Shown here piece after piece: positions 1 through 64,000 of a stretch of 64,000 nucleotides of DNA (positions are counted from its first letter, which is position 1; every line of letters starts with the position of its first letter). The DNA is from Natrinema gelatinilyticum (lineage in GTDB: Archaea; Halobacteriota; Halobacteria; Halobacteriales; Natrialbaceae). The stretch lies in the NCBI RefSeq assembly GCF_024266705.1, contig NZ_CP100756.1:1054001-1118000 (forward strand), read 5' to 3'. The notes under the pieces are model-generated. The model searched no databases, was not told the DNA's origin, and saw only the letters and a list, made by a program, of their open reading frames with translations. Position numbers and translations under genes: made by a program.

Positions 1-422
1 TCCTTGACCGGATCGCCGTTCTCCCGGAAGAACGCGTAGATGGGCGCGGGCGCGGTCGGCTGCACGTCGAAGTTGTAGTACTCGACGGCCGTGCCGTCGG
101 GACCGAGTCCCTGCGTGACGAACGGCCCCTGATCGAAGTCAATAGGTTCGTTGGGGTCCGGCAGGTCGTTCATTTCGTTACGCACCATCAGCGTCCCCGC
201 CTCCTCGCTGAACCGATCGATCTCCGCGCGTGGTGCCTCCGCTGGATCCGTTGTCCGAGTTTCCGTGATCGAATCGTCGTCCATGGATCCATCATCCATC
301 GAGTCGTTGCCGGATGGTTCGTCGCTGTCATCCTCACTACCTGTACATCCAGCGAGTGTGACCACCATTGCGCCACCTGCGAGCTTCAGAACTCGGCGTC
401 GCGTCGTATCGTTGTTGGACAT
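1..422 (-). CDS. Haloarchaeal Tat-type lipoprotein, partial (3' end outside the window)
   Basis: The first 140 codons run off the left edge. The N-terminus has a twin-arginine stretch (RRR at about residues 8-10), a hydrophobic run and a lipobox ending LAGC, so this is an exported lipoprotein anchored on the outer face of the membrane. A flexible Asp/Ser/Gly-rich linker follows, then a folded domain containing the motif FVTQGLGPDG. I do not recognise a catalytic motif. It resembles haloarchaeal conserved secreted proteins of unknown function. The start is the ATG at 422, chosen because it puts the Tat motif at the normal distance. An AT-rich stretch of about 60 bases lies directly upstream and probably holds the promoter. 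Confidence 0.75.
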   Translation of the reverse strand, partial: MSNNDTTRRRVLKLAGGAMVVTLAGCTGSEDDSDEPSGNDSMDDGSMDDDSITETRTTDPAEAPRAEIDRFSEEAGTLMVRNEMNDLPDPNEPIDFDQGPFVTQGLGPDGTAVEYYNFDVQPTAPAPIYAFFRENGDPVK

Positions 423-682
423 AGCAGTTTATCGCTCGAGAAGAGCGAAAAAATAGATTTTTCAAGAATCGTATAAATTTTCCCCCACTTCAGTTCGAAT
501 TCGGTCTAGATTCTGTCTCAGGTTCGTGTGGCTGTGGTTGCTGTCGGCAACATCGTACTATTCTACGGACTCTCCCCACAACTTCGTGACCTCGAATGGC
601 GTGCAAACAGAGTCGCTTGCCGTCCTCTCAAAAGGCGATCAGCGACTATCGTTGATACTTCGATGGCCGTCCTCGATCTCTG
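423..682. other. Intergenic region, no gene seen
   Basis: AT-rich DNA near 440-490 precedes the divergent lipoprotein gene. The remainder is the 3' flank of the winged-helix regulator. I see no supported ORF, RNA gene or clear terminator. Confidence 0.5.
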
Positions 683-1156
683 TTATTCCGCCTCTTCATC
701 GAGTCGGAACGTCGCACGAACCGGCTCTGGGAGGGGCGGTCGTGGGGCCGTTTCATGCCGCTCAATCTTCTCGGGCTTTCGCGTTTTCTGGTGAACGGCT
801 CTCGCCATTGGGACGCCCTTAAGATAGTTGAAGTCGCCGAGAATGTCGGCACCGTACTCGGTAAAGCCGTAGAATTTCCACGGCAAGCCGCGCTTTTCCT
901 TATTTGGGGGATACTCGTAGATTGCGAGGATGTCCGCTTCTACGAGCACGTCCAGTTGCTCCCCAACGGTCTTTTTCGATTTGCTCGGGATGAAATGGTT
1001 TATTTCATCCGCCGATGCGAGGGTCTTCGGGTGCCCTATGAGCGCCTGAATGATGCTGTGTCGAGTTTCCTGTGACAGCAGCGCCATCAGCTCACGCTGC
1101 CGCTCCAGGGGGTTTTCCTCGTTATCGGCTTCGGAATGCGCGGAGATGTCAGCCAT
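683..1156 (-). CDS. Winged-helix (ArsR-like) transcriptional regulator
   Basis: 157 aa. Residues 25-100 form an ArsR-like winged helix: a helical segment (LLSQETRHSIIQALIG), a recognition-helix region rich in Ser/Lys (SKSKKTVGEQLDVL) and a wing containing the run KEKRGLPWKFYGFT. The C-terminal 50 residues are basic and proline-rich with no known domain. Regulators of this type are frequent beside haloarchaeal mobile elements. The gene is divergent from the gene at 1249, with only 92 bp between the two starts, so it probably controls that gene and itself. The start is the ATG at 1156. Function is inferred from fold only. Confidence 0.8.
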   Translation of the reverse strand: MADISAHSEADNEENPLERQRELMALLSQETRHSIIQALIGHPKTLASADEINHFIPSKSKKTVGEQLDVLVEADILAIYEYPPNKEKRGLPWKFYGFTEYGADILGDFNYLKGVPMARAVHQKTRKPEKIERHETAPRPPLPEPVRATFRLDEEAE

Positions 1157-1248
1157 CGTCGACTGAACGTACGATGGCAGATCACATAAGCACAGGGGAT
1201 TGACTTCTCTAAGTTAGACCAGTATGGTTATTAGGATATATTTCCATA
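1157..1248. promoter_or_regulatory. Shared divergent promoter/operator region
   Basis: This 92-bp AT-rich gap lies between two divergent genes. A TATA-like stretch (ggatatattt) sits about 15 bp before the TTG start of the right-hand gene, and the hexamer tggtta occurs twice around it. The arrangement suits autoregulation by the winged-helix protein, but no operator has been shown. Confidence 0.4.
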
Positions 1249-2004
1249 TTGGTTAGCATAGAAGACATACCGGAGAACACCGAGGAACTCACGGATTTCA
1301 TTCTGAACGACGTTCTCTATGGCCTCGAACTCGACCCGATAGATAGTGAACAGCTCCTCTCGTATATGCGTGAGCGACACGAGCACCTCTTTGGCCCGCA
1401 TTCGACGTATTTCGTGCTGGGCAGTTACGAATCACCGTTCAAGTATCGTCTCGAGGAGGCGCTTGACGTGTTGAACCACCGGCACGATGCCTATGCGTAC
1501 CTACTCGTCACGCAACCCGACCTCGATGTGTCGGACGACATTCCGAATCTCAAAGTGAAGTTCTTTCTACACGCTCTCTATGCGGATTCAGTTCCGCTGA
1601 TTCTTGAACACGACACTGGTGGGGCGGTCGCCGAATTTGGACGTGTTGAGCGCCCGATGCTGCTCGACCGTACGTACCTATTCCCTCGGGCACAGGAGGA
1701 ACACTACGCTGATGACTCCCTGCTCACGACACAAGACGCGATACTTGCTCGAGCCGTCGAACTGGCATATCGTGCCGATAATCTCGACGAAGAACTCGAT
1801 GCACTCGCCGAACGCGCTCGTGACCACGGACTGGACATCTCGACACAGGGCCTCGAATCGTATCTAGAGTCCGAACTTGGGGGTCGCACGCCGTCGTATA
1901 GCGGCGTGATAACTGATTCCCTCGTCCACCTCGAATCACTGAACCAGTGCTTTTCGTGGACGACGACGGAGGAACTCGACGAACGATTGTCAAACGTTCC
2001 GTGA
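1249..2004 (+). CDS. Haloarchaeal protein with a TIR/nucleoside-deoxyribosyltransferase-like core
   Basis: 251 aa with a TTG start; no ATG or GTG lies nearby in frame. I do not recognise the family by name. Residues 52-147 read as alternating strands and helices: strand YFVLGSY (54-60), helix KYRLEEALDVL, strand AYAYLLV, helix NLKVKFFLHALYADSV, strand PLILE, then TGGAVAEFG (123-131) with E129, then strand RTYLFP. A Gly-Gly loop followed by a helix bearing a Glu is where TIR and deoxyribosyltransferase-like enzymes keep their catalytic glutamate. The C-terminal half is helical and Asp/Glu-rich. The divergent regulator and the adjacent IS630 copy suggest an accessory, possibly toxin or defence, role. 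This is a hypothesis. Confidence 0.6.
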   Translation: MVSIEDIPENTEELTDFILNDVLYGLELDPIDSEQLLSYMRERHEHLFGPHSTYFVLGSYESPFKYRLEEALDVLNHRHDAYAYLLVTQPDLDVSDDIPNLKVKFFLHALYADSVPLILEHDTGGAVAEFGRVERPMLLDRTYLFPRAQEEHYADDSLLTTQDAILARAVELAYRADNLDEELDALAERARDHGLDISTQGLESYLESELGGRTPSYSGVITDSLVHLESLNQCFSWTTTEELDERLSNVP

Positions 2005-2145
2005 ACCGTCTGTACTGAGCGACAAATCGTGATCGCTGCACGCGGTACTGAACGGTGCTGCGGATTGTCCGAGCTGATACGGCCGAACACGCGGTTGACG
2101 TGGTCCGCAAAGGCCTGCGTTGTCCGTAGTCTGGTTGTCAGGCTA

Positions 2146-3218
2146 TAGTGATTAGCAGAGATACTCATAGATTTGCGGTGAGTTGAGTGCTGGCAAAGCC
2201 ATTGAGAGATATTCGTTGACGTCATCGAGTGTTCGAAAGAGGTGGTTGGCTCGGCCCTCACGGAGCTGTCGCCAACAGTTTTCGAGCGGGTTCATTTCCG
2301 GCGAATGCGCCGGCAAGAATTCCAGAAGCAGGCCGTCTGCGGCGGCCTGCTTCTTCAGCGTCTTCGCGATGAAGTAGCTCGCATTGTCCAAGACAATGGC
2401 GAGCTTCTTGCCGAACTCGTGCTGTATCGCCCGAAGAAAGTGCTTTGCGATTTCAGCGTTGAACCGATTCGACGTCAGAGCAACAAAGCGCTCACGGTCG
2501 TCGGTGACTGCTCCGAGCATGTTCACCTTCTCACGAGCGCCCGAGACCGGCAGTCTCGGGCGCGAATTCACCGGGAACCAATCGGGTTTTTGCTCGGTTG
2601 CGACTTTCTGCGTGTGTTGGTCGATGGCGACGATTCGATACCCTTCAGCCTTCAGCGTCGGCCACTTTTTTTGAACTCCGCACGCCAGCGTCGCTGTTCT
2701 TCTGGGTCAGCCTGGTAGTGAATCGGCCGGGCTGTCTGGACCGACAGCCCGGCCTTTTTCATCAGGCGGTACATGTGCGCGAGAGAATACTTAACGCCGA
2801 AGTTCTCGGCGATGTATTCACGGACGAGGGATGGTCTCCAGGCTGGTGCGTCGATGCCAGCTTCTGACGGCGGCGCCTGAAGCGTCGCCGTCAGTTCGTC
2901 CCACTGGTCGTCGGTAAGGCGAGGACGGCTCCCGCCACGAGGGAGGTCGCCGAGCGCGACGCCCTCGCGCTCGGCGACAGTGTCGATCCAGTCGTAAACG
3001 GTCTGTGCGGGGATCCCAAGGAGACGTTCGATCTCGTATGGAGAAGAGCCATCGGCGTAGAGCAGTGCAACGGTCAGACGTTTGACTGCCTTTGGATCAG
3101 TTTCCGTGCGCAGTTGCTGGCGCAACTGCTCCTCATCGACATCAGCCAGCTTCTTTCCCCATCCGGTCATACCCGTCTCTACGCACCGTGAAGATATGAA
3201 CCAGAGTGCTGATCCCTA
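2146..3218 (-). mobile_element. IS630-type insertion sequence with TA duplication
   Basis: An element of about 1.07 kb with imperfect inverted ends. The left end reads TAGTGATTAGCA and the reverse complement of the right end reads TAGGGATCAGCA, and both ends also share TCATA further in. TA dinucleotides at 2144-2145 and 3219-3220 flank it, which is the target duplication expected for the IS630/Tc1 group. It carries one transposase gene in two overlapping frames on the minus strand. Both ends and both reading frames are present, so the copy may still be functional. Confidence 0.75.
2152..3170 (-). CDS. IS630 family transposase, probable -1 programmed frameshift
   Basis: Two reading frames make one protein of about 340 aa. 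The upstream frame (ATG at 3170, ending at 2652) gives a helix-turn-helix N-terminus (YEIERLLGIPAQTVYDWI) and ends soon after a run of seven A. Slipping back one base on that A7 tract, near 2671-2677, continues in frame as WPTLKAEGYRIVAIDQHTQ and runs to the stop at 2152. The downstream part carries the DDE catalytic triad: D in VAIDQ, D in VLDNAS and E in NPLENCW. Frameshifting on A-runs is known in IS630 relatives. A simple disabling mutation is the alternative. Confidence 0.8.
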
Positions 3219-3343
3219 TAGCGTTTCGGATCAGGTCGTGAACCGTCTCGGTTCATGCAGTGTCGGTCAGACGAAGCGTAATATAATATACGTGATGTGT
3301 TCACCCCTACAAGAGTTAATTTGCGTCTACGATAGAGTCTACC

Positions 3344-4522
3344 ATGGAGATCACCGACGTCCGCGCGGTCCCGCTATCACACCCGATTCCGGAGTCGGAG
3401 CAGCATCGAACCGATCTCGGCACCAAGGTGAAAAACGACGCGCTGCTGGTGTCCGTCGAGACCGACGAAGAGATCACCGGTATCGGCGAGGCGCTCGCGA
3501 TTCCGACCAGCGTCCCGACCGCGATAAAAGCGGTCATCGAAGACGACCTGAAGCCGATGTTGATCGGCGAGGACCCGACGTACACCGAACGGCTCTGGGA
3601 AAAAATGTACAACGGTCCCCGGTTCGCCCCGGCGATCGACCGGGGCTACTCCCAACCTCGAGCAGATCGGCGCGGAATCACAATGGAAGCGATTGCGGGC
3701 GTCGATATCGCGCTGTGGGACGTCAAGGGCAAGGCACTCGGCGAACCGGTTTACGAGCTACTCGGCCCGGTTCGGGACTCGATTCGGGCGTACGCAAGCG
3801 GCGGCTGGGCACCCGGTGAGGAGGCCGAAACGGAACTCGGCGAGTACGTCGACCAGGGCTTCGACGCCGTCAAGATGCGCGTCGTCGGCGAGGGAGGATT
3901 CTCGATCGAGAAGACGCGCATACGCGTGGAGGCGGCCCGGCGCGGAATCGGCTCCGAGACCGATCTCATGCTCGACGCCCACGGATCGCTCGATGCGCCG
4001 ACAGCGATCAAACTCGCTCGTCGACTCGAACAGTACGATATCGCGTGGCTCGAGGAACCGGTCTCGCCGGACAATCACGACCGGCTCGCAGAGGTGCGAC
4101 GCGCGACCGAGATTCCGATCGCCACGGGGGAAGTCGAACACACCCGGTTCGACTTCCACGACCTCTTCGCACACGATGCGGTGGACATCGTTCAACCGGA
4201 TCTCTGTCGAGCCGGCGGATTCACCGAAGTGCGCCGGATCGCTGCACTGGCATCCGCCGAAGGTGCTCGGATAGCGCCCCACGCGTTCGGTTCCGCGGTC
4301 CTCTTCGCTGCGGGCATGCACGCCGCGTTGGCGTTGCCGAACTGCCATCTCCTCGAGGTTCCACAGGGCGATACGACGTTGCTGGACGAACTGTTCGAGG
4401 AATCGTTCGACGTTCGGAACGGGACGGTTCACGCGCCGGACCGTCCCGGACTTGGGTTCACGCTGTGCGACGACGTCTGCGACCGCTTCGAGTACATCGA
4501 GGGGCCCGAATACGTGTTCTGA
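3344..4522 (+). CDS. Enolase-superfamily dehydratase/racemase (mandelate racemase/muconate lactonizing group)
   Basis: 392 aa, full length for the family. Residues 1-125 form the capping domain and the rest the TIM barrel. Visible residues are K177 in KMR (general base position), metal ligands D211 (DAHG), E237 (WLEEP) and E263 (TGE), and H313 (APHA). These fit the mandelate racemase subgroup, which abstracts a proton alpha to a carboxylate. Members are usually sugar-acid dehydratases or racemases, but the substrate cannot be read from sequence. The ATG at 3344 is preceded by an AT-rich stretch (taatataata) about 55 bp upstream. The gene stands alone beside the IS630 copy, and no sugar-acid pathway gene is adjacent. 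Confidence 0.85.
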   Translation: MEITDVRAVPLSHPIPESEQHRTDLGTKVKNDALLVSVETDEEITGIGEALAIPTSVPTAIKAVIEDDLKPMLIGEDPTYTERLWEKMYNGPRFAPAIDRGYSQPRADRRGITMEAIAGVDIALWDVKGKALGEPVYELLGPVRDSIRAYASGGWAPGEEAETELGEYVDQGFDAVKMRVVGEGGFSIEKTRIRVEAARRGIGSETDLMLDAHGSLDAPTAIKLARRLEQYDIAWLEEPVSPDNHDRLAEVRRATEIPIATGEVEHTRFDFHDLFAHDAVDIVQPDLCRAGGFTEVRRIAALASAEGARIAPHAFGSAVLFAAGMHAALALPNCHLLEVPQGDTTLLDELFEESFDVRNGTVHAPDRPGLGFTLCDDVCDRFEYIEGPEYVF

Positions 4523-4774
4523 TACCGTCGGAGCTGACTCCCGTGTACGGACCGGAAGACTGACGCAGCGTGCGAAGATGTGGCCCATCGCTGCGTCGGC
4601 CAGTTCGAAATCGAAGCCATCGACGTACTCGCACAGGGAGGGGAACGCGTGCGGACCGCTCGAGGCCGTGTCGCTTCGCTCGGCAGTGACCGCGACGCTG
4701 TCGGTGTCGATCAAACGCGCGACGGCTGTCGAAAGTCGTCATCCGTCCGTTCTCCGGGCAGCGTCGCGTCTCGC
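4523..4774. other. Intergenic region between convergent genes, no gene seen
   Basis: The space separates the 3' ends of the enolase-superfamily gene and the RidA gene. Reading frames here have poor codon character and no recognisable protein. I see no convincing terminator hairpin. Confidence 0.5.
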
Positions 4775-5149
4775 TCAGACCTCAGCGATCACTTCCATCT
4801 CGACGTCGAGTTCTTCGAGGGCGAGCGCCTCGACGGCGAAGAGGCTCCGCGCGGGGTACGGTTCGGTGATGTACTCCTCGTAGACGCGATTGAAGGCCTC
4901 GAAGTCGTCCGCGTCGGTCAGAAATACCGTCGCCTTCACGACGTCGTCGAACGAGGCACCTGCCTCCTCGAGGATGGCAGCCACGTTCTCCAGTACCTGT
5001 CTCGACTGAGTCTCGATATCGCCCTGGAGTAACTCTCCCTCGAGGGCCCGGTGAACCTGCCCGGAGACGAAGAGGAGATCGTTCGTCTCGATTGCCTGGG
5101 AGAGTGGGGCTGTGCTGGGTGCGACTGCGTCGGTATGAATCTGCTCCAT
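4775..5149 (-). CDS. RidA family (YjgF/UK114) enamine/imine deaminase
   Basis: 124 aa, the normal size. RidA proteins form trimers that hydrolyse reactive 2-aminoacrylate and related enamines released by PLP enzymes such as threonine dehydratase. The diagnostic C-terminal block PYPARSLF is present with the substrate-binding arginine R101, followed by the strand VEMEVIAEV. An N-terminal strand FVSGQV is also typical. The ATG at 5149 has a TATA element 27 bp upstream, so the transcript is probably leaderless. The gene is monocistronic. Confidence 0.9.
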   Translation of the reverse strand: MEQIHTDAVAPSTAPLSQAIETNDLLFVSGQVHRALEGELLQGDIETQSRQVLENVAAILEEAGASFDDVVKATVFLTDADDFEAFNRVYEEYITEPYPARSLFAVEALALEELDVEMEVIAEV

Positions 5150-5172
5150 GGTACGTCCCTCTCGGAAGCCAT

Positions 5173-5179
5173 CTTATAG
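5173..5179 (-). promoter_or_regulatory. TATA element of the RidA gene
   Basis: On the minus strand the element reads ctataag, centred about 27 bp before the ATG at 5149. This is the position expected for an archaeal promoter serving a leaderless mRNA. Confidence 0.5.
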
Positions 5180-5395
5180 CTTCGCGCCGAGGGAGGCTTC
5201 CGAAGATCTGTCCAGGGAGCACACCCGAGGGCTCCCGTGACGAACGGCATACTGCCCGCCTTTCGTTCCGCCGGAGGTAGCGGAACCCGTGTCTGCGCCC
5301 GTGAAGGTAGTTCGGTCTCGGAAAAACAGAACCCGATGTCGGCCGGGACTGCCCTTCACAACGTCTATGGTTGCAGCTTGAATTGTACCGAGTAG

Positions 5396-6031
5396 ATGCC
5401 CCCACGCGAACCGTTCGGTCAGGTCGGCCGACTCCTCGCCGGTATCGTCCTCCTCGCGGCCTTGCTCGGTCTCGTGTACTGGACCGGCGCAACCGGCGTC
5501 GAACCACTCGAGAGGGGCTATCCGGACGAAGTCGACGTAACGCAGAACCGCGAGGCCTACGTCGGCGACCGTGTCGCGCTCGGCGGAATCGTCGTCGAGA
5601 CGGACCCGGTCGTAATCGCGACACAGCGCAGCGGGTACGGCAGATTCACAGTAGTCGGTGCACACGAGACCCTCCAGCATTCGAGCGTCACCCTCGAGAC
5701 GGGCGATCGCGTGACGGCTTTCGGGACACTCGAGGACGAATCCACGCTCGTCGCGGACCGCACTGTCACCGACAGGCTGCGAGACACCCTGTACATGGTG
5801 GTCGTCTCGTTCGTTGCCGGGTGCTGGGTTCTCGGCCGCCTGGTCCGCAGGTGGCGACTCGACGTCGATCGGTTCGCGCTCGTCCCCCGTTCCACGTCGC
5901 CGACGGACGGCGGCCGGCGCAATGCTGACCGCAGTGTGGCGCAAGGTGGGACGGCGATAACCGACGGCTCGAGCGAGAGACGCGGGGTGCGATCGAATAC
6001 AGGCAGATCCCGAGACGGCGGTGATCGGTGA
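5396..6031 (+). CDS. Membrane-anchored protein with an OB-like beta domain
   Basis: 211 aa, not a named family to me. There is a transmembrane helix at about residues 11-30 (LLAGIVLLAALLGLVYW) and a second at about 133-150. Between them is a beta-rich stretch (VGDRVALGGIVVETDP to GDRVTAFGTL) resembling a small OB or NfeD-like domain on the outer face. The C-terminal 50 residues are Arg/Ser/Gly-rich and probably disordered in the cytoplasm. The stop overlaps the start of the next gene, so the two are likely translated together. The role is unknown. Confidence 0.6.
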   Translation: MPPREPFGQVGRLLAGIVLLAALLGLVYWTGATGVEPLERGYPDEVDVTQNREAYVGDRVALGGIVVETDPVVIATQRSGYGRFTVVGAHETLQHSSVTLETGDRVTAFGTLEDESTLVADRTVTDRLRDTLYMVVVSFVAGCWVLGRLVRRWRLDVDRFALVPRSTSPTDGGRRNADRSVAQGGTAITDGSSERRGVRSNTGRSRDGGDR

Positions 6032-6540
6032 TGCCGGATCTCCTCACGCACGTCCTGGTCGGCTACAGCATCGGGACGCTCCTTTCGTTCAGAGACGAGA
6101 CGATACGACCGGCACAGGTCAGCCTGGTAATGGGTGGCGCGCTATCACCGGATCTGGTGAAAATTCAGCTCTTTTTTCCAGATGAGTTCGTCGAGTACCT
6201 CCTGGGCGTCCCATTTTCGTGGTCGCCGCTGCACACCGTCGGTGGCACCGTACTCGTCGTCCTCCTCGGATCGCTTCTGGTCGCTCCCGAATATCGGCGC
6301 CAGACGATCGTGCTGATCGCTATCGGCGCTGTCTCTCATCATGCACTCGACGTTATGTTGCTGACGGCGACTGGCGAGTCCTACGCCGTCTTCTTCCCGA
6401 TCAGTGCCTACCGGCTCCCCTCTCTCGATCTCTACCTCAGTACAGACCGCTGGCCCGCGATCGTTTCGGGGTCGGTCGCCGCCGTTCTGTGGGGAGTGCG
6501 CCGGTACGCGCCCGCCGCGTGGTTGCGTCACGTAGAGTAA
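6028..6540 (+). CDS. YdjM/DUF457-like membrane-bound metal-dependent hydrolase
   Basis: 170 aa with about four hydrophobic segments. The features are typical of the LexA-regulated YdjM/DUF457 group: PDLLTHVLVGY at the N-terminus (a His after the first helix), GGALSPDLVK (an Asp after a proline), FSWSPLHTVGG and VSHHALDVM. The conserved His and Asp residues lie near membrane faces and are believed to bind metal, but no reaction has been firmly assigned. The start is either GTG 6028 or ATG 6031. The upstream gene's TGA overlaps both, which points to translational coupling. Confidence 0.75.
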   Translation: MMPDLLTHVLVGYSIGTLLSFRDETIRPAQVSLVMGGALSPDLVKIQLFFPDEFVEYLLGVPFSWSPLHTVGGTVLVVLLGSLLVAPEYRRQTIVLIAIGAVSHHALDVMLLTATGESYAVFFPISAYRLPSLDLYLSTDRWPAIVSGSVAAVLWGVRRYAPAAWLRHVE

Positions 6541-6689
6541 CGGTACCAGTCGGTTTGGCGGCGGCGGTTCGCCGTGGCGTTCCGTCTGCAGTAGCTGTCC
6601 GCAGTTCTCTACCGGCTACGGACCGGTCTCTCCCGAAACGACCCCGGGTCGTGGCACTCGAGGGAGAGTATACTCGATCCACAGGTTGA

Positions 6690-6695
6690 TTATAC
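6690..6695 (+). promoter_or_regulatory. TATA element of the DUF2270 gene
   Basis: The element ttatac lies 23-28 bp before the ATG at 6718, which suits a leaderless archaeal transcript. Confidence 0.45.
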
Positions 6696-6717
6696 GGCCC
6701 TGTCGTAAACCGACCCG

Positions 6718-7419
6718 ATGAGCGGGAGTTCGAACGACGAGGTCGATGCGACCGACCAGGAGCACCGAGAGGTCGGCCGCGGCCTTCTCGACGAGGAAAT
6801 GGGGCCCAGCGGAGCGATGGCCCACCTGTATCGCGGCGAAATTCACCGGATGCGCTTCTGGCGCGAACGCCTCGATCGCACGACGAACTGGGCCGTCATC
6901 ATCCTGGCGGCCATCCTCACCTGGGCGTTCTCGAGCGAAACGAACCCGCACTACGTACTGCTGGCCGGGACGGCGATCCTCTGTGTCTTTATGATTATCG
7001 AGGCGCGACGGTATCGTGGGTACGACATCTGGCGGTCGCGGATGCGGTCGTTACAGAAGAACGTATTCGCGTACGGTCTCGATCCGTCTCAGGGGCTGGA
7101 AGACCGGGACTGGCGGGTGAAACTCAGCAAGGATTATCGGGAGCCCCGGCTCAAGGTTTCGCGGATGGAGGCCATCGCTCACCGCCTTCGCCGCGTCTAC
7201 CTTCCCTTGTTTTCGGTCTTGCTCGGCGCGTGGGTGCTTCGCATTTTAGCGTTCGCCAACCTGCCGTGGCCCGAAAGTGCAGCGATCGGACAGATTCCGG
7301 GGAGCGTCGTCACCGCCATCGTCGGGCTTGGCTACTTCGGACTGTTCGTCATCGCGCTCAACCGGAAGACGTGGCTCGCGGAAACGGAACTGATGACGGA
7401 AGATCTTCGAAAGAAGTAG
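6718..7419 (+). CDS. DUF2270 domain membrane protein
   Basis: 233 aa. The sequence fits the DUF2270 family found in haloarchaea and some bacteria. A charged N-terminus is followed by the block AHLYRGEIHRMRFWRERLD, two paired helices at about 62-95 (WAVIILAAILTWAF and LLAGTAILCVFMIIEA), a cytoplasmic loop with YRGYDIWRSRMR, and two more helices near 165-215. The function is unknown. It is transcribed alone from its own promoter. Confidence 0.85.
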   Translation: MSGSSNDEVDATDQEHREVGRGLLDEEMGPSGAMAHLYRGEIHRMRFWRERLDRTTNWAVIILAAILTWAFSSETNPHYVLLAGTAILCVFMIIEARRYRGYDIWRSRMRSLQKNVFAYGLDPSQGLEDRDWRVKLSKDYREPRLKVSRMEAIAHRLRRVYLPLFSVLLGAWVLRILAFANLPWPESAAIGQIPGSVVTAIVGLGYFGLFVIALNRKTWLAETELMTEDLRKK

Positions 7420-7569
7420 CCTCCGATCGACGGAATCGATCGGTCGCACCGCCGACTGCGTCGCGGAACAGGGCCGATAGGCCTCGACTGCCACTATCGC
7501 AGCGGGACGCGTCTCGACCGCCGGTATCGGAGCGGTCCGTGGTGCGACCATCGACGTCACATCGAACGG

Positions 7570-8685
7570 TTAACTCGCGGCACAGTTGTTCGGACCCAAC
7601 TCGAGGGACGCTGCCTCGTCGGTCAGCGGTTCTTTCCCCCAGTTAATCGCCTTGATCTGGTTGTAGTTCGCCGGTTCGTCGGAGAGGCCGTCGACGATAG
7701 TATCGACGAACGCATTTCGGTCGTTGACGGCGACGAGCTCGTTGTCCGCGACGAGGTCGCCGAGCGTCGTCGCGAGCGGTCGGATCTCCTCGTCGCTCAT
7801 GTGACCTGGAAGGACGACCGTTTCGTCTGGAAGGTCGGTGAGCCGATCGAGGCTGTCGAAGAGTTCGGCCGCCGCCTCGCGGACGTCCGTCTCGTCGCTC
7901 CCCTCTAAGTCCGGCCGACCGACGCTCCGGATGAACAACGTGTCTCCCGAGAGCAGCGCGTCGCCCCAGGTAAGTGAGACGCTGCCGGGTGTGTGGCCGG
8001 GGGTGTGCATCACTTCGAGTTCACGGTCGCCGACGGCGATCGCGTCGCCGTCTTCGATCGCTTCGTATTCGTCGAGTTCGCCCGCATCAGTCGGGTGGAG
8101 ATAGTACGGGACATCACGCTCGTCGGCGAACGGACGACCACCGCTGACGTGATCGGCGTGTGCGTGTGTATCGACTGCGGCAACAATCTCGACTCCGTGG
8201 TCGTCCGCAACGGACTGGTACTCCTCGAGGTACAGACTCGGATCGACGACCACGCCCTCGTTGTCGGCGTAAACGAGATACGAGAGACAGCCCGTCCCCG
8301 GGCGGACGATCTGCGTGACGCCGTCGACGGCCTCGAGTTCGTAGGTGACGTGAACGCGTCCCCAGCCGTTCATCCCGTCGTCCATCGATTTCGCGTCGTA
8401 GCCCCGCTCTCTGAGGAACTCCGCAGCGGATGCGGACGTGACGCCGGCGACACAGACGACGGCGATCTCCTTGTCCTCCGGAATCTCATCGAGAGAGTCC
8501 TCCAGACCGCCGAACTCGTCGTTGAGCAACTCGTCGTATATTGGAATGTTGACGCTGTTCTCGATATGCCACTCCTCGTAGTCGTCTTCGTTACGAACGT
8601 CGAGTACGAACAGGTCATCGTCCTCTCGTCGGGCCGCTACTTCATCGGGGCTTATCGTCGGGTCAGCCTGTCTAGTATTGCTCAT
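7570..8685 (-). CDS. Rhodanese and metallo-beta-lactamase fusion (persulfide dioxygenase-like)
   Basis: 371 aa from the ATG at 8685; an in-frame upstream start would add 32 non-conserved residues. Residues 11-115 are a rhodanese domain with active-site Cys78 in the run VVCVAGVTS. Residues 125-371 are a metallo-beta-lactamase domain with the metal motif THAHADH (173-179), H231 and D248. Fusions of this kind act on persulfides or glutathione-like thiols: the rhodanese moves sulfane sulfur and the beta-lactamase fold oxidises or hydrolyses it. The domain order is rhodanese first. Sulfur detoxification is the best guess for its job; hydroxyacylglutathione hydrolase activity is the alternative. 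Confidence 0.88.
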   Translation of the reverse strand: MSNTRQADPTISPDEVAARREDDDLFVLDVRNEDDYEEWHIENSVNIPIYDELLNDEFGGLEDSLDEIPEDKEIAVVCVAGVTSASAAEFLRERGYDAKSMDDGMNGWGRVHVTYELEAVDGVTQIVRPGTGCLSYLVYADNEGVVVDPSLYLEEYQSVADDHGVEIVAAVDTHAHADHVSGGRPFADERDVPYYLHPTDAGELDEYEAIEDGDAIAVGDRELEVMHTPGHTPGSVSLTWGDALLSGDTLFIRSVGRPDLEGSDETDVREAAAELFDSLDRLTDLPDETVVLPGHMSDEEIRPLATTLGDLVADNELVAVNDRNAFVDTIVDGLSDEPANYNQIKAINWGKEPLTDEAASLELGPNNCAAS

Positions 8686-8874
8686 GACACCCAATAATAT
8701 ACGATAGCGCAAGAAAAGTCTACCGCAAATCCGAATCTCATCGAGTGCTCGGAGCCCCGTTCGGTCCGAGAACCGATACATGTCACCCTGCGAATCCGAT
8801 CGGCCCGTATGAACGCCAGGTGGAAGTACTTCTGCGGTCGTTTCGACAGGGCTTCGATCGATCTAGGCGGCGGT

Positions 8875-9376
8875 CTACAGCATGGCGTGTTCTCGAGGAG
8901 ACGGCGCGAATCGCATACCACGGATCGCGTAGTGGGCCAGCGGATAACCGAGGTAATTCTTCGGGTGATGCAACCCGAACGATCTGTTCGCGACACCCTG
9001 CGCACTCGCCTGAAATCGGAGCGCCCGCGCCTCCGTCGTCGTCCGGTTGCCGACGACGCGAGGTACTTCGAGCACCGAGACGTCGCCCGCCGAACTGACA
9101 CCGAGGACGCCGACGTTCAGCTCTCGCGCCAGTGTCCGGTCAGTCTCGGAGACCGAACGCACCGGCGCGGCGAGATATGCCGCATTCGCCTCGTGTAGTC
9201 TGTCGTAGGCCTGGACGATTCCGAGTCGCGTGTCGACGCCGCCACTCGTCTCGCCCTTCGCTTCGACCGCGATCAGCGGCGGTTCGTCGCCGAGACGCTC
9301 GACGGCGAGGAGGTCGGACTCGAGGGAGCGAACCCCGACGAGATCGGGATAGCCACCGCCGATCTCTTCTGGCGAT
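8875..9376 (-). pseudogene. 5'-truncated PD-(D/E)XK nuclease-like gene remnant
   Basis: An open frame runs from just after an in-frame TGA at about 9377-9379 to the TAG at 8875. No ATG or GTG is found until well inside, at the GTG of 9162. The upstream part carries GGYPDLVGV, about 25 residues, then LIAVEAKGE, matching the PD...(E)xK core of restriction-endonuclease-like folds, followed by the helix RLGIVQAYDRLHEANAAYLA. A long C-terminal region with HHPKNYLGY follows. The normal N-terminus is absent, and the next gene's promoter region starts where it should be. I read this as a decayed nuclease-like gene. Confidence 0.5.
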
Positions 9377-9507
9377 CAGGGAAGCCGACGAGTCGAACTT
9401 GGCACAGCACTTATTCCGATTGACATGGTCGCTCCGACCATGCGTTGTCGTGACATTCCGTGGGAACGATGCCCTCGATCGACTGCACCGGCTATCGAGG
9501 TGGCGCG

Positions 9508-11145
9508 ATGAGTTCGAAGACGCGGAGTCGCTGGGGGTGGGGATTCGAAGGCGAGATGATCGACGAGGACGAACTCCGCGAGCGAAAGGCGTATCTGGAG
9601 TCGGCGCTCGGCTTTCCGGAACGCCCCGTTCTCGAGCCCGTCCCGCTGGCCGAGGCGACGATTCCCGACCCGGCGATCGAGATACCGGATCACCTCGCGG
9701 ATTGCTGTTCGTCGGATCGAGCGGTCCGGGCCAGACGGACGTACGGCATGGCCCGTCCGGAGACCATCCGGGCGTTCCACGGCGATTTCACCCCCGCCCC
9801 GGATATCGTCGCCCGTCCGACGACGGACTCCGAGGTCGAGGCGATACTCGCGTGGGCGTCCGAGCAGCACGTCGCCGTTTCGCCAGTGACCGGGGGAACC
9901 GGCGTCGCCGGAGGGACGGGACCACCGTCGGGTGACGTCCGTACTGGATACGCGGGAACGCTCGCGCTCGATCTCCGGGACCTGAATGAGGTCCTCGAGG
10001 TGGACGAGACGTCGCGGACGGCGCTGATCGAGGGCGGAACCCTGGGGCCGGATATCAACGACCAGCTCGACGAGTACGGACTGCACCTCCGCCACTACCC
10101 GCAGTCGTATCGTCTCTCGGGACTCGGCGGATGGATCGCGACGCGATCCGGCGGCCACTACGCCACCAGGTACACCCATATCGACGAGTTCGTCGAGAGC
10201 GTCCGAATGGTCTGTCCGGCGGGCACGTTCGAAACGCAGCGACTCCCTGCCCACGGTGCCGGCCCGGACGCGAACCGGCTCGTCTGTGGCTCTGAGGGGA
10301 GCCTCGGTGTCATCACGCGAGCGTGGATGCAGGTCGAACCGCGACCGGCGTACCGATCGGACGCAGCGGTGTACTTCGACGGGATTCTCGAGGCCGCGAC
10401 GGCGATTCGTAGGATCGTCCAGTCGAAACTGACGCCGGCGAACTGCCGCCTCCACGACCGGGTCGAGACGAGCCTCTACGGGATGGACGACCTCGAACAG
10501 GACCTCGTCGTTCTGGGGTTCGAATCCATCGATCGGCCGACCGACGCGGCCCTCGATCGAGCCCTCGAAATCTGCGAGACGGAAGGCGGGGTCTGTCCGG
10601 ACGGACCGGATCACTACGGTCCCGGCTACGGCCGCGACCGGCCGGACGACAGCGACGTCGCGCGATGGGGCACTGCGTTTCAACTCGGCGCCTCCGGGAG
10701 TACCGACGTTCCGCTTTGCGTCGTCGGCGGAACCGTCGAGACCGCGGTGACGTGGGATCGCTTCCCAAGGTTTCACGAGGCCATGCTCGCGGCCGTCACC
10801 GATGCCGTCGAGTCAGAGTGCGAAATGGGACACGTCTCGACCCGGTTTACACACGTCTATCCGGACGGCCCCGCCGTTTACTACACGTTCCGTGCGCCGG
10901 GAGACCCCGATCCCGACCGACGAATCGAACAGTGGCAGCGGATCAAACGGGCCGGACTCGACACCGTCATGGAATACGACCTGACGCCGACGCACCACCA
11001 CGCCGTCGGTCGGGACCACAGGGAGTGGTACGCGGCGCAGATACCGGAGAACTACGGAACCGCTCTGCGCGCCGTAAAGGGCGTCCTCGACCCGGCGGGC
11101 GTAATGAATCCCGGCGTCCTCGTCGATCCTCCCGAACGCGGGTGA
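9508..11145 (+). CDS. FAD-binding oxidase, alkylglycerone-phosphate synthase/GlcD-like
   Basis: 545 aa from the ATG at 9508, which follows a purine-rich gaggtgg stretch. The N-terminus RWGWGFEG is typical of the alkyl-dihydroxyacetonephosphate synthase-like branch. Residues 105-290 are the FAD_binding_4 (PCMH) domain, with SPVTGGTGVAGGTG as the flavin pyrophosphate loop and SGLGGWIATRSGGH as the second glycine-rich loop. The C-terminal half is the oxidase cap, ending VKGVLDPAGVMNPGVL, the standard GlcD/AGPS tail. It oxidises a 2-hydroxy acid or performs AGPS-like chemistry; the substrate is unknown. A DCC thiol oxidoreductase gene follows 77 bp downstream. Confidence 0.85.
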   Translation: MSSKTRSRWGWGFEGEMIDEDELRERKAYLESALGFPERPVLEPVPLAEATIPDPAIEIPDHLADCCSSDRAVRARRTYGMARPETIRAFHGDFTPAPDIVARPTTDSEVEAILAWASEQHVAVSPVTGGTGVAGGTGPPSGDVRTGYAGTLALDLRDLNEVLEVDETSRTALIEGGTLGPDINDQLDEYGLHLRHYPQSYRLSGLGGWIATRSGGHYATRYTHIDEFVESVRMVCPAGTFETQRLPAHGAGPDANRLVCGSEGSLGVITRAWMQVEPRPAYRSDAAVYFDGILEAATAIRRIVQSKLTPANCRLHDRVETSLYGMDDLEQDLVVLGFESIDRPTDAALDRALEICETEGGVCPDGPDHYGPGYGRDRPDDSDVARWGTAFQLGASGSTDVPLCVVGGTVETAVTWDRFPRFHEAMLAAVTDAVESECEMGHVSTRFTHVYPDGPAVYYTFRAPGDPDPDRRIEQWQRIKRAGLDTVMEYDLTPTHHHAVGRDHREWYAAQIPENYGTALRAVKGVLDPAGVMNPGVLVDPPERG

Positions 11146-11221
11146 GACGGTGAGCCGACCGGTGGGCACCCGATCCGTTCATCGAGTCAGGGGTTTGTGT
11201 CTCGAGTCCGTACGAACACCG

Positions 11222-11608
11222 ATGACAGAAGCGACACTCGTCTACGACGACGACTGTGGGTTCTGTACGTGGTGGGCGGAGTACGTCGACGAGCGAACGG
11301 ACGTGCGTCTCGTCGGGTTCAGCGACCTCGACGGCACCGTTCGCGAGCGACTGCCTGCCGAGTACGAGGACTGTGCACATCTGGTGACCGGAGACGAGGT
11401 ATACTCCTGTGGCGCGTCGATCGAACAGGCGCTGGTCCGCACCGACATCGTTGAGCCCGCCGGGGAAGTCGTCGACTTCCTCCGACAGTTCGACGACTAC
11501 GAACGGTTCCGGAAGCGATTGTACCGCTGGGTCGCGAACAACCGCGACCAGTGGGGCAAACTTTTCTCGAGGAGGCCGCCGGCGCGCCGCGGCTCCGACG
11601 ATACGTGA
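11222..11608 (+). CDS. DCC family (DUF393) thiol-disulfide oxidoreductase-like protein
   Basis: 128 aa from the ATG at 11222. The family's signature is at the N-terminus, VYDDDCGFC, with C12 and C15 forming a thioredoxin-like CxxC. A Leu/Arg-rich C-terminal helix ends the protein. DCC proteins are predicted small cytoplasmic thiol-disulfide oxidoreductases; no partner is established. The gene follows the FAD oxidase on the same strand and may be cotranscribed with it. Confidence 0.85.
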   Translation: MTEATLVYDDDCGFCTWWAEYVDERTDVRLVGFSDLDGTVRERLPAEYEDCAHLVTGDEVYSCGASIEQALVRTDIVEPAGEVVDFLRQFDDYERFRKRLYRWVANNRDQWGKLFSRRPPARRGSDDT

Positions 11609-11642
11609 CCGGCCCGTTCGCACGAGCCTGTTCGTCACGGAT

Positions 11643-11684
11643 ACGGGCCCATCGGGCTGTTCGCTGACGGGCCCATCGGGCTGT
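11643..11684. repeat. Two 18-bp direct repeats, period 24
   Basis: The sequence acgggcccatcgggctgt occurs at 11643-11660 and again at 11667-11684. Each copy contains the palindromic core gggccc and can form a small hairpin. The pair lies between the DCC gene and the response-regulator gene and may act as a terminator or be a local duplication. Confidence 0.6.
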
Positions 11685-11775
11685 GAGAACGGTCCGATAC
11701 TCGACCCTTGAAATAGCCGGGAGACCCCAAACACGTAGGAGTGATCGTTACGCGCCTGACGCGAGAACGAACAGT

Positions 11776-12228
11776 ATGAGTGATACCACCCCCGAAGAAC
11801 CGATAGATCTCCTGCTCGTCGAGGACAATCCCGGTGACGTTCGTCTCACCGAAGAGGCGTTCAAATCGACGGACAGCGAGATTGAATTCCACACCATTAG
11901 CGATGGAGCGGAGGCCGCGAAGTGCGTTCACCGGCTTCACTCGGAGGGATCGGAGAGCGATCTCGATCTCGTTCTCCTCGATTTGAACCTCCCGCAGACC
12001 AACGGGTTCGCGGTTCTCGATGCGCTCGACGAGGAGTTCGACTACCCGCCGCCACCCGTGCTTATTCTCTCCAGTTCGGAGACCGAAGAGGACATCATCA
12101 AGAGTTACGAAAAGAACGCGAACGCATACCTCACGAAGCCAGACGGCCCGATGGAATTCGATTCGATGGCGCAGGCGATCGAAGACTTCTGGATCGAGAC
12201 GGCACGTCACCCGCCAGCACCCATGTAA
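11776..12228 (+). CDS. Stand-alone response regulator receiver protein (Rcp1-like)
   Basis: 150 aa and a single receiver domain without an output domain. The acidic pair E16-D17 (LLVEDNPGD), phosphoacceptor D69 (LLDLNLPQ), the Ser patch near 100 (LILSSSE) and K121 (YLTKP) are all present. The VEDNPGD start and the LPQTNG loop are typical of Rcp1-type regulators that pair with phytochrome-like or PAS histidine kinases, abundant in haloarchaea. No kinase gene is adjacent, so the partner is elsewhere. The ATG at 11776 is preferred because the domain begins ten residues later. Confidence 0.88.
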   Translation: MSDTTPEEPIDLLLVEDNPGDVRLTEEAFKSTDSEIEFHTISDGAEAAKCVHRLHSEGSESDLDLVLLDLNLPQTNGFAVLDALDEEFDYPPPPVLILSSSETEEDIIKSYEKNANAYLTKPDGPMEFDSMAQAIEDFWIETARHPPAPM

Positions 12229-12501
12229 GCGCCATCCGCAACCCGGAACCCGTGAGCGCAGCCGGTCGGAACCGAACTCGCTGTACGTCCGATCATGCGG
12301 GCAGCTGACGCCGCCCTGACTCCGACTTTCGGAAGTGACGGACTGTGGACTGCAGATTGAAAGCTGCGGACCGCGGACCGTGGGTATCACTCGCCCTCGA
12401 GCGAACGCGCCGCATCGTCGCGGCCGCCGCTGCGATCCGGACGGACGATTTGGGCGGCAGAGAGGGGGGACCGGGCATCGAGAGGCGACGCGTGCGAACG
12501 G

Positions 12502-13742
12502 CTACTCGCTATCGGACAGATACCGCAACGCACCCCCGGCGACCGTGACGACGACCCCTCCCGAGGCCAGGACGAGGAGTCCGGAACTGTACGACCCGGT
12601 GACGTCACGAAGCGTGCCGACGAGCACCGGGCCGAGGAAGCCCCCGATCTCGCCGACGGCAAAGATGAACCCGACGGCCGTCCCGGTCAGCCGCGCGCCG
12701 ATTCCCTCAAGGTCTGGTGGGATGGCCCGGACGAGCGGAGAAAGCCCGCCGACGCCGAATCCGGTGACCAATACGCTACCGACGAGCAAGGGGCCGATGT
12801 CGCTGGCGAGAACACCAGAGACGCCGACAGTGGCGACGACTCCGCAGACCATCAGGGCCGTTTGACGCGCGCCGATCGGTCTGCGACTGCGGGAACGACG
12901 AGGACGCCGACGACGTTGGCTACGACGAGTAGGCTCGTCGTCCGACCGGCCTGATCCGCCGAGTATCCGCGGGCCTCGAGCAGGGTGGGGAGCCACCCCT
13001 GCATCCCGTGAGCGATCAACAGGTACATCGTCCCCACGACGACCACGAGCTGCAGCTCCCGATGGGTGAGAACCAGTTTGAGGTCCCGGCGAACGGCAGC
13101 GGGGGTAATCGACGAAGCGGCCGCCTCGGCGTCGTTGGCTGCGCGATTTCGGGCGTCGATGCGGAGCCGACGCGCGGCGACGAACCACAGGAGGCCATAC
13201 CCGATGGCAACGATCCCGCTCCAGAAGAAGAGGGCGCGCCATCCTCCGAGCAGCGGACCCAGAATCGGCCGACCGACGGCGAAGGCGCTCGCCGTTCCCG
13301 CAGACGCCCCTACCAGATAGATCGAGGACGGAAGCCGGTTTCGGCGGGCGGGAACAGCACCGAGACGAGTTTCGGCAACCCGAACGTGATTGCCGTCGCG
13401 CCGACGCTGATCAGTAGCGTCGCTACTCGTAAGTAGCGACGGAAATCCGACCGCGAAGCTTCGGCCGATCTGGGCGACACCGTAAATCAGAACGCCAGCC
13501 GCGAGGCTCCGGCCGGGCCCGACTCGATCGACGACCATCCCTGAGGCCAGCGCGATCGGGATGTAGGTCAGCGAGACCGCTCCCGCGACCACCCCAGCCT
13601 GCGTGCCCGAGAGCCCGAGTTCGTCGATTATCGTGGAGAGATACGCCGGTAGCGAAAACCAGATGAACATCAAGCAGGTGTAACCGAGCGTCCCGACCAC
13701 GACGGTCCCGTACGCCCGTCGCCGATCCATCCGTCCAGTCAT
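12502..13742 (-). pseudogene. MFS transporter gene broken by three frame changes
   Basis: The pieces give a complete 12-helix major facilitator, but in three frame steps. It starts at 13742 or 13730 (MDRRRAYGTVVVGTLGY). Near 13420 one extra base changes the frame: dropping a T restores SLLRVATLLISVGA. Near 13340 one base is missing, and the frame returns at LPSSIYLVGASAG. Near 12870 a CG dinucleotide is repeated once too often, and the frame moves to RQTALMVCGVVA and runs to the stop at 12502. Hydrophobic helices and glycine-rich MFS loops (ASGMVVDRVGPGR) are intact otherwise. Either the gene is dead or the assembly has errors here. Confidence 0.75.
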
Positions 13743-13852
13743 CCGTCCGTGGATGGGCAGCGGTGGGCCGAGTATCTTCGCGTCGCGGTAGCCTCTCACG
13801 GAGAGAGCCGGGGTGGGGGAAACCTTTCTATCGTGGCGTAGTCGATCGTCCC

Positions 13853-14371
13853 GTGACACCGGCAGAACGGGCGTTTCTCGAACGCGGTCGTGTCGCCGCG
13901 TTAGCGACTGTCGACGGCAACGGACGACCGCACGCGGTGCCGATCTGTTACGCGCTCCTCGAGCGCGAGGACGTGATCGATTCAACGAACGCGACCGATC
14001 CGACGGACGGAACGGAACTCGTCTCAGCGATCGACGAGAAGCCGAAAACGACGAGCGCTCTACAGCGAGTGCGGAACGTGAGAGTGAACCCGCACGTGAC
14101 GGTGCTGGTCGACCGATACCGCGCGGACTGGTCGCGCCTCGCGTGGGTCCAGGTCCGCGGTCGAGCACGGATCGTAGAGCCCGAGACCGCGGCGAATTCC
14201 GCCGCCGATGCTGTGATGCGAGAGCCGGCCGATTCGGCGCTGCACGACGCCGCCGTGGCCGCGCTCGAGACGAAGTACGATCAGTACGCGGCGCACGACC
14301 TCGGCGACCGGCCGATCGTCTCGATTCGTGCGGACCGGACTGTCTCGTGGGGCGCGCTCGAGTCGGACTGA
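13853..14371 (+). CDS. PPOX-class F420-dependent oxidoreductase (TIGR03668-like)
   Basis: 172 aa from the GTG at 13853. A pyridoxamine-oxidase-like split barrel begins at once: FLERGRVAALATVDGNGRPHAVPICYAL, a layout characteristic of the F420-binding PPOX group. A conserved helix (KPKTTSALQRVRNVRVNP) and the strand-rich end RPIVSIRADRTVSWGA follow. Residues 38-48 carry an unusual Thr/Asp-rich insertion (STNATDPTDGT). The likely cofactor is coenzyme F420 or FMN, and the substrate is not known. It starts divergently from the broken MFS gene. Confidence 0.75.
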   Translation: MTPAERAFLERGRVAALATVDGNGRPHAVPICYALLEREDVIDSTNATDPTDGTELVSAIDEKPKTTSALQRVRNVRVNPHVTVLVDRYRADWSRLAWVQVRGRARIVEPETAANSAADAVMREPADSALHDAAVAALETKYDQYAAHDLGDRPIVSIRADRTVSWGALESD

Positions 14372-14411
14372 TGCCGAACGCGGTGACGGGCGACTCGACA
14401 GTCGGGAGTTC

Positions 14412-16973
14412 TCACTCCCCGACGAGTGACCGCTCCGCGTTTCCGACGATGAGCAGGGCTCCCGCCACGACGGCGACGGTCGTCACGAGCGGGTTTACGA
14501 TTCCGAGAACGGCGGCGGGGATCGCGAGTGCGTTGTAGACGAACGCGAGCCCGACGTTCTGCCTGATGCGCGTTCGGGCCGCAGTCGCCAGCGCGAACGC
14601 CCGCTCGACTGCGGCGAGGTCGTCGTCGGCGATGGCGACGTCTGCCGCATCGGCGGCGAGCGCGGTACCGCTTCCCAACGAGATACCGAGATCCGCCGCA
14701 GCGAGCGCGGGCGCGTCGTTGGTCCCATCACCGACCATCGCAACCCGGTTGTCGGCCCGCATCCGCCTGACGGCCGCAGTCTTTCCCTCCGGCGAGACGC
14801 CGGCGAAGACGTGATCGACGCCCGGATGCCGATCGAAGACGTCGGCGGCCGTCCCATCGTCGCCGGTCAGCACCACGACGTCGATTCCGTCTTCGTCCAG
14901 CGCCGCAACGGTCTCGTCCCAGGCCTCGCGGGGGTCGTCGCCGACGATGACGACTCCCTCCGCCTTGCCGTCCCGGCCGACGACGACCGGCAATCGACCG
15001 GCCGCTCGAGCGGCGTCGATCCGCTCGCAGAGCGCGTCGCCGAGCGTCCAATTGCGGTCCCGGAAGAGGTCGGGGTGGCCGACGAGCACCGTCCGGCCGT
15101 CGACGGAACCCTCTACACCCGTCGCGTGAGTGTGAAAGTCTCGAACGTCCATCCCGCTGGACGCGGCCGAACCGCCGTCCGCGCGAGTCGTATCGTGCGG
15201 GCCGCCGTCACCGTCACGGTCACTCCCTCTCTTCCGATCGCGCTCCGCATCGGCCTCGAAGGCGGCTGCGATCGCAGCCGCCGCCGGATGGGCCGCACGC
15301 CGCTCGAGGGCCGCAGCGGCCTCGAGCAACTCGTCCGGCGCGTCGGCCTCATGGACGGTCATCTCGCCGCTGGTGAGCGTTCCGGTCTTGTCGAACACGA
15401 CGACGTCGATGGCGCGCAGGCGCTCGAAGATCGTCTCGTCGAAGACGACGACCCCACGCTCTAAGGCTTCCTGCAGGCTCGTCGCGACGGTGTACGGCGT
15501 CGCGAAGCCGAGCGCCCACGGACTCGCAACCATGAACGTCATGAAGACGGCCATCACGACGCTCTGTACGCTCGGATCGGCCAGGATCGTGATCGCGCCG
15601 ACGAGGACGGCGGCGGCGAGAACGATCGGGACGATAACCGCGGCGACTTCGTTCGCTCGGCGCGTGATACCGTGGTCCGCGCTCTGGACGTTCCAGACCA
15701 CCTGCGTCAGTTGCTCGATGCTGCTGGTCGTCCGCTCTCCGACGTCGACGATCGCTGCGTCGGTCGTGACGACCGAGCCGCCGACGACCTCGTCACCCGC
15801 GCGTTTCGTAACCGGGAGCGACTCCCCCGTCACCACGGCCTCGTCGACCGCACACTCGCCTTCGGAAAGCGTCCCGTCGACGGGAATGCGCTCGCCCTCG
15901 CGGACGAGTACCTGATCGCCCGACTCGAGGTCCGAGACGGGAAGTTCGGTCGTCGACCCGTCCGAGGCGTACAGTCGGGCCGTGTCGACCTGTGAGACGG
16001 TGAGGTCGGTCAGTCGATCCGTCGCGCGTCGTTTGACCGTCGTCTCGTAGTACGTGGCGCCCATCACGATCGAGGCGACGACGACCGTCAGATCGAAGTA
16101 GAGATGTGTTCCGCCGAGACCGGTGGTGATGACGCTATAGAGGTACGCGCTGACGATGGTAAGCGCCGCGAGCAGATCCGTCGTCGGTCGCCGAAGTTCC
16201 AGGCTGACGAAGGCCCCCCGCAAGAGCGGGCCGCCGGTCAGGTAGAGGATCGCCCCTGTCAACACGACGAACAGGGGAAGGTACAACGTCCCGCTGAAGC
16301 CGGTGAACGCGTTCTCGAAGTGCGAGATCGCGCCCCAGTCGGTAAACGACGTCAAAAACATCGGATAGAGAATCGCGACAAACGGAAGCAGGAGGAACGA
16401 TCCGAAGACGACTCCGACCACGTACCGCATCTCGAGCATGTCGTCGGCGCGGCGCTTTCGGAGGCCGGACATCTCGCGGGAGCGCCGCGTCCCGCCCGTC
16501 CCCTCGTCGGCGGTCGCGTCCTCCCGTAAGTAGGCCGTGTAGCCGAGCGTACTCAGCGCGTTCTGGAGCGCCCTCGCCGTGATCCGGTCGGGATCGTGAT
16601 CGACGCGGATCGTCTCCGTGACGTAACTTGCTTCGGCCTCGACGACGCCGTCACGATCCTCGGCGACGGATTCGAGGAACGCCTCGCAGGTCGCCGAGTG
16701 CATGCCGTCGACCCGGACGAACGTGCGGACCGCTCCGTCGAGTTCGACCCGCCGCTCGTCGTCCGCACTCCCGGTCGAACCCGGATCGGCGGTGGAGGAC
16801 ACGAGTTCGGTTCCGTCGTCGCTCACGCCGTACTCTACAGCGACGTCCCGGCAGCCGGTCGAACAGAAGTCGTCCGACATCGACCCGCCGTCCTGCTGGG
16901 ACAGCGTCGCCCCGCATAGCCGACAGCGGTCTGGCCGGTCGCTCCCTTTGCGTCGATCGCTCACAATCGCCAC
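14412..16973 (-). CDS. P1B-type heavy-metal P-type ATPase with atypical metal site
   Basis: 853 aa from GTG 16973 (GTG 16964 is also possible). Residues 17-41 form a small treble-clef site with C17, C20, C37 and C41. Residues 84-150 are an HMA-like fold whose metal motif is degenerate: GMHSATC keeps only one Cys. Eight membrane segments follow. The core ATPase motifs are intact: TGES (382-385), DKTGTLT (528-534), an HP pair and [10 protein letters not shown]. The ion-selecting motif in the sixth helix is SPW (484-486) instead of CPC, and the last two helices lack the usual MSSxxVxxNS block. Export is likely but the metal is uncertain. Confidence 0.85.
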
Positions 16974-17043
16974 TGCGGGTTCGACGGCAATAACGGTGAC
17001 CGATCCGACCGATCGCCGGCAGGAACGCGAGGGACGGCCGCCG

Positions 17044-18210
17044 TCACGTCGTATCTAGATCGAGTCGCGAGAACGTCCACGCATCGATCGGACTGGATTC
17101 GAGGCCGAGACCCTCCCCAAGATCGCGTGCGAGGAGGGTCCGTGACGTCGGTCGAACCAGCGCCGACAGCGGCAGTCGGGTATCCGGGTAGAACCGGAAT
17201 CGAAGCGGTGACGGCATCGTCTCACCGAACGCGGTGAGATAGCGGCGGTCGGCGTAGTCGTCGACCGCCGCTACGAGGAGGCGGTTGAGCGCCGGCTGTT
17301 CGGGCTCGATCGTCCGTGGGAGCGTCTCGACGATTCGGGCGCGATCGGTGCCGGTCGAGACGACGAGCGCGGCGACCGGATCGCCGTCCCGTCGAGCAAC
17401 GTAGGTCAGATACGTGCGAGCCGGATTGGCGAACCGCCAGCGGTAAAACTCTGCCGTCCTGTTCGTGTGAATCTCGTCGGGAATCGACCGCCGATAGATC
17501 GCCGCGAGCGTCTCAGCCGGTGGCGTCTCGTAGTATTCGATACCTAGCTCGTCATCGGAGTCCACGAACAACCGGTCACCGGCACGATGGGCACACGTAA
17601 TCGTTCCCTCGAGCGTCTCCGTGAGCCCGTTGCTCGAGCGACCGGGTTCGGTCGGCCGCTGGTCGCTGATCGGCCCCGCTTTGATGGGGCGTCCGTCCGT
17701 GGCGGCTGCCGACGGGCCATCAACAGTCCGCTCCTCGAAGGCGTCGACGGGGTTCTGCGGCCGATAGTAGGCGGGGACGGTTCCGATTTTCTGCCAGCCG
17801 TATGCGAGGTTCCCAGGCAACGAGTTCTCGTTTGGGAAATTGAAGAAAAACGACGGTGGGCCGTCCGTGTAGCGCTCGATCGCTCGCTCGTTCATGCGAC
17901 CGAACACACCGCGTTCGCGGTGGTCCGGGTGAACCATCGTATCGCAGGGCTGAAACGCGGTCCGGACGATTCCGCCGAGGGCCATCTCCTGGGCGAAGAA
18001 CGACCGGAAGCCGATCGGATCGCCGTCGACGGTCGCGACGATAATCGGGACGTGATCGACGTACGGGTTCTCGCGGAACTTCCAGCGGAACCACCCGGGG
18101 CTTCTGACGTGACCGAACACCGTTTCGTACAGCGACAGGAACGCCGCTCGATCGTCGGACTCGAACGCCCGAACGGTGTACTGTGACGCCGTGCGTGGAG
18201 GTGCGTTCAT
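17044..18210 (-). CDS. GNAT family N-acetyltransferase with two acyltransferase-like halves
   Basis: 388 aa from the ATG at 18210. The first half is a GNAT fold ([18 protein letters not shown], then [20 protein letters not shown], the acetyl-CoA loop with its R/G-rich turn). The second half has [18 protein letters not shown] and further strands, resembling the double-GNAT proteins seen near polysaccharide and lipid-glycan genes. [10 protein letters not shown] near residue 50 and the RWRFANP repeat in the second half support an internal duplication. The acceptor is unknown. No operon partner is evident. Confidence 0.8.
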
Positions 18211-18492
18211 GGTCAGGAACGACTCACGCCCGAGTTCGGGGCGAACTCGAGACGCCCCGCTGTGTGGTCGTGAGTAGTAGTAGTTCGTTCGAAGGCGGAA
18301 TACTGGTTCGCCTTGAATACGCCCATTTCGACAGGTTGACAAACCCCTCGGCGTAGAAAACTGTCGAGCGAGCACATTTGCGTGTGGGTCTCCGCTGGTT
18401 CGCTTTTCTGACTCATCGAGAACGACACGAGACGCGGAACAGCGACCTCTCACGAAAAATCCGCTCGTGCTGACCGGCCTCCGCGTGCCGGG
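18211..18492. other. Intergenic region, no gene seen
   Basis: This spans the promoter side of the GNAT gene and the 3' side of the beta-propeller gene's neighbour. It is fairly AT-rich around 18290-18370. I see no supported ORF. Confidence 0.45.
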
Positions 18493-19863
18493 TTAGCGCC
18501 GTTCGACGACGGACCCGTTCTCGCCGACCGCTACGGTACGCCTGCCGGCCGAATCGGTGGAAACGGCCAACAGCGATTCCGGTGCGCGAACTTCGACCCG
18601 CTCCCAGTTGGCTGTCGAATCCCGCTCGTAGATCACCCCGTCCGCATCGCAGGCGATTGTCTCTCCTTCGCGGCGTACGATCCCGCAGACGGCCTCCTCG
18701 CCGACCCGCTCGGGAGTCCACGTCGACGTTCCGCGGCGGTGGACGACTCCGTCGTCGTCGCTCACCAGACAGTCGTCCTGCCCGAGCGTCGCGAGGCTCT
18801 CGAGCGTTCCGCCGGCGCCGACGGGGCCGATGCCGTCGAACGATCGACCGCCGTCGGTCGTCTCGAAGACGCCGTCGTTCGTGTCACAGCAATAGCCGAC
18901 CGACGCGTCAGCGAGGACAATTCCGCTCAGGCTCGAGCCGTCCCCTGGCGTGACGGGATCGTCCCACGAGACGTCGCCGTCGCCATAGCGCCCGCGATAG
19001 ACCTCCCCGGAACCGTTGATCAACAGGATCGTTTCGTCGCCGCTCACCCCGCCGACGGCGACCCCGGGCCAGTTGTCGGTGATCCCCGCGGGAGCGGAGA
19101 AGTCCTCGTGGCGGCCGGTATCGGTCTCGAGTCGACCAACGGCGCCGCTGTCGCCCGCGACCCAGACCGTCTCGCCATCGGACGTGGCGTCGACCCCGGA
19201 GAGGTCTTCGCCTGCAGCGGCCGGTCCGTCCGCAAGGGCGATCGACCACTCGCTTTCGGCGCCATCCTCGATGGGCGCAGCGGCGAGAACGAGTCCGTCG
19301 TCGCCGACCGCGTAAACCGAACCGGTTTCGGTGACGCTGACGTCATTGAGCGTCGTTTCCGTGGGAACGTCGACGAGGGTCCAGTCGCGAGTACGCTCGA
19401 GCTCCTCCACTCGATCGGGCGCTGTTTCGTCAGCTTCGGCTGGTGGGGTCCCGGAGTCCGTCACTGAGCGGTCCGTCGTCGATCCTCGATCGAGACGCTC
19501 CGGTCCCGGTTCCGTCACTCGAGTGTCCTCCTCGGTCGTCACGACCGCCGTCCGTTCCCCCGAAACCCGATCGGCATCTTCGGGCGTTCGTTCCGTTCGC
19601 TCCGCAGGCCCGGTCCGTTCCTTCCGTTCCTCCCGCTCCGTCTCCTCCTGCTCTGTCTCCGCCGCCGACGGTTGTCGCAGGTACAGCACGATCGGCGGCA
19701 GGACGTACGAGGCGATCGCAGGGACGACGAACCAGCGGTGGACGATCGTCAGCGTTCCAAAGGCGGTCATACCGGCCGTTGCGACCGCGTGGATCCACGT
19801 CTTCGTGTAGCTGCGAAAGAACGAAAGGAATCCGTCGACAGAGCGCGAATCGTGTGTCGCCAT
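18493..19863 (-). CDS. Membrane-anchored YCF48/BNR-type beta-propeller protein
   Basis: 456 aa from the ATG at 19863. One or two N-terminal membrane helices (residues 17-60, with WFVVPAIASYVLPPIVLYL) are followed by a long acidic, Thr/Glu-rich linker (about 65-155). Then come six to seven beta-propeller blades with the repeating pattern of DGETVWVAGDSGAVGRL, DASVGYCCDTNDGVFETTDGG and ESLLAVSTDSAGRRTVAVGENG. The tail of the DGG blades resembles YCF48 and BNR repeats, so this is probably a surface or periplasm-facing scaffold. A small Hsp20-like gene lies upstream on the same strand. The exact role is unknown. Confidence 0.75.
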   Translation of the reverse strand: MATHDSRSVDGFLSFFRSYTKTWIHAVATAGMTAFGTLTIVHRWFVVPAIASYVLPPIVLYLRQPSAAETEQEETEREERKERTGPAERTERTPEDADRVSGERTAVVTTEEDTRVTEPGPERLDRGSTTDRSVTDSGTPPAEADETAPDRVEELERTRDWTLVDVPTETTLNDVSVTETGSVYAVGDDGLVLAAAPIEDGAESEWSIALADGPAAAGEDLSGVDATSDGETVWVAGDSGAVGRLETDTGRHEDFSAPAGITDNWPGVAVGGVSGDETILLINGSGEVYRGRYGDGDVSWDDPVTPGDGSSLSGIVLADASVGYCCDTNDGVFETTDGGRSFDGIGPVGAGGTLESLATLGQDDCLVSDDDGVVHRRGTSTWTPERVGEEAVCGIVRREGETIACDADGVIYERDSTANWERVEVRAPESLLAVSTDSAGRRTVAVGENGSVVERR

Positions 19864-19975
19864 TGGTGGACCCTCGCGGCTTGCGTCCATCTATCGGACT
19901 CGCGAGCAAAAGCGCACTGCTGGCACCGCGACCAGCGGCGGCGACTCGCGAGGGTCATCGATTACCGCACTCGGA

Positions 19976-20299
19976 TCACCCGCGGCGTGCCTGCGTCTCG
20001 AGGATGATCGTGAGTACACCGTTGTTGTAGGTCGCGTGCCGATCGTCACCGAATGCGAGGTCACTCGGGAGCGGCGTGAGCGTACAATCGGCGATATCGG
20101 GGCCGTCATTCACCGCGATACGGAGGCGACTCGAGCCGACTTCGACCGTTAGATCGTCGGCTGTGGCGGGGGCGACGTCGACGGTGACGCGGAGACGGTC
20201 GGCCGATTCCTCGAAGACGAGTTGCACCGGGAACGGGAACGACGCCGTTTCGAAAGGCAGAGCGGGGGTCACGGAACCGCGTTTCGACAGCTGTTGCAA
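19976..20299 (-). CDS. Small Hsp20/alpha-crystallin-like protein
   Basis: 107 aa if the TTG at 20299 is used; the GTG at 20275 is an alternative start giving 99 aa. The alpha-crystallin core is visible: VTVDVAPATADDLTVEVG, RLRIAVNDG, LPSDLAFGDDRHATYNNGVLTIIL. The final NNGVLTI strand is the Hsp20 hallmark. It lacks the C-terminal IxI motif of full chaperones, so it may be a p23/CS-like partner protein. The gene is in the same direction as the propeller gene and is separated from it by 112 bp. Confidence 0.65.
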   Translation of the reverse strand: MQQLSKRGSVTPALPFETASFPFPVQLVFEESADRLRVTVDVAPATADDLTVEVGSSRLRIAVNDGPDIADCTLTPLPSDLAFGDDRHATYNNGVLTIILETQARRG

Positions 20300-20496
20300 A
20301 CACTTCCGCGTGTACGATTGTACGTTTGATACCGTCGTCGGGGACGTTCGTTATAATTCACGTTCGGTGGCGAGTCCCGAACGTGGAACAGCGATGGACG
20401 CGTTTAGCGTTGAATATCCAGTCTGCAATCGTCACCGGTTGTGTCGTCGAGTGATGCAATTCACGCCCGTCCTCAAGGACGCGGTTCTCTCGCTGT

Positions 20497-22086
20497 TTAA
20501 AGATAGCCGAGGTCCGCCAACCGCTCTTGCGTCCCCTCGCGCATCGCTACCTCACCCGATTTCTCGGCTTCCGAGAGCGGTTCGAATTGTTCCTCGAGTC
20601 GCCGGCTGAATTCCCGCACGCGCTGTGGGTTATCGTCGCTGGTGTCCGTCTCCTCGAGCGGATCGGACGGAACGTGATGGAGGCGCTCGAAGCCGTCGTC
20701 GCCGCGGACGTACTTGTACTCGGCCGTTCGGATCGCCCGCAACCGCCGGTCGAACTCGCGAACGCGATTCGGAATCTCGCCGAAGCGCTCCTCGAGGCGG
20801 TCGATCGAGGGCTGGGGGGAGACGTACTCGGCGAAGACGGCGTGGCGCGGCTCCGTGTCGGAGTTGGGGTGGACGGACCGACTCGACCACTGCTCGCGGA
20901 GTTCGGGGTCGTCGATGCCGACCGTCTCTAGCATCGTAGCCGGGAGATCGAGTAGCTGAACGAGGTCGTCCCGTCGCCCGCCGCCGGTGAAGGGGCCGCC
21001 GTGACAGACGAGCGGGACGTGCAGGAGCGTGTCGTAGAGATTATACTGGTGTCCGAAAAACCCGTGTTCGCCGATGTGCTCACCGTGATCGCCACAGACG
21101 ACGAATAGCGTGTCGTCCCACTCGCCCGCCGCCTCGAGTGCGGCTCTGAGCCGGCCGACGTGGTGATCGACGTAGGCGAGTTCGGCCCGGTAGAGTCCGC
21201 GGAGCATGGCAAACTCGCGATCGGAAATATCGTAGTCCTCGCAGTCGTATGCGCGGGGATCCTGGCGGATCGCTGTCGCGTCTTCGAAACTGACGTCGTC
21301 TTGGAGAAAGCGTTTCGCATACTCTTTCGGCGGATCGTATTGAACGTGAGGTTCGATTAGGTTACAAAAGAGAAAGAACGGCCGGTCGTCCTCGCGGTCG
21401 GTGAGCCAGTCGGCGATCCAGTCCGTCGACCGGGCAGCCCCGTCGTCGCCCGTCGGTTGGAGCAACTCGCTGTAGAGGATATTAGCCGCATTGACGAACG
21501 GATTGCCGTCGAAGAGTCGATTTCGAGCCGCCGCAATCTTCTCGCGAAGATCTTCACCGCGAACGACCGCCCCCATATCGGCGTCGGATTGAATGAATTG
21601 CCAGCCCTTTCGAAGGTCGTCGAACCCGCGGTCGAAGCCGAATTCCTCGGTGATCCAGGTATTGTTCGAGACACCAATCGTCCGAATCCCTGCGTCTGCG
21701 AACGCTTCGGGGAGCGTTCGAAGGTCGTCGTCGAGACAAGTGTGGCCGCCGTGCGTGCCGTGCTCGGAGGGGAACATCCCAGTGAAAAACGATGCGTGGG
21801 AGGGCAACGTCCAGGGTGCCGTCGCGAACGCGTTCGTGAACGCAGTTCCCTCATCGGCAAGTTGGGACAGGGTCGGCGTCGGATTTGCGTTCGCTCGGTC
21901 CACACTCGAGACGTCTCGGTCGACGAGAGTGGGACTCGTCTCAGTTCGACCGGCCCCCACCGCAGTCCGTTCGTCCGCGATCGACTGGATCCCGACGCTC
22001 CTGGCGCGGGCCGTATCGAGAACGACGAAAACAACGTTCCGCACAGTACTATGTGACTCGCCGTCACGTCCGTTGGATTCCGACAT
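20497..22086 (-). CDS. Sulfatase/alkaline-phosphatase superfamily hydrolase
   Basis: 529 aa from the ATG at 22086. The N-terminal strand VVFVVLDTARA supplies the first metal Asp (D24), and CGDHGEHIGEHG near the middle supplies the DH/H metal ligands of sulfatases. The formylglycine site is not canonical: where C/S-x-P-x-R is expected it has T93-L-P-S-H97 (in APWTLPSHASFFTG). Thr at this place is used by lipoteichoic-acid synthase and phosphopreotein-type relatives, so phosphodiester or phosphoglycerol chemistry is as likely as sulfate hydrolysis. Haloarchaea use such proteins around glycan modification. The gene is alone. Confidence 0.82.
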   Translation of the reverse strand: MSESNGRDGESHSTVRNVVFVVLDTARARSVGIQSIADERTAVGAGRTETSPTLVDRDVSSVDRANANPTPTLSQLADEGTAFTNAFATAPWTLPSHASFFTGMFPSEHGTHGGHTCLDDDLRTLPEAFADAGIRTIGVSNNTWITEEFGFDRGFDDLRKGWQFIQSDADMGAVVRGEDLREKIAAARNRLFDGNPFVNAANILYSELLQPTGDDGAARSTDWIADWLTDREDDRPFFLFCNLIEPHVQYDPPKEYAKRFLQDDVSFEDATAIRQDPRAYDCEDYDISDREFAMLRGLYRAELAYVDHHVGRLRAALEAAGEWDDTLFVVCGDHGEHIGEHGFFGHQYNLYDTLLHVPLVCHGGPFTGGGRRDDLVQLLDLPATMLETVGIDDPELREQWSSRSVHPNSDTEPRHAVFAEYVSPQPSIDRLEERFGEIPNRVREFDRRLRAIRTAEYKYVRGDDGFERLHHVPSDPLEETDTSDDNPQRVREFSRRLEEQFEPLSEAEKSGEVAMREGTQERLADLGYL

Positions 22087-22198
22087 ATACCTTTCCTCAA
22101 CGTCACATGGGGAAGGTCACAGCCCCGGAGTATGCAGGGTGACAAACAGGGATATCGGCGATTCGCCGAAAACGCGCCACCAATTCGACCGGAGCGAG

Positions 22199-23110
22199 CT
22201 ACGATCGCGGGGGAGTCGCCCCCGCAAGTCCCTCTCGAACGCACTCCCGAAGACGGTCGGTCGCGAGCGATCCAGTGACGTGCCCCTTCTCGATCACGGC
22301 AAGCGGGAGTCCATCGTAACAGTGCCGTTGCGTTTCGAATTTGATGATTCGGTCGTACCGTGCGAGCAGTGGCGTGCAGTCCGCGGCCCTATTCTCGAGG
22401 AACATGCGATCGAAATCCAGCACCGCCCGAAGTCGATCGGGATTTTCCCGTGCCCTCGGCCCGGTCATCTTCCGATACACCGAGGAAACGAACATCTCAC
22501 CGAGTGACGCATCGGCGAAAAGAGGGACGTATCCGTCTGCCGTCCCGAAGGACGCACGATGGAGGTTCGTTATCCAGCCGCCGAGACTGAGACCGGAATC
22601 GACCACCGCAGGGTGTCCGCGATCACGTAGTCTCCTGGCCAGCACATCGACGAGGACCGTCGAGGTCGCGCACATCCCGACGAAATTCGCGAGGTCTCCC
22701 ATCGAACGAGCGTAGTCCAGGCTAGATCGGTCGTGAAACGGTGCACGGATGGCGATCACGTTCGCGGGAACGTCCCAGGCCGCCGCCGCGAACAACCGCT
22801 TAAACGAGTTCGAGTTGAACTGACCGAAATCGAACGGATCCTCGCCGCTCCCGTGGTGGTAGATCAGCGTCGGGTCATCGTCGCCGTGCCACTGCCAAGC
22901 GAGATACGCACTTCGAAACCGACCTACGGGCGTCTCGGCGACGACGGCCCGCTTCCCGGAAATTTTCACCGAATCGAGCGTGACCGACGTGTCCGAAACT
23001 GCATCACCGGTATGCGGGCTCGTGAGGCTCCGTGAGAAGAACGTGTTTCCTCGAAGCGCCAGTGCGCTGACGGTGACGGTGGCGCTGTCGACGAGCTCGT
23101 GACGGTTCAT
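22199..23110 (-). CDS. Alpha/beta-hydrolase fold protein
   Basis: 303 aa. The nucleophile elbow is GLSLGG with S175, an oxyanion strand is YHHGSGE (about 84-90), and the probable catalytic His is in IEKGHVTG near the C-terminus. The overall pattern fits an esterase or lipase-like alpha/beta hydrolase. The N-terminus is hydrophobic and may interact with the membrane. It is followed on the same strand by a PAP2 phosphatase gene, separate from it. The substrate cannot be told. Confidence 0.8.
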   Translation of the reverse strand: MNRHELVDSATVTVSALALRGNTFFSRSLTSPHTGDAVSDTSVTLDSVKISGKRAVVAETPVGRFRSAYLAWQWHGDDDPTLIYHHGSGEDPFDFGQFNSNSFKRLFAAAAWDVPANVIAIRAPFHDRSSLDYARSMGDLANFVGMCATSTVLVDVLARRLRDRGHPAVVDSGLSLGGWITNLHRASFGTADGYVPLFADASLGEMFVSSVYRKMTGPRARENPDRLRAVLDFDRMFLENRAADCTPLLARYDRIIKFETQRHCYDGLPLAVIEKGHVTGSLATDRLRECVREGLAGATPPRS

Positions 23111-23157
23111 CTAGCATATCGGTGGTGGACGCACGTATCGTCTCCGAAGACGTCACC

Positions 23158-24093
23158 TCACCGTAAGCCGGTCGGCGACCGTCGCCCTCGGTTTCGGACC
23201 TGCTCGCTCCTGTAGACGACGGGAACTGCGACGAAGGTCGCGGCGACGGCACCGAGCGCGATGCTCTGAGCCGCCAGTGAAACGGGGCCGAAGAACGTCG
23301 TCACGGCGACGAGGACGACGATCGAGAGGACCACGCCGATCGCTCTGGCGGTGAGCGGACGGCTGGTTCGGATCGGGCCGTGACCCGCCTCCCGCGCTCG
23401 AGCGAGGACTGCGAACTGCCAGCCAGCGAACGCCCCGAGCGATGCGCCGAACAAGAGGACGGCGTCCGGAGTCATCTCGGAGACGACGAGGGCGACGGTA
23501 GCAGTCCCGACCGCGATAGCGAAAGCGAGCGTGCCGCGGTGGGTCGGATACCGGTCTAGCAGCGGACGGATCAGGAGCAGAAACGCGAGCCCGGCGCCCG
23601 CTCCGGCGACGACATCGACGAAATAGTGAACGCCGAGACCGATGCGAGAGAAGCAGACGGCGATCACGACCGAGGTCGCGACGAGATACCGGCGACGACG
23701 CGTGCCGACGGACCAGTATTCGGCCAGGGTCAGGTACACGACCGTCGACATGAGCGCGTGGCCGCTCGGAAATCCGTAGCCGGTCGCCGTGGTGGTCGCC
23801 TCGTATAGCGGCCGCACCAGCTCCGGCAGGGTTCCGACCTCCACGAGCACGCGTTCCGGCCTCGGGAGCGCGAAGGCCGCTTTCAGCGCCGTGATGAGCG
23901 ATAACCCGGAGAGCATGATCCCGACGATAGCGGCGGCTTCGTCGCGGTCCGTTCTGTCGGTCCAGTAGACGGTCCCGACGAGCAATCCGAGAAACCAGAC
24001 ATCGCCGAGCTGGGTGACGAGCCCGAGCAGGACGACGCTCCAGTCCGGCGCAATCTCTCGAAACGCGTCGAACCAGTCTAACCCGCGAGTCAT
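23158..24093 (-). CDS. PAP2-family membrane phosphatase
   Basis: 311 aa from the ATG at 24093. Eight to nine hydrophobic segments carry the three PAP2 motifs: KAAFALPRPE (K-x6-RP), GYGFPSGHAL (PSGH) and SRIGLGVHYFVDV (SR-x5-H-x3-D). PAP2 enzymes dephosphorylate lipid phosphates such as undecaprenyl or dolichyl pyrophosphate or phosphatidate. In an archaeon, recycling of dolichol-type carriers is the likely role. The gene precedes the alpha/beta hydrolase on the same strand with a 47-bp gap, so the two may be cotranscribed. Confidence 0.88.
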   Translation of the reverse strand: MTRGLDWFDAFREIAPDWSVVLLGLVTQLGDVWFLGLLVGTVYWTDRTDRDEAAAIVGIMLSGLSLITALKAAFALPRPERVLVEVGTLPELVRPLYEATTTATGYGFPSGHALMSTVVYLTLAEYWSVGTRRRRYLVATSVVIAVCFSRIGLGVHYFVDVVAGAGAGLAFLLLIRPLLDRYPTHRGTLAFAIAVGTATVALVVSEMTPDAVLLFGASLGAFAGWQFAVLARAREAGHGPIRTSRPLTARAIGVVLSIVVLVAVTTFFGPVSLAAQSIALGAVAATFVAVPVVYRSEQVRNRGRRSPTGLR

Positions 24094-24307
24094 AGTCCAC
24101 GTTACGTGCGACTGGATACATAAACGGTTCCGGTGAGAGAGAGCACCATACACGTTCCGGAGGACGAGTCGAACCCATCGTTCCGGCGGTCGAACGGACG
24201 CATCGTTTCGGCTCGAGGGAGAGTCATCCAGAGACGGGAAAACCCTCATTTTCACGCCACCTGTAGGGTATCGAGACGGGCGTCACCGGCATCTCGAGGG
24301 GAGTCCA

Positions 24308-25990
24308 ATGAGCGAGACACCAGTGCCCGAACGCGAGATCGACCCGGAGTACGACCATAGACGCGAGGAGGGCGTCGAAGAGTCCGTCCTCGAGTCCTTG
24401 CTCGACGAGTACATGATCGGGCGGGACGAACACGAGAACGCGCCCGCCTTCGTTATCCGGCCGGACGACGTTCAGGAGGTGATCCGGCTGCTGCGTGACG
24501 AGGCGGGATTCGATCACCTCTCGTGTCTCACGGCCCAACAGTACCAAGACCGCTACGAGTCGATCGTTCACGTGACGAAGTACGACCAGCGCACGCACGA
24601 GGTCACGCTGGTCGTCCCACTCCCGACCGACGATCCGACCTGCGAGTCCGCAGAACCCGTGTTCCGAACGGCCGACTGGCACGAGCGCGAGGCCTTCGAC
24701 CTCGTCGGCATCGACTACGACGGCCACCCAGACCTCCGGCGGATTCTCCTCCCGGAATCCTGGCAGGGCCATCCACTCGCGCTCGAGTACGATCAGAACA
24801 AACCGCAGATCGTCCGGTACGCCGAACACGTGAATCCGCTCCAGGCGGCCCATCGCGACCGCGAATCGGAGACGATGCTGCTCAACATCGGACCCCACCA
24901 CCCGGCGACTCACGGCGTGCTCCACCTCGAGACGGTGCTCGACGGCGAGACGGTTGCGGACGTGCGACCCGATATCGGCTATCTCCACCGCTGCGAGGAG
25001 CAGATGTGCCAGAACGGAACCTATCGCCACCAGATCATTCCCTACTCGAATCGGTGGGACTATACGGCCAATCTCCCCAACGAGTGGGCGGTGGCCCGCG
25101 CGATCGAGGACATCGCCGACATCGAGGTGCCCGCCTACGCGCAAGTCCTGCGGACGATGGCCACCGAATTCGGACGGCTGCTCGGGCACTTCCTCGCGTT
25201 GGCTACGTTCGCACTGGACGTCTACGGCGACTTCACCGCCATTTTCCAGTACGCCATGCGCGACCGCGAGGTCGTCCAGGACATCCTCGAGGACCTGACT
25301 GGACAGCGGATGATGTTCTATTTCTTCCGACTTGGCGGCGTCTGCTGGGACCTGCCAGAGCCCCGTGAGGAGTTCGTCGAGCATTGCCGAGATTTCCTCG
25401 ACGAGTTGCCTGCGAAGGTCGACGAGTATCACGACCTCCTCACCGGCAACGAAATCTTCCAGGTGCGAACGGTCGATACTGGCATCTTAGAGCCCGAGGT
25501 TGCGAAACAGTACGGCTGTACCGGCCCGGTCGCCCGGGGCTCGGGCATCGAGTACGACCTCCGTCGGGACGATCCCTACGGCTATTACGAGAACCTCGAG
25601 TGGGACGTCGTCACGGAAGTCGGCTGTGACAACTACAGCCGCGTTCTCGTCCGGATGCGCGAAGTCGAGGAATCGGCGAAGATCATCGAACAGTGTCTCG
25701 ACCTCATCGAAGACTGGCCCGAAGACGAACGGACGGTCCAGAGCAACGTGCCGCGGACGCTGAAGCCGGACGCGGATACGGAGACCTACCGCGCCGTCGA
25801 GAGCGCGAAGGGCGAACTCGGGATCTACATCCGCTCGGACGGCTCGAACTCGCCCGCCCGGTTCAAGATCCGCAGTCCGTGTTTCCACAACCTCTCTGCG
25901 CTGCCGGAAATGGCAGAAGACGAGTACGTCCCGGATTTGATCGCGTCACTGGGAAGCCTCGACATCGTTCTCGGGAGCGTCGATCGGTAA
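24308..25990 (+). CDS. nuoCD: NADH dehydrogenase-like subunit CD fusion, orphan copy
   Basis: 560 aa. Residues 1-165 are NuoC-like (ADWHEREAFDLVGIDYDGHPDLRRILLP); residues 185-560 are NuoD-like (LLNIGPHHPATHGVLHLE, then GYLHRCEEQMCQNGTYRHQI). NuoD binds quinone and carries the fusion to the peripheral arm of respiratory complex I. In haloarchaea nuoCD normally sits inside nuoABCDHIJKLMN, but here no other subunit flanks it. It is an isolated copy or an Fpo-like paralogue. The motif YLHRCEEQMCQN adds two Cys to the usual YLHRGxE block, which is odd. The next gene is trpB, 90 bp away. Confidence 0.85.
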   Translation: MSETPVPEREIDPEYDHRREEGVEESVLESLLDEYMIGRDEHENAPAFVIRPDDVQEVIRLLRDEAGFDHLSCLTAQQYQDRYESIVHVTKYDQRTHEVTLVVPLPTDDPTCESAEPVFRTADWHEREAFDLVGIDYDGHPDLRRILLPESWQGHPLALEYDQNKPQIVRYAEHVNPLQAAHRDRESETMLLNIGPHHPATHGVLHLETVLDGETVADVRPDIGYLHRCEEQMCQNGTYRHQIIPYSNRWDYTANLPNEWAVARAIEDIADIEVPAYAQVLRTMATEFGRLLGHFLALATFALDVYGDFTAIFQYAMRDREVVQDILEDLTGQRMMFYFFRLGGVCWDLPEPREEFVEHCRDFLDELPAKVDEYHDLLTGNEIFQVRTVDTGILEPEVAKQYGCTGPVARGSGIEYDLRRDDPYGYYENLEWDVVTEVGCDNYSRVLVRMREVEESAKIIEQCLDLIEDWPEDERTVQSNVPRTLKPDADTETYRAVESAKGELGIYIRSDGSNSPARFKIRSPCFHNLSALPEMAEDEYVPDLIASLGSLDIVLGSVDR

Positions 25991-26045
25991 ACGGGACGTC
26001 GTGCTGAGACGGGAGCGATTCGTCCGTTCGCCGCGCCAGCACAGA

Positions 26046-26053
26046 ACATATTT
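26046..26053 (+). promoter_or_regulatory. TATA element of trpB
   Basis: The stretch acatattt lies about 30 bp before the ATG at 26081, so trpB appears to have its own promoter rather than depending on the NuoCD gene upstream. Confidence 0.4.
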
Positions 26054-26080
26054 GACGGTGAGCGCGCAATCCACCGGCAT

Positions 26081-27232
26081 ATGTCCGACGGAGAGTTCGA
26101 AGGATATGGTGGGAGACACGTTCCAGAGCCGCTTCGGGAGCCGCTCGAAGAACTGGCGACAGCCTACGACGAAGTCGCCGAGACAGATGCGTTTCAGTCC
26201 GAACTGCGCGGCCTCCTCGAGGAATTCGCGGGCCGACCGAGCCCGCTGTACTACGCGCGCAACCTGAGCGAACGCTACGGCGCGGAGATTTACCTCAAAC
26301 GCGAGGATCTGCTCCACGGCGGCGCACACAAGATCAACAACTGTCTCGGGCAGGCGCTGCTCGCCAAACGGGCCGGCCGGGACCGACTGATCGCGGAAAC
26401 CGGCGCGGGACAGCACGGCACCGCGACGGCGATGGTCGGCGCCCTGCTCGACCTCGACACGGAGATTTACATGGGGAAGAAGGATATCGAGCGCCAGGAG
26501 ATGAACGTCTTCCGGATGCGACTGATGGGCGCCGAGGTCACCGAGGTAACCCGCGGCAACGAGGGGTTGGCCGACGCCGTCGACGCGGCGCTCGAGGACT
26601 TCGCCCAGAACGTCGACAATACGCACTATCTGGTCGGCAGCGTGGTCGGGCCGGACCCGTTCCCGCGGATGGTTCGAGACTTCCAGAGCGTCATCGGTCG
26701 GGAAGCGCGCGAACAGATCCAGGAACGGACGGACGAGCTGCCCGACGCCGCGGTCGCCTGCGTCGGCGGCGGTTCGAACGCGATCGGTCTCTTCCACGCC
26801 TTCCGGGACGACGACGTCGAATTCTACGGCGCAGAGGGCGGTGGCGAAGGAGCCGACTCGAGTCGACACGCCGCACCCCTCGCGAAAGGACGGGACGACG
26901 TCATCCACGGGATGAAAACGCGGGTCATCGAGGACGACATCGAGGTCCACTCCGTCTCTGCGGGGCTCGATTACCCCGGTGTCGGCCCCGAACACGCGAT
27001 GTACCGTGCTGTCGGCCGCTGTGAGTACCAGGGCGTCACCGACGACGAGGCGCTCGCCGCCTTCCGCGAACTCAGCGAGACCGAAGGGATCATTCCCGCA
27101 CTCGAGTCCAGTCACGCGATCGCTCGCGCGATCGAACTGGCCGAGGCGGGCGACCACGACACGATCCTCGTGAACCTCTCAGGGCGCGGTGACAAAGACA
27201 TGGCGACAGCAGCCGCGAAGTTCGACCTCTGA
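26081..27232 (+). CDS. trpB: Tryptophan synthase beta chain
   Basis: 383 aa, normal size. It joins indole and serine to make tryptophan using PLP. The PLP lysine is K84 in HGGAHKINN, the ETGAGQHG loop (residues 105-112) binds the substrate carboxylate, and GGGSNAIG binds the PLP phosphate. DIERQEMNVFRM and LDYPGVGPEH are family motifs. No trpA lies next to it, unlike the usual trp operon, so this may be a second or indole-salvaging copy (TrpB1-like). It has its own promoter and comes after the orphan nuoCD. Confidence 0.92.
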   Translation: MSDGEFEGYGGRHVPEPLREPLEELATAYDEVAETDAFQSELRGLLEEFAGRPSPLYYARNLSERYGAEIYLKREDLLHGGAHKINNCLGQALLAKRAGRDRLIAETGAGQHGTATAMVGALLDLDTEIYMGKKDIERQEMNVFRMRLMGAEVTEVTRGNEGLADAVDAALEDFAQNVDNTHYLVGSVVGPDPFPRMVRDFQSVIGREAREQIQERTDELPDAAVACVGGGSNAIGLFHAFRDDDVEFYGAEGGGEGADSSRHAAPLAKGRDDVIHGMKTRVIEDDIEVHSVSAGLDYPGVGPEHAMYRAVGRCEYQGVTDDEALAAFRELSETEGIIPALESSHAIARAIELAEAGDHDTILVNLSGRGDKDMATAAAKFDL

Positions 27233-27449
27233 CCGTCGTCCAAGTCAACAGCCTTCGACGGGTCGTGACGAGTCGTGACGGATTATGACAGGTTGTGGCA
27301 GGTCCGGACGGGTTGCTGTATGCCGATTCCTGAGCCAGTGGTTCGTACGGTGCCGTTCGGTGGCCCGGGCTCTGAGGTGTCTGGTCGTCAGAGAACTGCT
27401 CGAAGGCGAGTCGTCAGCGCGGTCGCGTCGTCCGGATCTGCTCTTCGTG

Positions 27450-27770
27450 GACATCGGGTTCGGGACGGATTCGACGACGTCAGCGCCGCGTTCGCGGACC
27501 CACGTCTCGACGAATTTCGAGGGTGTGACGATCAGGTCCGGCCGACCTGTGGCGAGCCGCATACATCGCGTGTCGTCGACACCACCGTCGCCGTACCACT
27601 TGACGACCAGCAGAGTGCGTGCGAGCGTCGACCCCCATCGGGCCACGATAACCTGACCCGGCGGTTACGCGGCGGCGTGAAGGCGGTTGCGCGGCGGCCT
27701 GAATCACGTCCGGGTCCGCGGCTGCGAGGACGAACGGAAGGCACGGATAGAACGAGGCCCGTGTCTCGAG
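27450..27770 (-). pseudogene. Glycosyltransferase (GT4-like) remnant
   Basis: The minus strand carries a decayed piece. One frame gives YPCLPFVLAAADPDVIQAA, then the frame changes and LLVVKWYGDGGVDD, DLIVTPSKFVETWV and ERGADVVESVPNP follow. The last block is a clear Rossmann-like glycosyltransferase fragment (VTPSKFV...VPNP). There is no start codon and no C-terminal half. The remaining DNA from 27233 to 27943 shows no other supported gene. Confidence 0.5.
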
Positions 27771-27943
27771 GCCAATTCAGAATCGCTGGTTCGTCTCGGT
27801 GTCGCGGTGGTGAACCGTTTCGACCGAGACGAACGCGATCTGCGTCTGATCGCCAGATGCGGCCGAATGGATAAAAACGTTACCTGTTCCGGTTGGCCGT
27901 AAGCTCGGTCGTCCCCGCTCGATGGGACGGGTCAATCTACCCT

Positions 27944-28378
27944 CTACTCCTCAGCCTCCTCTTCCGCTTCCTCAGCCTCCTCTTCCACTTCCTCAGCCTC
28001 CTCTTCCGCTTCCTCCTCCCGTTCCTCAGCCTCGGCCTCCGCTTCTTCCTCTCGTTCCTCAGCCTCGGCCTCCGCTTCTTCCTCTCGTTCCTCGGCCGGG
28101 TCGCCGACGTTCTCGTTACTCTCGATGGTAGCGCCGCGCTCGTCGAGGTTCTCGTCGCCATCGCTTTCGGCTCCGTCATCGTCTGAACCGCTCGTCGTTC
28201 CGTCATCAGTCTGGGAACCGAGCGGCTCCGATTCGACGTCGCTCTCGGGCACCCCGATCGAGTCGTCACGGAACGGTTCCGGACCGACTGCCACGATGGT
28301 CGCTCCAAACGCCACGAGGATGATCGCGGTCGTCATGAAGACGATTCCGAGCGGAGACGCGTCGGTCTCTCCTGCCAT
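27944..28378 (-). CDS. Membrane-anchored acidic protein with glutamate-rich tail
   Basis: 144 aa. One membrane helix (residues 10-31, GIVFMTTAIILVAFGATIVAV) is followed by an Asp/Ser/Gly linker and then a Glu/Ala tail of about 50 residues built from EEREEEAEAEA-type units. On the plus strand a 33-bp block is tandemly duplicated (28021-28053 and 28054-28086), which explains part of the tail. No catalytic motif exists. The tail could be a coiled coil or a cation-binding polyelectrolyte. Repeat slippage probably makes its length variable. Confidence 0.6.
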   Translation of the reverse strand: MAGETDASPLGIVFMTTAIILVAFGATIVAVGPEPFRDDSIGVPESDVESEPLGSQTDDGTTSGSDDDGAESDGDENLDERGATIESNENVGDPAEEREEEAEAEAEEREEEAEAEAEEREEEAEEEAEEVEEEAEEAEEEAEE

Positions 28379-28649
28379 CGGGCGTTTCGACCACCCTCGG
28401 CGGCTTCGTTAATCGTACCCATCAGCCGACTCTCGTGGGACGATTGAAGCCGATCCTCTCACCGACAGCTCCAGGGAGATTGACCGTCTCCGCGGGCGGT
28501 ATAACCGTATCCTTATGGAAAGTTGAGGACTTCCGGAGAGTTGAGGAAAAAGACTCTCTCCACAGGGCGGGGAGGACATCAAGCGATGCCTCGCTGCCGA
28601 GTGACCGCCAACCGAAACGACTACACCCTCGAGTCCGTAGGGCTGGCGC

Positions 28650-30506
28650 ATGAGCAGCTACGATATCGAGCGGTATCTCAACGTCCGGAGCGCCTATGGC
28701 GCGTCGTTCGGACCCAAGGGGAAACGGCTCTCGTTTCTGATGGATACCACAGGAACCTCGCAGGTCTGGACGCTCGAGTCCGCACGCGCCTGGCCGGAAC
28801 AGCGAACGTTCTTCGAAGAGCGGGTGACGTTCGCCTCGTGGTCGCCCGAACGCACAGAGCTGATCTTCGGTATGGACGAAGGCGGTAACGAGCGCGCCCA
28901 GTTGTTCCGGTTAGACGCTACGACCGGCGAAATAACGAACCTCACCGCGACGCCCGACGCCAAACACCGCTGGGGCGGCTGGAGCGACGACGGTGACCGA
29001 TTCGCTTTCACCTCGAACCGCCGCGACGAGTCCGTATTCGACGTGTACGTCCAGGGTCGCGACGAGACCGGCGAGGACGCACAGCTCGTCTACGAGGGCG
29101 ACGGCTGGCTCTCGCTGTCCGGCTTTAGTCCCGACGACTCCCGGCTGCTCGTCTCGCAGGCGTACTCCAACTTCGACCAGGACCTCTACGTACTCGATCT
29201 CGAGGCCGACGTGACAGACAGAGAACACGTAACGCCACACCAGGGCGACGTCCGCTATCAGAGCGCGAGCTGGGCACCAGACAGCGAGGGAATCTACCTC
29301 GTTACCGACAAGGGCGAACACGGAGACGAGACGGAAGACGACGTCCGGACCGAGGCAGACACTCTCTATCTGGCCTATCTCGACCTCGAGAGCGGCGACA
29401 TTCAGACCGTCATGGACGGAGACGGTTGGAACGTCGACGGCATCGCCCTGGACGATAACACGGGCCGGTTCGTCTGCTCGCGAAACGTCGACGGGTACAC
29501 CGAGCTGACCGTCGGGCAGTTCGACGCCGACGATCCCACCGAGTACGAGACGTTTCCCGAACCCGCCCTGCCGGGCGGTATCTCCGGCGGCGTGAGCTTC
29601 GATCCGGACGCGGAGCGGTTCGCCCTCTCGACGACCGGCGACACAGTCAACACGAACGTTTTCGTCGTCGACATCGAAACCGGCGAAGCCGACCAGTGGA
29701 CGAGCGCGCCGACCGCGGGAATCCCTCGCGAATCGTTCGACGAGTCCGACCTCGTCCACGTCGAGAGTTTCGACGAGCTGGAGGTGCCTGGCTTTCTGTC
29801 CCTTCCCGACGGTCGCGAAGACGGGAACACACCCGTCATCGTCGACATCCACGGCGGTCCCGAGAGCCAGCGCCGCCCCTCGTTCTCGAGCGTCAAACAG
29901 TACTTCCTCGACCGGGGCTACGCGTACTTCGAGCCGAACGTGCGAGGGTCGTCAGGCTACGGCGCCGAGTACGCGGCCCTCGACGACGTCGAAAAACGGA
30001 TGCATTCGGTCGCCGACATCGAGGCCTGTACCGAGTGGCTCGCAGATCACCCCGCGATCGATCCCGACCGGATCGCCGCCAAAGGGGGCTCCTACGGCGG
30101 GTTCATGGTGCTCGCCGCATTGACCGAATACCCAGACCGGTGGGCCGCCGGGATCGACATCGTCGGCATTGCAAACTTCGTCACGTTCCTCGAGAACACC
30201 GGCGACTGGCGGCGCGAACTCCGCGAAGCCGAATACGGCTCCCTCGCCGATGACCGCGAGTTCCTGGCGGACATTTCTCCGATCAACAACGTCAAGAACA
30301 TCGAGGCACCGCTTTTCGTCCTCCACGGTGAGAACGATCCCCGCGTCCCGGTCGGCGAGGCCGAACAGATCGCCGATCGAGCCGCCGAGCACGGGGTTCC
30401 CGTCCGGAAACTCATCTTCGACGACGAGGGACACGGCTTCTCGAAGCTCGAGAACCGCATCGAAGCCTATTCCGCGATCGCAGATTTCCTGGACGAGCAC
30501 GTCTGA
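28650..30506 (+). CDS. S9 family prolyl oligopeptidase/acylaminoacyl peptidase
   Basis: 618 aa. Residues 1-365 form a beta-propeller with TolB-like blades (FASWSPERTELIF, RWGGWSDDGDRFAFTSN). Residues 375-618 form the alpha/beta-hydrolase catalytic domain with S481 in GGSYGG, D563 in GENDPR and H595 in EGHGF. These serine peptidases cleave short peptides after Pro or release acylated N-terminal residues in the cytoplasm. The stop codon is the first part of an 87-bp palindromic repeat, which probably ends the transcript. A tataacc element lies about 150 bp upstream. Confidence 0.92.
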   Translation: MSSYDIERYLNVRSAYGASFGPKGKRLSFLMDTTGTSQVWTLESARAWPEQRTFFEERVTFASWSPERTELIFGMDEGGNERAQLFRLDATTGEITNLTATPDAKHRWGGWSDDGDRFAFTSNRRDESVFDVYVQGRDETGEDAQLVYEGDGWLSLSGFSPDDSRLLVSQAYSNFDQDLYVLDLEADVTDREHVTPHQGDVRYQSASWAPDSEGIYLVTDKGEHGDETEDDVRTEADTLYLAYLDLESGDIQTVMDGDGWNVDGIALDDNTGRFVCSRNVDGYTELTVGQFDADDPTEYETFPEPALPGGISGGVSFDPDAERFALSTTGDTVNTNVFVVDIETGEADQWTSAPTAGIPRESFDESDLVHVESFDELEVPGFLSLPDGREDGNTPVIVDIHGGPESQRRPSFSSVKQYFLDRGYAYFEPNVRGSSGYGAEYAALDDVEKRMHSVADIEACTEWLADHPAIDPDRIAAKGGSYGGFMVLAALTEYPDRWAAGIDIVGIANFVTFLENTGDWRRELREAEYGSLADDREFLADISPINNVKNIEAPLFVLHGENDPRVPVGEAEQIADRAAEHGVPVRKLIFDDEGHGFSKLENRIEAYSAIADFLDEHV

Positions 30507-30589
30507 TACGGTCTGCTGTACCGATGTACCGGTGCGCCCGCAGGACGGTCGCGGTTGCACCGGCAATGACGTACTGGAGTCCGTATGAG
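30503..30589 (+). repeat. 87-bp palindromic stop-docked repeat, copy 1
   Basis: The unit starts CTGATACGGTCTGCTGTA and includes the TGA stop of the S9 peptidase gene. Its two ends are inverted copies of each other over about 18 bp (CATACGGACT-type ends), and inside lies CCGGTGC, a 21-nt insert with further pairing, and GCACCGG. The whole unit can fold into one long hairpin. The second copy is at 60760-60846 on the other strand with 79 of 87 identical bases. Flanking DNA beyond the unit is unrelated. It may be a MITE or a strong terminator. Confidence 0.75.
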
Positions 30590-30741
30590 AGGCAGTACCA
30601 GATCTCGATAGCACGCATCGCAGCGTCCGACAGTCATCGCAGACTCGCTCGTGACCACAGTCGCGCAACCAATTTCGGACGATGTATTCTGGCGAATAAG
30701 TTAGAAATATACACGATGCGGCCGCGGATCTCCTGCCGGGG

Positions 30742-31008
30742 TCGCCATTCAGACGATTGGTCTACCCCAAACGAGACGGTGAATCGGTCCTCGTCGTCGA
30801 CGACCTCGCCTTCACCGTCGAGGACGGCGAAGTGTTCGGCTTCCTGGGCCCAACGGTGCGGGGAAGTCGACGACGATCAATATGATACTCGATTTCGTTC
30901 GGCCGACGTCGGGCCGTGCGACAGTGCTCGGCCTCGACGCCCGGACAGACACCGACGAGATCCGCCATCGGATCAGTGTGCTTCCCGAAGGGGTGAGCGT
31001 CTACTTCT
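30742..31008 (+). pseudogene. Truncated ABC-transporter ATPase copy
   Basis: This is a degenerate partial duplicate of the ABC ATPase gene that starts at 31256. It begins at the counterpart of AIQTTGL, is out of frame in at least two places, and passes a Walker A region (gtgcggggaagtcgacg) before ending at VLPEGVSVYF. One base is missing just before Walker A and another indel lies near the start. The region after 31008 is unrelated and looks like a mobile-element end. Confidence 0.75.
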
Positions 31009-31222
31009 GATGGGTTGCTAAAATCGCACCGCGATTTTCCAACGCCTGCGGAGATGCACTCCCGACGGGAACTACGTCGGTTCATGTAACGCGCGTTTGT
31101 CGTGGGAACCTCGATAGGCTGTCAGACAAAGGCTGACAACGTCGTGGAAACAGTATGCCCCACCCGCACGGAGTGAACGGCGTCAGCCGTGAGCGAGTAG
31201 GGTTGGGAGGAAGTCACAAAAA
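31009..31222 (+). mobile_element. IS200/IS605 (IS1341)-type end remnant
   Basis: A perfect 8-bp palindrome (aaaatcgc acc gcgatttt, 31020-31038) is followed by a short fragment with a Val/Glu-rich reading (VVETVCPTRTE) resembling the TnpB C-terminus. It ends with gcgagtagggttgggaggaagtcac, which matches the end pattern gacgagtagggtggggtagttcac after the TnpB gene at 47108. This is probably the omega-RNA/right-end part of a lost TnpB element. It cut off the ABC ATPase copy above. Confidence 0.5.
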
Positions 31223-31224
31223 GA

Positions 31225-31230
31225 CTATAC
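31225..31230 (+). promoter_or_regulatory. TATA element of the ABC-2 exporter operon
   Basis: The element ctatac lies 26-31 bp before the ATG at 31256, as expected for a leaderless archaeal transcript. It abuts the IS605-type end, so the insertion may have set the present promoter. Confidence 0.5.
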
Positions 31231-31255
31231 GGTAATAGACCCCGAAATACAGGGT

Positions 31256-32197
31256 ATGACAGCCATTCAAACAACCGGACTTACCAAACGCTATGGCAAG
31301 TCGGTCGTCGCCGTCGACGGTCTCGATTTGACCGTCAAGGACGGCGAAGTGTTTGGGTTTCTCGGTCCGAACGGTGCAGGGAAGTCGACGACGATCAACA
31401 TGCTTCTCGATTTCGTCCGACCGACCGACGGAACCGCGACGGTACTCGACCTCGACGCGCACGCCGATAGCGACGAAATCCGGCATCGTATCGGCGTTCT
31501 CCCCGAAAACGCGAGTCTCTACGACCGACTCACCGCACGCGAACACCTCAAATGGGTCATCGACACGAAAGGGGCCGACGACGATCCCGGCACGCTCCTC
31601 AAACGAGTCGGCCTGTACGACGATGGATACCGAGTCGTCGGAGACTTCTCGAAAGGGAAGGCCAAGCGGTTGGGGTTCGCCATGGCGCTGGTCGGCGATC
31701 CGGACCTGCTGATTCTGGACGAACCCTCGTCCGGACTGGACCCGGCAGGGCGACAGGGGATGCGAAGCAGTATACAGGCCCAAGCCGCTGAGGGGACGAC
31801 TGTCTTTTTCTCGAGTCACATCCTTGGCGAGGTCGAATCCATCTGCGACCGGGTCGGAATCATGAAGGAGGGAAGCCTGATCGCGACCGGCACGATCAAC
31901 GATTTGCAGGGCAACCTCGACCTCGATGCGACGATCACGCTCGAGGTCGAACGCGTCCCGAAAAATCTCGCTCTTCATCGACTCGACGGCGTTCGATCGG
32001 CCAGCATCACGGGAACGACGATCACCGTGACCTGTACCGACCCCACGAGCAAGATCGAGGTCGTCCGTCACATCGCGTCCGCGACGGAGGTCCACGACAT
32101 TATCTCCGAGAACGTCTCGCTCGAGCAGCTTTTCAATACGTACACGAACGGAGAGCAACGGGACGACGACACATCGGCCGTCGAGGTATCGGCATGA
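31256..32197 (+). CDS. ABC-2 type transporter ATP-binding protein
   Basis: 313 aa. Walker A is GPNGAGKST (37-45), Walker B is LLILDEPSSGLDPAG, and the signature position reads FSKGKAKRL, a relaxed LSGGQ. The C-terminal 90 residues form the extra domain common to exporter ATPases of the CcmA/NatA group. It powers the permease encoded directly downstream, whose start overlaps its stop by four bases (ATGA). A broken duplicate of its 5' half lies upstream. The exported substrate is unknown. Confidence 0.9.
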   Translation: MTAIQTTGLTKRYGKSVVAVDGLDLTVKDGEVFGFLGPNGAGKSTTINMLLDFVRPTDGTATVLDLDAHADSDEIRHRIGVLPENASLYDRLTAREHLKWVIDTKGADDDPGTLLKRVGLYDDGYRVVGDFSKGKAKRLGFAMALVGDPDLLILDEPSSGLDPAGRQGMRSSIQAQAAEGTTVFFSSHILGEVESICDRVGIMKEGSLIATGTINDLQGNLDLDATITLEVERVPKNLALHRLDGVRSASITGTTITVTCTDPTSKIEVVRHIASATEVHDIISENVSLEQLFNTYTNGEQRDDDTSAVEVSA

Positions 32198-33009
32198 GCA
32201 CGCTCGCCGTTGCGAAGAAGGACTTCCTCGACGTCTGGCGATCCCGGATCATCTGGTCCGTGAGCGTACTGTACGTCTCCGTCGTCGTTCTGTTCTTGTA
32301 TACCGAGAAAAACACCGTTTCGAACCCGGACGTCGAAAGCGCACTGGTGAACCTGACTGACGTCGGCGCGATGTTCATCCCCCTGATCGCCCTCGTGTCG
32401 GCGTACCTCGCGATCGCGGGCGAACGCGAGTCACACAGCATCAAGTATCTTCTGTCCGTCCCGAACAGTCGCCGTGACGTCGTTCTCGGGAAGTATCTGT
32501 CGCGATCGACCATGGTCTCCATGTCGATTATCTGTGCGTTTCTCGTCGGCGGGGGGCTCGCACTCAACTGGTATTCCTCGCCCGACATCGATATCTTCGT
32601 CGGCATCGCGGCCCTGACACTCCTCTATACGCTGACCTACGTCGCCGTCGGGATCGGGATCTCCGCTATGGCCGCGTCCCGAGCGCGTGCGATGGCCGGA
32701 GCGATCGGCTTCTTCTTCGTGACCAACGTGTTGAATATATTTGGCCCACTCGAGCGGACGCTGGAATTTCTCCTCAACGATCTCGCCGGCCTTGGAGTGC
32801 CCGATTTACAAATCAAGTTCGTCCAGGTACTCATCAGTCCGACAGCCGCATACCTCGTCGCGACACCGCTTGCGTTCCCGAGGCAATCGATTCCGGCCAG
32901 CAACCCGTGGTATCTGCAGGGAAAGGCCACGATTGCCATCATGGTCGCCTGGATAGTGTTCCCAGTTGCGATTGGTCTCTGGCGGTTCGAGCGCGTTGAC
33001 ATCAGTTGA
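32194..33009 (+). CDS. ABC-2 type transporter permease
   Basis: 271 aa with six predicted membrane helices (SIIWSVSVLYVSVVVLFLY, NLTDVGAMFIPLIALVSAYLAIAG, SMSIICAFLVGGG, AALTLLYTLTYVAVGIGISAMA, IGFFFVTNVLNIFGPL, IAIMVAWIVFPVAIGLW). The cytoplasmic GERESHSIKYLLSVPNSRRDVVLGKYL region is typical of NatB/ABC-2 subunits and contacts the ATPase. It overlaps the ATPase gene by four bases and forms a two-gene exporter operon with it. Confidence 0.88.
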   Translation: MSTLAVAKKDFLDVWRSRIIWSVSVLYVSVVVLFLYTEKNTVSNPDVESALVNLTDVGAMFIPLIALVSAYLAIAGERESHSIKYLLSVPNSRRDVVLGKYLSRSTMVSMSIICAFLVGGGLALNWYSSPDIDIFVGIAALTLLYTLTYVAVGIGISAMAASRARAMAGAIGFFFVTNVLNIFGPLERTLEFLLNDLAGLGVPDLQIKFVQVLISPTAAYLVATPLAFPRQSIPASNPWYLQGKATIAIMVAWIVFPVAIGLWRFERVDIS

Positions 33010-33057
33010 TCGCCAGTACTCACCGAAACGGAGAACGTCTCGTATTACTCCGAGCGA

Positions 33058-34119
33058 TCAGTCGATGACGCCGGTTTTCGTCGCCACGTCTCGAGCTGCT
33101 CGCTCGTTCATCCCGTCGCCGAGGATCGTGTAGCGATCGCGTATTTCGTGACAGGTCGTCAGCGCCTCGACGACGGTTTCGTCGTCGATGCCGAGTTCGG
33201 CAGCGGTCGTCGGTGCGTCGATGCTCGAGAGCGCGGCCCGGATGTCTCGCCAGATACCTCGATCCCCGCCGTGGAGATACGCGGTCATAATCGAGCCGAC
33301 GCCGACCTGATGTCCGTGGAGGGCAGCGCCGGGCGCCAACCGGTCGAGCTGATGGGAAAAAAGGTGTTCGGCACCGCTTGCGGGCCGCGACGAGCCGGCG
33401 ATACTCATCGCGACGCCCGAGGACATGAGCGCCTTCGTGACGACCCAGGCAGACTCCTCGAGCCCCGGCCGGATCAGGTCGGCGTTGTCCACGAGGATTT
33501 CAGCGGTCATTTCCGAGAGCGCGGCGGCGTACTCGGAGTACTCGACGTCCTGTAACCGTTTCGCGAGCCGCCAGTCCATCACGGCGGTGTAGTTGGAGAT
33601 GATGTCGGCACAGCCAGCCGTCGTCAGCTCCCACGGCGCATTAGCGAGAATGCCGGTATCGGCGACGACCGCGAGCGGTGGCTCAGCCGCGACGCTGTGG
33701 CGCGAATCCCCGTTCGGGACGGAGCCGCGATTGCTGACGATACCGTCGTGACTCGCCGCGGTCGGCACGGAGAGAAAGCCCATTTCGAGGTGATAACTGG
33801 CGAGTTTCGCGATATCGATTGCTTTGCCACCGCCGATTCCGACGAGGTACGCGGCCGCCTCCGTTTTGGCGATATCGATCACTCGCTCGACCGCCTCGAA
33901 CGTCGCCTTTTCGATCGTAACGATAGCCGGCTCGATCCCGGCGGCTTCGAAGTCGGCCGCGATCGGGTCCGCGGCGACCTCTCGAGGTGTCGGGCTCGTG
34001 ACAAACAGCGGCCGTCCCTGTAGATGAAGGTCGTTAACCACGTCGACCACCTTGCTGCGAACGCCATGACCGACGACAACGTTTCGCGGGAGACGGATCC
34101 ACGTCGACTTCTCGAACAT
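33058..34119 (-). CDS. egsA: sn-Glycerol-1-phosphate dehydrogenase
   Basis: 353 aa from the ATG at 34119 (an upstream GTG-type start adds nine residues). It reduces dihydroxyacetone phosphate to sn-glycerol-1-phosphate, the first committed step of archaeal ether lipids. Family motifs are LVGIGGGKAIDIAKLAS (nucleotide-binding loop), FLSVPTAASHDGIVSNRGS and GAEHLFSHQLD plus LHGHQVGVG (zinc His ligands). The gene is essential in most archaea. It is monocistronic and convergent with the ABC permease gene. Confidence 0.95.
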   Translation of the reverse strand: MFEKSTWIRLPRNVVVGHGVRSKVVDVVNDLHLQGRPLFVTSPTPREVAADPIAADFEAAGIEPAIVTIEKATFEAVERVIDIAKTEAAAYLVGIGGGKAIDIAKLASYHLEMGFLSVPTAASHDGIVSNRGSVPNGDSRHSVAAEPPLAVVADTGILANAPWELTTAGCADIISNYTAVMDWRLAKRLQDVEYSEYAAALSEMTAEILVDNADLIRPGLEESAWVVTKALMSSGVAMSIAGSSRPASGAEHLFSHQLDRLAPGAALHGHQVGVGSIMTAYLHGGDRGIWRDIRAALSSIDAPTTAAELGIDDETVVEALTTCHEIRDRYTILGDGMNERAARDVATKTGVID

Positions 34120-34239
34120 ACCTGATCCGACACACCCACGGGTCATGTGCTTTTCCTCGTCACCGCGGCAGTCAATACGAACGCCGTCACGTCTCGAGCG
34201 GGCGCGACACCTCGAGCGTTCCGAGAACGGGCAGACTGC

Positions 34240-35286
34240 TCAGAGCGTCTCTAAAATGGCGAGCACGCGCTCTTCTGCAGCTCGATCGGGACCGAGTTCG
34301 ACCTCGCCGCGGTCGTGCTCGAGGTGGGCCGCGACGGTCCGGTCCATCGCCTCCCCGAGCGGTGTCGATTCCCAGCCCAGTGCGGCGAGTTTCGCCGTCG
34401 AGAGGACGTGCGGGTACGTCCGGTATAGCGGGTAGTCGTCGAGTTCGAGTTCGCCGGCCGCGAGTTCTCGGGGGCCGGCGTGGACGAGGTCCGTATCGCC
34501 CGCTTTCGGCTCGCTCTGCTCACCGTTCGCGCGTTCCGCGGCGCTGTGCGCCACGCTATCCAGCGAATCCGTGATCAGGTCGACCATCTCCTCGAGCGTC
34601 GCGAGCCGCCGGTCGCCGACGTTGTAGGCCTCGCCGGCCTCACCGCGTTCGGCGACGAGTCGGAGCGCACTGGCGACGTCCTCGACGTAGACGCGGTGGC
34701 GGAGGTTCGTCCCGTCACCCGGAACGAGGATGCGGTCGAAACGGTTTACGCGGTCGATCCACCAGTCAAGCCGTTCGGTATAGTCGTGTGGCCCGTAGAC
34801 GATCGGCGGACGGACGACCATCGCACGGATCCCGTTATCGGCCGCCGAAAACACCGCTCGATCGCCCTCTGCCTTTCGATTGCCATAGGTCTCGAAGGTG
34901 TCATCTGCCGCTTGTTCGGCCGTACACGTCTCGAGCGGCGTTTCGCCCTCCCGTTTGGGAATCTCCTCGCGGCCGTACGCTGCCCCGCTCGAAACGTAGA
35001 CGTAGGCCTCGGAATCGCTGAAGATCCGGGTTGCGTCCCCGACGTCACTCGGGTGGTAGGCGACGCAGTCGAAGACCGCGTCGGGATCGACCGTCGTCGC
35101 GGTCGCCTCGAGAACCGTCTCGTTCGTCCTGTCGCCTTCGACGTGGTCGACGCGGTCGTCGTCCGCGTACGGGTTCTCGCGATTACCTCGAGTGAGTAGC
35201 GTCACGCCGTACTCGTGATCCAGCAGTTCGGCGACGAGGTGCCGGCCGATGAAGCGAGTGCCGCCGATGACGAGCGCAGTGTCCAT
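34240..35286 (-). CDS. NAD-dependent epimerase/dehydratase (extended SDR)
   Basis: 348 aa. The Rossmann loop GGTRFIG starts at residue 8, the catalytic pair is Y-x3-K in TYGNRKAEGD, and PPIVYGPHDYTERLDWWID plus LRHRVYVEDVASAL are typical of nucleotide-sugar epimerase relatives. The C-terminal region is rich in acidic residues. It probably modifies a sugar or reduces a related NAD-bound substrate; the exact substrate is not clear. The ATG at 35286 is preferred because the Rossmann motif follows at once. Confidence 0.88.
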   Translation of the reverse strand: MDTALVIGGTRFIGRHLVAELLDHEYGVTLLTRGNRENPYADDDRVDHVEGDRTNETVLEATATTVDPDAVFDCVAYHPSDVGDATRIFSDSEAYVYVSSGAAYGREEIPKREGETPLETCTAEQAADDTFETYGNRKAEGDRAVFSAADNGIRAMVVRPPIVYGPHDYTERLDWWIDRVNRFDRILVPGDGTNLRHRVYVEDVASALRLVAERGEAGEAYNVGDRRLATLEEMVDLITDSLDSVAHSAAERANGEQSEPKAGDTDLVHAGPRELAAGELELDDYPLYRTYPHVLSTAKLAALGWESTPLGEAMDRTVAAHLEHDRGEVELGPDRAAEERVLAILETL

Positions 35287-35787
35287 GTGTGAGCGTCACG
35301 GCTGTGGGAGAAAACGGTGGCGGACGAGCAGTCATCGCTTCAGGAACCCGTCGGGGTTGCACGGATACCACAGATGCTGCAATGTTTTCATCCGCGCGCC
35401 GTTCGATGCCGGCGACTTGTGTAACGCTTTCGACCACTGGCGTCCTCGTCTTGATCGAGTCGACGCCCGATACGGACGGCTCGGGCGACATTTCGTGGTC
35501 AGACTCTGCCAGCGATCCCGACGGCTGGTCGTCGGCCTGGGACAACACTGGGAACTCCAATTACCTGCCCCTTGAGGACGAGTTTCCGGAACCGAATTCC
35601 GTCGCCTAGCGATACGAGCTACCGAGCTTTCGCACGTGGCACGACGGGAGCGTCGCCGTCGTCGTCGGTCGGATTTACCTACCTCCTGACCGACTACGAA
35701 GCGACCGACTCCGTTCGAGGAGACGAAGAAACGCAGTGACGATCAGGGGTGGGTTCTATTGACCTGTTCGTGGTAGCGTGTTCCGGT
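35287..35787. other. Intergenic region, no gene seen
   Basis: About 500 bp upstream of two divergently arranged genes. Reading frames here are short and without family features. A stretch near 35450-35610 has Ser/Asp-rich coding character in one frame but no start or motif, so I do not annotate it. The promoters of both neighbours are expected here. Confidence 0.4.
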
Positions 35788-36792
35788 ATGTCAGAACAGC
35801 TCTGGACAGAGCGCACTCCTGAGTACCCACTCGAGTGTGACCACTGTCACTATCCGATTCCTGGCGAACCCGAGGAGAACGACGAGGGTCGGTACTGTTC
35901 GGTCGCCTGTCGCGAAGCCGCTGCCAACGGTTCCACCATGACCGACACCCACGCCTACAAGCGGGTCTCGACGGGCGTCGAACCCATCGATTCGCTCGTC
36001 CCGAACGGCATCCCCGCGGACTCGTTTCTCCTTCTGCTGGGCGACGAGGGAACCCGACGCGCCGAGCTCGAGACCGAACTCGCCTGGCGAGCGCTCGAGC
36101 GAGGCGAACCCACCATCGTCGTCTCCTTTGCCAATCCGCCGACAGCGACGCTCGAACGATTCTATCAGAACGGGTGGAACGTCCTCCCGGCGCTCGAGAA
36201 CGGTCGGTTGCAAGTCATCGACTGTTACACGCATCGGCTCGACGACCGGTCCGAGTTCCTCGGTCGCCGCAACGAGTGGACGACGTTCGTCGGCGAGGCC
36301 GCCGAAGACGCGATCGTCGAGGTTCGCGATCCCACCGATCGTCGCGAACTGACCAACAGTCTGTACGGCGCACTCGACGACCTCGAGATGACCGAGACCG
36401 GGCTGGTCACGATAGACTCGCTAGACGAACTCGAGTCGCTGCTCCAGGACCGGCAGGTTCACGACCTGATCAACGACATCCGGGCCATGGTCTGCAAAGC
36501 TCGGTTCGTCCCGGTCGTTGCCGCCGCCTCGACGGCGAGCGAAGACGAGTATCCGGAGGCAACATGCGTTTTCGACGGGATCATCGATCTCAGATTGGCG
36601 GACCAGTTCGCGCCGGACGCCCGGCTCAAACAGCTTGCGGTTCGAAAACTGATCGGTGCTCAGGTCCTGCCGCAGTGGGTGGCCTACGACTACGAACCCG
36701 CCCGCGGGCTGTTCGCGTTCGGACCGAACGCCGACGCGCAACAGGGGTACGATCTCGGAAACGGTCCTCGACATTTGAATCGGCCACAGTAG
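35788..36792 (+). CDS. RecA/KaiC-like protein with N-terminal zinc finger and degenerate Walker A
   Basis: 334 aa from the ATG at 35788. Residues 17-50 hold a Cys/His zinc-finger-like knot (CDHCHYPI...YCSVACREAA). Residues 60-320 look like a RecA/RAD55-type ATPase (RVSTGVEPIDSLVPNGIPADS...). The phosphate loop reads GDEGTRRAELET, without the G-x-x-G-x-G-K-T/S consensus, so ATP binding is doubtful. Such proteins in haloarchaea are often sensory or circadian-like partners of HTR/receiver proteins. Its role here is not known. Confidence 0.75.
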   Translation: MSEQLWTERTPEYPLECDHCHYPIPGEPEENDEGRYCSVACREAAANGSTMTDTHAYKRVSTGVEPIDSLVPNGIPADSFLLLLGDEGTRRAELETELAWRALERGEPTIVVSFANPPTATLERFYQNGWNVLPALENGRLQVIDCYTHRLDDRSEFLGRRNEWTTFVGEAAEDAIVEVRDPTDRRELTNSLYGALDDLEMTETGLVTIDSLDELESLLQDRQVHDLINDIRAMVCKARFVPVVAAASTASEDEYPEATCVFDGIIDLRLADQFAPDARLKQLAVRKLIGAQVLPQWVAYDYEPARGLFAFGPNADAQQGYDLGNGPRHLNRPQ

Positions 36793-36911
36793 CCGGACCG
36801 ACGGGAGCCGGTACTGGCCATTGGGTTTCCTCCCGATCCGCCGCTCGAGACCGGACCCACCTCCGCGCCGGAACCGACGACGGCAGTTCGGATTCGAACC
36901 CGCGAAACTGA

Positions 36912-37798
36912 CCGCTCTCATCGCCACGCCGAACCGAATCGATTCGTCTCACGCCCGTCACCAGGCAGCAAGGCACTGGGTCGCAGCACCAGCAGAGTAG
37001 CCAGCAGCGGGGCGAGCAGTACGGCCGTCGACAACAGCAGGGCGGCCAGCAACAGGCACACCAGCAGCACCAGGGCGGCCGCCGGCACAGCGGATTCGAA
37101 ACCGACGCGATCGAACAGAGCAATCTCAAGTACGGCGGCGAAGTCCGCCAGGAGGAGTATCACGGCGGCCAGCCCCGGCAGCAGGACCGGCGTGAGCGGC
37201 GCAGCGGGCAAGGCCGGGGCGACCGACCGCAGCAACGGGGCGGCGAGCAGTACCAGGGCGGTCAACCGACGAATTCGCAGATCGACGAGCAACACTGGCA
37301 GGGGGCAAAGAGCAGTGCCGCAGCGACCGACAGAGCCAGCGAAGGAACCGATACCGGGAACGCGGCGACCAACGCGGCAGTCAGCGCTGGCAAGGGCAGT
37401 CCGAATCCGGACGGCACCAGCGAAGCGAGGGCCACCAGTCTGGCAGCCAGCGAAATCGCGGCAGTCAGAGCCGACAAGGGCAGCGAATGGGGGGCGAGTA
37501 CGGAGTCACCCAGCAATATGACCGGGAACGAAACCGTGGCAACACCGACGGCTTCACCGGTCGATCGGACCGCGAGCGGACGAGCAGCGGCCGCCAGCAC
37601 GGTCAGCGGGGGCGACGATCGGAGCACGGCGACCGGACGGACGCCCGCGAGTCGGACCGGGGCCCGCGGTCGAGCAGCGGGAACGACCGGAACCAACAAC
37701 TCGAGGACGAAGACATGAGCAACCGCCGGCACATCCACGAGCGAGATCCGACTCCCGATTCGAATCGGTCCCGCGACGAGGACTACCGCTCTCGGTGA
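36912..37798 (+). pseudogene. Gln/Gly/Arg-rich low-complexity protein gene, frame-broken
   Basis: The plus strand carries a repetitive coding region in two frames. From 36912 one frame opens without a start codon and reads tracts such as QQSSQQRGEQYG, RRQQQGGQQQ and EQSNLKYGGEVRQEEY. After about 37300, at a run of five G, adding one G would continue the same style (WQGGKEQCRSDRQSQRR). The second frame runs to RSRDEDYRSR and the stop at 37798. GC at third positions favours these frames over the Leu-rich minus ORFs. No domain is recognisable. Slippage in repeats has probably disabled the gene. Confidence 0.55.
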
Positions 37799-37898
37799 CG
37801 GCAGGTCACCCAGCGTCTCGAACGCCAGTGCCGACGTCGGTCGACGACGTCGGAAATTCGCCTGCGGAATTATTACCGGGGCTTTCGAAACTGAAGCC

Positions 37899-38510
37899 GT
37901 GAGCGAACCAGACTCCGACTCCGAACCAGAATTGACCCCCGAACTCGACGACGACGCGATGGCTCAATTTCCCGTCCCGACGTTCGACGACCTGCCCGAG
38001 GACCTCCAGGGTCGAATCGTCGAAGAGACCGAGCGCGCTGGATTCACGCCGAACGTGTTCTCGGCGTTCGCGTACAAACCCTCGCACTTCCGGGCGTTCT
38101 TCGAGTACCACGACGCGCTCGTCGAAGACACAGCCCTCGAGCGTGAAGAGATCGAGATGATCGTCGTCGCCGTCTCCGGCGTCAACCACTGTTACTACTG
38201 CAACGTCGCCCACGGCGCGCTCGTTCGCATCTACGCCGACGATCCGACGTTAGCCGACCAGCTGATCGCGAACTACCGGACGGCCGATATCGACGACGCC
38301 CACCGGACAATGCTCGACGTTGCCGTCAAACTCACCGAGCGCCCGATGGAGGTCGAACCCGCCGATCTCGAGGCCCTGCGCGAAGCCGGTTTCAGCGAAG
38401 AAGCGATCTGGGACATCGGCGCCGTCACCGCCTACTACAACCTGAGCAATCGAATGGCGACTTTCGCCGAGATGCGGCCGAACGACGAGTTTCACACGCT
38501 CAGAAGGTAG
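37899..38510 (+). CDS. AhpD-like peroxidase-related protein (carboxymuconolactone decarboxylase fold)
   Basis: 203 aa from the GTG at 37899. The redox site is HCYYCNVAHG, with C98 and C101 and H105, characteristic of alkylhydroperoxidase D-like peroxidase-related enzymes. Surrounding motifs FKYHDALVE-like (FFEYHDALVED) and TAYYNLSNRMA also match. It probably reduces organic hydroperoxides, or protects against carbonyl radicals, with a thiol donor. A GTG start is chosen because the conserved region begins about residue 25. Confidence 0.88.
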   Translation: MSEPDSDSEPELTPELDDDAMAQFPVPTFDDLPEDLQGRIVEETERAGFTPNVFSAFAYKPSHFRAFFEYHDALVEDTALEREEIEMIVVAVSGVNHCYYCNVAHGALVRIYADDPTLADQLIANYRTADIDDAHRTMLDVAVKLTERPMEVEPADLEALREAGFSEEAIWDIGAVTAYYNLSNRMATFAEMRPNDEFHTLRR

Positions 38511-38550
38511 TCGGAAGAAAGGGTCCGATCCGATTCGTCGGTCGGATCCG

Positions 38551-43146
<4,596 letters not shown>

Positions 43147-43167
43147 ACACAGGCATAGCCGAATCGA

Positions 43168-43176
43168 CTATAAGAG
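43168..43176 (-). promoter_or_regulatory. TATA element of gltB
   Basis: On the minus strand it reads ctcttatag, about 26 bp before the ATG at 43146. A second AT-rich stretch (tgtttataatacgc) lies about 35 bp further upstream and could be an alternative element. Confidence 0.45.
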
Positions 43177-43610
43177 GCTAATCCATTATGACTAAGCGTA
43201 TTATAAACACATAGATATAGATATAAGGTCATGTGCAATACCTTAATTTACATTTACGGCGAGTTCACTCCGGTCGTCTGCAGAGACTCTCGGAGTGCGA
43301 CAATCGATGAACAGACAGGCCGTCGAATTCCCCTCCCGGAAAGGTCGACTTCCCGGTAGCGAGGAAATGTCAGAGACACGTAGTGCTCACCCACCAAAGT
43401 GAACACCACAGTAGAGTAGTAACTCGTGATTTGGTAAGCAATCTTTGGTTAAGCAATTAGGTTTCGATGGAATAACCCGGTGTTTTCGCACGTTCTCGCT
43501 CGAAATTAATCACGTTCTGATTCGGCGCTGGAGACGGTCGGAACGGCATCGAAGAGAGAAAGACAGCGGTGGATGGTCCGAGTGGCACGACGGAGACGGA
43601 CCGATCGGAT
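43177..43610. other. Intergenic region with promoter DNA, no gene seen
   Basis: The part near 43180-43260 is strikingly AT-rich for this genome and belongs to the gltB promoter. The rest has only short, poorly coding frames. I see no RNA gene or repeat. Confidence 0.45.
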
Positions 43611-45092
43611 CTAATACGACTTCGCGAAGTACGCGATCTCGTCTGCAGTATCGCCGCAGACCCCACATTCCTTCGTCTCGGGTTCGGGGACGTTACCCGC
43701 CGTTGTACCACCCTCGTCGGTTAAGGGCTGCATGACGATTTCCGCGGCGATTTTTTCCTTGATGGCCTCCTCACACGCTTCGTCGCCACACCACGGCGTC
43801 TTCACGTAGCCACCATGTTTGCCGATCGTCCCGAGAATCTCCTCCGGACTGTGGGCCTCGCGGACGTTCTCCGCCAAGTTCTCCTCGGCCGCCTCGTAGA
43901 GTTTGTCGTAGATTGCCTCGAGGTGCTCGTCGACGGCGTCGACGATCCCATCGCGGTCCGCGACGGACTCCTCGTTGTCAGGTCGGTGAACCAGCGTGGC
44001 CTCCTCGTCCTCGACCTCGTAGGGGCCGATTTCGAGGCGGAGCGGCACGCCGTTGAGTTCGTGTTCGTTGAACTTGAAGCCAGGATTGCGCTCGTCGCGA
44101 TCGTCGAGTTCGACGCGGAACCCGGCCGCCTCGAGGTCGTCGGCGATACCCCGCGAGTACTCGAGAACGTCTTCTTTCGTGTCTTCCTGCCAGATGGGCA
44201 CGATGACGGCCTGCGTCGGCGCAATCGTCGGCGGAAGGACGAGTCCCTGGTCGTCGGAGTGGGTCATAATGAGCGCGCCAATCGCCCGCCAAGAGAGGCC
44301 CCAAGAGGTGGTGTAGGCCGTTTGCTCGGTCTCGTCCTCGTCGACGAAGGTTATGTCGAACGCCTCGGCGAAGCTCTGGCCGAGATTGTGACTGGTCGCA
44401 CCCTGGACGGACTTACCGTCGGGCATCAGTGCCTCGACGGTCGTCGTCGTGTCTGCGCCGGGGAATTTATCGTGTTCGGGTTTCTTGCCGCGGAGGACCG
44501 GAATCGCCAGTACGTCCTCGTAGACACGCTCGTACTGATCGAGCCGGGTCCAAACTTCTTCCCACGCACCCTCGTTGTCGGCGTGGGCGGTGTGGCCCTC
44601 CTGCCACATGAACTCCTTCGTCCGGAAGAACGGCTTCGTCTCCGTGGCCTCCCAGCGGACGACCGAACACCACTGGTTGAGCCGCAGCGGGAGATCGCGG
44701 TGACTGCGCGTCCAGTCGGCCATGAACGGCGCGATGATCGACTCGCTCGTGGGACGGACGGCGAGCCGTTCCTCGAGTTCCTCGTGGCCGCCTTGCGTTA
44801 CCCACGCAACCTCGGGATCGAATCCCTCGACGATGTCCTTCTCCCGCTCGAGGAAGCTCTCCGGGATGAACATCGGGAAGTAGACGTTGTCGACGCCGGT
44901 TTCCTTGAACCAGCCGTCGAGCGCGTCCTGAATCCCCTCCCAGAGCGCGTATCCGCGCGGTTTTGTGACGATGAACCCGCCCATCGGGGCGTAGTCTGCG
45001 AGGTCGGCCTTCTGGACGACTTCGGCGTACCACTCGCCGGGTTTGTGCGATTTCGACTCGGTGATTCCGAGTTCCTGACTCTCGTCGCTCAT
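43611..45092 (-). CDS. proS: Proline-tRNA ligase (archaeal/eukaryotic type)
   Basis: 493 aa. It charges tRNA-Pro in the cytoplasm. Class II motifs are present: motif 1 around GGFIVTKPRGYALWEGIQ, motif 2 with FFRTKEFMWQEGHTAH, motif 3 near SWGLSWRAIGALIMTHSDDQG. The anticodon-binding domain and a C-terminal zinc-type domain (WCGDEACEE...CGVCGD) follow, as in archaeal ProRS. The start is the ATG at 45092 with a TTTAAG element about 26 bp upstream. Confidence 0.96.
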   Translation of the reverse strand: MSDESQELGITESKSHKPGEWYAEVVQKADLADYAPMGGFIVTKPRGYALWEGIQDALDGWFKETGVDNVYFPMFIPESFLEREKDIVEGFDPEVAWVTQGGHEELEERLAVRPTSESIIAPFMADWTRSHRDLPLRLNQWCSVVRWEATETKPFFRTKEFMWQEGHTAHADNEGAWEEVWTRLDQYERVYEDVLAIPVLRGKKPEHDKFPGADTTTTVEALMPDGKSVQGATSHNLGQSFAEAFDITFVDEDETEQTAYTTSWGLSWRAIGALIMTHSDDQGLVLPPTIAPTQAVIVPIWQEDTKEDVLEYSRGIADDLEAAGFRVELDDRDERNPGFKFNEHELNGVPLRLEIGPYEVEDEEATLVHRPDNEESVADRDGIVDAVDEHLEAIYDKLYEAAEENLAENVREAHSPEEILGTIGKHGGYVKTPWCGDEACEEAIKEKIAAEIVMQPLTDEGGTTAGNVPEPETKECGVCGDTADEIAYFAKSY

Positions 45093-45117
45093 TGGTTCGA
45101 CTCTCAGGCAGCGCGGG

Positions 45118-45123
45118 CTTAAA
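45118..45123 (-). promoter_or_regulatory. TATA element of proS
   Basis: On the minus strand tttaag lies 26-31 bp before the ATG at 45092, fitting a leaderless archaeal transcript. Confidence 0.5.
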
Positions 45124-45197
45124 CCATGCGAAGGCCGGACGCCGGTGTGAGACGTACCAGGGAGCTGAACCGGGACACGGCGACAGGTGTCCGGCGA

Positions 45198-45587
45198 TCA
45201 GCCGCTGTCGCGGTCGAGTCGCTCCTCGCGGGTGTATCTCCCGTGGAATGCGAGCATGTCGATACCCATCACAACCAGCGAGAGTCCGCCAGCGCTGGTC
45301 AGGAGGAAAAAGGCCCAACCACTTCCGACGAGTCCGAGCGGGAACGACAACCCGAGCAGGATGCTCCCGGCACCGTTCCACCGGTACCACGCCCAGCGGT
45401 CGGTCAGTCTCGTATCGGTCGCCGCGACGATATCGAACAGGCCGGCCAGTCCAAGCAACCCCATTTGTCCGAGCAACACCGGTGTTTGGATGACACGGGC
45501 ACCGAGCAAGACGACGCCAGAGCCGCCGACGAGGAACAGAAACACGCCGACGACCGCACTGACTTGGCGGTTGCGACGTTCGTTCAT
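45198..45587 (-). CDS. Four-helix membrane protein of unknown function
   Basis: 129 aa with four predicted membrane helices (AVVGVFLFLVGGSGVVLLGA, PVLLGQMGLLGLAGLFDIVAA, GAGSILLGLSFPLGLVGSGW, LLTSAGGLSLVVMGIDMLAF). The N- and C-termini are charged and cytoplasmic. I do not recognise the family. It is likely transcribed separately, upstream of and in the same direction as proS. Confidence 0.65.
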   Translation of the reverse strand: MNERRNRQVSAVVGVFLFLVGGSGVVLLGARVIQTPVLLGQMGLLGLAGLFDIVAATDTRLTDRWAWYRWNGAGSILLGLSFPLGLVGSGWAFFLLTSAGGLSLVVMGIDMLAFHGRYTREERLDRDSG

Positions 45588-45770
45588 ATGGTTTCCAGCG
45601 TTGATCGAAAGCGTCGGTTCCGGGTGCGGAGAGCCATTGTTTTAAATTCACACAATAAGTACTTAACCATTGGCGGAATGCGTTCGCCTTTGCCGTGAAC
45701 GGGAAACGAAAAGTCTGTTTTATCCGGTTCTCGCAGTTTTATGCGACCGACTGGCGTACGTAGGAACGGA

Positions 45771-46745
45771 ATGAAAGCGATCGAAGTCGACGCGTACGGC
45801 GACAGCGACGAACTCTCCGTCGTCGACGTACAGACACCGGAGCCGAACGCAGGAGAGGTCCGCATCGACATCGAAGCCGCGGGCATCAATTTCGCGGACA
45901 TCATGCAGCGCCGCGGCCACTACCCGGGCGGTCCCGAACCACCGTACGTCCCCGGTATGGAAGCCGCGGGGACGGTCGACGCGGTCGGCGAGGGTGTCGA
46001 CGACCTCACGGAAGGCGACCGCGTCGTCACGATGCTCGACACCGGCGGCTACGCGGAGTCCGTCACCGCCGACGCCGGGATGCTCTTTCCGATTCCGGAC
46101 GCGATGAGTTTCGAGGAGGCCGCCGGCTTTCCTGTCCAGTTTCTCACCGCCCACGCCTGTCTCTTCGAATGGGGCGGACTCGAGGCGGGCGAGTCGGTGC
46201 TGATCCAGGCCGCCGCGGGCGGCGTCGGTACGGCAGCCGTTCAGTTAGCGTCGAACGCCGACGCCGAGGTCTTCGGCACCGCGAGCACGCAGGAGAAACT
46301 CGACCTCGCAGCAGACCTCGGCTGTGACCATCCCATCAACTACACGGAGACGGATTTCCGCGAGGTCGTCGACGAGGAGACCGACGGCGAGGGCGTTGAC
46401 CTCGTCCTCGAGAGCGTCGGCGACGACGTCTTCGACCGCAGCCTCGACGCGATGGCCCACTTCGGGCGGATGGTCACCTACGGCGTCGCAAGCGGCGTTC
46501 CCGCCGAGGTCAGCAACCAGCGCCTGCTCTTCGAGAACAAGACCGTCTCGGGGTTCCACCTCGGACAGGCCGCGATGCACGATCCGAGTCGGGTCATGCA
46601 GGCCGTCCCGGGCCTCACGGAGGGACTCGCGAGTGGCGACCTCGAGGTCGTCCTCGGCGAGGCGTTCGCGCTCGAAGACGCGGCCGAGGCCCACCAGTAC
46701 ATCGAGGATCGCAAGAGTTCCGGGAAAATAGTATTGAAACCGTGA
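45771..46745 (+). CDS. Zinc-independent quinone oxidoreductase (MDR superfamily)
   Basis: 324 aa from the ATG at 45771. It belongs to the NADPH:quinone reductase branch (QOR) of the medium-chain reductases: MKAIEVDAYGD...VVDVQTPEPNAGEVRI, AGINFADIMQRRGHYPG, and the NADP loop IQAAAGGVGTAAVQLA. No zinc-binding Cys/His are at the usual places. It probably reduces quinones or enoyl compounds with NADPH. An element of tttta lies about 30 bp upstream. Confidence 0.9.
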   Translation: MKAIEVDAYGDSDELSVVDVQTPEPNAGEVRIDIEAAGINFADIMQRRGHYPGGPEPPYVPGMEAAGTVDAVGEGVDDLTEGDRVVTMLDTGGYAESVTADAGMLFPIPDAMSFEEAAGFPVQFLTAHACLFEWGGLEAGESVLIQAAAGGVGTAAVQLASNADAEVFGTASTQEKLDLAADLGCDHPINYTETDFREVVDEETDGEGVDLVLESVGDDVFDRSLDAMAHFGRMVTYGVASGVPAEVSNQRLLFENKTVSGFHLGQAAMHDPSRVMQAVPGLTEGLASGDLEVVLGEAFALEDAAEAHQYIEDRKSSGKIVLKP

Positions 46746-46799
46746 GATGCCGGTGACCGCTGACTCTGAGAGGGGCGAAGTACGTCCGTCACGCTTGCA

Positions 46800-46990
46800 T
46801 ATATCGTATCAACTGTTTACTCATGGGTACTATCTCGACGCATGGCGCCGTGACCGCGCGCTCGAGAGACTCGAAGCAGGCGAAGTCACGTTCTCCCGTG
46901 CAGCTGAGATTGCAGATATGACCGACTAGAAGTTCTCGCAGATAGCGCGAGAAGAAAACATCACGTGGATCGACGACGACGATTCACTCG
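46800..46990 (+). pseudogene. UPF0175 family (antitoxin-like) gene remnant
   Basis: The frame reads DAWRRDRALERLEAGEVTF, SRAAEIADMTD, then TAG where the family normally has Trp or a related codon, then KFSQIAREENITWIDDDD. The remnant lacks its N-terminal beta/ribbon half. The consensus helix RRDRALERLEAGEVTFSRAA is strong. UPF0175 proteins are often paired with PIN or other toxin partners, but none is here. The gene is 5'-truncated and stop-interrupted. Confidence 0.65.
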
Positions 46991-47107
46991 GCGATACGTC
47001 GGGAACCGTGTCGAGGAGTTACGTGCAGAGCAGGCGCAAAGCCTCGCCGTTCACAGCGGAAATACGTGCCGTCAAAGGACGAAGCAGACCACACGTACCG
47101 TGGTGAA

Positions 47108-48385
47108 CTACCCCACCCTACTCGTCGCCTTCGGCGACTCCTTGAGGGCAGGGCTTCCTGCTTCGACGACGCGACGTGCAGATACGGGAACGGTATCCAC
47201 AGCGGTCGCGGTCTCCACAGGCGTTGCTTCGGAGTGAACCACTCCTAGGTTCTCCAGACCACGCGACTGGATGTTCAACGCCGCGTTCCAATCCCTCTCC
47301 AACTCGAACCCACACGACGGGCAGGAATGTTCGCGGACCCACACCGGTTTCGCCGTCTCCACGCCACACGATGCACACTCTTTCGTCGTGCCATTCGGTT
47401 CGACTTCGATAACGTGACACTCGTTCTTCCGACCGTGATGTTTCAGAATCGTACTGAAGTTTCGCCAGCCGACTTCGGCCTTGTTCCGAGCGTTGCCACT
47501 GGCTTCAAGCAGTGACGTCACGTTCAAATCCTCAACGAACACGGCATCGTGCTCGGTCGTGTAATAGTGTGCGAGTTTGTGTTTATAATCTCGCTTCTTG
47601 TTCGACATACGAGCATGGATTTCAGCGACTCGCCGCCGTTGCTTCTCCCAGTTGTTCGACTCGTATTGCTTGCGAGAAAGCGAACGCTGCTCACGTTCGA
47701 GGCGTTTTCGCTCGTCGGAGAAGTCAAGACGTCCGACGGAGCGTCCGTCCGAATCCTGGACGAAGGTGAGAACGCCGAGGTCGATCCCAACCGTGTCTTC
47801 CGGCTCAATGTCAGCTGAGTCTGGTTTCTCTGGCGTGTCGGTGCTGATGCAGAACGAAGCGTACTACGCTCCTGTGGGTTCTTTCTTCACCGTGACTTCC
47901 TTGATAGCATCGTGGTCGGGAAGGTCACGGTGAAGTCGGAGTGGGATTTCAAGGGTTTCGCCGCGTACTTTTGTGAGGCGGAGTATCGCTCGGTCTCTCG
48001 GGCCACTCTTCGTGTCGAGTTCGAAGCCTGATTGCCGGTACGTGAAACTCCGATACTCACGCGGTGACTTCCAGTTCAGCGAGCCAACGTCGTATCCCTT
48101 GGCTTTGAGTGTGCCAAGGTTGGTGATGTTGGTACGGATACGCTCGACAGCTTTCTGCAACACGGTGGAGTAGACCTGTTTGAGGTCAGTCCACTGTTGC
48201 TTGAGTTGTGGGAGTTCATCTCGGACGTGCCAGACACGCTGTCGAAGCGTCCCCTCGTCTTCTGGTATCTTGGTGAATTCGTGGAGGGCGTGGTTGTAGA
48301 GTTGTCGCACGGTGTCACGAGTCCAGTCCAAACTCTCCCGTTGGGTGGTGGTGGGAAAGAGACGGTATCGTGGACTGTACTCCAT
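47108..48385 (-). pseudogene. tnpB: TnpB RNA-guided nuclease with internal amber codon
   Basis: A 425-codon frame with one internal TAG at codon 174 (after TVKKEPTGA, before YASFCIST), where TGG is likely in intact relatives. On either side the TnpB fold is complete: N-terminal helix-turn-helix and RNA-binding part (SPRYRLFPTTTQRESLDWT), RuvC D202 (GIDLGVLTF), a RuvC Glu in VFVEDLNV, the zinc ribbon CASCG...CPSCG, and a final Asp in ELERDWNAALNI. TnpB cuts DNA guided by an RNA from the element end. The amber codon probably disables it unless read through. Confidence 0.8.
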
Positions 48386-48454
48386 GCGACTTGTTTTCGT
48401 CTATGGAGTGTAGTTTATTAAGCGTTTATGAGTAGAGATGTGTGACAATCGTGG

Positions 48455-48518
48455 GGGTGCTGTATCCCCGCCCTCCTCGCTCCCGTCGGTCGCTCCTCGA
48501 GGACGGGGGCTTAGCACC
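48455..48518 (-). repeat. Long imperfect hairpin at the tnpB element's left end
   Basis: The region begins and ends with ggtgc/gcacc and contains ccccgtcctc pairing with gaggggcgggg-type sequence. It is typical of the subterminal palindromes recognised by the IS200/IS605 transposase TnpA as single-stranded DNA. Confidence 0.55.
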
Positions 48519-48520
48519 CT

Positions 48521-48819
48521 CTCTTTCAGCTAAAACGGATGGTTTGAGCGTTCTGCCCTCATAATGGTGAGGAGCCGAGACGGTCTACCCGCCCACTTAA
48601 TCGGACAGTGTCGGATTGCCTATGTTTAAGCGGAAGACTCCCCTTCTGTGGCGAGGCAGGGTGCGACAACACAGGTACCTCTGAATCCTCACGCCGGGGA
48701 TAGGAGTAACGGCTGGTTGGCACAGCCAGTAGGTCACTTTCGAGGGAACTACGAACCTTAAACATCCCAACCCAGCGGTGCCGTGGGAATCCTCGCGCTT
48801 CAGCGCGGGGAAGATGTCA
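48521..48819 (-). mobile_element. PATE-like palindromic element docked on the NUDIX stop codon
   Basis: Read on the minus strand it starts TTGACATC then a hairpin (CCCCGCGCT/AGCGCGAGG at 48791-48810) and ATTCCC, followed by non-coding DNA with gtgccaacc...tactcctatcc. The same layout starts at 59991. Such IS605-derived non-coding elements are known as PATEs in haloarchaea. The TGA in TTGAC is the stop codon of the NUDIX gene. Its far end is either truncated or merges with the tnpB element. Confidence 0.6.
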
Positions 48820-49350
48820 AGTCCCCCGCGCTTCGTCAATTGATACGTCCCACTCGAGGTCGTGACCGACGAACGCAGCCTCGTCCAGCGGTTCGCCGCC
48901 CTCGAACAGGAATTCGCCGACGACCGTGTTCCCCTCGAGGACCCCCGGCAACCAGAGGTGGTCGTCCTCCCACATCTGGTCGTACGGCACCTCGTCGACG
49001 GGAACCCACTCCGGGTGAGCCTCCTCGGAGGAGGTTGGCTGGCCGTCGAACGAGGTCGTTCGGTAGACGTGACAGACCGTGTGAACGTCGCCGTCGAGCA
49101 GGAACGTGAGTTCGCCTGCTTTCTGGAGGTCGCGCACTTCGAGACCGACCTCTTCACGCGTTTCGCGGATAGCACAGTCTCGCGGGGCCTCGCCGGGTTC
49201 GCATTTCCCGCCGGGTCCGTTGTACCACCCCTCACCCAGACCGCGGCGTTTCTCGATGAGGAGTACCTCGCGGTCGGGATCGTCACTCGTGACTGGCCCG
49301 TCACTGCAATCGAAGTCCCGAAGCGGGAAACATAGCGTCGCCTCGATCAT
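48817..49350 (-). CDS. NUDIX hydrolase (8-oxo-dGTPase-like)
   Basis: 177 aa. The NUDIX box spans residues 47-70 (GGKCEPGEAPRDCAIRETREEVG) with all catalytic Glu. The domain order and the N-terminal VLLIEKRRGLGEGWYNGPG are typical of MutT/MTH1-like enzymes that hydrolyse oxidised nucleotides, here mostly 8-oxo-dGTP by inference. The C-terminal WDVSIDEARGT is long. Its stop codon lies inside the TTGACATC end of a palindromic element, so the natural C-terminus may have been longer before insertion. Confidence 0.85.
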   Translation of the reverse strand: MIEATLCFPLRDFDCSDGPVTSDDPDREVLLIEKRRGLGEGWYNGPGGKCEPGEAPRDCAIRETREEVGLEVRDLQKAGELTFLLDGDVHTVCHVYRTTSFDGQPTSSEEAHPEWVPVDEVPYDQMWEDDHLWLPGVLEGNTVVGEFLFEGGEPLDEAAFVGHDLEWDVSIDEARGT

Positions 49351-49397
49351 ATCAGACGGTTGGATCGGAGCGAGAAAAGGCTATACGCTCGCTCGAG

Positions 49398-50285
49398 TCA
49401 CTCATCAGCATGCGAAAAAACGAACTCTCGTACGAGCTTGGCGGCCAGCGCTGCGGCCTGCCCGTCGTCGCGGTCGTTAACCTCGACCACGTCGAAGCCG
49501 TCGGCGAGCGGGGCAACTGCGCGCACGACGTCGCGGAGGTCGCCTGGTTCGAGACCGAAGGGCTCCATCGTTCCGGTTCCGGGCGCGTAGCCGGGATCGA
49601 CAGCGTCGATATCGACGCTCAGGTAGACGTTGCGGTCAGCGAGACGGTCGCCGGGAGACCACTCCGCGACGTCCGCGGGCGGAACGACGGTTACGTCCGC
49701 CGCCGCCGCACGTTCCCACTCCGCCTCGCTCCCGGTTCGAACGCCGAGCAGGATCGCTTCGTCGACCGAATCAACGTCCTCGACGATCCGCCGGGTAACA
49801 GCGGCGTGTGATAGCGGGTTGCCGTCGTACGCGTCGTACAGATCGAGGTGGGCATCGAGACAGACGAACACGTCGGGCTCGACCGCTCGCGCACTTGCGA
49901 GCGAGACGGTGTGTTCACCCCCCAGCACGAGGGGGACACCGTCGTCCCAGACGACTTCTCGAAGGGCGCTCGTCAGGTACTGTAGGTACGCTTCGACGTC
50001 GTCCCACGCGCGGATATCGCCGCGGTCGACGACGCCGAGCTCCGAAAACCGCTGGTCCGTCCGGTGGTCGTAATCGTCGAATGGCGTGGCAAAAGAGCGG
50101 ATTCGACGGGGCCCGAAGCGGGTCCCCGGTTGAAAGGTCGTCGTAGCGTCCAGGGGCGCACCGACGACCACGAAGTTCGCGCCTTCACGATCGGGCTGTC
50201 GCCCTCGCGTGTCGGATCGCCCGTCGCGGTCGATATCGCCCGCCGCGTCGGGCCTCTCGCGTTCGTCGGTCGCCCCGGGAAACAT
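49398..50285 (-). CDS. speB: Agmatinase
   Basis: 295 aa from the ATG at 50285. Ureohydrolase metal sites are visible: GGEHT, DAHLDLYD (D-x-H-x-D) and SVDIDAVDPGYAPGTG. It cleaves agmatine to putrescine and urea, a step of archaeal polyamine supply. The start overlaps the last base of the IF-5A gene's TGA, so the two are coexpressed. That pairing is functionally apt because IF-5A is modified with a polyamine-derived group. The long upstream extension in the same frame is an artefact from the IF-5A reading frame. Confidence 0.93.
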   Translation of the reverse strand: MFPGATDERERPDAAGDIDRDGRSDTRGRQPDREGANFVVVGAPLDATTTFQPGTRFGPRRIRSFATPFDDYDHRTDQRFSELGVVDRGDIRAWDDVEAYLQYLTSALREVVWDDGVPLVLGGEHTVSLASARAVEPDVFVCLDAHLDLYDAYDGNPLSHAAVTRRIVEDVDSVDEAILLGVRTGSEAEWERAAAADVTVVPPADVAEWSPGDRLADRNVYLSVDIDAVDPGYAPGTGTMEPFGLEPGDLRDVVRAVAPLADGFDVVEVNDRDDGQAAALAAKLVREFVFSHADE

Positions 50286-50659
50286 CAGACGATCTTTCGC
50301 TGGTTTTCCATCTCGAGGTATTCGATGTTCTCGTCGGGTGAGACGTCCGTATCCTCGGGGATGCGCATCGTGATCGTCTCGTACGTCTCGAGGTCCATGA
50401 CCTGCATGTCGTCGCCGTCGACGGAGACGACCTGGCCCTGTTTGCGCTCGATGATCGGGACCCAGATTTTCGCGTCGACGGGCTGGGAGAGCGATCGCTT
50501 CTTGCCGTCGAAGACGCCGACAGCCTCGACGCGGGCCTTGGCGCTGCCGTGTTTGCCCGGCTTTGCCGTCGAGTAGGAGTTGATCTTGCACGCTGCGTCG
50601 TCGATCATGACGTAGCTTCCTTCCTGGAGATCGCGAACTTCGGTCTGCTGTTTCGCCAT
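50285..50659 (-). CDS. eif5A: Translation initiation factor IF-5A (eIF5A-like)
   Basis: 124 aa, archaeal size. The N-terminal domain bears the hypusination loop [13 protein letters not shown] with K36 as the modified lysine. The C-terminal OB fold ends with [26 protein letters not shown]-5A relieves ribosome stalling at Pro-rich sites and, in haloarchaea, carries hypusine or deoxyhypusine. The agmatinase gene follows with a one-base overlap. The ATG at 50659 has a TTTAAG element 26 bp upstream. Confidence 0.96.
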
Positions 50660-50682
50660 GTCCCGGGGTAATCAACCGACGT

Positions 50683-50690
50683 GCTTAAAC
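50683..50690 (-). promoter_or_regulatory. TATA element of the IF-5A/agmatinase operon
   Basis: On the minus strand ggtttaag lies 25-31 bp before the ATG at 50659, as expected for a leaderless archaeal mRNA. Confidence 0.5.
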
Positions 50691-51042
50691 CGTTTGGAAT
50701 GGGTGCTCGAGCGCGTCGGAGGTAGATACGAAGCCGATCCCGACACCGAAAGGAGTTACGACGGGAATCGGACGGTAGCAACGCTGAAAACGGGTGGTTC
50801 ACGGGAGTAACGGCAACCCGAAACAGTCCGGTGAACCATGTACGACGAGGCTGGACCGGAGACGCTCACATCCAGTCCAGCCCGAACTCCGACACTTTGA
50901 GAAAGCGTGTGAACGGCCTGCTGGCCGAAATCGAAGACCGTCGAAAAACGCCGTATTCTATCACCAACAGCGATTCGCATAGGTAGCGAAGACTTTGCGG
51001 ATGCACGTCAGTCTTCGGCTCGAGCGGACCGTGTTCACACCC
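50691..51042. other. Intergenic region, no gene assigned
   Basis: A plus-strand frame without start near 50840-50985 reads WTGDAHIQSS, SDTLRKRVNGLLAEIEDRR and ends SHR, with good codon use but no recognisable family. It may be a C-terminal remnant. An 8-bp inverted repeat (tggttcac/gtgaacca) flanks 50800-50850. Nothing else is supported. Confidence 0.35.
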
Positions 51043-52122
51043 CTATCGCCACCGGAACCCCACCGGTTCAGCCGGCGGCGCGAGCGGGCTCGCCGGCAGG
51101 TTATCGTCGACAGCGGGATCGTTGTACGCCCGCGGTGCGACGTCGTTCGGTGAGTCGGGATACCACAGGGACGCGAGCGTCTGTATCTGGCCACGGCCGA
51201 CGCCGAGTTCGAACTGCCCGCCGCCGTAGAGCCGAACGTCGTGGTCCTCACAGTACGCGATCGTTTCGCACAGCGACTCGAGCGAGCCGAAGCGGGACGG
51301 TTTGACGTTTAGCCAGTCGGGCTCCCACGGGAGCGACTCGACGTCCGCGAGGCCGTGAATAGGTGCGTCCCAGGAGACGCGAGAACGAACGTCGGAGTCC
51401 TCGAACAGCGGCCGCGTCTCGTCGGTCAGCGCCGGGTCTTCGACGATCGCGTTCGGGAACGATTCGAGAACGAGGTCGTACAGGTCCGGGTCAGCGGGGA
51501 CGTCGACCTCGGTTCCCTCGTACTGCCCTTTCATATCGAGGATGCGGACCGCGTCGGTCCCGACGGTCTTCTCTATCGCGTCGACGAAAGCGGCGTCCCA
51601 CTCCGGAGTCGGATCGAGTTTGAACTGCACCTCGGGCACGCGTTCTCGCAGTGCTTCGAGACGGTCGGTCGACGGCGGCTCCCCGAGGCGGGTGCTCGCG
51701 ACGAACCGAACCGCCTCGAGCGAGCGGTCGACGGCGGTCGCGATATCCGTCTCCGCCGTTCGCAAGGCGAGGTCGAGTGCCGCGCTCTCGAGGCCCCATC
51801 GCCGGTAGTTCCTGAAGACCTCGCGGTCGGGGCCACCGGCCGGAAAGAGGTCGAGTTCCTCGAGCCGCGTCGAAAACGAGTCTAGGGTGTACTCGCCAGT
51901 CAGGTCCGGGAGCCCTGACTCGGCGAGCGCATCGTGATCGGCGGTCTCGTAGGTGACGTCCTCGCCGCGGCCGGTGACTGTCCCGTCTCCGGCCGGCGTC
52001 GGCCCCGAGAGCGAGAATTCCGTCGTGACGCGGGTGAACTCGCTCGAAGTCTCGCGTTCGCGTCGTTCGGTCGATACCGACTCGATCGTCAGGGGAAGCT
52101 CGGCGATGCGGTCGTACACCAT
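51043..52122 (-). CDS. Enolase-superfamily protein, haloarchaeal type
   Basis: 359 aa. The TIM-barrel half shows QFKLDPTPEW, ILDMKGQYEG (D as metal ligand), IVEDPAL (E ligand), WLNVKPSRFGSLESL (Lys at the usual acid position) and a C-terminal block GGGQFELGVGRGQIQTLASLWYPDSPND. It lacks the standard KxK and the second acid ligand, so the chemistry is not assured. Related haloarchaeal proteins are described only as enolase-like. It is not paralogous in detail to the enzyme at 3344. Confidence 0.75.
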   Translation of the reverse strand: MVYDRIAELPLTIESVSTERRERETSSEFTRVTTEFSLSGPTPAGDGTVTGRGEDVTYETADHDALAESGLPDLTGEYTLDSFSTRLEELDLFPAGGPDREVFRNYRRWGLESAALDLALRTAETDIATAVDRSLEAVRFVASTRLGEPPSTDRLEALRERVPEVQFKLDPTPEWDAAFVDAIEKTVGTDAVRILDMKGQYEGTEVDVPADPDLYDLVLESFPNAIVEDPALTDETRPLFEDSDVRSRVSWDAPIHGLADVESLPWEPDWLNVKPSRFGSLESLCETIAYCEDHDVRLYGGGQFELGVGRGQIQTLASLWYPDSPNDVAPRAYNDPAVDDNLPASPLAPPAEPVGFRWR

Positions 52123-52304
52123 ACGCTTCCTTCGAATCGGGCACGGAAAGAGGCTCGTATCGCGAACCGAGTAGCCGCCAACCTCAGACTGTCTCGGCGT
52201 CGGATTGCAGTGCGCTTGCGCTCGAGGCTACCGATACGATCTGACTCTGTGGCGCTGGCTCTCTGTCCGTCGACCGCAGGACCCGGTCGCGCCAAGCCGG
52301 ATCG
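52123..52304. other. Intergenic region between two minus-strand genes, no gene seen
   Basis: Short spacer of about 180 bp upstream of the enolase-like gene's start and downstream of the ABC1 gene's stop. No ORF or terminator is clear. Confidence 0.4.
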
Positions 52305-53954
52305 TCACTCCTCGCGTCGGCGCTGGCGCAGGTTCTGGCGCGTGAACTGCGGTCGCGCGCCGATCGACCTTCGTCCGCGGAACGACCGATAGAGCTGGGT
52401 CGTCAGCAACACCGAGAACACCGCCGCGACGATCGATCCCCGCGGTGCCTCGAGTGCGTACAGCACGCCGGTCGAGAACAGTGTCATCGTCAACAGCATC
52501 CCGTATACCAGCCGCTTGGCAAGTTTGTCGAAGACGTTCTCCGAATCCTCGACCCCGATTCGCACGTAGAGATCGTCGCGGTCGAGTCGGTCGAGCGCTC
52601 GCTCGGCCTTCGGCGCGATTCGGGTCAACGACTGGCCCGTCCGTCGGAGCTGAGTGCCAGTTTCGTCGAGATACTGTCGGACGGACTCCTCGCGATACCC
52701 CTGCTCGGTCAGGAAGTCAGTCGCGGTCGAGATGAAGTCGAAGTCCGGGTCGAGCGTGACGCAGACCCCCTCGACGACAGTCGCAACGCGGAGGACGAGC
52801 GCGAGGTTCTTCGGGAGTCGAAAGGGGAAGGCGTAGATCGAGTCCTCGATCTGGCCGACGATCTGATTAACTCGGTACTGCTCGACGTCCTCGCCACGGG
52901 CGTCTCGGATGGCAATCTCCATCACTTCGGCCATCACGCCGCGGTCTGCGTCGGGGCTGAGCGTCCCGATTTCGATCAGCGCGTCGAGGATGCCGTCGAT
53001 GTCCTGGTTGGCGACGGCGACGTAGAAATCGACGATCTTCTCCTGGACGAACGGGTCGACACGCCCCGACATGCCGAAGTCGTAGAAGACGATCCGCCCC
53101 TCGTCGGTCACCGCCAGGTTTCCTGGGTGCGGATCGGCGTGGAAGACGCCGTCGTCGATGATCATCTGCAGATACGATCGCTCCAGGTTCTCCGCGACCC
53201 GCGTCCGATCGATTCCCCCGCGCTCGAGTTCGTCCACGTCGTTGATCTTCGTCCCCTCGACGTACTCCATCGTCAACACGCGCTGTCCGGAGTGACTCTC
53301 GATCACGTCGGGGATGATGAACCGGTCGTCGTCGTAGAAATTGGCTCGAATCTCGGTCAGCATCTCGGCTTCGCGCACGTAGTCCATCTCCTCGCGGATC
53401 GTCTTCGAAAATTCCTGGGCCAGGTTCTCGAGCGAGAACGCGCGGGCGTCGTCGACGAAGTAGAGCAGTAGCGGGAGCGACCACCTGATCACACGCAGGT
53501 CAGCCCGGACGAGGGCCTCGATGTTCGGCCGCCGTACCTTTACCGCGACCTCGCGGCCGCTCTCGGCCGACGAGCCGGTTCGCGTCGGGTTCTCGCGTTC
53601 AGGGTCGAGGCGGGCTCGATAGACCTGTCCGAGACTTGCACCGCTGATCGGATCAGTGTCAAACGACGCGAACCGCTCGTCGACGGGGCCGAGTTCGTCC
53701 TCGAGGACGGCTTTCGCCTCGGGCCAGGGTGCCGGCGGGACGTCGTCTTGCAGGGCCGAGAGGACGTCGATGTACGCCGGCGGGAGGACGTCGGGGCGAG
53801 TCGATAGCAACTGACCGAGTTTGATGAACGTCGGGCCGAGCGCCAGCAGCGACTCGAGCAGGACCTCCGCCCGGTGGCGATGGGTTTCGGCGGTGACTTG
53901 CCGTGAGCGACCGAACAGGAGGAAGCGCCGCCGATCGCGGGCGTAGGCGAGCAA
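52305..53954 (-). CDS. ABC1/UbiB-like atypical kinase family protein
   Basis: 549 aa from a TTG at 53954. The atypical kinase fold is clear: the QLLSTRPDVLPPAYIDVLSALQDDVPPAP block, GASLGQVYRARL (Ala-rich nucleotide loop), AVKVRRP (kinase Lys), DGVFHADPHPGNL (catalytic HxDxHPGN) and FYDFGMSG (metal). Two C-terminal membrane helices end it. UbiB/ABC1 proteins control quinone or lipid metabolism at membranes. The conserved N-terminal part (RAYKRFVLVAWQFLPLL) continues in frame upstream to an Hsp20 stop at 54021 without ATG or GTG, so the true start is unclear: a CTG at 54014, readthrough, or a lost frame. Confidence 0.85.
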   Translation of the reverse strand: MLAYARDRRRFLLFGRSRQVTAETHRHRAEVLLESLLALGPTFIKLGQLLSTRPDVLPPAYIDVLSALQDDVPPAPWPEAKAVLEDELGPVDERFASFDTDPISGASLGQVYRARLDPERENPTRTGSSAESGREVAVKVRRPNIEALVRADLRVIRWSLPLLLYFVDDARAFSLENLAQEFSKTIREEMDYVREAEMLTEIRANFYDDDRFIIPDVIESHSGQRVLTMEYVEGTKINDVDELERGGIDRTRVAENLERSYLQMIIDDGVFHADPHPGNLAVTDEGRIVFYDFGMSGRVDPFVQEKIVDFYVAVANQDIDGILDALIEIGTLSPDADRGVMAEVMEIAIRDARGEDVEQYRVNQIVGQIEDSIYAFPFRLPKNLALVLRVATVVEGVCVTLDPDFDFISTATDFLTEQGYREESVRQYLDETGTQLRRTGQSLTRIAPKAERALDRLDRDDLYVRIGVEDSENVFDKLAKRLVYGMLLTMTLFSTGVLYALEAPRGSIVAAVFSVLLTTQLYRSFRGRRSIGARPQFTRQNLRQRRREE

Positions 53955-54020
53955 CAGCGGCAGGAACTGCCACGCGACGAGAACGAATCGTTTGTACGCG
54001 CGGAGGGAGCGCAGCCTCGG

Positions 54021-54392
54021 TCACCCCGTTTCGCCGTCCTCGTTGACGATATCGATCGTCGTCTCGCCGCTGACACCGCGTTTCGGGAGGATCAATTCGA
54101 GGACCCCTCGGTCGACCGTCGCCTTCGCGTTGGCGTCGGATGCGTCGTCGGGCAGCGGCAGTTCGACGTCGAAGAAGAGCGATCGGTTCTCCTCGAGATA
54201 GCGGTAATCGCCCGCGGGTTCTTTCTCCCGGTGGGCGTCGATGGAGATCCGGCCGTCCTCGATCGTGAGGTCGAGCGACTCGGCGGAGACCCCTGGGACG
54301 TCGAGGATGAGTAGGTATGCATCCTTGCTCTCGAGCAGATCGAAGAAAACGTCCTCGGAGAGGTCCCGCAACGCGTCACGGAGCGCTGACAT
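54021..54392 (-). CDS. Hsp20/alpha-crystallin family protein
   Basis: 123 aa from the ATG at 54392. The alpha-crystallin domain is SKDAYLLILDVPGVSAESLDLTIEDGRIS, then DYRYLEENRSLFFDVELPLP, then DRGVLELILPKR. This small heat-shock protein probably prevents aggregation. It lacks a C-terminal IxI. Its TGA at 54021-54023 is directly followed, in the same frame, by the coding region of the ABC1 kinase, a curious arrangement. A GTG also overlaps this stop. Confidence 0.85.
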   Translation of the reverse strand: MSALRDALRDLSEDVFFDLLESKDAYLLILDVPGVSAESLDLTIEDGRISIDAHREKEPAGDYRYLEENRSLFFDVELPLPDDASDANAKATVDRGVLELILPKRGVSGETTIDIVNEDGETG

Positions 54393-54598
54393 GGGCGCAG
54401 GTTGGAACGCCGATACGAAAAACCCCGCGGTCGGGGTCGATTCCCCGGTCGGCCTCCACAGAACTGGCGAGGCCACGAGCCACGAACCGTCGACCCGACA
54501 TCGTTTTCGGAAGCGGATCGAGACGAGCTGAGACCGCTGGTTCACCGACCGAGTGGTCAAACCCTACGCTTTTGGCATCCGACGACGCGTGTCACACT

Positions 54599-55921
54599 AT
54601 GGAAGGTGCCGACCGCGAGCGTACGGAGGCCGGGTTCAAAGTTCGGACCCCGGTCGACGAAGCGCGCCGGATCCTCGAGGAGGCTGTCACGGGGGTCACA
54701 GAGCATGACGAGACCGTTCCCTGCGGGACCGAAACCATCGACGTCGACCGCGCGGACGGCCGCACTCTCGCCGCACCCGTCACGTCCGCTCGAGACGTTC
54801 CCCACTACCGACGAGCGGCGATGGACGGCTACGCTCTCCGGGCCGCAGACACGTTCGGGGCGAGCAACCGATCGCCAGAAGTGGTGCAGATCGTCGACGC
54901 TCCGGACGGGGCCGGCGAGGACCACGCCGTCGCGGACCACATCGAGCCCGGAACGGCAGCACGGGTCCACACCGGGAGCGCCCTCCCGGACGGGGCCGAC
55001 GCCGTCGTCATGATCGAACGTGTCACGGAACTCGAGTCAGTCGGCGAACTCGAGGTCGAAGACGCGGTCGCGGAGGGAGAAAACGTCGCGCCGATCGGCG
55101 AGGATATCGAGGCAGGCCAGTCGCTCTACGACGCCGGCCATCGGCTCCGACCGTCGGACCTCGGGTTGTTGCGGTCGGCGGGCTACGGCCGCGTCGAAGT
55201 CGTCGAGCAGCCCACGGTGGGAGTCGTTCCCACCGGAGAGGAACTCGTCGCTGGCGATCCCGGTCCGGGCGAAGTGATCGAAACCAACGGACTCACCGTC
55301 TCGCGACTGGCCCAGCGCTGGGGCGCTCGAGCCACCTACCGCGACATCGTCACCGACGATCACGAATCGCTCCGGGTTGCCATCCAGCGAGACCTGACGA
55401 AGGACGTGATCGTCACGACCGGCGGCTCGTCAGTCGGGCAGCGGGACCTCTTGCCCGAAGTGATCGACGACCTCGGCGACGTCCTCGTCCACGGCGTCGG
55501 ACTCAAACCGGGGCACCCCGTCTGCCTTGGAATCGTTCAGGACACGCCCGTACTCGCGCTGCCGGGATATCCCGTCGCCTGCATCGTCAACGCCGTCCAG
55601 TTCCTCCGTCCGACCCTTCGGTGGCTCGAAGGGACGACCCCCGACCCGCACCCGATCACCAGGGCGACCCTCGAGCGCAAGATACCGAGCGAACCCGGGA
55701 CCCGAACGTTCGCCCGGGTCCGACTCGAGGAGCGCGACGGAGGGAACGGGGACACCGACGCTGATGAACCACCGTACGCAGCGATCCCGACGCGCGCGAG
55801 CGGATCCGGTGTCCTCTCGAGTGTCGCGCTGGCGGACGGCTGGGTCGTCGTCGACGACGACCGCGAGGGAATTCCGGCGGGCGAGACGGTCTCCGTAGAA
55901 CTGTGGGAGCACAACGCTTGA
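54599..55921 (+). CDS. moeA: Molybdopterin molybdenumtransferase MoeA
   Basis: 440 aa from the ATG at 54599. The MoeA motifs are MDGYALRAADTFG (residues 78-90), ARVHTGSALPDGADAVVMIE, ATYRDIVTDD, VIVTTGGSSVGQRDLLPEVI and ALPGYPVACIVN. MoeA inserts molybdate (or tungstate) into adenylated molybdopterin in the cytoplasm. The C-terminal beta domain ends the protein. A second MoeA fused to a binding-protein-like domain lies about 2 kb downstream, as often occurs in archaea. Confidence 0.93.
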   Translation: MEGADRERTEAGFKVRTPVDEARRILEEAVTGVTEHDETVPCGTETIDVDRADGRTLAAPVTSARDVPHYRRAAMDGYALRAADTFGASNRSPEVVQIVDAPDGAGEDHAVADHIEPGTAARVHTGSALPDGADAVVMIERVTELESVGELEVEDAVAEGENVAPIGEDIEAGQSLYDAGHRLRPSDLGLLRSAGYGRVEVVEQPTVGVVPTGEELVAGDPGPGEVIETNGLTVSRLAQRWGARATYRDIVTDDHESLRVAIQRDLTKDVIVTTGGSSVGQRDLLPEVIDDLGDVLVHGVGLKPGHPVCLGIVQDTPVLALPGYPVACIVNAVQFLRPTLRWLEGTTPDPHPITRATLERKIPSEPGTRTFARVRLEERDGGNGDTDADEPPYAAIPTRASGSGVLSSVALADGWVVVDDDREGIPAGETVSVELWEHNA

Positions 55922-55994
55922 CGGGAGCGACCGGTCGAGCGAGGAGTGGCCCCAGGCGTAGCGGTCCAAGAGTGGAACCGATAGTGTGCTGAAA

Positions 55995-56651
55995 TCACGA
56001 GACTCGTTCTCGCCGTAGATGCCGCAGGGAGACCCACAGACCGACCGCGAGCGCGGCGAGCGCGACCGTCCCGGCGAGGACCGGCCGATCGGCGGCGACG
56101 GACGTGAGCGCCGCAAAGAGGGGCTGCTGCCGGCCGTAGTAGACGACCGCGCCGACGGCCGCGTAGAACAGGACGGTTCCGGTCGCCGTGTAGACGCCGA
56201 ACCGAACCCGTGTCATTCCGGCGAGTCCCGCCGGGATGGAGACGACGGAGCGCAACGCCGGCAGAAATCGGCCCCAGAAGACCGAAGATGCCCCCCACCG
56301 ACGAAACCACTGCCGGCCGCGGTCGGTCGCGTTCTCGGAGACGTTGATTCGGTCCCGAAGCCTGCCGAGCCCCCGCGATCCGGGGCCGCGAAACGCGTAA
56401 AACGGGACGAACGCGCCGACGGTCCCGCCGATCGCCGCCGCTCCGACGAAAACGAAAAACGAGGGGGAGTCAGTGATCAACAGCGCGGCCGCGGCCGGAA
56501 CGACTACCTCACTCGGAAAGAACGGGAAGAGCATCGACGACTCGAGGAACGTAAAGCACAGGAGCGCGAGCGGGCCGTAGATCCGAACGAACCGCACTGC
56601 GGTCGCTCCGAGGTCGGCCATTGCAAGATCCAGCGTCCCGACGTCCGCCAT
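55995..56651 (-). CDS. DedA family membrane protein
   Basis: 218 aa with five to six membrane helices. The DedA/SNARE-associated motif is present: FTFLESSMLFPFFPSEVVVPAAAALLI (E plus Pro-rich re-entrant loop), GGTVGAFVPFYAFRG and FWGRFLPALRSVVSIPAGLAGM (conserved R in FxxRFLPxxR). DedA proteins flip lipid carriers or phospholipids and use proton motive force. It stands between the two moeA genes, divergent from the first gene's direction, and appears unrelated to cofactor synthesis. Confidence 0.9.
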   Translation of the reverse strand: MADVGTLDLAMADLGATAVRFVRIYGPLALLCFTFLESSMLFPFFPSEVVVPAAAALLITDSPSFFVFVGAAAIGGTVGAFVPFYAFRGPGSRGLGRLRDRINVSENATDRGRQWFRRWGASSVFWGRFLPALRSVVSIPAGLAGMTRVRFGVYTATGTVLFYAAVGAVVYYGRQQPLFAALTSVAADRPVLAGTVALAALAVGLWVSLRHLRRERVS

Positions 56652-56753
56652 AGAGGTGATACGAACGGACGGTGTATCACGTTTCCGTTGGCGCAGTCGA
56701 GGTCGGTCGCGGTCGAATCGGCGTCCGGGTCACCCGAAGCGCTCAGCGGAAGT

Positions 56754-57881
56754 TCACCGAAGCGCGTGACGAACCGCGTCCGCTAGCGCGTTCACCCGAG
56801 CGACGTGTTCGTAGGAGCCGTCACGAACCCCGTTCGTCACGTACGAGAACCCGACGTTCTCCTCGGGATCGGCCCAGCCGACGCTGCTCCCGAGGCCGGC
56901 GTGGCCGAACACGCGTTTGGGGGACAGCGAGCCATACGGCGCGACGGCAGTCCCACCCTTCCAGAATCCGAGCGCGAACCGGCCCTCCCGACCGAGCGTG
57001 CCGTCGGCCTCCGTCTCGACCTCGAGGCGCGTCAACCGATCGACGGTCTCGGGTTCGAGAATTCGCGTTCCCTCGAGTTCGCCGCCGTTCGCCAGGCAGG
57101 CGTAGAAGCGGGCCATGTCCCCCGCGGTGCCGATGCCGTTCGCAGCGGGGATCACGGCGCGGTGGACGCCCTCGTCGTTGAACGGCGCCGCGACCTGTGT
57201 GTGATTGCCAAGGCCCTCTCCGGGATCGCGACAACGGTCGAACTCCTCGAACGCGACGAGCGTCGCCACGTCGTCGTCCTCGTCCTCGCGAAGGCCGATG
57301 CCGGTGTCGTCCATTCCGAGCGGCTCGAAGACGCGCTCGGCCGCGGCGTACTCGATCGGCGTTCCGGACACGCGGTGGACGATTTCCCCGACGAGCCAGC
57401 CGAACGTGAGCGGGTGGTACGCGGGCCGTTCGCCCGGCGGGAAGACAGGCTCCATCTCCTCGAGTTTCTCGACGACGGCGTCCCAGTCGCCCCACAGGTC
57501 GGGGCGCTCGTCGATCTCGCCCTGGGTGAGGCCCGCAGTGTGACTGAGGACCTGTCGGACGGTGATGTCGGCTTTTTCGGAGCCCTCGTCGGCGAACTCT
57601 GGCCAGTGTTCGATTACCCGGTCGTCGTAGTCGACGTTCTCCTCCTCGACCAGGGTGTGGAGCGTCACCGCTCCGTAGGGTTTCGTACTCGAGAAGAGAA
57701 CGTGGCGCGTCTCGCGGGTCTCTGCTTCGCCGTCGGGTCCGGTCACACCGCCGGCGATGTCGATCGCGGGTTCGCCGTCGACGTAGACGGCCAGTTGCGC
57801 TCCGTGGTGGAGTCCGGCCTCGAGGTGGCGATCGAAGAGAGTGGCGATGCGATCGCGGTCTGTCTCGGAAATCCGTGTCAC
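56754..57881 (-). CDS. Serine hydrolase of the class C beta-lactamase/DD-peptidase fold
   Basis: 375 aa. The active-site S-x-x-K is S64-S-T-K67, and a Tyr occupies the second motif (AYHPLTFGWL, near residue 154). The HAG triad replaces KTG: FGHAGLGSS. These proteins act as esterases or peptidases (EstB-like), since an archaeon has no peptidoglycan. No signal peptide is seen, so it is cytoplasmic. The ATG at 57881 sits 125 bp before the divergent second MoeA start. Confidence 0.85.
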   Translation of the reverse strand: MTRISETDRDRIATLFDRHLEAGLHHGAQLAVYVDGEPAIDIAGGVTGPDGEAETRETRHVLFSSTKPYGAVTLHTLVEEENVDYDDRVIEHWPEFADEGSEKADITVRQVLSHTAGLTQGEIDERPDLWGDWDAVVEKLEEMEPVFPPGERPAYHPLTFGWLVGEIVHRVSGTPIEYAAAERVFEPLGMDDTGIGLREDEDDDVATLVAFEEFDRCRDPGEGLGNHTQVAAPFNDEGVHRAVIPAANGIGTAGDMARFYACLANGGELEGTRILEPETVDRLTRLEVETEADGTLGREGRFALGFWKGGTAVAPYGSLSPKRVFGHAGLGSSVGWADPEENVGFSYVTNGVRDGSYEHVARVNALADAVRHALR

Positions 57882-58005
57882 GGATTATACTCTTCGGGCC
57901 GGTGCTTGATTGTTGGTGTCGCAGAAAGATAGCAACGCGAATCGCCGGACAGCTTTCCCGACGCGAGCGACCGACGTTTTTACCCTCGGCACGCGAATGG
58001 CCGGT

Positions 58006-59994
58006 ATGAATCGGAAGGAGTTTCGTGATCTCGCCTCGCCCGAAGACGCCCGTGAGGCGATCGACTCGCTCTCGCTGGAGGCCGGAATCGATCGCGTCCC
58101 ACTCTCCGACGCGCGGGGCCGGGTACTCGTGGCGCGACTCGACGCCGAACTCGACGTTCCGGGGTTCGACCGGGCGAGCCTCGACGGCTACGCCCTCAGG
58201 GCCCGGGACACGTTCGGCGCGGACGAGGCCGATCCCGCACGTCTCGAGGTAGTCGGGGAGGTGCATGCGGGCGAAGAACCGGCGGTTTCGCTCGAGGACG
58301 GACAGGTCGTCGAGATATCGACTGGTGCGGTGATGCCCGACGGCGCTGACGCGATGGTACCGGTCGAGCGGACGGATCGCGTCGATGGATCGTCGAGCGA
58401 TCGAGCGAACGAAGACCCCGCGAACACTGACACGGGCGGTGAAACTGAGGGCGCAGATTCCGGCGGCGACGAGGTTCTAATTCGGACCTCGGTTGCGCCC
58501 GGCGACAACGTCATGTTCGCGGGCGCGGACGTCGCGGCGGGCGAACGCGCGCTCGGACCCGGCACCCGGATCACGCCCCGCGATATCGGCCTCCTGTCGG
58601 CGCTCGGGATCGACGAGGTGCCGGTTCGGGCGAATCCGCGCGTCGGTATCGTCTCGACGGGTGACGAACTCGTCCGACCGGGCGAACAGGTCCACAGCGA
58701 GCGCGGAGAGATTTACGACGTCAACAGCTACACTATCGCTGCGGGAGTCGAGGACGCGGGCGGAGAAGCGGTCCTCTACCCCCACGCTGGCGACGACCAG
58801 GACGAGATGGAGCGAATTCTTCGAACCGCGGCCGACGAGTGTGATCTCGTCGTCTCCTCTGGCTCTACCAGTGCGAGTGCGGTCGACGTCATCTATCGGG
58901 TGATCGAGGAACAAGGCGAGTTGCTGCTACACGGCGTGAGTATTAAGCCGGGCAAACCGATGTTGATCGGACGGCTGGACGACTCCGCGTACGTCGGCCT
59001 GCCGGGCTATCCCGTCTCCGCGATGATGATCTTCCGCACCTTCGTGGCGCCGGCGATCCGCCGAGCCGCCGGAATCCCGGAGCCGGCGTCTGCGACCGTC
59101 ACCGGACGGCTGGCCAGACAGGAGCGCTACGAGGAGGGCCGTCACCGGCTCATGCCGGTCGGAGTGGTCACGAGCGGGCCGTCTGAAACGGCCCGAACCG
59201 GCGGAGAATCCGCCGACACGGACGGTAGCGACGAAATCCTCGTCTATCCGGTCGACAAGGGCAGCGGCGCGACGACCAGCCTCGCCCACGCCGACGGCGT
59301 CGTGGAGATCGGCCCCGAAACCGACTACCTCGAGGAAGGCGAGCCCGTCACGGTCACCCTGTTCTCGCCCGACGTTCGGCCGCCGACACTGTTCGGCGTC
59401 GGAGAGGACGATCCGACGTTCTCCCGAGTCCTCGACCGCCTCGAGAATCCGCGCTACCTCTCGGTCGGCACCCGACCGGGACTACGGCGGCTCCGCGAGG
59501 GCGTCCCCGACGTGGCCGTGGCTGCGGGGCCGCTCGCACGTGACCTCGACGCAGTCGAACTCGGCCATTGGGAACGCGAGTGGGGACTGGTCGTTCGAAC
59601 CGGTAATCCCGAGGAGATCGAGGGGCTCGAGGAGCTGGTCGATCGCGATCTGCGGTTCGTCAATCGAACGACCGATTCAGGGTTGCGCTCGAGTCTCGAC
59701 GCCGCGATCGATTCGCTCGCAGCCGACCGCGGATCGGCCCGCCGCGAGATTACCGACTCGATCGACGGCTTCGACCTCGGCTTACGTGCCCACGAAAGTC
59801 CCGCCCGAAAGGTAATCGCAGGAGACGCCAACGCCGGCCTCGGCCTGCGCGAAACCGCCGACCGACTCGATCTGGGATTCGTCCCACTCGGTGAGCAATC
59901 AGTACGAGTCCTCTCGAACGCCGATCGGACGGAGAAAACGGGCGTTCGAGAGCTCCAGGAGACACTCGAGGACATATCGACAGGAGAGAATTGA
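58006..59994 (+). CDS. MoeA fused to a LysR-substrate-binding/PBP-like domain
   Basis: 662 aa from the ATG at 58006. Residues 1-410 are MoeA-like (LDGYALRARDTFG, VEISTGAVMPDGADAM, GLLSALGIDEVPV, VSSGSTSASAVDVIYR, VGLPGYPVSAMMIF). Residues 455-655 are a periplasmic-binding-like domain of the kind found in molybdate-dependent regulators (YLSVGTRPGLRRLREGVPDVAVAAG, NRTTDSGLRSSL, GLRETADRLDLGFVPL). Archaeal fusions like this are proposed to sense molybdate or its cofactor. Its stop TGA is part of TTGACATC, the first bases of a palindromic mobile element. Confidence 0.92.
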   Translation: MNRKEFRDLASPEDAREAIDSLSLEAGIDRVPLSDARGRVLVARLDAELDVPGFDRASLDGYALRARDTFGADEADPARLEVVGEVHAGEEPAVSLEDGQVVEISTGAVMPDGADAMVPVERTDRVDGSSSDRANEDPANTDTGGETEGADSGGDEVLIRTSVAPGDNVMFAGADVAAGERALGPGTRITPRDIGLLSALGIDEVPVRANPRVGIVSTGDELVRPGEQVHSERGEIYDVNSYTIAAGVEDAGGEAVLYPHAGDDQDEMERILRTAADECDLVVSSGSTSASAVDVIYRVIEEQGELLLHGVSIKPGKPMLIGRLDDSAYVGLPGYPVSAMMIFRTFVAPAIRRAAGIPEPASATVTGRLARQERYEEGRHRLMPVGVVTSGPSETARTGGESADTDGSDEILVYPVDKGSGATTSLAHADGVVEIGPETDYLEEGEPVTVTLFSPDVRPPTLFGVGEDDPTFSRVLDRLENPRYLSVGTRPGLRRLREGVPDVAVAAGPLARDLDAVELGHWEREWGLVVRTGNPEEIEGLEELVDRDLRFVNRTTDSGLRSSLDAAIDSLAADRGSARREITDSIDGFDLGLRAHESPARKVIAGDANAGLGLRETADRLDLGFVPLGEQSVRVLSNADRTEKTGVRELQETLEDISTGEN

Positions 59995-60493
59995 CATCCT
60001 CCTCCGCGTTCACGCGGAGGAATCCTGAGCGGTGGAGATTTCAGGTGTGCAGCTCCACCGACCCCCGACACGGTGCGAATCCGTGCGGGGGTCACGGACT
60101 GTGGCGGGTGGGACTGCTGGGAGTGCCAAGCCCCCGGTACTCCTATCCTCGACCGTGGTCGACCCTCGTGGTTGGTTGTGCCCGGCGAGGGTCGAGTGGG
60201 CTTCGACAGACTCGGAGTTACGTTCCGTGGTGCTTCCAGCAGTCGACTCCGCGTCACCCCTGTGAGGGGTGGGCGGTCATCAACTGGTTCCGATTATTGT
60301 CTGATTGCCTGGGGCGGGCAGGCCGCCATCGTCGGACTGGCGGGAATCACTCTATTCCCTGCCTGATTCCTGCGCTCTCATACGATTACTTCCCACTTCA
60401 ATGTGTGGAAAAGAAATCTCGGACTGGTCATCGAAGTGTGGATTACGTCCGAGTTGTCGGATTCATCCCGCGCCGAAACGCGCGGGTATTCTC
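59995..60493 (+). mobile_element. PATE-like non-coding element with two end palindromes
   Basis: It starts right at the MoeA stop (TTGACATC) with the hairpin cctccgcg/cgcggagg (60001-60020), contains a non-coding body with gtgccaagcc...tactcctatcc, and ends near 60467-60486 with a second hairpin, cccgcgc/gcgcggg, followed by tattctcc. Two palindromes and no gene match the haloarchaeal PATE type, which is moved by IS605 TnpA in trans. About 500 bp long. Confidence 0.65.
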
Positions 60494-60759
60494 CTCGCAT
60501 CTCTATAACCGAATGCACCACCGCGTTTCGGTCGCGATGGGACGGCGACGGGGTTTGAGCGGCGGCGCGGAGGCGAAACTGGTCAGGACGGCGCTCGAGT
60601 CGTCACGCCCCAGTCCTCGAAATCGCCGGGTCGGAACGCGGCCTCGGTGAACGAGGCCGCTTCGAAGGTACAGGTCCCGGGATTGCTTTCGCGAGCATAA
60701 CGATTTTCTCTCATCTACGACATTGCGCTTCGCCGTGAGAAAACGGGGTAGTTCCAGCA
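60494..60759. other. Intergenic region, no gene seen
   Basis: This stretch lies between the PATE-like element and the 87-bp repeat. Frames are short, Arg-rich and unconvincing. I see no terminator or RNA gene. Confidence 0.4.
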
Positions 60760-60846
60760 CTCATACGGACTGCTGTACATCATTGCCGGTGCGACCGCGA
60801 CCGTCCTGCGGTTGCACCGGTACATCGTTACAGCAGACCGCATCAG
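60760..60846 (-). repeat. 87-bp palindromic stop-docked repeat, copy 2
   Basis: The same unit as at 30503-30589, on the minus strand, 79 of 87 bases identical without gaps. It begins CTGATGCGGTCTGCTGTA and includes the TGA stop of the hydrolase gene at 60843. Its ends are inverted copies of each other and the centre has CCGGTGC/GCACCGG, so the whole unit can form a long hairpin. Confidence 0.75.
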
Positions 60847-62483
60847 TCGTCGACGAGTGGAACGCCGACGGTGAGGTCCTCCAAGAGCATGACTCCCGGC
60901 GTTCGGGTGGACCCGTGGAGCGGGAACATGTCCGAGGTCGCCGAAAGCGTCAGGAAGAGTGTCTCTCCCTCTCGGACGTCGGCAGCCACGCCGGGGAGTT
61001 CGATGGTCCGGTCGACGCCATCGACCGGCTCCGGCTCGTGGAGCGGCATCACGTTGTTCTGGAGCACCTGCGCCGTCGCAGGGGTCTCACCGTCCGAGAG
61101 CGCAGCGAACAGCCGTTGGTACACGTTCTCGGACGTGACGGTTGCCGAGAGGTCGGGAACGCCGGCAACCGTCACCGGCCCCTCGGCGAGCGGGAGGTGG
61201 AGCGGTGCGCCGGCACCCGTGGTCGTCGCCGCGATTCCGTCGTTGATGCTGTCGATGGCAAGACCACCGTCACCGTCACCAGTCACTTGCAGGTCCACGC
61301 CCCCGCCGATGGGTGTCCGGTCATCGACGTGCTCGACCGACACCGCTCGACTCCCCGATGCGGTGGCGAGCCGGTATCGTGCCCCGACCACGTCTCGCGC
61401 GTCGCCGGTGCCGTCGCGGACGTGCTTGAAGAACCGGAGTCGGGCACTGGCGAAATCGTTCGTCGGTCCCGACGGGTTCGTGTAGCTGATCGTGCCCGGA
61501 GGGAACGCGTTCGGGAGTGCGTGCCCACCGTTGTACCCGACGACAGCGCTGTTCGCGCGCGCCGCCTCGGTGAGTCCCTGCTCGAAGTTCTTCCACGCTT
61601 GGTTGAAGTTGAACAGGTTGTCGGAGAGTCCCTGCCCGAACAGCACCGGCACGTCGATTCGGACGCCCTCGTCGAGGAAGCCAGCCGGACCGTTGTCGCG
61701 CAACTTTCGCTCTGAGTCCGGTTCGCCGACGCTGTCGCCGTTGGGCCAGAGCCCGGTCGTCACGCTGTAAGCGAACGACTCGTGGATGTACCGAGGCACC
61801 ATCGACGAGCCGACGGCGTACAGCGCACCCAGCCAGGTGCTTCGCGGTACGTTCTCCGGGGCGAGCGACTCGGTCAGACCGAACCACGTAATCTGTGGAG
61901 CGAGTGCGTCGAACCGAGTGTAGCCCGTCTCCCGGGTTTCGGTGAACGCACCGACGAGTTGGTACGCGCCGCCGTAGCTGCCGCCCATCGCGAACACCAT
62001 CGGGTTGGCTTCCGTCGGAATCGGCAGGTCCGTCGCGCTGCGTGCGACCCAGTCCAGTCCGGCGACGTAGTCCAGCACCGCGATGACGTCCCGTCCCTCG
62101 CGGTCCGGCTCTTGGATGTGTGCCTGACCGCCGGACTCGCCGTGGCCTCGCTGGTCGAAGCTAAGGATGCCAAAGTCGGCGTCGAGTTCGGTCCGAAACG
62201 CCCCGTCGCTCGCAGTGCGCGACCCCGACCACCCGTGCGAGTGGAGAATCATCGGCACCGGGTCGCTGGCGGTGGCACCCGCCGGACGATACACGGTCGC
62301 AGCGATGTCAACCGGGTCGGCTGCCTCGTCACTTCGAATCGTTACGTCCTCGTTGGAGTGCCCGTCGGCGCTGACCGTTCCGCTGCTGCTGGCGATGCCG
62401 AGCGCCGTCCCGCCTGCTGCGGCGAGTGTGAGATACCGACGCCGTGTCAGTCCGTCTGTCGCTCTCTCGTGTTCACTGAACAT
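60843..62483 (-). CDS. Tat-exported CocE/X-Pro-type serine hydrolase
   Basis: 546 aa from the ATG at 62483. A Tat signal with LTRRRYLTLAAAGG (residues 12-25) shows folded export. The alpha/beta-hydrolase core has the nucleophile S169 in GGSYGG, an oxyanion strand HSHGWSG (81-87), and a likely catalytic His in NGGHALP. The C-terminal third is a beta-sandwich jelly-roll found in CocE/PepX peptidases and esterases. It may split X-Pro peptides or esters outside the cell. The stop codon is the beginning of the 87-bp palindromic repeat. Confidence 0.88.
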   Translation of the reverse strand: MFSEHERATDGLTRRRYLTLAAAGGTALGIASSSGTVSADGHSNEDVTIRSDEAADPVDIAATVYRPAGATASDPVPMILHSHGWSGSRTASDGAFRTELDADFGILSFDQRGHGESGGQAHIQEPDREGRDVIAVLDYVAGLDWVARSATDLPIPTEANPMVFAMGGSYGGAYQLVGAFTETRETGYTRFDALAPQITWFGLTESLAPENVPRSTWLGALYAVGSSMVPRYIHESFAYSVTTGLWPNGDSVGEPDSERKLRDNGPAGFLDEGVRIDVPVLFGQGLSDNLFNFNQAWKNFEQGLTEAARANSAVVGYNGGHALPNAFPPGTISYTNPSGPTNDFASARLRFFKHVRDGTGDARDVVGARYRLATASGSRAVSVEHVDDRTPIGGGVDLQVTGDGDGGLAIDSINDGIAATTTGAGAPLHLPLAEGPVTVAGVPDLSATVTSENVYQRLFAALSDGETPATAQVLQNNVMPLHEPEPVDGVDRTIELPGVAADVREGETLFLTLSATSDMFPLHGSTRTPGVMLLEDLTVGVPLVDD

Positions 62484-62608
62484 GCTAGGGTTTCACGACT
62501 GCCGTAGCGGGGGACGAGGAATCCCCGACTGTCGATGGTGCGGTCGTGTCTGTAGCGCGTAGAATCGTAGCTAGTGAGATATCTGTGCTGCCGTGGAAAA
62601 AAGGAGGT

Positions 62609-63889
62609 TTAAAACTCGACGCGAGGGACGTACTGACCGGTCTCCTGACGGACGCCGCCGAGGAGAACCGCGGCGGCGATCAGCGGGAGCGCCGCACAGG
62701 TGAGGTAAATCGGCCAGAAACCGATCGTGTCGATCAGCGGAAGGGTGACGATCGGACCGAATCCGCCGCCGACGTCACCAAACACGTTGTTGGTCCCTAC
62801 CGCACGCCCCATCTCGTCCTCGGGAACGAGATCCCCCAGGAGAGCCATCAGGGGACCGCTCGTTCCCCCCTGTCCGATGCCGATGCACAGACACGCGACG
62901 GTCAGGGTCGGCACCGAGTTCGCGAATGCCAGGAGAACGAATCCGAGTGACGTCGTTCCCAGAAAGCAAAGCAGCGTGGGAACCCGCGACCGCCGACGGT
63001 CGCTTACGTAACCGCCGAGGTACATCGCCACCGCCGCGGCAACGACGGTAAGCCCCATGAAGACTCCCGACGACCCCTGCGCGTCGAATCCGAGAACGGA
63101 GAGATCGTTGCTGGCGAGAAACAGGACGAGCGTGGCGAACAGCGCGCCGATGTAGACGAACAGGACGGAAAAATTGACCAGCCCGACCGTCAACGCGGGG
63201 AGACTCGTATTGACGTCCCACGGTTTGTTCGACGTGTTCGTCCCTCCTTCGACGTGCGTTTCGGGAACCGTGACGTACGCGATGAGGGTGGCGAGGAACG
63301 CGAAGGCGGAGGCAATAGCGAACGCGACGAGCGTCCCGGAGAGTTCGCTCACGATACCGCCGATGACGACTCCCGTGGGGAAACCGAAGAGGACGCCGCC
63401 TCTGACGAGTCCCATGTTCGCCCCACGTGAACTGCCGTCGCTCACGTCGTCGGCAATCGTATAGGCCGTCGCGAAGACGAGCGCGCTCCCGATCCCCCAG
63501 ACGAGTCGCGCCGCCAGAAACCACGCTTCGGGAGTGGGCGCCACCATGGCGAGAACGTAGCAGAGGGTTCCGAATCCCTGAATACCCATCCCGACCACGA
63601 ACGGCGTTCTCGTTCCGACACTGTCCACGAGAACCCCCGCCGGTGCGTTCGCAACCAGACGCGAAAACCGATTCGCGCTCAGAATCAGTCCCACCAGGAC
63701 CGGGGAGATACCGAGGACGACTCCAAGGTTTGGGAGAATCGGATAGATAACCCCCCCTCCGAAGCCGATGAAAAACGTGCTTGCGATGACCGCGGCGATG
63801 ACGAGGTACCGACTGTTCGAAGACCCACCGAGTCCATCAGCTATCCGGCTACCGGTACCTTTCAAAGAGCTCAGGAATGATTGTAGCAT
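62609..63889 (-). CDS. MFS transporter (drug/metabolite efflux-like)
   Basis: 426 aa with 12 predicted helices. Family loops are visible: FSRLVANAPAGVLVDSVGTRTP (motif A-like, G-x-L-D-x-x-G-R-x), and YVSDRRRSRVPTLL. A cytoplasmic N-terminal 25 residues precede helix 1. The profile resembles the UMF1/MFS-1 efflux-type haloarchaeal proteins. The substrate is unknown. The ATG at 63889 is close to the right window edge but the gene is complete. Beyond it, 63890-64000 holds nothing I can support. Confidence 0.88.
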   Translation of the reverse strand: MLQSFLSSLKGTGSRIADGLGGSSNSRYLVIAAVIASTFFIGFGGGVIYPILPNLGVVLGISPVLVGLILSANRFSRLVANAPAGVLVDSVGTRTPFVVGMGIQGFGTLCYVLAMVAPTPEAWFLAARLVWGIGSALVFATAYTIADDVSDGSSRGANMGLVRGGVLFGFPTGVVIGGIVSELSGTLVAFAIASAFAFLATLIAYVTVPETHVEGGTNTSNKPWDVNTSLPALTVGLVNFSVLFVYIGALFATLVLFLASNDLSVLGFDAQGSSGVFMGLTVVAAAVAMYLGGYVSDRRRSRVPTLLCFLGTTSLGFVLLAFANSVPTLTVACLCIGIGQGGTSGPLMALLGDLVPEDEMGRAVGTNNVFGDVGGGFGPIVTLPLIDTIGFWPIYLTCAALPLIAAAVLLGGVRQETGQYVPRVEF

Positions 63890-64000
63890 TGCTTTTCGTC
63901 GGGTGCACGTGACACGGTCCCGTTACGTCGGCGAAAACGATCCGTTTGCCCGAACAATTCGTGGATCGACGATAGGAAACCGAGAACCGCCGCTTCGCAC

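Follow-up and report, generated by a model that had tools for sequence, protein, structure and literature searches.

The two palindromes in the window (the whole 64,000-nucleotide stretch of DNA analysed) that follow predicted serine hydrolase genes are among at least 98 copies of a 79-bp near-palindromic element in the home genome. The element is very probably a non-autonomous, MITE-like DNA transposon that is moved by a transposase acting in trans and has the target CGAC-TSA-GTCG. Its mobility, which the initial annotation had suggested, is supported by 3-bp target duplications, by the occurrence of its core in both orientations and by empty sites in relatives.

The palindromes had been described as two 87-bp copies, at 30503..30589 and 60760..60846, that differ at 8 of 87 positions and start one base ahead of the TGA of a serine hydrolase gene, in the same sense as the gene. 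Coordinates, difference count and placement all proved correct, and Pfam agrees with the prediction of both host genes as serine hydrolases. Both copies are, as described, imperfect palindromes, and fold as hairpins in the gene's sense (-40.7 kcal/mol with a z-score against shuffles of -3.5 for copy 1, and -48.0 kcal/mol with a z-score of -5.7 for copy 2). The DNA outside the repeat had rightly been called unrelated, the flanks differing from copy to copy. The 87-bp unit is too long: its first C and last G are host flank, and what remains is a 79-bp element between two TGA triplets. Its end motif, at up to three mismatches, has three matches in the window against 0.11 expected, and Rfam at its gathering score gave no match anywhere in the window. 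Just downstream of copy 1, at about 30800-30900, one frame reads FLGP and the following frame GPNGAGKSTT, suggestive of an ABC transporter ATPase gene with a frameshift. The features of the two copies and their host genes are as follows.

28650..30506, + strand: gene 1, a predicted prolyl oligopeptidase-family serine hydrolase of 618 aa that hosts copy 1 (ORF list; Pfam Peptidase_S9, 2.3e-47)
30504..30506, + strand: left TGA, which is the gene 1 stop codon and the left copy of the target duplication
30507..30585, + strand: copy 1 of the 79-bp element (TACGG...CCGTA), the best self-match in the home-genome search
30507..30520, + strand: left terminal inverted repeat of copy 1, TACGGTCTGCTGTA
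30530..30541, + strand: left arm of the copy 1 inner stem, the covarying helix (alignment columns 24-35)
30551..30562, + strand: right arm of the copy 1 inner stem (alignment columns 47-58)
30572..30585, + strand: right terminal inverted repeat of copy 1
30586..30588, + strand: right TGA, the second copy of the target duplication at copy 1
60761..60763, - strand: TGA, the other copy of the target duplication at copy 2
60764..60842, - strand: copy 2 of the 79-bp element
60843..60845, - strand: TGA, which is the gene 2 stop codon and one copy of the target duplication
60843..62483, - strand: gene 2, a predicted S15-family serine hydrolase of 546 aa that hosts copy 2 (ORF list; Pfam Peptidase_S15, 4e-12)

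A genome-wide search, which the initial annotation had proposed, yielded the family, and its members were mapped to predicted gene ends. Searching the home genome with copy 1 gave 122 first-look candidates, of which the best 40 were scored and all were matches. A pattern for the ends matched 198 times on both strands, as against 13 times for the reversed control, and places were obtained for 100 of the 198. On the fetched loci a paired-end regular expression, which has no bias towards TGA or TSA, returned 112 pairs; 98 were kept as copies and 14 dropped, a copy had to be 76-81 bp long or to have TGA on both sides, and its flanks had to include a TGA or match one of five listed triplet pairs. 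Most home copies are 79 bp long, of the form TACGGTCTGCTGTA...TACAGTAGTCCGTA (the ends, as sequence, being TACGGNCTNCTGTA), and at this length the element is short and has no transposase gene. The 14-bp terminal inverted repeats are paired in 87.4% of cells across 68 diverse copies. Two mini copies, of 33 bp (L372:5862) and 32 bp (L313:1352), consist of barely more than the two inverted ends and are still flanked by TGA. Two copies that lie 2 kb apart (L170:2436-2514 and 4481-4559) have the right flank GACACGAGGGCCAGC in common, and one of them is flanked by GAC at each end; the two have probably taken part in a rearrangement with each other. At L088:1419-1583 two elements stand back to back with one TCA in common, an arrangement that would result if the later element had inserted into the duplication left by the earlier one.

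Equal triplets were found on both sides in 87 of the 98 home copies (85 TGA, one TTA and one GAC), in 34 of 43 copies in relatives, whose loci are the best matches to the window copies, and in 75 of 105 in named genomes. Exactly three identical flanking bases are present in 67 of 76 copies from the home and related genomes, and more than three in none. The pattern used for the species genomes demands TSA on one side and the home end pattern favours TGA; given this bias, it is the equality of the two sides that is evidence, not the TSA on the demanded side. Relative to the TGA, the core points one way in 53 home copies and the other way in 29, with 2 of the 84 unclear, and in the named genomes the two orientations account for 34 and 33 copies. 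Because the core is found both ways, the TGA is not part of the element.

Insertion-free orthologues, whose comparison had also been proposed, exist, and their pattern shows insertion. In the closest relative (G018), which was the best-matching genome in all four orthologue searches, four out of four genes have a stop with a single TGA and no element; they encode PCNA, FtsJ, a phosphohexomutase (names assigned from Pfam) and the product of an unnamed conserved gene. At the end of the phosphohexomutase gene the home genome reads GCT-TGA-[79 bp]-TGA-GTCGGTGTTTCG and the relative reads GCC-TGA-GTCGGTATTTCG. When an empty site was sought for a fifth copy, the first at L153, the home locus was the sole match. 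The single TGA at the empty sites identifies the TGA repeat as a target-site duplication, and the element as mobile. The gene at L117 had been taken for a ribonucleotide reductase; Pfam gave no family for the 239 residues submitted, and the assignment was dropped.

The same gene ends are also occupied in other relatives. At the PCNA stop codon, which is TGA in 19 of 28 relatives, TAA in 8 and TAG in 1, the element is present in G002, G008 and G019, all of which have TGA, so that carriers make up 3 of 19 relatives with TGA versus none of 9 with TAA or TAG. The empty form occurs in G022 with the same flank as in G008 and G019, and pairs of the G008/G019 type may reflect one shared insertion event. 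The unnamed conserved gene has an element at its stop in G021 and G028 (2 of 21 orthologues), and the phosphohexomutase gene has a degenerate one in G021 (1 of 28), leaving out of the count a weak end-like match in G003 that has no partner at element length. The FtsJ stop carries the element in none of the 28 relatives. Downstream of FtsJ in G021 (L255) and G028 (L257) lies a different short palindrome, GTAGCAACTG...CAGTTGCTAC, which is absent in G010 and is perhaps a second short mobile repeat family.

At a depth of at most the best 14 candidates per genome, carriers comprised 23 of 28 same-genus genomes, 3 of 8 from other genera of the family and none of 24 from other families of the order, a patchy spread that counts for the mobile-element reading. 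Carriers among plasmid records were eleven Natrialbaceae and one Halomicrobium, and among the matches listed for species genomes were many Natrialbaceae genera, Halorientalis and Halococcaceae MAGs; the bacterial matches of the species-genome pattern look like chance. There was no match among 50,697 phage records. The end pattern also matched 22 viral contigs, none of which was counted as an element: 18 have an end without a partner, and 4 pass loose pairing without equal triplets or a palindromic core.

The description of the palindrome as docked on stop codons holds for about half of the copies and fails for the rest, with 47 of 98 home copies lying exactly on a predicted stop codon. The 85 home copies with TGA on both sides divide into 45 on a stop and 40 intergenic, with none inside a predicted gene. 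Gene prediction used a home-made codon model, and any short genes that it missed would make these docking counts less sharp. Copies lying mainly inside or far from genes, the pattern that the initial annotation had set against its reading, are not what is seen. After omission of 7 of the 148 copies in relatives and named genomes that were too close to a locus end, 34 of 43 in relatives and 48 of 98 in named genomes, with one on TAA excluded, were on a stop. We also checked the best places in 12 plasmid records, two of them without a usable gene table; in the other 10, whose tables are incomplete, a CDS ends exactly on the element's TGA in 4 and not in 6. Public plasmid annotation, which is independent of the home-made gene caller, therefore agrees in kind with the docking.

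The logo CGAC-TGA-G.CG is common to the 45 docked and 40 undocked copies, and with the strand symmetry of TGA and TCA it indicates the palindromic target CGAC-TSA-GTCG. The mean match to this motif (out of 8) is 4.60 at docked and 4.53 at undocked copies; other TGA stops average 2.67 and the remaining intergenic TGA sites 2.06, in a background of 544 kb of home sequence with 449 predicted genes (260 TGA stops, 3565 other intergenic TGA sites and 8463 in genes). The commonest pair of last codon and stop is GAC-TGA (34 of 434 stops); haloarchaeal gene ends of this kind resemble the target, which accounts for a good part of the docking, though not for the whole. When insertions were weighted by the motif learned from undocked home copies only, 15-20% of non-coding insertions were expected on stops, and 53% (45 of 85) were observed. 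Most promoter-avoidance effects disappear when the comparison covers just stops and the 150 nt that follow; the expectation then rises to 46% weighted by the motif (20% unweighted), a value that would be too high if some undocked training copies sit on uncalled short genes, and the observed numbers are 45 of 65 in the home genome (p 1e-4), 28 of 33 in relatives (p 4e-6) and 40 of 58 in named genomes (p 3e-4). An excess above the motif expectation thus remains. The home copy with TTA on both sides (L168) lies on the TAA stop of an opposite-strand gene, and the only other TTA/TTA copy seen, in a named genome (L313:4812), likewise lies on a TAA stop, a hint that the element may favour stop codons in themselves.

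Across genera the inner stem shows strong covariation. In an alignment of 68 of 87 non-redundant copies, 19 own-genome copies being excluded, the ends are conserved and the inner stem is variable yet paired, with 88.1% of cells paired over both helices. Both sides of a pair have changed in 159 cells versus 55.7 in shuffles, double changes occur in 18 of 26 pairs, and the covariation is 0.282 versus 0.128; none of 500 shuffles reached the observed value on any of five measures. In a slide control with the partner shifted, which keeps the relatedness of the copies where the shuffle control does not, pairing falls to 50.2% at most. Double changes affect 10 of 12 pairs in the inner stem and 8 of 14 in the ends, where most of the cells are at columns 6, 7, 9 and 14. 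Within the home genome, 79 of the 85 copies with TGA on both sides have a length of exactly 79 bp; among them we compared docked (42) and undocked (37) hairpins and found them alike in divergence, inner broken pairs (p 0.85) and folding energy (p 0.98), the docked copies having a mean predicted hairpin energy of about -42 kcal/mol. Of the 1.2-1.3 one-sided stem changes per copy in this genome, most (about 1.0) disrupt the pair. We infer that the hairpin is needed by spreading lineages and decays after insertion wherever the copy sits. In 26 of 79 home copies (for example L110:1436-1514) the 9-base loop at the centre is found in inverted orientation with respect to the arms, a count that was kept because 77 of the 79 give one arm call even though the arm-orientation index was poorly placed; this suggests inversion between the inner arms.

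These comparisons bear on the proposal of the initial annotation that the hairpin is selected as a terminator or mRNA stabiliser. In such a reading the hairpin at the stop codon would be a host-selected 3' element, acting as a terminator, an mRNA 3'-end stabiliser or a ribosome brake, and would be kept where it helps. Docking above the motif-based expectation would suit it, as would the orientation of the next gene, which is convergent at 27 of 46 docked copies versus 170 of 423 in the background (p 0.018); this bias would be compatible with a mild polar effect and also with plain avoidance of operon interiors. A braking role has a parallel in E. coli, where REPs lying no more than 15 nt from a stop codon stall ribosomes, according to work cited in an E. 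coli REP paper (PMC12306157, in its accessible part). The equal state of docked and undocked hairpins and the pair-breaking nature of most one-sided changes within one genome speak against selection by the host. Archaeal terminators depend on T-tracts, and this signal is absent: of 47 docked elements only one contains a run of at least four T, in the 100 nt that follow the element T-runs are no more frequent (9 of 47) than downstream of control stops (78 of 431), and a terminator scan found no terminator-like site at either window copy. With docked hairpins kept no better and almost no T-runs, the data lend no support to a terminator or stabiliser function for the host, and we consider a host-selected element highly improbable.

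The preferred reading, a MITE-like element moved in trans, would work as follows. A trans-acting transposase would insert the 79-bp element into the palindromic target CGAC-TSA-GTCG, and a 3-bp staggered cut with repair would restore the stop codon on the gene side; landing on a stop would leave the protein intact. GAC-TGA, that is aspartate and stop, is a frequent haloarchaeal protein end and half of the target palindrome, and may in this way turn gene ends into landing sites, where copies would survive purifying selection. The covariation of the inner hairpin suggests that it is the element, not the host gene, that needs it, and the hairpin would then serve the element's own mobility. We looked for the transposase in several ways. 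Among 203 end matches in 129 fetched stretches there was no transposon-length pair of ends with equal triplets, and inspection by eye of the ORF lists of L170, L328 and L363 showed no transposase-like ORF spanned by element ends, L328 and L363 being truncated copies that retain one end, still positioned on an ORF's stop codon. At 29 DDE_Tnp_1 loci, out of 243 matches in six genomes, the best end scores were no better than those of shuffles, and PF13586 had matches in none of six genomes. The home genome (G000) has 84 DDE_Tnp_1 matches, several with identical scores, and is thus IS-rich.

An ordinary MITE requires no more than its ends and would not be predicted to have a covarying inner stem, so this stem counts against the MITE reading, as does the fact that the searches described brought up no autonomous partner; the docking above motif expectation and the two TTA/TTA copies on TAA stops are hints in the same direction. 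The enzyme might instead recognise a single-stranded hairpin, as with integron attC sites and IS200/IS605, the TGA repeats arising by site-specific recombination at a TGA core with no staggered cut. A stem fold that is kept while its sequence changes is what such a folded-strand element would show, and the inverted loops would suggest passage through a hairpin or cruciform. Insertion in both orientations, a constant 3-bp repeat and a symmetric target are, however, the usual mark of a dimeric DDE transposase, and the two mini copies, which retain little besides their ends, are still TGA-flanked, although these may be later deletions; we judge this mode of movement improbable. It is somewhat less remote, if still rather unlikely, that a mobile hairpin is recognised by its fold and not by its inner sequence and has the stop codon itself (TAA or TGA) as its landing site, in which case every haloarchaeal gene end would be a potential harmless dock.

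In compact genomes a transposon must land without harming its host. For the MITE-like element, the target and the 3-bp duplication would combine to turn the stop codon into a safe harbour that repairs itself, with the aspartate-ending acidic proteome supplying the sites. The spread of the element across many Natrialbaceae genera, with hairpins on stops that include that of PCNA, amounts to a natural experiment on the effect of a stop-codon hairpin in archaea.

The element is a new MITE-like family of haloarchaea with a stop-codon landing habit; what is new about it is its target and its covarying hairpin rather than any function for the host. The initial annotation knew of no described haloarchaeal element of this kind, and the searched literature, which left ISfinder and most subscription papers outside, likewise shows no stop-docked one. 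As far as the accessible text of a review (PMC10969869) and of a haloarchaeal study (PMC3119063) goes, prokaryotic MITEs resemble the element in being short and non-coding with inverted ends and many dispersed copies, and in having a constant short target duplication and empty sites in relatives. The element differs from them in its exact docking on the stop codon in about half of the copies and in its covarying inner hairpin, and its partner transposase was not found. SMR-A and SMR-B of Haloquadratum walsbyi, as the available part of PMC3119063 describes them, are similar in size (about 80-110 bp), in their prominent inverted ends, in having no known transposon with the same ends and a mobilisation that is not understood and, for SMR-A, in a strong target preference; in the same text they have no target duplication and their targets are other mobile elements, whereas the present element makes a 3-bp duplication and its targets are gene ends. 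REP sequences are likewise repeated palindromes outside genes, some of them near stops, but in the accessible parts of PMC12306157 and PMC3733652 they measure 20-40 or 20-50 bp, as against a 79-bp unit that has a target duplication and starts in the stop codon. PATE and IS605-type elements have neither inverted ends nor target duplication, and the present element has both. The attC site of integrons is an imperfect palindrome near gene ends whose structure is kept while its sequence varies, and in these respects it is like the element. Unlike attC, the element has TACGG...CCGTA ends and direct target repeats and occurs as solitary copies behind core chromosomal genes.
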